Assembly: GCA_030611725.1 (NCBI GenBank)
Contig: JAUWPG010000005.1
Coordinates: 1-37,590 of the forward strand
Reading direction: 5' to 3'
Source of the DNA: Gammaproteobacteria bacterium
GTDB taxonomy: Bacteria > Pseudomonadota > Gammaproteobacteria > PS1 > Pseudothioglobaceae
Length of the DNA stretch: 37,590 nucleotides
In this document: in pieces, positions 1 to 37,590 of the stretch
How positions within the stretch are numbered: position 1 is the first letter of the stretch
How the letters are laid out: every line of letters begins with the position of its first letter
Notes under the pieces: model-generated
The model's database searches: none
Seen by the model: only the letters and a program-made list of their open reading frames with translations
Told to the model about the DNA's origin: nothing
Position numbers and translations under genes: made by a program

Positions 1-1482
1 AGCCACCATGGAATTAGCATCGCCACTCTGAGCATAATCTAGAATACCCAGAAGTACTGCAGAGATGATGCGACTACCACCAGGCGTGCCTAATACGACG
101 ACTTCATCCCCATTCTCTACAAAGGTAGGGGACATGCTTGATAAAGGGCGTTTACCAGGTGCAATGGCATTCTTCTCATTGCCAATCAGGCCATAAACAT
201 TCGGCACGCCAGGCTTGGCTGAAAAATCATCCATTTCATCATTAAGTAGTATGCCGGTTTTAGGTGCAATAAAGCCTGATCCAAATGGGAAATTGATACT
301 CATAGTTGCTGCAACACGATTACCTTCGCTGTCAATAATAGAAAAATGCGTGGTGTTTTCGCCACCGCCGGTACCCAATGCTTCTTTTGATAGTTCGTCA
401 CTTTCTGTGGCTTCATCCAGGCTAATGGTTTTTGATTGTGTTTTGGCGTATTGCTTATCAGTTAAGCGCTTGATAGGCACTTCGACAAAGTCAGTGTCTC
501 CTAGGAACTCAGCGCGATCAAAATAGGCACGTCTCATGGCTTCAGTAACGATATGAGCTTGCTGTTCTGGCGTCATTTTAGTTAGGTCGAAGTTTTCTAA
601 GATGTTGAGTGTATCAACAATGGCAACACCACCAGAAGAGGGTGGGGCAGCTGAGGTAATTTTCATGCCATTGTATGTGCCGGTAATTGGTTGTCGCTCA
701 ATGATTTTGTAATTAGCCAAATCTTTCATTGACCAAATACCACCTGCTGCACGCACGCCATCGATGAGTTTTTTAGCGAAGTCGCCTTGATAAAAACCAT
801 CCTTACCTTTGGTGGCCAATATCTCTAATGTTTTGGCTAACTCAGGCTGCTTAATGATAAAACCAACCTCAGGCTCTTTGCCATCTTGTAAGTAAATATT
901 GGCGGTTTCTGGAAATTGATTAAGAACCGCTTTTCTAAATTTTGCATATTTTTGAAAGTGTTCGTCGACTTCAAATCCTTCCTTAGCAAAGCGAATGGCA
1001 GGGGTAAAACTCTGAGCCAGTGTGAGTCTGCCATATTTATTAGCAATATGATCCAGTGCAGCTGGTGATCCAGGGATACCAGCTGATAGGGGGCCGACCA
1101 CAGATAAGTTTTTAATCACTTCGCCTTTATCATCTAAATACATATCACGATGCCCTTCTAGTGGTGCTTTTTCACGACCATCAATCATGATGCTTGTGTT
1201 GGTATCTGCTGAATGTAATAACCAGAATCCACCACCACCTAAACCAGAGCCATGAGGCTCAACTACAGCTAGAGCCGCACTGACTGCGACGGCCGCATCA
1301 AAGGCGTTACCGCCAGCAGCTAACACCTCAAAGCCCGCTTGCGTGGCTAGCGGGTGAGTAGTGGCAATGGCACTTTTAAGTTGCTGAGAATTGGATTGCT
1401 GTGTAGATTGCTCGGGTAAAAATACAAAGGCTGCAATGATTAACAGAATAACAGTCAGTAGTGTTTTTTTAGGTTTAAGCAT
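1..1482 (-). CDS. ggt: Gamma-glutamyltransferase (partial, C-terminus beyond window)
   Basis: Read on the minus strand from an ATG at 1482, the frame stays open to base 1, giving 494 residues. The protein is a Ntn-hydrolase that cleaves gamma-glutamyl bonds of glutathione and related compounds, normally in the periplasm after self-cleavage. Residues 5-20 form a hydrophobic signal or anchor segment (LLTVILLIIAAFVF). The large subunit carries the family pattern GGNAFDAAVA and a GSGLGGGGF run. The self-processing and catalytic threonine is the first Thr of TTHFS (residue 377), followed by NDEMDDF and RPLSSMSPT, the substrate and oxyanion-hole motifs. Roughly the last 60-90 residues of a usual 550-580 residue protein lie outside the window. 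It stands alone, facing the same way as hisD but separated by about 115 bp. Family identification is secure; the physiological substrate is inferred. Confidence 0.93.
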   Translation of the reverse strand, partial: MLKPKKTLLTVILLIIAAFVFLPEQSTQQSNSQQLKSAIATTHPLATQAGFEVLAAGGNAFDAAVAVSAALAVVEPHGSGLGGGGFWLLHSADTNTSIMIDGREKAPLEGHRDMYLDDKGEVIKNLSVVGPLSAGIPGSPAALDHIANKYGRLTLAQSFTPAIRFAKEGFEVDEHFQKYAKFRKAVLNQFPETANIYLQDGKEPEVGFIIKQPELAKTLEILATKGKDGFYQGDFAKKLIDGVRAAGGIWSMKDLANYKIIERQPITGTYNGMKITSAAPPSSGGVAIVDTLNILENFDLTKMTPEQQAHIVTEAMRRAYFDRAEFLGDTDFVEVPIKRLTDKQYAKTQSKTISLDEATESDELSKEALGTGGGENTTHFSIIDSEGNRVAATMSINFPFGSGFIAPKTGILLNDEMDDFSAKPGVPNVYGLIGNEKNAIAPGKRPLSSMSPTFVENGDEVVVLGTPGGSRIISAVLLGILDYAQSGDANSMVA

Positions 1483-1564
1483 GAGCGTTTATTTTTAAGA
1501 AAAAAGATAAAGACAGGTTGTACACTATTTTAGAAAAAACTAAAGCAATCAATGGCTTAATAAC

Positions 1565-1597
1565 TATGAAAAAACAGCCACACAAGTGGTTTTAAGA
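1565..1597 (-). terminator. Weak terminator-like hairpin after hisD
   Basis: On the minus strand just past the hisD stop there is a short stem (CCAC / GTGG, loop TTGT) with a short unpaired stretch and a run of six T. The stem is short, so this is only a plausible terminator for the mlaC-murA-hisGD operon. Confidence 0.3.
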
Positions 1598-1598
1598 T

Positions 1599-2897
1599 TT
1601 ATTGCTTATTTATACGGTATCTGGCAGATTGAGCGTGCGCTTGTAGGCCTTCACCGTCTGCAAGTATGGCCGCGACTTCACCAAGCGTATTAGCACCTTG
1701 ATCAGACACCATAATAAGGCTGGATTTCTTTTGAAAATCGTATACACCCAAAGGTGATGAAAAACGTGCTGTACCAGAAGTAGGCAATACGTGATTAGGA
1801 CCCGCACAATAGTCACCAAGTGCTTCACAGGTATTTCTACCCATAAAGATAGCACCAGCGTGTTTAATACCATCCAGCATTGATTCAGGATCTTCAACAG
1901 ACAACTCTAAATGCTCAGGAGCGATTTTATTAGAGATCTCGACGGCCTCGTTCATGTCTTTGATTAGAATGAGGGCACCGCGATTTTTTAATGCGCTGGC
2001 AATAATATTCTTGCGCTTCATGGTTGGTAGTAGTTTAGCGATACTGACTTCAACTTTGGTAATAAAATCAGCATCTGGGCAAAGTAGAATAGATTGTGCA
2101 TCTTCATCGTGCTCAGCTTGTGAAAATAGATCCATCGCAATCCAATCAGGATTGGTTTTACCATCGCAAATTATTAGAATCTCACTTGGGCCAGCGATCA
2201 TATCGATGCCCACTTGGCCAAAGACTGCACGCTTTGCAGTGGCTACATAAATATTGCCTGGGCCAACAATTTTATCAACTTTTGGTATTGTTTCAGTGCC
2301 GTAAGCCAATGCAGCAACTGCTTGTGCGCCACCAATGGTAAATACTTTGTCGACTCCAGCAATATAAGCAGCAGCCAGCACCAATTGATTGGTGATTCCG
2401 TTTGGGGTTGGTACCACCATAATTAACTTTTCCACACCAGCAACTTTGGCTGGGATGGCATTCATTAACACAGAAGAAGGGTAGGCAGCCTTGCCACCAG
2501 GCACGTATAAACCAACACAATCTAATGGTGTTATTTTTTGCCCGAGTAGGGTACCGTTATCTTCCGTATAGGTCCAAGTATCTTGCTTCTGTTTATTGTG
2601 GTAGATCCATACGCGATCAGCTGCGGTTTGCAGTGCTGATTTTTCTTGATCGTTTAACGACTCAAAAGCTTGTTTAAGTGCGGGTAAATCAATGGTGAGA
2701 TCAGACATGTTTGATGCACTAACACCATCCAATTTAATCGAGTAGTCAATCAAGGCTTTATCACCCTTAGAACGAATGTTGGCAATTATGTCATCAACGG
2801 TTTTAGCGACACCTACATTAGAAACACTTTCCCAGGCTAATAGTGCTGAAAGCTTATGCTGAAAGTCAGATTGAGCAGACGATAGCTTGGTAATCAT
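1599..2897 (-). CDS. hisD: Histidinol dehydrogenase
   Basis: 432 residues, the usual length for HisD, which oxidises L-histidinol to L-histidine in two NAD-dependent steps in the cytoplasm, the last steps of histidine synthesis. The sequence shows the conserved [12 protein letters not shown] segment, the zinc-site region [11 protein letters not shown] (Gln and His ligands), the catalytic Glu-His pair in APEHLE and the C-terminal [18 protein letters not shown]. The ATG at 2897 overlaps the hisG stop by 4 bp (ATGA), so translation of the two is probably coupled. The order murA-hisG-hisD is common in gammaproteobacteria. hisC, which often follows, is not here; the next gene is an unrelated ggt. 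Confidence 0.97.
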
Positions 2898-3511
2898 AGA
2901 TTTTTTTCAATACTCTTAACCCATGTTTTGATTTGAGTATTCTTTGTTTTGAATGACGCAGCGTTTACTACCAATCGAGAAGAGATGTCCTCTATGTGTT
3001 CAAGTGGGACTAAGCCATTAGCTTTAAGTGTGTTTCCCGTATCAACTAAATCAACAATACAGTGTGCCAAACCAACAACCGGAGCAAGTTCCATCGCACC
3101 ATAGAGCTTAATGATATCAATTTGTTGACCTTTGGCTTCAAAATAATGTTTGGCAGAATTGACATACTTGGTGGCAATTTTTAAAGTATTTTGGTTGAGT
3201 TTGTCCTTACTGCTAGCGGCGACCATGAGCTTGCATTTAGCAATGCCCAGATCTAACAATTCAAACAAACCATTGGCACCGTGTTCAAGTAGAACATCCT
3301 TGCCAGCAATGCCCATATCAGCGGCACCATGCTGTACGAATACAGGAACATCAGTGGCACGAATGACAATCACCTTAACATCGTCAAGATTGGTATCAAG
3401 AATGAGTTTTCTAGAATTAAGCTCTTCATTGGCAATTTCTAGGCCTGCTTTTTTTAACAGGGGTAGGGTTTGTTCAAGAATTCGGCCTTTGGAAAGTGCA
3501 ATCGTTAACAT
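2894..3511 (-). CDS. hisG: ATP phosphoribosyltransferase, short form
   Basis: HisG condenses ATP with PRPP, the first committed step of histidine synthesis. The protein is 205 residues, so it is the short form (HisG-S), which lacks the C-terminal regulatory domain. The N-terminus [15 protein letters not shown], the GIAGKDVL segment and the PRPP-binding region near [14 protein letters not shown] are visible. In characterised bacteria HisG-S works only in complex with HisZ, a histidyl-tRNA-synthetase-like regulatory subunit. No hisZ is present in this window, so it should lie elsewhere in the genome. The gene is 18 bp downstream of murA and overlaps hisD by 4 bp. Confidence 0.96.
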
Positions 3512-3529
3512 AATGTTTTATTATTTTTT

Positions 3530-4789
3530 TTAATCTTGCACTCTTTCAATCTGAGCGCCTAGTAATTTTAATTTTTCTTCAATAGTTTCATAACCGCGAT
3601 CGAGGTGATAAACACGATCGATTTTGGTTGTGCCTTCGGCGACTAAGCCTGCTAATACTAAAGATGCCGAAGCTCGTAGATCACTGGCTATTAAATGTGC
3701 ACCAGTTAGCGATTTTACACCTTTGCAAACTATGGTGTTACCTTCTATCGTCAAGTTGGCTCCCATACGTACAAGCTCTGGAACATGCATAAAACGATTT
3801 TCAAAAATATTTTCAGTAATACTACAATGTCCATCAGCAATTGCATTTAGTGCTGTGAATTGTGCTTGCATATCTGTTGGGAAATCAGGATGTGCGCCTG
3901 TTTCAATATTAACGGCTTTAGGCCGCTTTCCTTTCATGTCTAGTGTGATAGAGTCTTTGGTTGTGCTAATCTCAGCGCCGGCCTCAGTTAACTTGTCTAA
4001 AGTTGACAACAATGATTGAGGCATTGTGTTTTTAATCGTAATTGAGCCTTGGGTGATAGCAGCGGCGACTAAATAGGTGCCAATTTCAATACGATCAGGA
4101 CATACCGAATAACTAACACCAGTAAGATTTTTTACACCGGTGATTTTAATGATTGAAGTGCCAATGCCTGAGATTTTTGCACCCATTTTATTAAGGCAAT
4201 TACACAACTCTGATACTTCCGGCTCCTGAGCAGCGTTATGAATGATTGTAGTCCCACTTGCCAGTGTGGCTGCCATAACAATATTTTCGGTTGATGTTAC
4301 AGTGACTTGGTCAAAATATATGTTTTTGCCAGTTAGTTTTTCGGCTTTTGCGTAAATATAACCATTCTTAACCTCAATTTTTGCACCAAGCTCTCTCAGT
4401 GCCTTAAGGTGAAAATTGATTGGTCTCGAGCCAATGGCGCAGCCACCCGGTAGGGACACTTTGGCCTCCCCATACTTGGCCAACATTGGGCCTAATGCTA
4501 AAATTGAAGCGCGCATGGTTTTAACCAAATTGTAATCGGCAACCAAGTTGGTGAGCTCCGATGAATCAATGAATAAAGCACTATTAGATTCTAAAATAAA
4601 TTTGGCACCCATGTCCATCAATAATCTAATGGTTGTAGAGATATCACCCAGATGTGGTGTATTGCTCAGAGTGAGAGGTCCATCTGCCAAAATAGAGGCA
4701 AATAAAATGGGTAGAGATGAATTTTTAGAGCCAGAAGCTCTAATAGTGCCTTTTAAAGGGCGACCCCCTTGAATCACTAATTTATACAT
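3530..4789 (-). CDS. murA: UDP-N-acetylglucosamine 1-carboxyvinyltransferase
   Basis: MurA transfers enolpyruvate from PEP to UDP-GlcNAc, the first committed step of peptidoglycan synthesis, in the cytoplasm. 419 residues matches the family. Visible motifs are the N-terminal substrate-binding Lys-Asn in GSKNSSLP (about residues 20-27) and the active-site loop LPGGCAIGSRPINFHL. Its cysteine (about residue 117) corresponds to the Cys alkylated by fosfomycin, so the enzyme would be of the sensitive type. HPDFPTDMQAQ and the C-terminal DRGYE segment are also present. It begins 2 bp after an MlaC-family gene and is followed by hisG. The mlaC-murA-hisGD order is conserved in many gammaproteobacteria. 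Confidence 0.97.
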   Translation of the reverse strand: MYKLVIQGGRPLKGTIRASGSKNSSLPILFASILADGPLTLSNTPHLGDISTTIRLLMDMGAKFILESNSALFIDSSELTNLVADYNLVKTMRASILALGPMLAKYGEAKVSLPGGCAIGSRPINFHLKALRELGAKIEVKNGYIYAKAEKLTGKNIYFDQVTVTSTENIVMAATLASGTTIIHNAAQEPEVSELCNCLNKMGAKISGIGTSIIKITGVKNLTGVSYSVCPDRIEIGTYLVAAAITQGSITIKNTMPQSLLSTLDKLTEAGAEISTTKDSITLDMKGKRPKAVNIETGAHPDFPTDMQAQFTALNAIADGHCSITENIFENRFMHVPELVRMGANLTIEGNTIVCKGVKSLTGAHLIASDLRASASLVLAGLVAEGTTKIDRVYHLDRGYETIEEKLKLLGAQIERVQD

Positions 4790-4791
4790 TG

Positions 4792-5442
4792 TTAAATCTT
4801 TTTGGCGATTTTAGCAACAAGGCTGTCAATGCCTTTGCGCCTAATGTGGGAGTTAAATTGTGCTCGATAATTTTTTATTAAACTAACACCAGAGAAAACC
4901 AAATCATAGGCACGCCACTGGTTGGATCGAATCATTTTCAGGGTAACGTGAATTGGTTTAGGGTCGCCTTCTAAGTTAATAACAAGGTTAACAATGGCCT
5001 TGTTACCTTTGCGTTTAATGTTTGGACCAATATTGATATTAACACTTTCAAGCTTTTCATAAGATCCTAAAATACCTGCGTAATCTTTAATTAAAGATTG
5101 TACAATATGTTTTTGAAAAATTATTTTTTGTTGATTGTTTAGTTTGTTCCAATGTTTTTTGAGTGTAATTTTAGTGGCAACATCAGTGGCAATATTAGGC
5201 AGTAGTTTATCTCTGATTAAATTTTCAACATTTTCAATCGAAGCTTTATTTTGCTTTCTAAGTGTTTTAAGTAAAGATAAGTTATTGGTAATAATATTAA
5301 GCGCTGCAGCTCCAGGCAGATCAATAATTTCTGTCACGGTATTATTACTTGCCTTTATTAGACCTGGTGTAGAAGGCATAACACCTCCTGCCAATACAAG
5401 GTTTGTATAAAAAATAACTAAGAGGATGCCTAGATTTAACAT
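4792..5442 (-). CDS. mlaC: MlaC/Ttg2D-family periplasmic lipid-carrier protein (copy 2)
   Basis: 216 residues with an N-terminal hydrophobic stretch, then the features of the MlaC/Ttg2D family: LLPNIATDVATKITLKKHW, NQQKIIFQKHIVQSLIKDYAGIL, a central beta region and the C-terminal YRAQFNSHIRRKGIDSLVAKI. Known members ferry phospholipids across the periplasm between the outer-membrane MlaA complex and the inner-membrane MlaFEDB ABC transporter. The start codon overlaps the last base of the preceding paralogue (5442), and murA begins 2 bp after the stop. The usual partners mlaF, mlaE, mlaD and mlaB are not upstream; instead a second mlaC-like gene and then divergent uvrC are found. The family call is good; the ligand is inferred. 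Confidence 0.85.
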   Translation of the reverse strand: MLNLGILLVIFYTNLVLAGGVMPSTPGLIKASNNTVTEIIDLPGAAALNIITNNLSLLKTLRKQNKASIENVENLIRDKLLPNIATDVATKITLKKHWNKLNNQQKIIFQKHIVQSLIKDYAGILGSYEKLESVNINIGPNIKRKGNKAIVNLVINLEGDPKPIHVTLKMIRSNQWRAYDLVFSGVSLIKNYRAQFNSHIRRKGIDSLVAKIAKKI

Positions 5443-6041
5443 TAGTAGTTAGACACAAGGGTAATTAAACCGCTCATGCCTTTGCGTTTAATAATTGAAT
5501 CAAATTCTTGCCGATAATTACTTAGTATGCCAATACCAGGGAATATAGCATCGTAAATATACCAACGATTGAGTTTAATCATTTTTAAGGTGATAAAAAA
5601 TTGATAATTAGAATTATCGGTAGAGATATGTAGTTTAACCGAGGCTTTTCTGTCTGTAGATGTACTGCCAGGTTCGGTTTCAATATTGAGAGTATCTAAA
5701 TTTTCATAAAAACTTAACATCTGAACATAGTCTTGCAAGATTGCTTGTGTAATATAATCTATGAACATGGTTTGTTGTGCATAAGTCAAACCATCCCAAC
5801 GATCTCTAAGGATGGCTTTAGTGGCAAACTCTACGGCGATGTTAGGCATGAGCTTGCTTAACACTAAGTTTTCAATATTATCAGTAGAGTCAGTATTTAG
5901 TTCTTTAAGAGTTTTTAATGATAAAAGAGTGCCCTCAATAATGTTTACTGCTACCGCGTTAGGTGTATTTGTATTAGAATTTTCTGCAAAAGAAAGATTG
6001 AAATGAATAATAGCTAATATAATAATAAGTCGTTTCAACAT
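5442..6041 (-). CDS. mlaC: MlaC/Ttg2D-family periplasmic lipid-carrier protein (copy 1)
   Basis: 199 residues, starting MLKRLIIILAIIHFNLSFAEN, a typical signal peptide with cleavage likely after SFA. The rest follows the same plan as the neighbouring copy: LMPNIAVEFATKAILRDRWDGLTYAQQ, an SFYENLDTLNI segment and the C-terminal YRQEFDSIIKRKGMSGLITL. The two proteins clearly share an origin but have diverged strongly, so this is an old tandem duplication rather than a recent copy. It is the first gene of the operon running to hisD and is divergent from uvrC, with 76 bp between the two starts. A phospholipid-carrier role is inferred from the family. Confidence 0.83.
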   Translation of the reverse strand: MLKRLIIILAIIHFNLSFAENSNTNTPNAVAVNIIEGTLLSLKTLKELNTDSTDNIENLVLSKLMPNIAVEFATKAILRDRWDGLTYAQQTMFIDYITQAILQDYVQMLSFYENLDTLNIETEPGSTSTDRKASVKLHISTDNSNYQFFITLKMIKLNRWYIYDAIFPGIGILSNYRQEFDSIIKRKGMSGLITLVSNY

Positions 6042-6084
6042 AATTTCTATTATGAAATAAATTGATCTAATTTTACCGTTTTTT

Positions 6085-6116
6085 TAAGATATAAACAAAT
6101 TAAGATATAAACAAAT
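6085..6116 (+). repeat. Perfect tandem 16-bp repeat upstream of uvrC
   Basis: The unit TAAGATATAAACAAAT occurs twice back to back (6085-6100 and 6101-6116), ending one base before the uvrC GTG start. It takes up the place where a ribosome binding site would be expected, and no AGGAG-like element is visible there. Confidence 0.9.
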
Positions 6117-6117
6117 A

Positions 6118-7902
6118 GTGTGCATTAAAACAAAATTAAAAAATTTAAGCCAATACCCAGGGGTTTATCAAATGTTTGATAAGAATGGGCAAGTGATTTA
6201 TGTCGGCAAGGCAAAAAACCTTAGAAAAAGGGTGTCGAGCTATTTTAGAAAAATTCATATTGACGTAAAAACTCGGGCCTTGATTGATAAGATTAAAAGC
6301 TTTGAGGTAATTGTTACCGATACTGAAACCCAGGCATTGCTGCTGGAAAATGATTTGATTAAGCTGCATAAGCCTCGATACAATATTTTATTAAAAGATG
6401 CAAAAAGCTATCCGTATATTTATATTACCAACGACAAACATCCTAGAGTGAGCTTTTACCGTGGTCAAAAACACAAAGCGTATCAATTTTTTGGCCCATA
6501 TCCGTCAGCCCATGTGGTACGTGATTCTCTGTCCTTGTTGAAAAAAATATTTAAAGTTCGCCAATGTACAAACAGTGTTTATCGCTCTCGTTCACGACCT
6601 TGTTTAGAATACCAAATAGGTCTTTGCACTGCACCCTGTGTGGGAAAAATCAGTGATGAGAACTACGCACAAGACGTGTCTATGATGTCATTATTTTTAA
6701 AAGGAAAAGACATGGAAACACTTGATAAAGTCTCGGATAAAATGCAACAAGCATCAAAGGATTTGGACTTTGAATTGGCTGCTCACTATAGAGATCAATT
6801 GATTGGACTGCGGACGCTTCAAGAGCAACACACTTCCCAAAGTATGGGCGATATGGATGTAGTTAGTATTGTTGAGAAAGAAAGTGTTCATGCTATTGAG
6901 GTTTTGTTTATTCGTGCTGGTAAACAAATCGGACAAGAATGCGTTTTTCCAAAACACGCAAAAGGAAAATCGGTTGAGATGGTTTTATCGGCTTTTCTGC
7001 CTTTGTATTATTTAGGAAAAGACACGCCAAAACAGATGCTTTTGAGTGAAAAATTACCCGATAAAGCACTTATTTCCTTAGCCTTAAATGCAAAAATTAT
7101 CGATATGCCACAAAAAGACAAGCGTCATTTTTTAAAGATTGCCACATTGACTGCCAAGGAAAATCTTAAACAGCACCTGATTTCAAAATTCACCAAACGT
7201 AAGCAACTCGAACAGCTACAAAAAACTCTAAATCTTGATTCGTTGCCAGATACCATGGAGTGTTTTGATATTAGTCATACCATGGGTGAAGCAACTACGG
7301 CCTCTTGTGTGGTGTTTGAAAAAGGTCTGCCAAAAGTTGGAAAGTATCGACAATTTAATATCACAGACATTACGCCAGGTGATGATTATGCGGCAATGAA
7401 TCAAGCAGTCTTCAGGCGTTACTCGCGATTATTGAGAGATAATAAGCCATTACCAGATGTGGTGTTTATTGATGGTGGCCTGGGACAGCTCAATCAGGCG
7501 ATTATGGTGATGGATTCGATTGGTATTGAATCGATTCAACTGGTTGGCGTGGCAAAAGGCGAGGGTAGAAAAGCTGGCCTGGAAACTTTGATCATGGTCC
7601 AAGAGGGGAGAACACAAAAAATCAACTTGCCTCCGTATGACCAGTCCTTGTTGTTAGTTAATCATATTCGAGATGAGTCGCACCGATTTGCCATTAAAAA
7701 TCATCGCAATAAGCGCGACAAAAAACGCCAACATTCTCCACTTGAAAACATAAAAGGTGTGGGAAAGTTACGTCGGACAGCGCTGTTAAATTATTTTGGT
7801 GGTTTGCAAGAAATTCAAAAAGCCAGTTGTGACGAACTGCTAAAAGTTAGTGGTATTAACCTAGCATTAGCGACTAAAATAGCCAGTAGTTTCAAGAAAT
7901 AG
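6118..7902 (+). CDS. uvrC: UvrABC excinuclease subunit C
   Basis: 594 residues, close to the usual 600. UvrC makes the two incisions around DNA damage in nucleotide excision repair after UvrA/UvrB recognition. It has an N-terminal GIY-YIG nuclease domain (PGVYQMFDKNGQVIYVGKAKNL, about residues 14-35), a UVR motif that contacts UvrB (SKDLDFELAAHYRDQL, about 212-230), the RNase H-like C-terminal nuclease domain (ECFDISHTMGE; FIDGGLGQL with the catalytic Asp) and a terminal helix-hairpin-helix pair (ENIKGVGKLRR...LLKVSGINLALATKI). The GTG at 6118 is chosen because homologues begin only a few residues before the GIY-YIG motif. No good Shine-Dalgarno precedes it because a tandem repeat lies there, so the start is less certain than the gene. 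Confidence 0.96.
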   Translation: MCIKTKLKNLSQYPGVYQMFDKNGQVIYVGKAKNLRKRVSSYFRKIHIDVKTRALIDKIKSFEVIVTDTETQALLLENDLIKLHKPRYNILLKDAKSYPYIYITNDKHPRVSFYRGQKHKAYQFFGPYPSAHVVRDSLSLLKKIFKVRQCTNSVYRSRSRPCLEYQIGLCTAPCVGKISDENYAQDVSMMSLFLKGKDMETLDKVSDKMQQASKDLDFELAAHYRDQLIGLRTLQEQHTSQSMGDMDVVSIVEKESVHAIEVLFIRAGKQIGQECVFPKHAKGKSVEMVLSAFLPLYYLGKDTPKQMLLSEKLPDKALISLALNAKIIDMPQKDKRHFLKIATLTAKENLKQHLISKFTKRKQLEQLQKTLNLDSLPDTMECFDISHTMGEATTASCVVFEKGLPKVGKYRQFNITDITPGDDYAAMNQAVFRRYSRLLRDNKPLPDVVFIDGGLGQLNQAIMVMDSIGIESIQLVGVAKGEGRKAGLETLIMVQEGRTQKINLPPYDQSLLLVNHIRDESHRFAIKNHRNKRDKKRQHSPLENIKGVGKLRRTALLNYFGGLQEIQKASCDELLKVSGINLALATKIASSFKK

Positions 7903-7910
7903 AAAACCCT

Positions 7911-8090
7911 ATGTTTCTCATTAGAATTTTAATTATTGCTTTTATTATTGGCTATATTGTGTGGTTTGTAAATAATCGTATATTGGGCAAGAATCTTGCC
8001 TTAGCTAGAGTAATTTCGGCGACTCTGGTCATTACTAGTGTGGTCTATTTGCTGTTAGGAAGTTTGTCGTATTTGGTGGAAGGGTTTTAG
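7911..8090 (+). CDS. Small membrane protein, 59 residues
   Basis: An ATG 8 bp after the uvrC stop opens a 59-codon frame, MFLIRILIIAFIIGYIVWFV to LSYLVEGF. It has two hydrophobic helices (about residues 3-20 and 34-53) joined by a short basic loop (NNRILGKNLALAR), so it should be an inner-membrane protein with two spans. Its close spacing to uvrC suggests co-transcription. The stop overlaps by 4 bp with the stop of the converging HAD phosphatase gene. I do not recognise the family. The coding call rests on the clean start, hydrophobic pattern and tight packing. Confidence 0.6.
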   Translation: MFLIRILIIAFIIGYIVWFVNNRILGKNLALARVISATLVITSVVYLLLGSLSYLVEGF

Positions 8091-8743
8091 TTTTTTCGAG
8101 ATAAAATTAGCGTATTTAGGTGCTGCGTATTTTTAATAACTCTATCTGAGGCATTGACCAAGATTGATAAATTTGCCACTTCCCAAACCGGAATATCGCG
8201 CATATGATCACCCATATAGTCAAATTGTTTTTTACCAAATCGTTCAACGAGCTTTTGAGCTTTGTTATGAGATGATAAATTATAGTCAGCATTACTAGCC
8301 ATTACATCATCAAACAAAGAACCATTAATTGATTTATTTTTAACGGTTTGAGTGCTGCTGGCAAAAAAATCTAAGTTTTGTTTATTGTCAATAATGGTTT
8401 CATTGTTTTTCTGAGTTTGAAAATGCTTAGCCACTTCAAAAGCGTAATCCTTATGTGAGGCAGTGGCTAAAATAATAAGGGAGCCTTGTTTTTTTCGTTC
8501 AGTGATATAGTCAATGGTCTCCTGAATATAGGGCAAGGTTCGTGTATCAATACTAAAGCGCTTAACCAGCTGTTCTTTTAAATAACCTTTACCCTTCGCA
8601 AACCAAAAAGGAAACAAAAAAATCAGCCATGGACTTTTCTTTAAAACAGCCATTGAAGACTCGTACAATAAATCAGTGTTGATGAGTGTGTGATCTAAAT
8701 CAACAATTAAGGGTATGTTATTATTCACTCTAACTCGCTCCAT
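8087..8743 (-). CDS. HAD-superfamily phosphatase-like protein
   Basis: 218 residues. Motif I of the HAD superfamily is at the N-terminus (VDLDHTLINTDLL; nucleophile and general acid Asp at the D-x-D positions), motif II is probably ILATAS (about residue 95) and motif III/IV is in YMGDHMRDIPVW with the metal-binding Asp. The segment PLIVDLDHTLINTDLLYES closely resembles the HAD half of two-domain HAD-UbiA prenyltransferase proteins, but no prenyltransferase domain follows, so this is a stand-alone HAD protein. The substrate is unknown. It overlaps the end of uup by 19 bp and is probably co-transcribed with it. Its 3' end overlaps the small membrane protein gene on the other strand. Confidence 0.85.
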   Translation of the reverse strand: MERVRVNNNIPLIVDLDHTLINTDLLYESSMAVLKKSPWLIFLFPFWFAKGKGYLKEQLVKRFSIDTRTLPYIQETIDYITERKKQGSLIILATASHKDYAFEVAKHFQTQKNNETIIDNKQNLDFFASSTQTVKNKSINGSLFDDVMASNADYNLSSHNKAQKLVERFGKKQFDYMGDHMRDIPVWEVANLSILVNASDRVIKNTQHLNTLILSRKN

Positions 8744-10578
8744 TTTTCATAATAACGCTCAAGATCCGATTCTAATCTAGCCAGCCTAATCAAAGCATCT
8801 TGAGATTGTTCCTGTTGGAAGAATTCAGGGTCTGATAATTGTAATTGAATTTCACCGATTTCGATTTCTGTTCTTTCAATTTTACTGGGCAATTGTTTGA
8901 GTTCTTGCTGTTGTTTGTAATTAAGTTTTCTAGAATTTTCAGCGCCTTTAATCTGAGCCACAGGCTTTGTTTTAATCTTTTGTTTTTTTTCTAAAATGTT
9001 TTGTTTTTGGATCAGATAATCATCATAGCCACCGGCGTACTGATTAATTACGCCATCGCCATCTAACACAACGGTTGAACCAACTACATTGTTTAAAAAA
9101 GTTCTATCGTGTGAGATTAAGATTAAAGTACCAGAATAGTCAACCAGCATCTCTTCAAGCAGCTCTAAGGTTTCGACATCAAGATCATTTGTTGGCTCAT
9201 CGAGCACCAGAAGGTTTGCAGGTTTCGAAAGAATTTTAGCCAACATTAGGCGATTTTTTTCACCACCAGAAAACATTCTGATTGGTGCCATAGCTTGTTT
9301 TCCAGTGAATAAAAATTGACGTAAATAACCAATAATGTGTTTACTTTTACCACCTATTTCAATATGTTCACGACCACCTGAGACAAAATCCATGGCTTTC
9401 ATATTTGGATCAAGGTTTTCTCGCATTTGGTCAAAATAGGCCAGTTTAATGACTTTAGAGCGACGGATTGAGCCACTATTGGGCTGTAGTTCGTCTAACA
9501 GTAATTTAATAAAGGTGGACTTTCCAGTACCGTTACCGCCAATGATGCCGATTTTTTCACCTTTTAATACCAGCATTGAAAAATCTTTAATCAGTTGAAT
9601 GCCGGCAATTTGATAAGAGATTTTCTTAACTTCGAACACCAGTTTAGATACGCGCTTTTCATCTTCATTTACAGAATGGATTTTGATACTGCCTTGTTTT
9701 TTTCGGCGATTTATAAAAGAATCTCGCATGGTTTTTAAGGAGCGCACTCGGCCTTCATTTCGTGTACGTCTGGCTTTAATGCCTTGGCGAATCCAAACTT
9801 CCTCTTGTACAAGCTTTTTGTCAAAACGTGCGTTGGCCATATCTTCAGCATGAAGCTTTTCATCTTTGCGTTTAACATAATCTTTGTATCCGCAATCAAA
9901 TACAGAAAGTTTGCCTCGGTCCAAATCAAAGACTTTATTAACGATACCGGCAACGAATGAGCGGTCATGACTGATTAAAACCAAAGTGCCATGAAACTCC
10001 TTTAACATTCTTTCAAGATCAAGAATAGCGGTAATATCCATATGGTTAGTTGGCTCATCAAGCAGCAGCACATCGGGCGCTTGAATCAGTGCGCGTGCAA
10101 GCATGACACGCCTACGCCAGCCGCCAGAAAGTGTGGATAAAATAGCATCTGGATTCAGTGTAAAACGATTCAGTATCGCCTCAATTTTGTGTAAATATTG
10201 CCAACCATCAAGCTGATCAATTTGTTCTTGTAAATCACCAGCCTGATCTAACTTATTATTATTAACGAGATACTGATACTGTCTTAAAATAAGGCCAATT
10301 TCACCCAAACCTTCAGAGACGATATCGAATAGGCTTTTGTCGTTATCTTCTGGCGGGGTTTGTTCTAAATAACTAATTTTGATGCCATTTTTAATTTTTA
10401 ATTTACCATCGTCCGGCTCAATAGCACCAGCCAGGATGCGCATAAAGGTGGATTTACCCTCGCCATTACGCCCAATCAGTGCAACTTTGTCACCTTTGTG
10501 AATAGTTGAGCTAACGCCATCAAGGATGGGCTTGTCTGAAAAGCTTAGAGAAATATTATCTAGTGTGATCAGTGGCAT
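8725..10578 (-). CDS. uup: ABC-F family ATPase, Uup-like
   Basis: 617 residues with two ABC ATPase cassettes and no membrane domain. Cassette 1 has Walker A GRNGEGKST, signature TLSGGWRRR and Walker B LLLDEPTNHMD. Cassette 2 has GGNGTGKST, MFSGGEKNRL and LVLDEPTNDLD. The roughly 80 residues at the C-terminus are charged and likely coiled coil (NYKQQQELKQLPSKIERTE), the DNA-binding region of Uup. This separates it from EttA and YheS. ABC-F proteins act on the ribosome; Uup mutants in E. coli also affect transposon excision and DNA repair intermediates. It is followed by an overlapping HAD gene and is divergent from ccmH. Confidence 0.93.
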   Translation of the reverse strand: MPLITLDNISLSFSDKPILDGVSSTIHKGDKVALIGRNGEGKSTFMRILAGAIEPDDGKLKIKNGIKISYLEQTPPEDNDKSLFDIVSEGLGEIGLILRQYQYLVNNNKLDQAGDLQEQIDQLDGWQYLHKIEAILNRFTLNPDAILSTLSGGWRRRVMLARALIQAPDVLLLDEPTNHMDITAILDLERMLKEFHGTLVLISHDRSFVAGIVNKVFDLDRGKLSVFDCGYKDYVKRKDEKLHAEDMANARFDKKLVQEEVWIRQGIKARRTRNEGRVRSLKTMRDSFINRRKKQGSIKIHSVNEDEKRVSKLVFEVKKISYQIAGIQLIKDFSMLVLKGEKIGIIGGNGTGKSTFIKLLLDELQPNSGSIRRSKVIKLAYFDQMRENLDPNMKAMDFVSGGREHIEIGGKSKHIIGYLRQFLFTGKQAMAPIRMFSGGEKNRLMLAKILSKPANLLVLDEPTNDLDVETLELLEEMLVDYSGTLILISHDRTFLNNVVGSTVVLDGDGVINQYAGGYDDYLIQKQNILEKKQKIKTKPVAQIKGAENSRKLNYKQQQELKQLPSKIERTEIEIGEIQLQLSDPEFFQQEQSQDALIRLARLESDLERYYEKWSELE

Positions 10579-10630
10579 ACTGAGGTTCCATAGGTTAAAA
10601 TCATGTTAATTTAATAATTACTATTTTTGT

Positions 10631-11101
10631 ATGCGATATTTTATACTTAACAAAACTTTTGCGAGCATCGTTAGCTTTATCTTATTATTAAGTTTTTCTT
10701 CCTTAATCCTGGCAGAAAGTATCGAGGCTAAAGTTTTTTCAAGCAATGCGCAAGAAACACGTTATCGCATTTTAATTGCCGAGATTCGTTGCCCCGTTTG
10801 TCAAGGTCAAAGTATTGCTGGATCAAATGCGGATTTGTCGAAAGATTTGCGTAAACAAGTGAGAGATATGATCATTAAAGGCAACACTAATGATGAAATT
10901 CATCAGTTTATGGTGGATCGTTTCGGGGATTTTGTGGTGTATAAACCACCAATGAATAAAAATACTTATTTGTTGTGGTTAGGTCCATTTGTATTTTTAG
11001 GCCTGGGTCTGTTCTTTTTTATTCGCTCACTGTTAAATAAAAAAGAAATCACAAAAGCCGAAACTATCAACACAGATAAAGCCAAGGAATTATTAAAGTG
11101 A
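10631..11101 (+). CDS. ccmH: Cytochrome c maturation protein CcmH
   Basis: 156 residues. The N-terminal signal peptide (ASIVSFILLLSFSSLILAES) is followed by the periplasmic thiol-redox domain with EIRCPVCQGQSIAGSNADLSKDLR, whose Cys-x-x-Cys pair reduces apocytochrome c heme-binding cysteines in the system I maturation pathway. A C-terminal transmembrane helix (TYLLWLGPFVFLGLGLFFFI) anchors it in the inner membrane. The other ccm genes are not in the window. The stop overlaps the GTG start of the yjbQ-like gene by 4 bp, so it begins a four-gene overlapping chain ending in lysS. The window also encodes two small c-type cytochromes that would need this pathway. Confidence 0.95.
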   Translation: MRYFILNKTFASIVSFILLLSFSSLILAESIEAKVFSSNAQETRYRILIAEIRCPVCQGQSIAGSNADLSKDLRKQVRDMIIKGNTNDEIHQFMVDRFGDFVVYKPPMNKNTYLLWLGPFVFLGLGLFFFIRSLLNKKEITKAETINTDKAKELLK

Positions 11102-11505
11102 ATCAACAGGCGTTGTTGATTAAAACCACTGGACGTGGTGCTATTGAAATTACGCAATTGGTGAATGACACTGTCTCACAATTAAGTACTGATTCAGTAT
11201 TGTGCCATGTGTTTGTCACTCACACTTCGGCATCATTGATGATTACAGGCAATGAAGATCCGGATGTTTTGTTAGACATTGAAGATTATTTTCAAGCCCA
11301 TGTTGCCGATGCTAATCCTAGTTATCGTCACAATAATGAAGGTGATTTTGACATGTCGGGTCATATTCGCACGCTTTTAACCGGCGAAGCTAAAACAATT
11401 CCAATTCAAAATAGAAAGCTAACTTTGGGAAAGTTCCAAGGTTTGTTTTTATATGAACACCGCGCGGGTAACAATAATAGAAAACTCATTATTACCGTAT
11501 CGTGA
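11098..11505 (+). CDS. YjbQ family protein (UPF0047, thiamine-phosphate-synthase-like)
   Basis: 135 residues, the full length of the compact YjbQ/UPF0047 fold. Family signatures are VFVTHTSASLMITGNEDPDVLLDIEDYF, SYRHNNEGDFDMSGHIRTLLTG and GKFQGLFLYEHR, with conserved His residues around the active-site pocket. E. coli YjbQ can substitute weakly for thiamine phosphate synthase, but the physiological reaction of the family is uncertain. The GTG start overlaps the ccmH stop (GTGA) and the end overlaps the next GTG start in the same way, indicating translational coupling. Confidence 0.9.
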   Translation: MNQQALLIKTTGRGAIEITQLVNDTVSQLSTDSVLCHVFVTHTSASLMITGNEDPDVLLDIEDYFQAHVADANPSYRHNNEGDFDMSGHIRTLLTGEAKTIPIQNRKLTLGKFQGLFLYEHRAGNNNRKLIITVS

Positions 11506-12173
11506 GTAGTGAGACAGAACTGAGTGATTTAATGGTCACAGCCTATACGCACCAAAAAAATGGTAAATTATCAAAGGCCATTCAAGCTTGGAATGCCTTA
11601 TTAAACCATCAATCAGTCGATAAAAATCTTAAAGCCAATGCGTATTTGAGTTTGGGTAATTTACATCAATTACAAGGCAATGACGAGCTGGCAATTGAAA
11701 GCATGTCAAGTGCTATCAAAGCTAACCCAAATAGCGCCGAGGCTTATTTTTGTTTGGCATATATGGAGCAAGAAAGAGAATCATTTGACTTGGCGATCGA
11801 GTATTTTAAAAAAGCACTTACACTTAACGATAAAGATGTCGGGGCATTTAATAATTTAGGCAATTGCTATGATCGATTAAATAAAATTGATGAAGCAATC
11901 ACTGCTTATTCTAAGGCAATTAGTCTTGACAAGGAGTATATAGCGGCTATATATAACCGTGGCAATGCCTATATGAAAAAAACACAAGATAAGTCAGCAT
12001 TAAAAGATTTAACCAAAGCCATCGAATTAGACGCAAATTTTTATCAAGCTTATTATAATCAAAGCATTTTACTCAAACGTATGGGAAAATTAGCAGAATC
12101 TGAGCAGGCCTCAGTAAAGGCAAAGACTTTAGCAAAACAAGAATTAGAAACCAAAACAACATTAAAACCATGA
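11502..12173 (+). CDS. TPR-repeat protein
   Basis: 223 residues, mostly tetratricopeptide repeats. At least four can be seen, for example [72 protein letters not shown] and [26 protein letters not shown]. There is no signal peptide or membrane helix, so it is probably a cytoplasmic scaffold for protein-protein contacts. The GTG start overlaps the yjbQ-like stop, and the stop overlaps lysS (ATGA). No specific partner can be deduced, although CcmH/CcmI systems also use TPR domains and ccmH is two genes upstream; that link is speculation. Confidence 0.88.
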
Positions 12174-13663
12174 GCAACAAAGACGACAATAAATTAATTT
12201 CTGAAAGAAGATCTAAATTAGCCGCACTTCGAGAGGCGGGCAATCCATTCGTTAATGATTTTAAGCCTGAACATTTGGCACAAAATATTATTAATGATTT
12301 TGATGGGTTTTCTAAAGAAGAATTAGAAGAAAAAAATATTGATGTATCAGTGGCAGGGCGTATGATGCTTAAACGCGTTATGGGTAAAGCAAGCTTTGCC
12401 ACACTACAAGATTCATCGGCACAAATTCAGTTGTTTGTTACACGTGATGAATTACCTGAAGGTTTTTATAATGAACAGTTTAAAAAATGGGATATTGGTG
12501 ATATTATCGGTGCGTCAGGTACTTTATTTAAAACCAAAGTAGGCGAACTTTCTATTCGTATTAGTGACATCAAATTACTTACTAAGTCGTTACGACCATT
12601 GCCTGAAAAATTTCATGGCTTGTCTGATCAGGAAATTCGTTATCGTCAGCGTTATGTAGACCTCATTACCAATGAGAAGTCTCGCAATGCGTTTAAGCGA
12701 CGTTCTCAAATTGTAAGTTACATTCGTAACTTTTTTAGTGACATTGACTTTATTGAAGTGGAAACGCCTATGTTGCAAACCATTCCAGGTGGTGCGACAG
12801 CCAGGCCGTTTGAAACGCATCATAATGCGCTCGATATTGGCATGTATATGCGAATTGCACCTGAGCTTTATCTGAAGCGTTTAGTGGTTGGTGGTATGGA
12901 CAAAGTATTTGAAATCAACCGTAATTTTAGAAATGAAGGGCTTTCTACGCGTCACAATCCAGAATTCACCATGATTGAGTTTTATCAGGCTTATGCCACT
13001 TATCATGATCTCATGGATCTCACTGAAAAACTCTTCCGTGGTATTGCCCTTGATGTATGTGGTGATGCTGTTATTCATTATCAAGGTAATGATTTTGATT
13101 TCTCTAAGCCGTTTAATCGCATCAGTGTGTTTGATTCAATTCTTGAGTACAATCCAAAACTAACGGCGGATGATTTAAACCAAGCCAATGCAAAAGTAAC
13201 AGCTGAAAAATTAGGTATTCAAGTTAAAGATAATTGGGGATTAGGAAAAATTCAAATTGAAATTTTCGAAGCCACAGTAGAAGAAAGACTCATACAGCCG
13301 ACCTTTATTACCGAGTATCCAACAGAGGTGTCACCGCTTGCACGTCGCAATGATGACGACCCATTTATTACTGATCGTTTTGAATTATTTATTGGTGGCC
13401 GTGAGATCGCCAATGGATTCTCTGAGCTTAATGATGCTGAGGAGCAAGCAGAACGATTTAAAGCGCAAGTGGCTGAAAAAGATGCAGGTGATGACGAAGC
13501 CATGCATTATGATGAGGACTATATTCGTGCCCTAGAGTACGGTATGCCGCCGACAGCAGGCGAGGGTATTGGCATTGACCGTTTGGTGATGTTGTTTACT
13601 GATTCTCCATCAATACGAGATGTGTTATTGTTCCCGCATATGCGCCCTGAGGTTAAAGCGTGA
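12170..13663 (+). CDS. lysS: Lysyl-tRNA synthetase, class II
   Basis: 497 residues. It charges tRNA-Lys with lysine in the cytoplasm. The N-terminal anticodon-binding OB fold (about residues 55-150, [21 protein letters not shown]) is followed by the class II core with motif 1 around [22 protein letters not shown], motif 2 [26 protein letters not shown] and motif 3 [13 protein letters not shown]. No truncation is seen. The start overlaps the TPR gene by 4 bp. A tRNA-Lys gene lies about 2.9 kb downstream. The flanking genes are not the usual prfB. Confidence 0.97.
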
Positions 13664-13709
13664 TAGGCTTTAACCGAAGAAGTAGTCTTGGGCTACGACC
13701 TGAAGTTAA

Positions 13710-14381
13710 GTGAATTTAATTCCTGTTTTAACGATTGATGGCCCCAGTGGGGTTGGTAAAGGTACGGTTGCTCGCATCATGGCACAAAAGTTAGGTTGGT
13801 ATTTGTTGGACTCCGGCGCAATTTATCGCGCCTTTGCGCTTGCGGTGAATGGCCGAAATATTGATATTAGCGATGAATTTTCGTTGGTGGAGATTGCCAA
13901 TAATCTTGACTTAGAATTTAAAGCCGAAGCTGGTGCTGAGCTAGTTAGTGTCTATCTAGACGGGAAAGACGTCTCTAAAGTTTTGCGCACCGAGCAAACG
14001 GGTGAAATGGCATCACGTATTGCCTCAATTGGCGTGGTTCGCACTGCACTTTTGAAACGACAACAAGCCTTTGCAAAAATACCTGGATTGGTGGCTGATG
14101 GCCGCGATATGGGTACCGTGGTTTTTGCCGATGCAGCATTTAAAGTATTTTTAACAGCAAGTGCACAGGAGCGGGCTAATAGACGCTTAAAACAATTGCA
14201 AAATCAGGGATCTGAGGGTATAATTTCGCAAATCTTAGCAGACGTTATGGTTAGGGATGAGCGTGACTCTTCACGTAAACATTCCCCGCTTATACCTGCC
14301 AAAGACGCTTTAATCATTGATACCACTGAGTTATCGATTGATGAAGTAATCACTCAAGTGAGTGAATTAATTAAAGCTTAA
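13710..14381 (+). CDS. cmk: Cytidylate kinase
   Basis: 223 residues. Cmk phosphorylates CMP and dCMP with ATP in the cytoplasm. It shows the P-loop IDGPSGVGKGTVAR near the N-terminus, LDSGAIYRAFAL, VADGRDMGTVVF and the lid region RDERDSSRKHSPL, all characteristic. The start is a GTG at 13710; homologues begin a few residues before the P-loop, so no upstream start is needed. The order cmk-rpsA-ihfB is the classical enterobacterial arrangement. A perfect inverted repeat covers the stop codon. Confidence 0.96.
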   Translation: MNLIPVLTIDGPSGVGKGTVARIMAQKLGWYLLDSGAIYRAFALAVNGRNIDISDEFSLVEIANNLDLEFKAEAGAELVSVYLDGKDVSKVLRTEQTGEMASRIASIGVVRTALLKRQQAFAKIPGLVADGRDMGTVVFADAAFKVFLTASAQERANRRLKQLQNQGSEGIISQILADVMVRDERDSSRKHSPLIPAKDALIIDTTELSIDEVITQVSELIKA

Positions 14382-14394
14382 GCGGTTAAGCTTT
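14373..14394 (+). repeat. Perfect 9-bp inverted repeat over the cmk stop codon
   Basis: AAAGCTTAA (14373-14381) and TTAAGCTTT (14386-14394) are perfectly complementary around a GCGG loop. The cmk TAA lies in the left arm. No T-run follows, so it is not a normal intrinsic terminator; it could act as an mRNA processing or stability hairpin between cmk and rpsA. Confidence 0.6.
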
Positions 14395-14471
14395 ATAAAT
14401 AAACTAACCCGATAATCACCCAACTTACACCGTTGTTGGAATATTTACCGGTCAATATCAAAGAAGAAAAT

Positions 14472-16145
14472 ATGTCAGAATCATTTGCAGAGCTATTTGA
14501 AAATAGCGTAGAACAACAAAACGTAAAAGTTGGTGCTTTATTAATGGGTACCGTCGTTAGCATTAATCGTGAAAAAGCGATTATTAATGTCGGCTTAAAA
14601 TCAGAGGGTTTTATCTCTCTAGACGAATTTAAAAACCCACAAGGTGAATTAGAGGTTGCAGAAGGCGATGTAGTAGAAGTTGCTTTAAAATCAATCGACG
14701 ATGGTCTGGGTAATACGTTGTTGTCACACGTAGATGCTAAGCGCATCAAGTTATGGCAGTCACTTGAAACTGCAATGAATTCTAAAGAAGTGGTAACGGG
14801 TATTGTTACTGGCGCTGTTAAAGGCGGTCTTACGGTTGATATTGGCGTGGTTAAAGCATTCTTACCAGGTTCATTGGTTGATGTTCGCCCAGTTAAAGAT
14901 TTCTCTTACCTGACAGGTCAAGAAATTGAGGCCATCGTTATCAAGATGGATGAAGTAAGAAACAACATCGTGATTTCTAGAAAAGCAGTAATGCAAGAAG
15001 CCAACTCTGCTGATCGTGAAGCTTTACTTGAAACACTTGAAGAGGGTAAAGAGGTTGAAGGTATTGTTAAGAACCTTGCAGATTACGGTGCATTTGTTGA
15101 TTTGGGTGGTGTTGACGGTCTACTACATATTACAGATATTTCATGGACGCGTGTTAATCACCCATCTGAGAAATTGACCATTGGTGACAAAATCATGGTT
15201 AAGATTCTTAACTATGACAAAGAGAAGATGCGTGTATCACTTGGTCTTAAACAGCTTACTGCTAGCCCTTGGGACAGTATTTCAGATCGTTTACCTATTG
15301 GTAAGAAAGTTACAGGTACAGTTTCTAACCTAACTGACTACGGAGCGTTTGTACGCATCGAAGACGGTGTTGAAGGCCTTGTTCACGTATCAGAAATGGA
15401 TTGGACAAACGCCAATGCTCGTCCTTCTAAAATTGTTAAGTTAGGTCAAGAGGTTGATGTTGTAGTCTTAGATGTTCAAGAGTCTAAGCACCGTATTTCA
15501 TTATCAATGAAACAAGCACAAGAAAACCCTTGGGAAGCATTTGAAGCGACATGCAACAAAGGCGACAAGATTGGCGTAGTGGTTAAATCAATTACTGACT
15601 TTGGTTTATTTGTAGGCCTTCCAGGCGGCATTGACGGCCTTATTCACTTGGCTGACATTTCATGGGAAAAACAATCTTCAGAAACATTAGCGTCTAACTA
15701 CTCTAAAGGTCAAGAGCTTGAAGTGGTTATCTTAAATATTGATGCTGAGAAAGAGCGTATCTCTTTAGGTATTAAGCAGTTAGAAGAAGATGACTTTATG
15801 TCGTATGCTTCATCTAACAAGAAAGGTTCAATTGTTAAAGGTGTGATTGCTGAAGTAGATCCAAGAGGTGCAGTGATTACATTGGCTGACGACATTACTG
15901 GCTACTTAAAAGCAGGTGAAATTTCACAAGAGCGTGTTGAAGATGCAACGACTGTATTAAAAACAGGCGCCGAAGTTGAAGTGGTTATTGTTAATGTTGA
16001 TAGAAGGTCTCGTAACATTTCTGTCAGTATGAAAGCGAAGGACTCTGTTGAGGAGCAAGCAGCAATGGCGGACTACAATAAACAATCTTCTGTAGAGTCA
16101 ACTGGCTCTACTTTAGGTGATTTATTAAAGCAAGCAAAAAAATAA
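14472..16145 (+). CDS. rpsA: 30S ribosomal protein S1
   Basis: 557 residues from the ATG at 14472, MSESFAELFENSVEQ, which matches the usual S1 N-terminus; AAGAAG upstream is a weak ribosome binding site. The frame can be opened 13 codons earlier at a TTG, but that adds residues absent from homologues. S1 binds mRNA and helps initiation on messages with weak Shine-Dalgarno sites. Six S1 (OB-fold) repeats are recognisable, for example VKNLADYGAFVDLGGVDGLLHITDISW, VSNLTDYGAFVRIEDGVEGLVHVSEMDW and VKSITDFGLFVGLPGGIDGLIHLADISW. Arginine codons are mainly CGT/CGC (AGA/AGG in 5 of 18), unlike the ure genes. Confidence 0.97.
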   Translation: MSESFAELFENSVEQQNVKVGALLMGTVVSINREKAIINVGLKSEGFISLDEFKNPQGELEVAEGDVVEVALKSIDDGLGNTLLSHVDAKRIKLWQSLETAMNSKEVVTGIVTGAVKGGLTVDIGVVKAFLPGSLVDVRPVKDFSYLTGQEIEAIVIKMDEVRNNIVISRKAVMQEANSADREALLETLEEGKEVEGIVKNLADYGAFVDLGGVDGLLHITDISWTRVNHPSEKLTIGDKIMVKILNYDKEKMRVSLGLKQLTASPWDSISDRLPIGKKVTGTVSNLTDYGAFVRIEDGVEGLVHVSEMDWTNANARPSKIVKLGQEVDVVVLDVQESKHRISLSMKQAQENPWEAFEATCNKGDKIGVVVKSITDFGLFVGLPGGIDGLIHLADISWEKQSSETLASNYSKGQELEVVILNIDAEKERISLGIKQLEEDDFMSYASSNKKGSIVKGVIAEVDPRGAVITLADDITGYLKAGEISQERVEDATTVLKTGAEVEVVIVNVDRRSRNISVSMKAKDSVEEQAAMADYNKQSSVESTGSTLGDLLKQAKK

Positions 16146-16159
16146 ATAAAGTTTTTAAT

Positions 16160-16183
16160 CAATCGTATTGAAACATACGGTTG
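16160..16183 (+). repeat. Hairpin between rpsA and ihfB
   Basis: CAATCGTAT (16160-16168) and ATACGGTTG (16175-16183) can form a 9-bp stem with one G-U pair and a six-base loop. There is no T-run, and it ends 11 bases before the ihfB ATG, where no clear Shine-Dalgarno is present. It may influence mRNA processing or ihfB translation. Confidence 0.45.
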
Positions 16184-16194
16184 GCCCATAAATC

Positions 16195-16473
16195 ATGAAA
16201 AAGACCGATCTTATTCTTAGTTTATTTAATAACTCTAATTTATCGAAAGCCGATGCCAAAGCATCTGTTGAGATAATTTTAGAATCACTAACGCAAGGAA
16301 TTGTTTCTGGTGAAGGTGTTGAAGTAAGAGGTTTTGGTGGTTTTTATAAAAAACATCGAAAAGCACGTTTAGGCATTAATCCTAAGACCGGCGAAAGAAC
16401 CCAGGTCGGTGAGAAACATGTGCCATTTTTTAAGCCAGGAAAATCGCTTAAAGAAGTTGTTAATAAAGACTAA
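16195..16473 (+). CDS. ihfB: Integration host factor subunit beta
   Basis: 92 residues, typical of the HU/IHF family. IHF is a heterodimeric DNA-bending protein that binds specific sites in nucleoid organisation, transcription and recombination. The beta-arm region (VEVRGFGGFYKKHRKARLGINPKTGERTQV) includes the intercalating proline of the NPKTG turn, and the C-terminal VPFFKPGKSLKEVV is standard. The IHF-beta rather than HU or IHF-alpha call rests on the position directly after rpsA and on the EVRGFG/FKPGK pattern. The alpha subunit gene (ihfA) is not in the window. Confidence 0.93.
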   Translation: MKKTDLILSLFNNSNLSKADAKASVEIILESLTQGIVSGEGVEVRGFGGFYKKHRKARLGINPKTGERTQVGEKHVPFFKPGKSLKEVVNKD

Positions 16474-16479
16474 TTTTGA

Positions 16480-16509
16480 TTGATTTATAAAGTGACGTTG
16501 ATGTATAAT
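16480..16509 (+). promoter_or_regulatory. Sigma70-type promoter of tRNA-Lys
   Basis: TTGATT (16480-16485), an 18-bp spacer and TATAAT (16504-16509), 13 bp before the tRNA. The -10 is a perfect consensus; the -35 matches at four of six positions. Confidence 0.7.
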
Positions 16510-16522
16510 TTCACTTTTTTAT

Positions 16523-16598
16523 GGGGCGTTAGCTCAGTTGGTAGAGCACTGGACTTTTAATCCATTGGTCGAGCGTTCAAATCGCTCACGCCCCACCA
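16523..16598 (+). tRNA. tRNA-Lys (anticodon TTT)
   Basis: A complete 76-nt cloverleaf. The acceptor GGGGCGT pairs with ACGCCCC. The D arm is GCTC/GAGC with AGTTGGTA, the anticodon loop CTTTTAA has TTT at 16556-16558, and the T arm is GAGCG/CGCTC with loop TTCAAAT. CCA is encoded. The outermost anticodon-stem pair is a C-T mismatch; otherwise the stems are intact. It has its own promoter upstream and terminator downstream. Confidence 0.97.
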
Positions 16599-16605
16599 TA
16601 TACTT

Positions 16606-16637
16606 AAAGGCCTACATTGATTGTAGGCCTTTTTTTT
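16606..16637 (+). terminator. Intrinsic terminator after tRNA-Lys
   Basis: AAAGGCCTACA (16606-16616), a five-base loop and TGTAGGCC followed by eight T (16622-16637) form a strong GC-containing stem with a U-tract, only 7 bases after the CCA end. Confidence 0.93.
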
Positions 16638-16754
16638 CGCCTGCTAAAAAATACTGACTGATTAGTTCTATATTGATAGTATAGCGTCCTGACAAACTTG
16701 AACACAAAGATGGTTAGATAATCATTAATCAGCCTTAAGGCATATTCAGTTTTT

Positions 16755-16952
16755 TTATTGAATCTTTAAAGCTTCCACAGCGCCACCTTCCATAAAATAT
16801 TTTTGCTTAGTTACTTCAAGTTTCTGTAAAAATAAACCACTAATAGTTAATAATAATATTGACAGCGTGATTATTTTCCTTATAATATGAATTGTAATAT
16901 TTGCCCAATGCTGGGTGAAATAAACCGAATATCGATGTTCGTATCTTTTTTG
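16755..16952 (-). pseudogene. Possible remnant of a membrane-protein gene
   Basis: The minus-strand frame between stops at 16953-16955 and 16755-16757 reads 65 codons: a basic and aromatic stretch (KRYEHRYSVYFTQHWANI), a hydrophobic helix (LSILLLTISGLFLQ) and a tail (TKQKYFMEGGAVEALKIQ). It looks more protein-like than chance AT-rich sequence, but there is no ATG, GTG or TTG before the hydrophobic part. It may be the end of a decayed gene, or coincidence. It overlaps the consensus promoter on the other strand. Confidence 0.2.
16859..16886 (+). promoter_or_regulatory. Consensus sigma70 promoter upstream of urtA leader
   Basis: TTGACA (16859-16864), a 16-bp spacer and TATAAT (16881-16886) both match consensus perfectly. 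Transcription would begin near 16893, giving about 200 nt to the terminator at 17094-17101 and about 275 nt to the urtA start codon. No equally good promoter is seen between the terminator and urtA. Confidence 0.65.
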
Positions 16953-17048
16953 TTAGATTATATCTGACATAAAGTACGGACATTTTTTTTGGATTGTTGT
17001 AAAACAGCCGCCTTACAATCGCCGATGATATGTAAGTAGTAAACAATG

Positions 17049-17101
17049 AAGTTTACCCCTCTAAGTACTACCAAGTATAGAGAGGGGTGAACTTTTTTTT
17101 T
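17049..17101 (+). terminator. Intrinsic terminator (possible attenuator) before urtA
   Basis: AAGTTTACCCCTCT (17049-17062) pairs with AGAGGGGTGAACTT (17081-17094) over 14 bp with one G-T pair, and a run of nine T follows. The 5' arm overlaps a 6-bp hairpin GTAAAC/GTTTAC (17039-17044 with 17051-17056) that would exclude the terminator if formed, the layout expected for attenuation. It lies 67 bp before the urtA ATG. Confidence 0.85.
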
Positions 17102-17117
17102 GGCTAAAAAACAATAC

Positions 17118-17162
17118 GGCAAATTAAATTTATTAATTGCCTAATTTTAAAAAAAATAGGAG
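17118..17162 (+). promoter_or_regulatory. 5' UTR hairpin and strong ribosome binding site of urtA
   Basis: GGCAAATTAA and TTAATTGCC (17118-17141) can pair with one bulged base. AGGAG at 17158-17162 lies 5 bases before the ATG at 17168, a strong Shine-Dalgarno, and favours this start over the ATG at 17164. Confidence 0.55.
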
Positions 17163-17167
17163 TATGT

Positions 17168-18457
17168 ATGAAAATAAGTAAAAATATAAACAATATTGCA
17201 CTAGCCGCTGGCTTGGTTGTAAGTTTAAGTTCGACTGCATTTGCAGCTGAAACAATCAAAGTTGGTGTACTGCATTCACTATCAGGCACGATGGCTATTA
17301 GTGAAACAACATTGAAAGACACTATGTTAATGTTGATCGAAGATCAAAACAAAAAAGGTGGCGTTTTAGGTAAACAATTAGAAGCTGTTGTTGTAGATCC
17401 AGCATCGAACTGGCCATTATTCGCTGAGAAAGCTCGTGGTCTTATTGAAAACGATAAGGTTGCTGCCATTTTTGGTGCTTGGACTTCTGTATCAAGAAAA
17501 TCAGTATTACCTGTGATTGAAGAATTAAACAGTGTATTTTTCTACCCAGTACAGTATGAAGGTGAAGAATCATCTAAAAATGTTTTCTATACAGGTGCAG
17601 CGCCAAACCAACAGGCAATACCAGCTGTTGATTATCTTATGAATGATGTTGGTGTTAAGCGTTGGGTTTTAGCAGGAACTGATTATGTATATCCACGTAC
17701 AACCAATAAGATTCTTAAGGCGTACTTAGAGGCAAAAGGCGTGTCATCATCTGACATTATGGTTAATTACACTCCATTCGGACATTCAGATTGGCAAACC
17801 ATCGTTTCTGATATTAAGAAATTCGGATCTTCAGGCAAAAAGACTGCTGTAGTTTCAACTATTAATGGTGATGCTAATGTGCCTTTCTATAAAGAGCTGG
17901 GAAACCAAAGTGTTTCTGCATCTGATATTCCAGTGATAGCGTTCTCAGTAGGCGAGGAAGAGTTGTCTGGTTTAGATGCAACTCCATTAGTTGGTCATTT
18001 GGCTGCTTGGAATTACTTTATGAGTGTTGATGTTCCTGAAAATGATACTTTTATTGCTAAATGGAAGGCTTTCATTAAAGACGATAAGCGCGTAACAAAT
18101 GATCCAATGGAAGCACACTATATTGGTTTTAATATGTGGGTTAAGGCTGTTGAGAAAGCCGGCACTGTTGAAGCTAATGCTGTTCAGGATGCTATTATTG
18201 GCGTAACTACACCAAACTTGACAGGTGGTGTGTCTGTTATGTTGCCTAATCATCATATTACTAAGCCAGTATTGATCGGTGAAATTCAAGCCGATGGCCA
18301 GTTTGAAACTGTTTGGTCTACAAATGGTTTAGTTGCTGGTGATGCGTGGTCAGACTTCTTACCTGGATCTAAAGACTTGATTTCAGATTGGAGAAAGCCT
18401 TTAAGTTGTGGTAACTACAACGTTAAAACAGCTGTCTGTTCTGGACAAGATATTTAA
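17168..18457 (+). CDS. urtA: Urea ABC transporter, substrate-binding protein UrtA
   Basis: 429 residues. A signal peptide (KNINNIALAAGLVVSLSSTAFA) is followed by ETIKVGVLHSLSGTMAISETTLKDT, the hallmark start of UrtA/FmdD-type binding proteins in the branched-chain amino acid (type I periplasmic binding) family. AIFGAWTSVSRKSVLPV, NSVFFYPVQYEGEESSKNVFYTGAAPNQQ and DPMEAHYIGFNMW also match this group. It captures urea (or short-chain amides) in the periplasm for UrtBCDE. Compared with the genes behind it, arginine codons are mainly CGT/CGC (4 of 6). A terminator-like hairpin separates it from urtB, consistent with a surplus of binding protein over permease. Confidence 0.95.
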   Translation: MKISKNINNIALAAGLVVSLSSTAFAAETIKVGVLHSLSGTMAISETTLKDTMLMLIEDQNKKGGVLGKQLEAVVVDPASNWPLFAEKARGLIENDKVAAIFGAWTSVSRKSVLPVIEELNSVFFYPVQYEGEESSKNVFYTGAAPNQQAIPAVDYLMNDVGVKRWVLAGTDYVYPRTTNKILKAYLEAKGVSSSDIMVNYTPFGHSDWQTIVSDIKKFGSSGKKTAVVSTINGDANVPFYKELGNQSVSASDIPVIAFSVGEEELSGLDATPLVGHLAAWNYFMSVDVPENDTFIAKWKAFIKDDKRVTNDPMEAHYIGFNMWVKAVEKAGTVEANAVQDAIIGVTTPNLTGGVSVMLPNHHITKPVLIGEIQADGQFETVWSTNGLVAGDAWSDFLPGSKDLISDWRKPLSCGNYNVKTAVCSGQDI

Positions 18458-18472
18458 AGTTTAAAAGTTAAG

Positions 18473-18507
18473 CACCATTCTAGTGTTGCTAGAGTGGTGT
18501 TTTTTTT
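18473..18507 (+). terminator. Intercistronic terminator/attenuator between urtA and urtB
   Basis: CACCATTCTAG (18473-18483) pairs with CTAGAGTGGTG (18489-18499) with one G-T pair, and eight T follow (18500-18507). It sits between urtA and urtB, with 15 bases left before the urtB ATG, so partial termination would lower expression of the permease and urease genes relative to urtA. Confidence 0.88.
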
Positions 18508-18522
18508 ATGAAAGAGTAAAAA

Positions 18523-20124
18523 ATGAAGAAAATCACATACATATTGATTCTAATTACTAGTCTTATTTTTCCATCGTATGGTTATACGAATGAAGAAAAC
18601 TTTCAAGACACACTAAATCAATTATCTACAAAGAAGCTTGCATCAAAACTAATTACTGTTGAAAAAATAATTCAAAGTAAAAATTCGAAGGTGGAGTTCG
18701 TACTCAATTCTCTCTTAAAAGGGAAAATCTATTACATTAAAGATAACAAAAGCGTTATTTTTATTGACAAAAAAAATGGAAAATATACATCTAAAGATCT
18801 AATAACTGGACAGTCTTTAGGCGTGTTATCCAAATACCAAGTTAAAAAAGTTGGAATAAACAACAGGATACGTAAAAAAATTAAAAACGGACTTTCTTTG
18901 TTAAATCTAACACATACAAACAGTTCAACTCGATTGAAAGCCGTTAAGAGTGTATACAATAATATTGATAATAATACATTCAAGACCATACAATCATTAG
19001 TAAAAAATGAGAAAGAGGATGCTGTTAAAGAGGTTATGTATGTAGCCATCAATATCCATAAATTAAGCGATAAAGACCCTTTAGAGCGTATTGAAGCTAT
19101 TAAATATTTAAATGGAAATTTAGAGCCTGTTGTAAAAAATAAGTTAATTAAAATTCAGAAAAATGATAGTAGTAACGACGTAAGGGAATTGGCTGAAAAG
19201 TCCTTGGAGTCAATCGAGTACAGTACCGGCATCTACAAGACGGTAGAAACCCTATTCTTTGGTATTAGCTTCGGATCTGTATTAATTTTAGCAGCCCTTG
19301 GTCTGGCGATTACTTTTGGGGTGATGGGTGTCATTAACATGGCTCATGGAGAGTTGATTATGCTGGGAGCATACACAACGTATGTTGTTCAGCTTTTAAT
19401 GCCTGAGTATATTGGATTGTCTATACTGGTTTCAATTCCAGCCGCATTTATCATCTCTGGGCTTGTTGGAATGTTGATTGAAGTGGGTGTGATTAGGCAT
19501 TTGCATGGCAGGCCACTTGAAACGTTATTGGCCACATTTGGTGTGAGCCTTGTATTACAACAGGTAGTACGCACGGTATTTTCACCTTTAAATAGATCTG
19601 TAGAAACGCCAGAATGGATGTCTGGAGCTTTAGAAATTAATGGCATCCTGTCGTTAACATGGAATCGACTGTATGTCATTATTTTTTGCCTTATCGTGTT
19701 TTTTAGTCTTCTTACTATTTTAAAGAAAACAGCACTGGGGCTTCAGGTTAGAGCTGTCTCGCAAGACAGGAATATGGCTAGAGCTATGGGTATTCGATCT
19801 AATCGAGTTGATGCGCTGACATTTGGATTAGGGTCGGGTATTGCTGGTATTGCTGGTGTTGCGTTGTCTCAAATAACCAATGTTGGCCCAAATTTAGGTC
19901 AAGCATATATTATTGACTCATTTATGGTTGTGGTATTTGGTGGTGTTGGGAATTTATGGGGAACGTTAATTAGTGGATTTGGATTAGGCATTCTTAACAA
20001 GTTTATGGAGCCTTGGGTTGGAGCTGTCCTTGCCAAAGTTCTCATCTTGATATTTATCATCTTATTTATTCAAAAGAAACCTCGAGGACTGATCCCTCAA
20101 AAAGGTAGATCTGCAGGAGATTAG
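18523..20124 (+). CDS. urtB: Urea ABC transporter, permease UrtB
   Basis: 533 residues. A signal peptide (ITYILILITSLIFPSYGYT) and a roughly 215-residue periplasmic region with helical, HEAT-like segments precede a LivH-type permease domain with about 8 membrane helices (from TLFFGISFGSVLILAALGLAITFGVMG onward). The NMAHGELIMLGAYTTYVVQ segment is the standard start of the domain, and VVVFGGVGNLWGTLISG is near its end. The long N-terminal extension is typical of proteobacterial UrtB and distinguishes it from LivH. The extension is very lysine- and asparagine-rich and AT-rich. It pairs with UrtC in the inner membrane. Confidence 0.95.
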   Translation: MKKITYILILITSLIFPSYGYTNEENFQDTLNQLSTKKLASKLITVEKIIQSKNSKVEFVLNSLLKGKIYYIKDNKSVIFIDKKNGKYTSKDLITGQSLGVLSKYQVKKVGINNRIRKKIKNGLSLLNLTHTNSSTRLKAVKSVYNNIDNNTFKTIQSLVKNEKEDAVKEVMYVAINIHKLSDKDPLERIEAIKYLNGNLEPVVKNKLIKIQKNDSSNDVRELAEKSLESIEYSTGIYKTVETLFFGISFGSVLILAALGLAITFGVMGVINMAHGELIMLGAYTTYVVQLLMPEYIGLSILVSIPAAFIISGLVGMLIEVGVIRHLHGRPLETLLATFGVSLVLQQVVRTVFSPLNRSVETPEWMSGALEINGILSLTWNRLYVIIFCLIVFFSLLTILKKTALGLQVRAVSQDRNMARAMGIRSNRVDALTFGLGSGIAGIAGVALSQITNVGPNLGQAYIIDSFMVVVFGGVGNLWGTLISGFGLGILNKFMEPWVGAVLAKVLILIFIILFIQKKPRGLIPQKGRSAGD

Positions 20125-20130
20125 AGAAAT

Positions 20131-21219
20131 ATGTTTTTTTCAAAAATTTTAGATAATGACACTGGTGGAAAAATATTTCTACTGGTATTACTAGCGATTA
20201 CCATATTAATACCAGTGCTTAACATACTGGTTCCAGAAGGTAACTCTCTACATATTTCAACCTACACAGTAACAATTATGGGTAAGTACCTAACTTACGC
20301 ACTTTTGGCTATTGCCGTTGATTTGGTGTGGGGATACTTAGGGGTTCTTAGCCTTGGTCATGGAGCATTCTTTGCATTGGGTGGTTATGCAATGGGCATG
20401 TACCTTATGAGACAAGTTGGAGACAGAGGTGTTTATGGAGACCCTACGCTTCCCGATTTTATGGTTTTTTTAGATTGGAGTGAGTTACCCTGGTTTTGGC
20501 AAGGATTCGATCAATTTTGGTTTGCCATGATCGCAGTTGTAATGGTTCCAGGTATTTTGGCATTTGTATTTGGCTGGTTAGCTTTTAAATCAAGAGTGAC
20601 TGGCGTTTATCTGTCAATCATGACTCAGGCATTGGTTTACGCGCTAATGCTTGCCTTCTTTAGGAATGAGTTAGGATTTGGTGGAAATAATGGTTTAACA
20701 GATTTTAAAGATATTTTGGGATACAGTCTTAAATCAGATTCAACCAGAATGGGGCTGTTTGTTGCATCTTCTATTGCGCTAGCTTCTGGGTACCTAATTA
20801 GTAGATGGATAACAAATTCAAAATTAGGCAGAGTTGCTGTTGCAATTAGAGACTCCGAAAGCAGGGTTAGATTTATTGGCTACAAGGTTGAAAATGTAAA
20901 ATTGTTTATATTCACCTTCTCAGCAATCATGGCTGGTATTGCCGGTGCTTTATACGTACCACAGGTAGGAATTATTAACCCAGGAGAGTTTTCACCAGTC
21001 AACTCAATTGAAATGGTTATTTGGGTAGCTATTGGTGGTCGATATACACTGTATGGCGGTGTAATTGGCGCCATATTAGTTAACTACTCTAAGACATTCT
21101 TAACAAGTGCAATGCCTGAAGTATGGCTATTTGTTTTGGGCGGATTGTTTATCCTAGTAACCATATTCTTACCCAAGGGAATTGCAGGATTGTTTAGTAA
21201 GAAAGGGGGTAAAAAATAA
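20131..21219 (+). CDS. urtC: Urea ABC transporter, permease UrtC
   Basis: 362 residues of the LivM family, with about 9-10 transmembrane helices. YLTYALLAIAVDLVWGYLGVLSLGHGAFFALGGYAMGMYL is the diagnostic N-terminal block. VAIRDSESRVRFIGYKVENVKLFIFTFSA is the cytoplasmic coupling region contacting the ATPases, and INPGEFSPVNSIEMVIWVAIGGRYTLYGGVIGA closes the domain. Residues of the aromatic loop (WSELPWFWQGFDQFWFA) are typical of UrtC. The start is 6 bp after the urtB stop; the stop shares one base with the urtD ATG (TAATG). Confidence 0.95.
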   Translation: MFFSKILDNDTGGKIFLLVLLAITILIPVLNILVPEGNSLHISTYTVTIMGKYLTYALLAIAVDLVWGYLGVLSLGHGAFFALGGYAMGMYLMRQVGDRGVYGDPTLPDFMVFLDWSELPWFWQGFDQFWFAMIAVVMVPGILAFVFGWLAFKSRVTGVYLSIMTQALVYALMLAFFRNELGFGGNNGLTDFKDILGYSLKSDSTRMGLFVASSIALASGYLISRWITNSKLGRVAVAIRDSESRVRFIGYKVENVKLFIFTFSAIMAGIAGALYVPQVGIINPGEFSPVNSIEMVIWVAIGGRYTLYGGVIGAILVNYSKTFLTSAMPEVWLFVLGGLFILVTIFLPKGIAGLFSKKGGKK

Positions 21220-22019
21220 TGAAACATAAGATTAATTCTTTCTTTGATAAATCTGCACCAACCAGAAATGTTGATGTGCATAAGGACGTCATTCTTTATT
21301 TAGAAGACATAACAGTTAGTTTTGATGGATTTAAGGCAATTAACTCCTTAAATCTATACGTTAATAAAAATGAATTACGTTGTATTATTGGCCCTAATGG
21401 TGCCGGAAAAACAACAATGATGGACATCATTACTGGAAAAACTAAACCTGATTACGGTACAGCTTGGTTTGGCCAGAATTTTAATTTACTTACGCATACT
21501 GAGGATGAGATTGCAAGAGCAGGCGTGGGAAGAAAATTTCAAAAGCCTACGGTGTTTGAGAATTTAACAGTGTTTCATAATTTAGAATTGGCAATGGATG
21601 GTGATAAAAGAGTATTCAAGATATTGTTTGCAAAAATGTCATTGAGAGAGAAAGAATCTATTGAGGTGGTTCTAGAAACAATTAACTTATCTTCTCAAAG
21701 GGGCGCTTATGCAGGCTCTCTTTCGCATGGACAGAAACAATGGCTAGAAATTGGAATGCTGCTAATACAAAATGCACAGCTGCTATTGATTGATGAGCCA
21801 GCTGCTGGTATGACACATCAAGAAATAGACAAGACGGCAGACTTATTACAAACCCTTAGAAAGAAGCATACAGTTGTTGTGGTTGAGCATGATATGGATT
21901 TTGTAAGATCTTTAGAAAGTCCAGTAACTGTCCTCCACCAGGGCAGTGTTTTAGCTGAAGGTAATATGGATGAAGTGCAAAACAATCCAAAAGTTGTTGA
22001 GGTGTATTTAGGTGAATAA
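21219..22019 (+). CDS. urtD: Urea ABC transporter, ATPase UrtD
   Basis: 266 residues, LivG-like. It has Walker A GPNGAGKTTMMD, the Q-loop region FQKPTVFENLTVFHNLELA, signature LSHGQKQWLEIGML, Walker B LLLIDEPAAGMT and the switch His in VVVEHDMDFV. The signature SHGQ in place of SGGQ is usual for UrtD. It energises urea import with UrtE. The start codon overlaps the urtC stop by one base and urtE begins 2 bp after the stop. Confidence 0.95.
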   Translation: MKHKINSFFDKSAPTRNVDVHKDVILYLEDITVSFDGFKAINSLNLYVNKNELRCIIGPNGAGKTTMMDIITGKTKPDYGTAWFGQNFNLLTHTEDEIARAGVGRKFQKPTVFENLTVFHNLELAMDGDKRVFKILFAKMSLREKESIEVVLETINLSSQRGAYAGSLSHGQKQWLEIGMLLIQNAQLLLIDEPAAGMTHQEIDKTADLLQTLRKKHTVVVVEHDMDFVRSLESPVTVLHQGSVLAEGNMDEVQNNPKVVEVYLGE

Positions 22020-22021
22020 TA

Positions 22022-22717
22022 ATGATTAAAATTAGTAAATTAAATCAGTTTTACGGGCAAAGCCATACACTTTGGGATTTAGATTTAGATGTTCTAGATG
22101 GTGATTGCATTGCTGTAATGGGAAGGAACGGTGTAGGAAAAACCACACTTGTCGAAACCATCATGGGTTTATTGCCTGTTAAAAGTGGAGAGATTAACTT
22201 CCAGGGAAAAGACATATCGAAAATGGCTTCAGATAAAAGAGCTTCAATTGGAATAGGCTATGTTCCTCAAGGTAGAAGAATTTTTCCATTGTTAACTGTA
22301 GAAGAGAATTTAAGAATTGGCTTGCCAGCAAGGAAAGACAAGTCAAAGAAAATCCCTGAATTTATTTATGAGTTATTTCCAGTATTAAAAGACATGTTGG
22401 AAAGAAAAGGTGGAGACCTTTCTGGAGGCCAGCAGCAGCAATTGGCAATCGGAAGGGCTTTGGTCATTAATCCAAAGTTATTAATTTTAGATGAGCCAAC
22501 TGAAGGCATTCAACCAAATATAATTCTTGAAATATGCGAAATCATAAAAAGACTTAATACAGAACATGGAATGACAGTTATATTGGTAGAGCAAAAGTTG
22601 CCAATCGCGAGAAGAGTTGCGGATAAGTTCGTTATACTCGACAGAGGTGTGAATGTGCACTCTGGTACAATGAATGAGCTCAATAATGACTTAATAAAGA
22701 AATACTTAATTGTATAA
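22022..22717 (+). CDS. urtE: Urea ABC transporter, ATPase UrtE
   Basis: 231 residues, LivF-like. It carries Walker A GRNGVGKTTLVE, GYVPQGRRIFPLLTVEENL (Q-loop and the LivF-specific block), signature LSGGQQQQLAIGRAL, Walker B LLILDEPTEGIQ and the switch region VILVEQKLPIARR. IQPNIILEI is typical for UrtE. It forms the heterodimeric ATPase with UrtD. A 17-bp gap separates it from the next small gene. Confidence 0.95.
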   Translation: MIKISKLNQFYGQSHTLWDLDLDVLDGDCIAVMGRNGVGKTTLVETIMGLLPVKSGEINFQGKDISKMASDKRASIGIGYVPQGRRIFPLLTVEENLRIGLPARKDKSKKIPEFIYELFPVLKDMLERKGGDLSGGQQQQLAIGRALVINPKLLILDEPTEGIQPNIILEICEIIKRLNTEHGMTVILVEQKLPIARRVADKFVILDRGVNVHSGTMNELNNDLIKKYLIV

Positions 22718-22734
22718 AAATAAGGAAATAAATT

Positions 22735-22935
22735 ATGCTTAAATTTATAAAAAAAACAATATTTTCAGCACTGGCTTTAGCCGTCTCAGCACAAGTACTT
22801 GCCCACAGTTCTCCTGAGCATATGGTAGGTGTAATGCACAACGTAACCCCTGCATGGAATTTATTAGATATTGCATTATTGGTGATAATATCAGTTGTTG
22901 TAATACGATATTTTTTTAGAATTTTTAGTAAATAA
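22735..22935 (+). CDS. Small secreted/membrane protein between urtE and ureD (66 aa)
   Basis: An AAGGA-type ribosome binding site precedes the ATG. The N-terminus is a signal peptide (KKTIFSALALAVSAQVLA) with a good cleavage site after VLA at residue 23. The mature protein would begin HSSPEHMVGVMH, three His in twelve residues with His at the very N-terminus, followed by WNLL and one membrane helix (DIALLVIISVVVIRYFF) and a short basic tail. The position inside the urt-ure operon points to a role in urea or nickel handling. The His pattern followed by a helix is faintly like the beginning of HupE/UreJ nickel permeases (signal peptide, then His-rich, then GxxH), but only one helix is present. 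I do not recognise the family with certainty. Confidence 0.75.
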   Translation: MLKFIKKTIFSALALAVSAQVLAHSSPEHMVGVMHNVTPAWNLLDIALLVIISVVVIRYFFRIFSK

Positions 22936-22946
22936 ATAGTACCTAT

Positions 22947-23774
22947 ATGGACTCCTCCTTAAAAGACAGTTGGGTAGCAAAATTAGAGTTAAACTTCTCT
23001 AAAAGCAAGTCAAAAACCTTTCTCTCTAAAAGAAAGCATGTGGGTCCGTTAACAATTCAACGGCCGTTTTACCCTGAGGATGGTGTGTGTCATTTATACT
23101 TATTACACCCTCCTGGTGGTGTTGTTGGTGGAGATCAATTGACACTAGATGTTAAAACTGATATCAACTCTAACGCTTTAATTACCACGCCAGGAGCTAC
23201 TAAAATTTATAGATCTGGGAACGGTAGGCATTCAACAATAAATCAAAATTTTATTATTTCACAAGACAGTTCTTTAGAATGGTTGCCAATGGAAACAATT
23301 ATATTTCCCGGGGCTCAGTCAAAAATTTTTACAAAATTCTCTCTAACTGGCAATGCCAAGATTGCAGCTTGGGAGGTTCAGTGTCTAGGTAGGCCAGCAA
23401 TTGATGAATCTTTTGATTCTGGAAGTTTGAAATTTAATCTTGAATTGTGGAGGGATGGCATTCCAGTTCTTCTTGACAAAATAAAAGTAGATCAATTTAA
23501 TCTAAATAATGTTGTTGGGCTTAGAGGGTATCCGGTTTTTGGTACATTTTTAATTAGCAACGTGAATGAAAGTGTTCTGGCGTTGATTCGTGATGAGCTG
23601 GTATCAAATGAAGAGTACATTTCTGCTGTAACTAGAATTGAAGGTGTTGCTATTATTAGGTGTTTAGGAAATAAAGCACACCTTATTCAAGATTTATTTA
23701 GAAAAATCTGGCAGAAGACTAGACCAATTGTTTTTGACAGAGTGACCGTCTCTCCAAGGATTTGGGCGACGTAA
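22947..23774 (+). CDS. ureD: Urease accessory protein UreD (UreH)
   Basis: 275 residues. UreD is the scaffold that binds apo-urease and recruits UreF and UreG for nickel insertion. Characteristic blocks are GPLTIQRPFYPE, YLLHPPGGVVGGDQLTLDV, TPGATKIYRSG, LEWLPMETIIFPGA and the C-terminal PRIWAT. Length and motifs are normal. It starts 11 bp after the small membrane protein gene, so the latter sits between transport and urease genes in one operon. Confidence 0.95.
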   Translation: MDSSLKDSWVAKLELNFSKSKSKTFLSKRKHVGPLTIQRPFYPEDGVCHLYLLHPPGGVVGGDQLTLDVKTDINSNALITTPGATKIYRSGNGRHSTINQNFIISQDSSLEWLPMETIIFPGAQSKIFTKFSLTGNAKIAAWEVQCLGRPAIDESFDSGSLKFNLELWRDGIPVLLDKIKVDQFNLNNVVGLRGYPVFGTFLISNVNESVLALIRDELVSNEEYISAVTRIEGVAIIRCLGNKAHLIQDLFRKIWQKTRPIVFDRVTVSPRIWAT

Positions 23775-23789
23775 TTAAAGGATGAGAAT

Positions 23790-24443
23790 ATGGACTTAAC
23801 GCCACGTGAAAAGGATAAATTAATAATATTTACTGCAGCGCTATTGGCAAAGCAAAGAAAGGATAGAGGGGTTAAATTAAATTATCCAGAGTCAATAGCT
23901 TTAATTTCTTTTGAGATTATTGAAGGAGCACGTGATGGCAGGAGTGTTGCAGATTTAATGGAGTATGGTAGGAAAATTTTGACAGAAGAAGACGTTATGT
24001 CTGGGATCGCATCAATGATTCCTGATATTCAAGTTGAGGCCACATTTCGAGACGGGACGAAGCTAGTCACCGTTCATGACCCAATCCAGCCTGTTAAAGA
24101 GAGTGAAAGTAGTAATCAGAATACAGGTGATGCATTAATCCCAGGTGAATTATTGATTGATATTGCAGATGAAATAGAGCTTAATTTAAATAGAAAACGT
24201 GTTCGCTTACTGATTGCAAATCATGGAGATAGACCTATACAGGTTGGGTCTCATTATCACTTTTTCGAAACAAATGCAGCGCTATCATTTGAAAGGGAAA
24301 AGGCCAAAGGCTTTAGATTGAATATCCCCTCTGGAACTGCAATTAGGTTTGAGCCTGGTCAAGAAAGAGAAGTTGAATTGGTCGAGTATGAAGGAAAGAA
24401 AGTCGTTTACGGGTTTAATGCTCAAATAATGGGGGAAGTATGA
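23790..24443 (+). CDS. ureAB: Urease gamma-beta fusion (UreA-UreB)
   Basis: 217 residues combining both small urease subunits. Residues 1-100 are UreA (gamma): [60 protein letters not shown] linker (about 100-115, rich in Ser, Glu and Asn) follows, then UreB (beta): [52 protein letters not shown]. Such fusions are known from Helicobacter UreA and some proteobacteria, while many relatives encode the two separately. The fused chain packs with UreC to form the holoenzyme. ATG 16 bp after the ureD stop; the stop overlaps the ureC ATG by 4 bp. Confidence 0.95.
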
Positions 24444-26143
24444 GTACTATTTCTAGAAGAGCCTATGCGGAAATGTATGGCCCTACAGTTGGGGATAAGG
24501 TCCGTTTGGGTGATACAGAGCTTTTTATTGAAGTTGAAAAAGACTTAACAACTTATGGCGAGGAAGTAAAATTTGGTGGTGGAAAGGTTATTCGTGATGG
24601 GATGGGACAAAGTCAACTTTGCGATAAAGAAGTTGTCGATGTTGTTATTACAAATGCACTGATCCTAGACCATTGGGGAATTATTAAGGCAGATATTGGC
24701 ATTAAAAATGGAAGAATTTCAGCAATAGGCAAGTCTGGAAATCCTGATATTCAATCGAATGTAGATATAGCCATTGGCGCTGGTACCGATGTTATTGCTG
24801 CAGAAGGTCAAATTGTTACAGCTGGCGGTGTTGATGCGCATATTCACTTTATCTGCCCTCAACAAGTAGAAGAGGCACTCATGTCTGGCATTACAACAAT
24901 GCTGGGCGGTGGCACAGGTCCTTCTGCGGGAACAAATGCAACAACGTGTACTCCAGGAATATGGAACATGCATAGGATGTTAGAGGCAGCTGAAGAGCTA
25001 CCAATGAATTTAGGTTTTATGGGTAAAGGCAATGCAAGCCTTCCTAAACCACTAGAAGAGCAAGTGTTGGCAGGTGCAATGGGTTTAAAGCTTCATGAAG
25101 ATTGGGGAACTACACCGGCAGCCATTGACAATTGTTTGTCGGTTGCTGAAAATTATGACATTCAAGTTGCTATTCACACAGACACTTTAAATGAATCTGG
25201 ATTTGTTGAAGATACTATCGCTGCTATAAATGGAAGAACAATACACACATACCACACAGAAGGTGCTGGAGGAGGTCATGCCCCAGATATTATCAAAGCC
25301 TGTGGATTTAGCAATGTACTACCATCCTCAACAAATCCCACAAGACCATACACAGTTAACACTGTAGATGAGCACCTAGATATGCTAATGGTTTGCCATC
25401 ATTTAGACCCATCTATCGCTGAAGATGTTTCGTTTGCCGAGTCTAGAATTAGAAGAGAGACGATTGCAGCAGAGGATATTTTGCATGATCTTGGTGCTTT
25501 CTCAATGATATCCTCTGACTCTCAGGCCATGGGTAGAGTGGGAGAGGTTATTATCAGGACCTGGCAAACGGCTAATAAAATGAAGATACAGCGTGGTCAA
25601 CTGGAAGGGGAGACTGCTAAAAATGATAATTCCAGGGCTAAAAGATACATTGCTAAATATACAATTAACCCAGCCATCACTCACGGAATATCACACGAAG
25701 TGGGCTCTATAGAGGTCGGTAAATTGGCTGATATTGTATTATGGAAACCTAAATTTTTTGGTGCAAAGCCTGGCGTTATTATTAAAGGTGGAATGATTGT
25801 AGCTGCCCCTATGGGCGATCCAAATGCATCAATTCCAACCCCTCAACCAGTGCATTATAGGACGATGTTTGGCGCTCTTGGGGCGGCTAGACTCAATACC
25901 AGAATGACTTTTTTATCTCAAGCCAGTATTGATGACGGGATTGTTGATAAGCTTAGCCTTAGGTCGTTAATTAGCCCAGTGAAAGCATGTAGATCTGTTA
26001 CCAAATCATCTATGATTCATAACAGTTATCAGCCACATATTGAAGTTGACTCTCAAACATATGAAGTTAAAGCCGATGGTGTTTTATTAACCTGTGAACC
26101 AGCAGAAGAGCTTGCACTTGCACAAAGATATTTTTTATTCTAA
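24440..26143 (+). CDS. ureC: Urease alpha subunit
   Basis: 567 residues, the catalytic subunit that hydrolyses urea to ammonia and carbamate at a di-nickel centre in the cytoplasm. All known ligands are present and fall on the same residue numbers as in Klebsiella UreC: H134 and H136 (DAHIHF), carbamylated K217 (GLKLHEDWG), H246 and H272 ([14 protein letters not shown]), D360 (SSDSQAMGR), plus the flap Cys319-His320 (MVCHHLDPS). There is no sign of inactivation. Arginine codons are AGA or AGG in 19 of 22 cases, in contrast to 5 of 33 in lysS. Confidence 0.98.
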
Positions 26144-26145
26144 AT

Positions 26146-26604
26146 ATGAAAGAATTTATTGAAAAAATAACCTCCTCTGCTGAAGTTGATGCAACGATTA
26201 CTTTGACATTGGATCAAAGAGCCAAAAGTCGATTAAAAGCCTTTTTAGATAATGGAGAGGAGGTAGGCTTGTTCATGGACAGAGGGAGTGTTTTAAAGCA
26301 TGATGATCTGATTATGACAAATGATGGGTTTATCGCTCAAGTGATAGCAGCTCAAGAGAGGTTATCTTCCATTTATACGAAAGATGTTTTACTCTTGGCA
26401 AGAGCGTGTTACCACCTTGGAAATCGCCATGTAGAGCTTCAAATTACCAAAAGTAGTGTTCATTATAGGCATGACCATGTTTTGGATGATATGATTAGGA
26501 GTTTTGGATTAAATGTTATTTCAGAGGATCTTCCATTTTCCCCTGAGAGTGGTGCCTACTCTTCGCGCTCCACTAGCTCTCATGCCCATCATCACCAGCA
26601 CTGA
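26146..26604 (+). CDS. ureE: Urease accessory protein UreE (nickel chaperone)
   Basis: 152 residues. The N-terminal peptide-binding domain (TITLTLDQRAKSRLKAFLDNGEEVGLF) is followed by the metal-binding domain with ACYHLGNRHVELQI and HYRHDHVLDDMIRSFG, where the conserved His of the dimer-interface nickel site is in the RHDHVL block. The C-terminal tail HAHHHQH adds a short His-rich nickel-binding stretch, as in Klebsiella but shorter. It begins 2 bp after ureC and overlaps the start of ureF by 23 bp. Confidence 0.95.
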   Translation: MKEFIEKITSSAEVDATITLTLDQRAKSRLKAFLDNGEEVGLFMDRGSVLKHDDLIMTNDGFIAQVIAAQERLSSIYTKDVLLLARACYHLGNRHVELQITKSSVHYRHDHVLDDMIRSFGLNVISEDLPFSPESGAYSSRSTSSHAHHHQH

Positions 26605-27271
26605 TCAATTAAACTCATTAAGATTGATGAGCCTAATGAGTCCAACTTTACCTATTGGTGGTTTTACCTATTCTCAGGGAATAGAAAAAGCAGTTGAAGA
26701 CGGCTGGATAACTGATGTAGATACTGCATATGAGTGGCTTAATGGTCAACTTTTATATGGATTGGCATACACGGATCTACCTATATTGAGAAAACTTTAC
26801 AGTGCGTATAAGCAAAACAATAGGTCGGAGGTCCTACGCTGGGGTCAAATTCTATTAGCTTGTCGAGAAACTAGCGAGTTGAGACAAGAAGAGATAAATA
26901 GAGGGCGTGCACTAGCCAGAGTATTAGAGTCATTAGACAAGTCTATTGCCAAAGAGTGGGAGGATCTTATTTCTACGAATCATTTATCCGGGTTTGCATT
27001 GATAAGTCATCATTGGGGTATATCAATTAAAGATCTTTTGTTGAGCTATAGCTGGTCTTGGCTTGAAAATCAAGTATCGGCAGTTGTTAAGATTATTCCA
27101 TTAGGCCAAACACAGGGACAGCAGTTGCTACATAAATTAATAGCAATGGCGCCTGAAATTGTTAATCAATCAATGTTGTTAGATGAAAAAGACATTGGCT
27201 TATCTCAACCTGCGTTAGCAATTGTGAGCAGTCTGCACGAAACACAATACACACGAATTTTTAGATCATAG
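26582..27271 (+). CDS. ureF: Urease accessory protein UreF
   Basis: 230 residues from the ATG at 26582. The frame is open further up to an ATG at 26513, but that part lies within ureE and reads MLFQRIFHFPLRVV, unlike any UreF start. The downstream ATG gives the normal length and the expected LRLMSLMSPTLPIGGFTYSQGIEKAVEDGWI. UreF bridges UreD and UreG and gates GTP-dependent nickel transfer. ARETSELRQEE and the SWLENQVSAVVKIIPLGQTQGQQLL region are family blocks. It overlaps ureE by 23 bp and is followed by ureG after 12 bp. Confidence 0.93.
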   Translation: MPIITSTDQLNSLRLMSLMSPTLPIGGFTYSQGIEKAVEDGWITDVDTAYEWLNGQLLYGLAYTDLPILRKLYSAYKQNNRSEVLRWGQILLACRETSELRQEEINRGRALARVLESLDKSIAKEWEDLISTNHLSGFALISHHWGISIKDLLLSYSWSWLENQVSAVVKIIPLGQTQGQQLLHKLIAMAPEIVNQSMLLDEKDIGLSQPALAIVSSLHETQYTRIFRS

Positions 27272-27283
27272 GAAAATTGAAAA

Positions 27284-27892
27284 ATGAATAATAAACAACC
27301 GTTAAGAATAGGTGTTGGCGGCCCAGTAGGGTCTGGAAAAACAGCTTTATTAGAAGTATTGTGTAAGTCTATGCGAGATACATATCAAATAGCAGTTGTA
27401 ACAAATGATATTTATACACAAGAAGATGCAAAATTCCTTACTGAAAATAACGCTTTGGAGGCTGACAGAATTATTGGCGTAGAAACTGGAGGTTGTCCTC
27501 ATACTGCGATTAGGGAAGATGCATCAATGAATTTGTCGGCAATTGAAGATTTAAATAATAAATTCGAAGATTTGGATATAATTTTTGTGGAAAGTGGTGG
27601 CGACAATCTTTCTGCCACCTTTAGCCCAGAATTGGCTGACATTACTATTTATGTAATTGATGTGGCCGAGGGTGAAAAAATTCCCAGAAAAGGCGGACCT
27701 GGAATTACTCGTTCAGATTTGTTAGTTATTAATAAGATTGATCTTGCTCCTTATGTAGGTGCCTCATTAGACATTATGAAATCCGACACTGAAAGAATGA
27801 GAGGAGACAAGCCTTTTGTATTTTCTAATTTAAAGAAATCTATCGGTGTTAAAGAAATAATAAGTTTTATTGTTTCAGAAGGTATGTTGTAA
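27284..27892 (+). CDS. ureG: Urease accessory GTPase UreG
   Basis: 202 residues. UreG is a SIMIBI-class GTPase that delivers nickel to urease. It shows the P-loop [16 protein letters not shown], the metal-binding Cys-Pro-His in [35 protein letters not shown], and the guanine-specificity [11 protein letters not shown]. All needed residues are present. It is the last urease gene; a short decayed frame and slyD follow. Confidence 0.97.
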
Positions 27893-28077
27893 TGCAATAA
27901 ACTGCCTTAAATCCTTACCAAGTAGATATTTTTAACTTGTATATAGAGGGTGGGTTTGGCAAGAATTGTGCAGCAAGTTTTTATCAGAGTCAAGCTTAAG
28001 ATAAAGGTGTTTTAACCAACAAGAATGGTATCTGGGTTGATTGTAAGTTATTAAAAGCACTTAAATATAAAAAGTAA
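27892..28077 (+). pseudogene. Decayed small reading frame after ureG
   Basis: Starting with an ATG that overlaps the ureG stop (TAATG), one frame runs 62 codons to a stop at 28075-28077 but is interrupted twice by TAA (after 2 codons and after YQSQA). Between the stops it reads like protein: ALNPYQVDIFNLYIEGGFG, KNCAASFYQSQA, DKGVLTNKNGIWVDCK. Each TAA could come from a CAA by one change. No family is recognised. It may be a dead last gene of the operon or chance. Confidence 0.3.
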
Positions 28078-28150
28078 AGTGTTATACGGTAAAATAAATC
28101 ACAGCCTTTTTTAGGCGGATTATTATTAATGAATAGGTAGGAGTAGAAGA

Positions 28151-28633
28151 ATGACAATAAAAAAAGACGCAGTAGTAGAGATGCATTACACTTTAAAAAA
28201 TGACGCTGGTGATGTGATTGATTCATCAAAGGGTAAAGACCCTATGCCATTTATTCAAGGCCATGGTAATATTATTCCCGGTTTAGAAAGTGCGTTAGAA
28301 GGTATGAAAATTGGCGAATCTTGCGAAGTATCGGTTAAGCCAGAAGATGGATACGGCGCTCATCACCCTGAAGCCATTCAAGAGATTCCTATGGAAGCGC
28401 TACAAGGCATTGAAAATCTAGAAATTGGCATGGAGCTACAATCTCAAGATGAGCAAGGCAATCCATTTGTTGTTCATGTTAAAGAAATTAATGAAAAGAC
28501 CGTTACAATTGATGCCAATCACCCTTTGGCTGGTGAAACACTGCATTTTGATGTCAACATTGAAAACGTTAGAGAAGCAACAAAAGACGAATTAGAACAT
28601 GGCCATGTACATTCCGGCTCTTGTTCGCACTAG
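28151..28633 (+). CDS. slyD: FKBP-type peptidyl-prolyl isomerase, SlyD-like
   Basis: 160 residues. The N-terminal FKBP fold (YTLKNDAGDVIDSSKGKDPMPFIQGHGNIIPGLESALEGM) is interrupted by the chaperone insert-in-flap domain (PEDGYGAHHPEAIQEIPMEAL to FVVHVKEINEKTVTIDANHPLAG), the SlyD arrangement. The tail ends GHVHSGSCSH, a short His/Cys metal-binding end compared with the long E. coli tail. SlyD catalyses prolyl isomerisation, binds nickel and helps nickel-enzyme assembly in E. coli. A good Shine-Dalgarno (AGGAG) lies upstream. It is 73 bp after the decayed frame, so proximity to ureG may be functional, but co-transcription is uncertain. Confidence 0.93.
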   Translation: MTIKKDAVVEMHYTLKNDAGDVIDSSKGKDPMPFIQGHGNIIPGLESALEGMKIGESCEVSVKPEDGYGAHHPEAIQEIPMEALQGIENLEIGMELQSQDEQGNPFVVHVKEINEKTVTIDANHPLAGETLHFDVNIENVREATKDELEHGHVHSGSCSH

Positions 28634-28654
28634 AGTTTCTGTTTAAGCGACATA

Positions 28655-29290
28655 ATGGTCAATCAGTGCTCACTATGTCGTTCTAAAGAAATAAAGCCTT
28701 ATTTCAAGAATGAGGAAGCCAGTTATTTTTTTTGCACTCAGTGTGATTTGGTTTTTACACCCAAAGAATTTCATTTGAGCGAAGCAGCAGAAAAAAATCG
28801 TTACGATTCTCATCAAAATAACCCTGAAGATGAGCACTATCGTGCGTTTTTATCTCAGGTATTTAATCCAGTCATGGATTGTATTAAATCAGGCGACAAA
28901 GGCTTAGATTTTGGCAGTGGCCCAGGACCAACTCTCTCAGTAATGTTTACAGAGCAGGGTTATGCAGTTGATTTATATGATAAATTTTATGCGAATGATC
29001 GCTCGATTTTTAATAATAAATACGACTTTATTACAGCCACTGAAGTGGCTGAGCATCTAGACAAACCAGGCGATGAGCTAACCAGGTTGTTTAAAATGTT
29101 AAGTGCAGGTGGTGTGCTGGCTGTAATGACCAAAATCCTTAGTGAGCAAATTGATTTTAAATCTTGGCACTACAAGGATGACCCGACACATATTTGTTTT
29201 TTTAGTCAAAACACAATGAACCATCTCGCTAAAGCGTGGGGTTCACGTGTTCAATTTTATGGCAATGACGTTGCTTTATTTTTCAAATAA
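28655..29290 (+). CDS. SAM-dependent methyltransferase with N-terminal zinc ribbon
   Basis: 211 residues. The N-terminus carries two Cys pairs (CSLCRSKE and FFCTQCDLVF), a small zinc ribbon. The following class I methyltransferase fold has a SAM-binding motif I GLDFGSGPGPTLSVMF and the acidic strand end AVDLYDKFY, then TATEVAEHLDKPGDELTRLFKMLSAGGVLAVMTK, as in the Methyltransf_23 group. Substrate unknown. Starts 21 bp after slyD and could share its transcript. Converges on the next gene with 18 bp between stops. Confidence 0.85.
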   Translation: MVNQCSLCRSKEIKPYFKNEEASYFFCTQCDLVFTPKEFHLSEAAEKNRYDSHQNNPEDEHYRAFLSQVFNPVMDCIKSGDKGLDFGSGPGPTLSVMFTEQGYAVDLYDKFYANDRSIFNNKYDFITATEVAEHLDKPGDELTRLFKMLSAGGVLAVMTKILSEQIDFKSWHYKDDPTHICFFSQNTMNHLAKAWGSRVQFYGNDVALFFK

Positions 29291-29308
29291 AGCAATATAA
29301 GTAATTAC

Positions 29309-29731
29309 CTAAACAGCAGTATTGTCTAAATTTTCAACATAGAAGTGACCATAATAACGAATCCCTTCAGCATGATGTGATCTTAGAATTTTTGCCACTT
29401 TAGTGCGTGCAGATTCTGTCAAAGCTGGAACGCTCACAATTGCATGACCTTCTTTTAAGCCTTTTTTAATACGCTTTAAGTATTTCAATTCCTCTCCTTG
29501 TGCAATAAATTGCCATTTGCGAATCAATTTAGTCATTAGTCCATGACTAAGGCCATCTGGATCAAGGAATTGCAATCCTTCTTTACCAACTGATTCATCA
29601 ATATCAACGCTATCAAATCCAGCATTCATCAATTCACAACATACTTGATCAGCTTCCATTTTGCTATCTACGATCGCAACAACACGATTGGTTGGGTAGG
29701 TTTCAAAGTTTTTCTTGGTATGTGCTAACAT
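29309..29731 (-). CDS. Hypothetical protein, stress-protein-like (140 aa)
   Basis: 140 residues, soluble, no signal peptide. The N-terminal part (RVVAIVDSKMEADQVCCELMNAGFDSVDID) resembles the ferredoxin-like domain of general-stress protein 17M/YflT-type proteins, in which a beta strand is followed by a helix that recognises a residue pair. The C-terminal half (GHAIVSVPALTESARTKVAKILRSHHAEGIRYYGHFYVENL) fits the second half of that fold. Function unknown. A strong AGGAG ribosome binding site precedes the ATG, and a 12-bp inverted repeat and a candidate promoter lie upstream. Confidence 0.75.
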   Translation of the reverse strand: MLAHTKKNFETYPTNRVVAIVDSKMEADQVCCELMNAGFDSVDIDESVGKEGLQFLDPDGLSHGLMTKLIRKWQFIAQGEELKYLKRIKKGLKEGHAIVSVPALTESARTKVAKILRSHHAEGIRYYGHFYVENLDNTAV

Positions 29732-29753
29732 TTTATATCTCCTGTATTTTTGA

Positions 29754-29784
29754 AATTATTCAATGCGCTTAACATTGAATAATT
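29754..29784. promoter_or_regulatory. Perfect 12-bp inverted repeat upstream of the 140-aa gene
   Basis: AATTATTCAATG (29754-29765) and CATTGAATAATT (29773-29784) are exact inverted repeats with a 7-base spacer. They lie 23-53 bp before the start of the minus-strand gene, downstream of its likely promoter, so they could be a repressor operator or a 5' UTR hairpin. Confidence 0.7.
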
Positions 29785-29816
29785 CTTAATATACACCTTA
29801 TTGAGTGGCCTTAAAA

Positions 29817-29845
29817 ATACTATAAGTATCACTATTATTTAACAA
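29817..29845 (-). promoter_or_regulatory. Candidate sigma70 promoter of the 140-aa gene
   Basis: On the minus strand TTGTTA (29845-29840) and TAGTAT (29822-29817) are separated by 17 bp. The transcript would carry the inverted repeat in its leader. Confidence 0.4.
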
Positions 29846-29892
29846 CCAAGTGTATAGTTATAAAAGTTAATCTTTTTATTATTAAACTTTCA

Positions 29893-30255
29893 ATGAAAAA
29901 AATCTGGATTTTTATCGCTCTTAGTGGTGCACTAGCAGTAATTATGGGTGCAATGTCAGCGCATATGTTAAAAGACATTCTAGAGGTTAAAGACATTGCT
30001 AAAATTCAAACGGCAGCAACGTATCAAATGTATCACACATTAATAATAGCTGTGCTTACTGTGTATTATCAATATAAACCACGCAAAGTTATTCAGCAAA
30101 GTGCATGGATATTTGTGTTGGGAATTATTTTATTTTCTGGTAGTTTATATCTATATACCTTTAGTAAGATTCACATGCTTGTATTCATAACCCCTGTTGG
30201 TGGTGTGTTGTTGATATTGGGGTGGTTAAGCCTTATAAGGCTTAGCAAGAGATAA
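29893..30255 (+). CDS. DUF423 membrane protein (YgdD-like)
   Basis: 120 residues with four hydrophobic helices. The family pattern is clear: ALSGALAVIMGAMSAHML, KIQTAATYQMYHTLII, GIILFSGSLYLYTF and FITPVGGVLLILGWLSL. DUF423 proteins are small inner-membrane proteins of unknown function, widespread in proteobacteria. It is a single gene, divergent from the 140-aa protein and followed by a bidirectional terminator. Confidence 0.9.
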   Translation: MKKIWIFIALSGALAVIMGAMSAHMLKDILEVKDIAKIQTAATYQMYHTLIIAVLTVYYQYKPRKVIQQSAWIFVLGIILFSGSLYLYTFSKIHMLVFITPVGGVLLILGWLSLIRLSKR

Positions 30256-30279
30256 GAGATAAACAAGATTTGATGGACG

Positions 30280-30311
30280 AAAAAAAAGCCTGCAACTGCA
30301 GGCTTTTTTTT
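30280..30311. terminator. Bidirectional intrinsic terminator
   Basis: GCCTGC (30288-30293) and GCAGGC (30298-30303) with loop AACT, flanked by eight A and eight T, give a symmetrical terminator that serves both the DUF423 gene (+) and the DUF302 gene (-). Confidence 0.93.
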
Positions 30312-30327
30312 AATTCTAAAATTAGCG

Positions 30328-30840
30328 CTAGAAAGAACCTTCTTTAGCGCCAGCTAAAATTGCATTCATTTTTTCAGCAACTATTTCAGCCATTTTTTGA
30401 GCAGCTGGTGGTAAGTTTAAAACATCCATCACATCAGGGTTCATGCTAAACATTCTGATTTTTCCATCTTTACCTTCAACCACAGCAATTCGACAAGGCA
30501 AGATCACAGAAAAACGATCATCAACATCGGCAATAACGCCTGCTGTCTTTGCGTCACAAATATTGTGAATACTAAGGTGTCTGTATGGAGCGCCAGTTAC
30601 ATTGGCAATTTGCTCACTGAGTGGAAACATGGCAACGTGAAGGATGGACTCGTTAGTTGCCATAGATATGATTGACTCGTCTACTTGCTTAGCAGTAATG
30701 CCTTCATCAACTTCAGTAATTTGAATCATAGCCATAAACTGTTCAGGCATAATTTTTACTTTCTCAGCTGCTTGTGCTTGTGTATTGGCAATAAATAGCG
30801 CGCTCATTATTGCAAAAAGAATGGATAGTTTAGTTTTCAT
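30328..30840 (-). CDS. Periplasmic DUF302 protein
   Basis: 170 residues with a signal peptide (ILFAIMSALFIANTQAQAAE, cleavage after QAQA). The DUF302 core contains HLSIHNICDAKTAGVI and FSVILPCRIAVVEGKDGKIRMFSMNPDVMDVLNLPPA, the latter being the usual family block with the conserved Cys after LP. Function unknown; DUF302 proteins recur in sulfur-oxidising bacteria and may bind small ligands in the periplasm. The gene is divergent from the rhodanese-MBL gene across a 142-bp AT-rich spacer, and the pair may share regulation. A GGGG-containing Shine-Dalgarno lies just before the ATG. Confidence 0.88.
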   Translation of the reverse strand: MKTKLSILFAIMSALFIANTQAQAAEKVKIMPEQFMAMIQITEVDEGITAKQVDESIISMATNESILHVAMFPLSEQIANVTGAPYRHLSIHNICDAKTAGVIADVDDRFSVILPCRIAVVEGKDGKIRMFSMNPDVMDVLNLPPAAQKMAEIVAEKMNAILAGAKEGSF

Positions 30841-30982
30841 AATTCCCCTTCAAAGATATAAATAAAAAAATAATTTTACCACGTAATTTTGTATGCTTAT
30901 TATAAATACTAACAACTGATTTCAATTTTTTTGTTATATAATATTTTTAATTATTTACATTCAATACAATACAATTCTTTAT

Positions 30983-32290
30983 ATGAAATATTTATTACTC
31001 ACTGCTTTCTCGTTATTTTTACTTAATACTCATGCCCAGAGTGCAATTATTGATGGCAATGAGATGCTTAAGTCGGTTAATAAAGAGGTTATTAATATTA
31101 ATACAAAGCAATTAAAAGCAGCACTTGATAAATACCCTAACACTGTCCTGATTGATGTCAGAACCCAAAGAGAGATTGTGCAAGCTGGTAGTATCCAGAT
31201 GGGACAAAATAAGCAAGTTAATAGAGGCTGGTTGGAATTTCAAATTGGCGATCATGTCGTTGACAAGGGTACTCCCATTGTTGTTTATTCTGGGCAGAAT
31301 CTAAGATCCCCTTTGGCAGCAAAGACTTTGACTGACATGGGTTACACCGATGTTAAAAATTATGCTGATGGCTATCTCAAATGGAAAGAGGCTGGCTTGC
31401 CTTATACAGTAAGTGATAGAGCCCCTGAGAATGCTTTATATTCAAATCCAGTTGAAGTCATTAAAGGTGTTTATTCTGCAATCGGCGCAACACAGCCTAG
31501 CAGTTATGAAAACTCTGGACACAACAACAACCTGTCTTTTATTGTTGCTGACGATGCGGTGGTTGTTTTTAATGCTGGAGGTAATTACCTACTGGCAAAA
31601 ACCATGCATGATAAGATTAAAGAAATAACCAGTTTACCGGTTAAATATGTGGTGTTAGAGAATGCACAAGGTCATGCTATGTTAGGCTCTAATTACTGGA
31701 AAGAACAAGGGGCCATTATCATTGCACATGAGTATGCCGCCAAGGTTATCAAAAATAGCAAAGGTAGTATTTTTGATAGTGCATACCGTCGTTTAAAAGA
31801 TAAGATGTATCAAACAAAGGTTATTATGCCTGACCAAACCTTTAAAGATCGTTTGGTGCTAGATGTGGCAGGAAGAAAGATAGAATTATTACACTTAGGC
31901 CCATCGCATGGGCCGGCAGATATACAGCTGTGGATGCCAGAAGAGCGGTTATTAATATCAGGCGACTTGGCCTTTAATGTTAGACTGTTACCAATTCTTA
32001 ATCATACTGATGTTCTAGGATGGATTAAGACGTGGGATAAATTAGAAGCACTCAATGCAAGTGTCATTATCCCTGGCCATGGTGGCCCCACGGATATTAA
32101 AACCGTGACTAAATTTACCAAAGATTATTTAATCTACATGTTGAACGAGGTGGAAAAAGTGATTGATAATGATGGTGAGTTGATCGATGCTTATAAAATT
32201 GATGTCTCTCGCTTCAAACAGTGGGACACATTTAACGAGCTTGCCAGACGCAATGCTGAGCGAATTTTTAGAAAGCTAGAGTTTGAATAA
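30983..32290 (+). CDS. Secreted rhodanese-metallo-beta-lactamase fold fusion with degenerate active sites
   Basis: 435 residues. Signal peptide (LLLTAFSLFLLNTHAQS), rhodanese-like domain (about 40-140; VLIDVRTQREIVQAGSI, NYADGYLKWKEAGLPY), then an MBL-fold domain (about 155-390; VVVFNAGGNYLLAKTM, SHGPADIQLWMPEERLLISGD, VIIPGHGGPTD). The catalytic Cys expected in the rhodanese loop is a Ser (YSGQNLRS, about residue 103), and the protein contains no Cys at all. In the MBL domain the usual HxHxDH is replaced by ENAQGHAMLGS (about 226-236), whereas the later ligands H309, D328 and H366 are kept. It resembles SoxH-like periplasmic MBL proteins. It is followed 24 bp later by a double-thioredoxin protein and is probably in one operon with it. 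Confidence 0.88.
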   Translation: MKYLLLTAFSLFLLNTHAQSAIIDGNEMLKSVNKEVININTKQLKAALDKYPNTVLIDVRTQREIVQAGSIQMGQNKQVNRGWLEFQIGDHVVDKGTPIVVYSGQNLRSPLAAKTLTDMGYTDVKNYADGYLKWKEAGLPYTVSDRAPENALYSNPVEVIKGVYSAIGATQPSSYENSGHNNNLSFIVADDAVVVFNAGGNYLLAKTMHDKIKEITSLPVKYVVLENAQGHAMLGSNYWKEQGAIIIAHEYAAKVIKNSKGSIFDSAYRRLKDKMYQTKVIMPDQTFKDRLVLDVAGRKIELLHLGPSHGPADIQLWMPEERLLISGDLAFNVRLLPILNHTDVLGWIKTWDKLEALNASVIIPGHGGPTDIKTVTKFTKDYLIYMLNEVEKVIDNDGELIDAYKIDVSRFKQWDTFNELARRNAERIFRKLEFE

Positions 32291-32314
32291 ACAATAATAT
32301 TTACTAGGAGTAAT

Positions 32315-33331
32315 ATGAAATATTTAAAATTAATATTGTCAATTTTTTTATTGAGTGGTTTGACTATCCCTGTAAATTCTGCCGAACCTGGGAAAATTGT
32401 TGGCGGTAAGGCGTCTACATTACCCACTTGGTTTAAAGAAAGCTTTTTAGACATTGCCGATGATGTGGAAGAAGCTAAAGAAAATAACAAACACATAATG
32501 CTTTACATGCATTTATCTGGCTGCCCATATTGTTACAAAATGGTAGAAGAAGGTTTTAAAAACAATACCAATACACAAATTATTAAAGACAACTTTGATG
32601 TAGTGGCTATCAACATTCGCGGTAATAAAGAGATTGCATTGAATGAAGATTTGATTATGACTGAAGAAGAAGTCAGAAATCACTTTAAAGTTAACTTTAC
32701 CCCCACCATTGTTTTTTTAGATCAAAACAACCAGTTAGTCTATAAAGTTAATGGCTATCGTTCGGTTGAGAGCTTCAAGCATATACTCAATTTTGTAAAA
32801 AGTCGCGCTTATAAAAACACCACATTAGCGGAATTTATTCAAAAGCAAAAACGCACCAAATATTATCAATTTAGAGAGCACAACAGTTTTCAGTCAATCA
32901 CAGATTTGAGCGTAAAAAGAGACAAACCATTATTGGTGTTGTTTGAAGACAAGTACTGTCCATTGTGCAATCAACTGCATGATGGGCACTTGAAAAATCC
33001 TGAAATCTTAAAGGAATTAGATTTGTTTGACGTGGTTCGATTCGATGCAGAGTCTGATCAAGCTATTATTGATATTGATGGCAATAAAACCACACCAAAC
33101 GAGTACGTGAAAAAAATGGGCTTAAATTATCGGCCAGGTATCGTTATGTTTGATCAAGGCGCTGAAGTGATGCGCATCGATGCATTACTTTATAGTTATC
33201 ATTTTGCAGGTCATCTGCGTTATGTTGGTGAGCGTCACTACAAGCAATATCCTGAAAGTGTATATGATTATCTACGTGTTTACCGACAAAAAATATTAGA
33301 CGCAGGCCAAAATATTGATTTATCTAAATAG
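32315..33331 (+). CDS. Periplasmic double-thioredoxin protein (SoxW-like)
   Basis: 338 residues. A signal peptide (LKLILSIFLLSGLTIPVNSA) is followed by two thioredoxin-fold domains. The first (about 40-165) has HLSGCPYCYKM (C70, C73) and the cis-Pro region VNFTPTIVFLD. The second (about 190-330) has FEDKYCPLCNQLHDGHL (C215, C218) and YRPGIVMFDQGAEVMRID. Both CxxC pairs are intact, so it should be a periplasmic disulfide or reductant carrier. SoxW-type thioredoxins in sulfur oxidisers keep SoxYZ or other thiol proteins reduced. It has a good AGGAG site and lies directly after the rhodanese-MBL gene. The 3' end converges on the next gene with one base between stops. Confidence 0.85.
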   Translation: MKYLKLILSIFLLSGLTIPVNSAEPGKIVGGKASTLPTWFKESFLDIADDVEEAKENNKHIMLYMHLSGCPYCYKMVEEGFKNNTNTQIIKDNFDVVAINIRGNKEIALNEDLIMTEEEVRNHFKVNFTPTIVFLDQNNQLVYKVNGYRSVESFKHILNFVKSRAYKNTTLAEFIQKQKRTKYYQFREHNSFQSITDLSVKRDKPLLVLFEDKYCPLCNQLHDGHLKNPEILKELDLFDVVRFDAESDQAIIDIDGNKTTPNEYVKKMGLNYRPGIVMFDQGAEVMRIDALLYSYHFAGHLRYVGERHYKQYPESVYDYLRVYRQKILDAGQNIDLSK

Positions 33332-33332
33332 C

Positions 33333-33920
33333 CTACTGTTTTACCCAGTATAGTATTCGATTATTAGCTGGCATTGTATAATCGCTTACTAGGCTCAATC
33401 CTGCTTTCTGAGCCAGCTGATTAAGTGCTTCAAAGTCACGAATAGCGCTACTTGGGTCTCTATTTTTTAACCACAAGTCAAAATTAGCATTACTTTGAGA
33501 AGTGTACTGACCCTTGTAGTTAAAAGGTCCGTATAAGATAAACAGGCCACCAGTATCAAGATTTCGGCCGACCTCATCAAAGAAATCAATAACCATCTCC
33601 CAGCTCATAATATGCACAGTATTGGCGGAGAATATTGATTCAACTTTAACACCTGACCATGGCTGAGTAACATCAAGCTCAATAGCGATGGGTAGTTTGT
33701 CTAAATTGGCAGCATCTATCCAAGCGTTAATACTGGGCAGGTATTGAGATTGATCACTGGCTTGCCAGCTTAAGTGTGGCATGTGTTCAGCAAAATATAC
33801 CGCATGTTGTCCAGTGCCGCTACCAATTTCCAATACAGAGCCTACATTGGCGAGCAAGGGCTGGATGATTGATAATATTGATTTTTGATTTTGTGTGCAT
33901 GACTCAGAGTATTGTTTCAT
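33333..33920 (-). CDS. DUF938 SAM-dependent methyltransferase
   Basis: 195 residues. The DUF938 pattern is visible: SVLEIGSGTGQHAVYFAEHMPHLSWQASD (motif I and acidic loop), NTVHIMSWEMVIDFF, GGLFILYGPFNYKGQYTSQSNANFDLWLKNRDP and DFEALNQLAQKAGL. The fold is a class I methyltransferase; substrate unknown. It begins 2 bp after the FemAB-like gene and ends the minus-strand operon that begins with the M48 peptidase. Confidence 0.9.
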   Translation of the reverse strand: MKQYSESCTQNQKSILSIIQPLLANVGSVLEIGSGTGQHAVYFAEHMPHLSWQASDQSQYLPSINAWIDAANLDKLPIAIELDVTQPWSGVKVESIFSANTVHIMSWEMVIDFFDEVGRNLDTGGLFILYGPFNYKGQYTSQSNANFDLWLKNRDPSSAIRDFEALNQLAQKAGLSLVSDYTMPANNRILYWVKQ

Positions 33921-33922
33921 CG

Positions 33923-35053
33923 TTAATTCTCTTTATAAGGGTTGTGTGTACTAACTTGTTGTATATAGTGCTTAATATGCTGTGTTTCTTGCTCACAAAA
34001 GTCTTTAATAGGGGTTTTAAAGCCTTCATCTTTAATCCAATGTGCTGATTGCGTGAGTGTTGGCATAAAACCTCTAGCAACCTTGTGTTCGCCTTGGGCG
34101 CCTGGTTCAAACACTTGTAACTTGTTGTTAATGCAATACTCAATGCCTTGATAATAACAAGCTTCAAAATGCAGATAATCTACTTGTTCACTACAACCCC
34201 AATGACGACCGTATAAGTGAGTATCGCTGGCAAACATTAAAGAGCCTGCAATGCATTTACCATCAAGATCTGCCAGTACAAGTAAGGTCTGTTTAGGCAT
34301 GGCCTTGGATACCGCCATAAAAAAATCAAAATTTAGTGTCGGCGTACCGCTTTTTTCTAAAAAAGTTTGCGTATAAAAATCAGCAAAATTACGCCAATCA
34401 GTCTCCGTAGCGCTGTCACCATCTAGCTGTCTAAAAGTAACACCTGCATTAATCACTTTTTTGCGTTCTTGACGAATATTTTTACGCTTTTTTTGTCGTA
34501 AATTAGCCAAAAAATCATCAAAAGTTTGATAATTTTGATTGTTCCAATGAAATTGGCAATCGTTGCGAATGGCCAGTTGTTGACCCTCTAGCCATTTAAT
34601 CTCATCGGTACTGGCAAACAGGCAATGAAAGCTACTGGCATTGATTTTGTTACAAATTTGTTGGATGGTAGTTAACAGTAATGGAAAAACTTTGTCTTTG
34701 GTGTGTTCTTGAGTCAATAGTCTCACGCCACTAGCAGGTGTGTAGGGGATGGAAGAAACCAGTTTTGGATAGTAGTTTAATCCATATTTTTCATAAGTAT
34801 TTTGCCAGACATGGTCAAACACAAATTCCCCATAATTATTGTACTTTTCATACAAAATAGCCGCGCCGATTAATTGATTGTTGTCAATAATAGCAACGTG
34901 TCTAGGAATCCAGCCAAACCGCTCGCCAACGCAGTGGTATTTTTCCAGTGCTGACAAAAATTCGTGCCGACAAAATGGATTGTTATCTTTGATCAAATCA
35001 TTCCACTGACACGCCTCAATTTCATCAATCGCATTAAGGATTTTAATCTGCAT
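33923..35053 (-). CDS. FemAB/GNAT-like protein (PF04339 family)
   Basis: 376 residues. It belongs to the family once called DUF482, a double GNAT fold related to FemABX aminoacyltransferases. Evidence: NPFCRHEFLSALE, GWIPRHVAIID, SYPYTPASG-like segment IPYTPASGVRLL, the strongly basic FLANLRQKKRKNIRQERKK, DLDGKCIAGSLMFASDTHLYGRHWG, HFEACYYQGIEYCI and FEPGAQGEHKVARGFMP. These residues are all typical. The function is not established; an acyl or aminoacyl transferase role is inferred from the fold. It starts 3 bp after rsgA. Confidence 0.88.
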   Translation of the reverse strand: MQIKILNAIDEIEACQWNDLIKDNNPFCRHEFLSALEKYHCVGERFGWIPRHVAIIDNNQLIGAAILYEKYNNYGEFVFDHVWQNTYEKYGLNYYPKLVSSIPYTPASGVRLLTQEHTKDKVFPLLLTTIQQICNKINASSFHCLFASTDEIKWLEGQQLAIRNDCQFHWNNQNYQTFDDFLANLRQKKRKNIRQERKKVINAGVTFRQLDGDSATETDWRNFADFYTQTFLEKSGTPTLNFDFFMAVSKAMPKQTLLVLADLDGKCIAGSLMFASDTHLYGRHWGCSEQVDYLHFEACYYQGIEYCINNKLQVFEPGAQGEHKVARGFMPTLTQSAHWIKDEGFKTPIKDFCEQETQHIKHYIQQVSTHNPYKEN

Positions 35054-35056
35054 ATT

Positions 35057-36019
35057 TTAGGTGATTAAATTTAGATAATTTTGATAGCGTTGCGTATGAA
35101 CAACACCTGATTCTACTGCTTGTTTGATGGCACAATTTGGCTCATTAATGTGCGCACAATTTCTAAATTTGCACTGGCCAATAAAAGGTTTGAATTCTCT
35201 AAATCCGCTGAGTATTTCTTTATCGGTTAGCTCGTCTAATTGGAATTCACGAATACCTGGTGAGTCAATCAAATCTCCGCCTGAAGGGATGTGATAAAGC
35301 GTGGTGTTGGTGGTGGTGTGCTTGCCCAGTTTGCTCTTGGTGGAGATTTCATTAACACGCAAATTAAGCTTCGGCATTAGCTCGTTAATCAGTGAGGATT
35401 TTCCCACACCAGATTGGCCTAAAAAAATGTGCGTTTTGTCGTCAAGCAAAGCCTTGAATTGATTGATATTAATTTGATCTTTAACACTCAAATACACCAC
35501 CTCATAACCGGCCAATTCATACATGGAAAAATCATACTTAATTTGATCGTCATTCTGACTTAATTCGATTTTATTGACCACAATGCTAATCGGTAATCCT
35601 GCGTTTTCTGCTACCACCAAATAGCGGTCAATCAGTTCAAATTGATAGTGTGGCTCTATAGCGACGACCAACCAAAGTTGGTCAATATTGGCGGCAATCA
35701 GTTTGTGCGCGCGGCTCAGTTGGTTGTCACGTTTGAGTAGTGCGGTAACCACGCCTTCGGCATCACCAATGGTTTGGAAAACAACTTGATCACCAGCAAC
35801 AGAGAGCTCAATATTTTTGCGCCCTGTGCATTGGTATAATTCACCTGATTCTGCCTCTACCAATAGACGCTGACCATAGCGAGTAATAACCAGCCCAGTT
35901 TGTGCATCATTTGCATTTTCAAGTAAGCATTCAGAATCATTAGAAACACGCTGTGCTCTAGCAATACGTTCTGCTTGTATTTTTTCAATTCGCCATTTTT
36001 GGCGTCGTGTTAGACCCAA
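35057..36019 (-). CDS. rsgA: Ribosome small-subunit-dependent GTPase A
   Basis: 320 residues. RsgA is a circularly permuted GTPase that assists late 30S maturation. The order of motifs shows the permutation: G4 IVVNKIEL first, then P-loop GQSGVGKSSLINEL, switch region GKHTTTNTTLYH and G3 DSPGIREF. An N-terminal OB fold and a C-terminal zinc knuckle (CKFRNCAHINEPNC) complete the protein. The start is TTG at 36019; a stop lies just upstream in frame and the following GLTRRQKWRIEKIQAERIAR matches the known N-terminus of gammaproteobacterial RsgA, so no better start exists. Two bases separate it from the upstream cytochrome gene. Confidence 0.96.
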   Translation of the reverse strand: MGLTRRQKWRIEKIQAERIARAQRVSNDSECLLENANDAQTGLVITRYGQRLLVEAESGELYQCTGRKNIELSVAGDQVVFQTIGDAEGVVTALLKRDNQLSRAHKLIAANIDQLWLVVAIEPHYQFELIDRYLVVAENAGLPISIVVNKIELSQNDDQIKYDFSMYELAGYEVVYLSVKDQININQFKALLDDKTHIFLGQSGVGKSSLINELMPKLNLRVNEISTKSKLGKHTTTNTTLYHIPSGGDLIDSPGIREFQLDELTDKEILSGFREFKPFIGQCKFRNCAHINEPNCAIKQAVESGVVHTQRYQNYLNLIT

Positions 36020-36021
36020 TG

Positions 36022-36288
36022 TTACCGCTTAAATTTGTAGTACGTTTTATTCAGATAATCAACCACAGATTTTTCTTCATCAGGAAACCATCCGGCACCT
36101 GTGTTATTGGCACAAACGCTGACTTGAGCCCTTAAATCAAAATGATTCTGCACTCGAGCGTTGTCGCGAGTGTACATCTCACCACCATGACAACGTACAC
36201 AAGACTCCTCATGAAGCTCTTTGCCTTCTTCATTGGCAAGCGTTATATTGGTGGTTAATAATGCAGATATAAGTAGTATTTTTTTCAT
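36022..36288 (-). CDS. Small periplasmic c-type cytochrome (copy 2)
   Basis: 88 residues from the ATG at 36288; AGGGG lies 8 bases before it. A further ATG 8 codons upstream would place extra residues before the signal peptide. Signal peptide KKILLISALLTTNITLA, then one heme site CVRCHGG. There is only one Met (next to the heme motif), so a distal Met ligand at the usual place is not evident. A third Cys (VSVCANN) is shared with the neighbouring copy. The C-terminus DEEKSVVDYLNKTYYKF is also shared. It probably carries electrons in the periplasm; partner unknown. rsgA follows after 2 bp. Confidence 0.85.
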   Translation of the reverse strand: MKKILLISALLTTNITLANEEGKELHEESCVRCHGGEMYTRDNARVQNHFDLRAQVSVCANNTGAGWFPDEEKSVVDYLNKTYYKFKR

Positions 36289-36321
36289 ATTATTCCCCTG
36301 TAGTTGAGTCAAAGTATACCG

Positions 36322-36597
36322 TTACTTATCAAAGCGAAAGAACTCGGTGTTTAAATAATGTGTGGTGTCTTCGATGTCTTGCTGGTTCCAATTGAGCTGG
36401 AAATGTTCCGAGCAGACGTTTACCATATAAGACAACTCAATCGGATTGCTCATTTCATTCAGGCCGATACTAAGGTAAGGGTCACTATGGCATTTGATGC
36501 AGCTTTCTTCATATAAAAGTTTACCATCAACAATATTTGGTTGTGCCAATGCCAGACTTGGTAATAGGGCAATGAGTAAAACTATACTGTATTTCAT
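36322..36597 (-). CDS. Small periplasmic c-type cytochrome (copy 1)
   Basis: 91 residues with signal peptide SIVLLIALLPSLALA and one heme-binding CIKCHSD. The third Cys (MVNVCSEHFQLNW) and the TTHYLNTEFFRF end match copy 2, showing that the two arose by duplication and have diverged. The ATG overlaps the stop of the M48 peptidase by 4 bp. Known role of this family next to rsgA is not established. Heme attachment would need the Ccm system, of which ccmH is in the window. Confidence 0.85.
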   Translation of the reverse strand: MKYSIVLLIALLPSLALAQPNIVDGKLLYEESCIKCHSDPYLSIGLNEMSNPIELSYMVNVCSEHFQLNWNQQDIEDTTHYLNTEFFRFDK

Positions 36598-37590
36598 GCT
36601 ATTTTAAGTTGTGCTATACGAATAGAGGCACTTGGGTGTGAGTCATGAAAAGCAGAGTACAAAGGATCTGGCGTCAGTGTGGCGGCGTTGTCTCGGTACA
36701 ATTTAACCAGTGATGAAATCAAATCATCAGCATTGGTATGCGTGGCGGCAAAAGCATCTGCTTCAAACTCATGTTTTCGTGAAAGGTGGTTACTAATTGG
36801 TGCGATAAAGAAACTAAACATCGGCAAGGTTAAAGCAAATAAAACCAATGCAGTATGATTAGACATGGTTTGTACACCCAATCCATGGAAGAACCAGGGC
36901 TGATTAATCAAATAACCCAACAGCGCCAAACCCAGCAATGAGATTGTGAACGAAGTTATCATGTGCTTACGAATGTGCTTATGATGAAAGTGCCCAAGCT
37001 CATGCGCAAGTATTGCCTCAACCTCTTGATCTTCCATGCCCTTTAAAAGTGTGTCAAAAAATACAATGCGTTTGTTTTTGCCAATACCGGTAAAGTAGGC
37101 GTTGCCATGAGAAGAGCGCTTAGAGCCATCCATCACAAACACACCATCACTCTTAAAACCAGTACGCTGTAATAAGTTATCAATCTTAGCTTTGAGTTTA
37201 AGATTATCTAAAGGCTTAAATTTATTAAAGATCGGCGCAATATAAGTTGGGTAAAGCCAAAACATCAGTAGAGAAAACCCAGTCAGCACCAGCCAAACAT
37301 AAACCCACCAGTATTCACCCATCGCGCCCATAAGGTAGAGTATCGCGTAAATCAGTGGCAGACCAACAACAAGCGTGAGTAAGACCTCTTTTAGCAAATC
37401 GCCAACAAAGGTTTGAGGAGTCGTTTTGTTAAAACCAAATTTTTGTTCAAGCACAAAAGTTCGATACAGACTAAATGGTAGGTCAATTATGCTGGCAATA
37501 ATCATTAGGCTAATAATAAAACCCACACCTAAATATAAGCTGTTGTCAGTTTGCGCTTGCCAAACACTATCTAACCAGTTCATGCCTCCG
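36594..37590 (-). CDS. M48 family zinc metallopeptidase, Ste24-like (partial, N-terminus beyond window)
   Basis: About 330 residues visible. The zinc motif HELGHFHHKH, the downstream third ligand in HEFEADAFAA and FGFNKTTPQTFVGDLLKE identify a CAAX-protease-like Ste24/M48 peptidase. Several membrane helices flank the active site. An ATG at 37583 exists, but the frame is open to the window edge. The family usually has about 80-90 residues before LDSVWQ, corresponding to the first membrane helices, so the ATG is probably internal and the gene continues outside. Likely inner-membrane quality control. Its end overlaps the cytochrome gene. Confidence 0.9.
   Translation of the reverse strand, partial: GGMNWLDSVWQAQTDNSLYLGVGFIISLMIIASIIDLPFSLYRTFVLEQKFGFNKTTPQTFVGDLLKEVLLTLVVGLPLIYAILYLMGAMGEYWWVYVWLVLTGFSLLMFWLYPTYIAPIFNKFKPLDNLKLKAKIDNLLQRTGFKSDGVFVMDGSKRSSHGNAYFTGIGKNKRIVFFDTLLKGMEDQEVEAILAHELGHFHHKHIRKHMITSFTISLLGLALLGYLINQPWFFHGLGVQTMSNHTALVLFALTLPMFSFFIAPISNHLSRKHEFEADAFAATHTNADDLISSLVKLYRDNAATLTPDPLYSAFHDSHPSASIRIAQLKIA

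Follow-up and report, generated by a model that had tools for sequence, protein, structure and literature searches.

Two predicted ANTAR-type antitermination modules in series before the urea transporter genes urtABCDE

The leader before urtA

We examined a window of 37,590 nucleotides (the whole stretch of DNA that was analyzed) from a bacterial genome of 1.16 Mb that is 99.8% complete, and we focus here on the region directly before urtA, the first gene of urtABCDE. TTGACA (16859-16864) and TATAAT (16881-16886), separated by a 16-nt spacer, form the sole perfect promoter site within 16600-17300, and the transcript start predicted from the position of this promoter is ∼16893. The predicted leader (16893-17101) is 209 nt long and folds at -71.5 kcal/mol (z = -7.84; 0 of 200 shuffles were as good), which upholds the claim of a structured leader made in a first-pass annotation of this DNA. 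The coordinates given in that annotation were also correct, namely, those of the promoter, a terminator with a 14-bp stem and nine T, and the short repeats TTACAA (17013-17018), TTGTAA (16997-17002), TGTAA (17031-17035), and GTAAAC/GTTTAC (17039-17056). The order of features is P1a, P2a, T1, P1b, P2b, T2, a small hairpin, the ribosome-binding site, and urtA, as follows:

16859..16886, + strand: sigma-70 promoter TTGACA-16-TATAAT, 12/12 consensus match
16900..16919, + strand: P1a, hexaloop hairpin with arms TTTGCCC and GGGTGAA and loop AATGCT at 16907-16912 (hexaloop listing, folding, covariation)
16926..16941, + strand: P2a, predicted antiterminator hexaloop hairpin with arms CGAAT and GTTCG and loop ATCGAT at 16931-16936 (hexaloop listing, folding, covariation)
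16934..16990, + strand: T1, first predicted intrinsic terminator, eight T at 16983-16990 (-20.6 kcal/mol; kept in relatives)
17012..17036, + strand: P1b, hexaloop hairpin with 5' arm CTTACAATC, loop GCCGAT at 17021-17026, and 3' arm GAT-A-TGTAAG with one bulged base (folding)
17039..17056, + strand: P2b, predicted antiterminator hexaloop hairpin with arms GTAAAC and GTTTAC and loop AATGAA at 17045-17050 (hexaloop listing, folding)
17049..17101, + strand: T2, second predicted intrinsic terminator, 14-bp stem, nine T at 17093-17101 (-27.1 kcal/mol)
17118..17141, + strand: short hairpin GGCAAATTAAATTTATTAATTGCC, after T2 and before the ribosome-binding site (-4.7 kcal/mol)
17168..18457, + strand: urtA, which opens urtABCDE and encodes the substrate-binding protein of the urea ABC transporter (TIGR03407, 565 bits above cut-off; open reading frame [ORF] list)

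In both modules, the 5' arm of the terminator takes in the 3' arm of the preceding P2 hairpin (P2a for T1 and P2b for T2), and P2 and terminator are thus mutually exclusive. The first-pass annotation had read attenuator architecture from the overlap of the GTAAAC/GTTTAC hairpin with the 5' arm of the terminator, and it is this pair, P2b against T2, that forms the predicted switch. It was right about T2 but treated it as the single terminator and overlooked T1 (16934-16990); the leader consists of two modules with two terminators. Similarly, among the hairpins between promoter and terminator it had picked out GTAAAC/GTTTAC, which is P2b, and missed the hexaloop hairpins at 16900-16919 and 16926-16941. 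A second switch, in which TTACAA would alternate between TTGTAA and a further partner, did not hold up: pairing with the upstream TTGTAA is absent in two of the relatives described below (G013 and G023), and TTACAA is kept as an arm of P1b.

When the growing transcript was folded, P1a and P2a were present up to ∼16977, and the T1 stem displaced P2a from 16982. Forcing P2a and P2b in the whole leader gave -52.9 kcal/mol compared to -71.5 kcal/mol, a cost of ∼19 kcal/mol, which suggests that the terminators are the default and that a bound protein is needed to hold the antiterminators. In a promoter scan of the + strand between T2 and urtA, no promoter-like site was found, in agreement with the earlier reading that no competing promoter follows the terminator. 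A sigma-54 promoter after T2 was rejected; TTGGC is conserved there, but by eye there was no correctly spaced GC element. Further, relatives have a hairpin of differing sequence at the place of the window hairpin at 17118-17141. Elsewhere in the window, the Rfam family 5_ureB_sRNA (RF02514) matched at 24591-24871 on the - strand (87.5 bits), antisense within ureC, and this match may merely reflect the conserved urease coding sequence.

Conservation and resemblance to ANTAR target RNAs

We searched 57 relatives by DNA similarity and all 83 available genomes of the window's bacterial family for urtA. The gene was present in seven of the 83 genomes, and in six of these seven (the window and five relatives, from genera g1, g6, and g8) the same leader lies directly before it, in the same direction. 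In the relatives, a promoter-like sequence directly precedes the 5' hairpin too, as judged by eye. The leader of the five relatives is a visible tandem duplication, each half of which comprises a hairpin, the motif GAAYAARGATGTTCG, and a terminator; GAAYAARGATGTTC forms a hairpin with the six-base loop AARGAT, and its 3' arm doubles as the 5' arm of the terminator. In the window, the sequence of the second half has been rebuilt, with a new P2b stem and a new terminator, and the layout is the same. At the P1b position, the relatives have an unbulged 11-bp hairpin. When hexaloop hairpins were listed mechanically, all four expected ones were recovered in five of the six leaders, with two deviations in detail (one bulged base in window P1b and a seven-base loop in P1a of G007).

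The 12 urt modules were aligned by position, without selection for pairing. Standard pairs made up 93.9% of cells (81.3% in shuffles), changes on both sides occurred in 6 of 11 pairs, and the covariation score was 0.547, compared to 0.286 in shuffles (0 of 500) and at most 0.227 in slid controls; because the module sequences are related, these shuffle counts are not probabilities. Conservation of the stems, which the first-pass annotation had left to be examined, was thus found: both modules are kept in the five relatives with compensatory changes.

At three loci of relatives (L021 5050-5265, L022 5123-5341, and L009 1498-1716), the two terminator hairpins of the urt leader are near identical and able to cross-pair as a giant hairpin; sequence exchange between the two copies in the relatives is possible. 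A giant hairpin made from the terminator arms of both modules is the minimum-energy fold in G002 and G023. We rejected this structure as a by-product of the repeat, since hairpin 1 and its T run are transcribed first and the window modules are too diverged to cross-pair.

The published ANTAR target, as described in the main text of PMC3369931, consists of two hairpins with hexanucleotide loops that carry A1 and G4, with P2 overlapping a terminator; for eutP of Enterococcus, the same text gives loop residues A29/G32 and A53/G56, an offset of 24 nt. The window loops have G4 in 4 of 4 cases and A1 in 3 of 4 (the exception is P1b, with G1), and the loop starts are offset by 24 nt in both window modules and by 23 to 24 nt in the relatives. 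All 12 urt modules have G4 in both loops and A1 in loop 2, and loop 1 begins with G instead of A in P1b of the window and in three modules of relatives. In the EutV-RNA crystal structure, G4 is the sole base-specific contact (PMC8934654), which fits the invariance of G4 in these modules and the tolerance of G at position 1 of loop 1. The loop-closing pairs of the window are C-G in P1a, P1b, and P2b and U-G in P2a (the SELEX preference is C-G); among 30 urt and glnK modules, P1 is closed by CG in 19 and UG in 10, and P2 by CG in 16 and UG in 14. Against an ANTAR target stand the G1 loops, the U-G closing pairs, and the linker of module 2, which is only ∼2 nt long, below the long P1b stem. A 3-nt linker impaired eutP according to the text of PMC3369931, although linkers between 2 and 25 nt occur among curated ANTAR RNAs.

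By its sequence, the leader at 16893-17101 is two predicted ANTAR-type antitermination modules in series. The earlier statement that no known riboswitch class is recognizable here is correct as worded, but a known protein-binding class, ANTAR target RNA, does accommodate the element. The suggested comparison with Rfam, at gathering and at permissive thresholds, yielded no matching family for the leader and chance matches only. The leader is also not 6S RNA, which is present elsewhere in the window's genome.

Given its strong, conserved structure, its terminators, and the lack of an Rfam match, the leader could also be a riboswitch of a new class for urea, glutamine, nickel, or another metabolite, with the terminators as output. 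However, what is conserved is the pair of hexaloops with A/G1, G4, and fixed spacing, which leaves no larger aptamer core, and this pattern is common to the glnK and nirB leaders described below, in genomes encoding an ANTAR protein. We consider such a riboswitch highly improbable. The support for regulation at this locus comes from sequence, and it could be argued that the terminators are constitutive and partial, merely lowering urt expression, with a hexaloop pattern that is inherited or accidental. Yet the rebuilt second module of the window still keeps A1 (in P2b), G4, the 24-nt offset, and the overlap of P2 with the terminator, and a grammar scan (see below) showed the motif to be rare by chance; there is very little likelihood that constitutive termination explains the leader.

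Related leaders and the ANTAR protein

A motif grammar (two hexaloops 21 to 26 nt apart with an overlapping terminator) was run on 1.8 Mb of strands, including 80 urtA loci from other bacteria, and matched only urt and glnK leaders of the window's family. On the dinucleotide-shuffled window, it gave 1 match in 752 kb. A model built from the urt modules only (R1) was too narrow, recovering the urt leaders and one weak glnK match. Model R3 was built from 30 urt and glnK modules, whose covariation was 0.713 versus 0.371, a count that leans toward pairing because the glnK modules were picked by the grammar. In the window's genome, R3 matched only the glnK and urt leaders at E < 0.05, and all three matches belong to the training set; thus, this result speaks for the absence of further strong sites and is not a discovery of the leaders themselves. 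Weak R3 matches at G000:C77 and C50 lie in apparent coding sequence without terminators and were taken as chance. R3 gave no credible match on 84 other urtA loci, and no match to the module core was found in viral contigs. Judged from these scans, the urt leader is specific to the window's bacterial family among the loci searched.

The glnK leader of the window's own genome (L148:3440-3640, G000:C36), which was detected by the untrained grammar, has tandem ANTAR modules as well. Module A is strong, and module B is slightly degenerate, with a first loop of five bases (AAGAT) and a second terminator. Among 28 glnK leaders of the family, module A was present in all 28 and the core of module B, by a strict pattern, in 23, and two T runs were visible in nearly all. 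Outside its training set, R3 found matches in several genomes before nirB-type nitrite reductase genes, whose leaders in G021, G101, and others carry two modules in series, and in G004 in the leader of a nitrate-transporter-like MFS gene (L249); the nirB and MFS transporter names rest on reading the translations. The nirB-type modules of relatives lie at L237, L238, L239, L242, L244, L245, and L250, several of which have two in series. Single R3 modules with terminator-like sequence also precede a porin-like ORF (L240:587-627, G003:C66) and a 60-amino-acid (aa) ORF (L241:2587-2629, G007:C90), and these genes are possible further members of the predicted regulon.

These leaders bear on a different reading of the locus, in which the main product is a terminated small RNA of ∼100 or ∼210 nt whose ANTAR hexaloops titrate an ANTAR protein, with urt secondary. 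The strong promoter and strong terminators would suit such an RNA, and ANTAR-site small RNAs have a precedent in EutX/Rli55, which titrates EutV (PMC8934654). However, the element lies directly before urtA and in the same direction in 6 of 6 genomes, no separate urtA promoter was found after T2, and equivalent leaders precede glnK and nirB. We therefore regard a small RNA as an improbable main product; small RNA function and urt attenuation could occur together.

The window's genome encodes exactly one ANTAR-domain protein (PF03861, 72.9 bits; G000:C36). It is a REC-ANTAR protein of 194 aa whose gene lies downstream of glnK-amtB, and among proteins of solved structure it best matches ANTAR regulators, NasR and AmiR among them. 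In its receiver, Asn (IVNADIP) aligns with the phospho-acceptor Asp, and the same Asn was seen in those family members read in which the receiver is present. NasS (PF13379) was not found in the window's genome by a search that was positive in 12 of 14 control genomes, and neither an amiC gene nor an AmiC-type sensor was found among the neighbors of the ANTAR gene. Between amtB and the ANTAR gene (L148:5231-5786, G000:C36) lie ∼550 bp without an ORF of at least 100 aa and with a terminator, which looks like remnant or inserted sequence; the corresponding gap in G003 and G007 is ∼90 bp by coordinates.

It is important to note, as a point against a link between the two, that leader and ANTAR gene were not always recovered together. 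G015 and G023 have the leader, but a search of their assemblies, which are 81% and 87% complete, respectively, found no ANTAR gene. Genome G003, with urtA at 88% identity (L030, G003:C7) and an ANTAR gene, lacks an ANTAR leader before urtA. Its urtA has a different upstream neighbor, an ABC-F type ATPase by reading, and separate acquisition, rearrangement, or contamination is possible.

Proposed mechanism and its relation to known systems

In all likelihood, the urtABCDE mRNA has 16893-17101 as its 5' leader, with two ANTAR-responsive attenuators in series and a single ANTAR protein as the switch. The modules, their spacing, mutual exclusion, and covariation, the single ANTAR gene, and the related leaders are features of the DNA itself, and we infer actual termination, protein binding, and the signal. 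In the simplest account, urt would be off by default and on with active ANTAR protein. Polymerase would leave the promoter at 16859-16886, and P1a and P2a would form first. Without active regulator, T1 would absorb the 3' part of P2a, and transcription would end near 16990; polymerases that pass T1 would face the same choice, P1b/P2b versus T2, with an end near 17101. Active ANTAR protein (G000:C36) would bind the hexaloops, hold P2a and P2b, and block both terminators, whereupon transcription would proceed into urtA. The same protein probably controls glnK-amtB via the equivalent tandem leader, and urea and ammonium uptake would thus be switched together by nitrogen status. Since the ANTAR gene lies near glnK-amtB, P-II or a metabolite of nitrogen status is plausible as the signal. 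Most likely, then, urt is switched by protein-dependent antitermination within a nitrogen regulon.

Leaders of eutP, eutG, eutS, and eutA in Enterococcus faecalis, with EutV, share the dual hexaloops, A1 and G4, the 24-nt loop distance, and the overlap of P2 with the terminator (main text of PMC3369931; PMC8934654). In contrast to that system, the leader here has two complete modules, the target is urea transport, and the receiver has Asn in place of the phosphorylated Asp of EutV. NasR with nasF (Klebsiella) and NasT-NasS with nasA (Paracoccus) also combine an ANTAR protein with a leader terminator before nitrogen-assimilation genes (PMC7496416, PMC5424462, PMC3795266), and relatives in the family studied here also have modules before nirB. 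Unlike NasR, the protein here is REC-ANTAR rather than nitrate-sensing, with its gene near glnK-amtB, and unlike NasT, it has no NasS detected in its genome. AmiC-AmiR (Pseudomonas) likewise uses ANTAR antitermination with a receiver that lacks the phospho-acceptor Asp (PMC4395418), whereas here amiC was not found beside the ANTAR gene and the target is a transporter operon.

In 2012, ANTAR RNAs were predicted in other bacteria before genes for P-II, for ammonium, urea, and nitrate transporters, and for nitrite reductase (main text and Figure 9 of PMC3369931). The kinds of targets are the same, urea transporters included, and the lineage here is different; going by that text, the mechanism and the type of target were both known before. 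The text also describes at least 13 attenuators in six transcriptional units of Desulfotomaculum acetoxidans, which suggests that serial arrangements may already have been seen. The literature searched, including the main text of PMC3369931, yielded no account of a single leader with two complete ANTAR attenuators in series. What is uncommon here is the serial double-module layout and an ANTAR protein without a phospho-acceptor Asp and without a NasS partner.

With this analysis, a structured leader that had no explanation becomes a regulatory switch that can be tested. The analysis also outlines a predicted nitrogen-acquisition regulon under one ANTAR protein, comprising glnK-amtB and urt, to which relatives add nirB and a nitrate-type transporter, in a group of small-genome bacteria in which nitrogen control appears little studied. 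With a receiver without a phosphorylation site and a genome without NasS, the adjoining P-II is an obvious signal candidate. Moreover, two serial attenuators, found family-wide, raise the question of why there are two terminators and whether the pair steepens the response. As a speculation, and one that is rather unlikely to be right as a whole, the family's ANTAR protein may be a phosphorylation-independent, general antiterminator of nitrogen status gated by GlnK (P-II) or a small molecule, and the serial modules may act as a multiplicative (AND-like) brake by which bacteria with small genomes would control their acquisition of urea, ammonium, and nitrite tightly and steeply.
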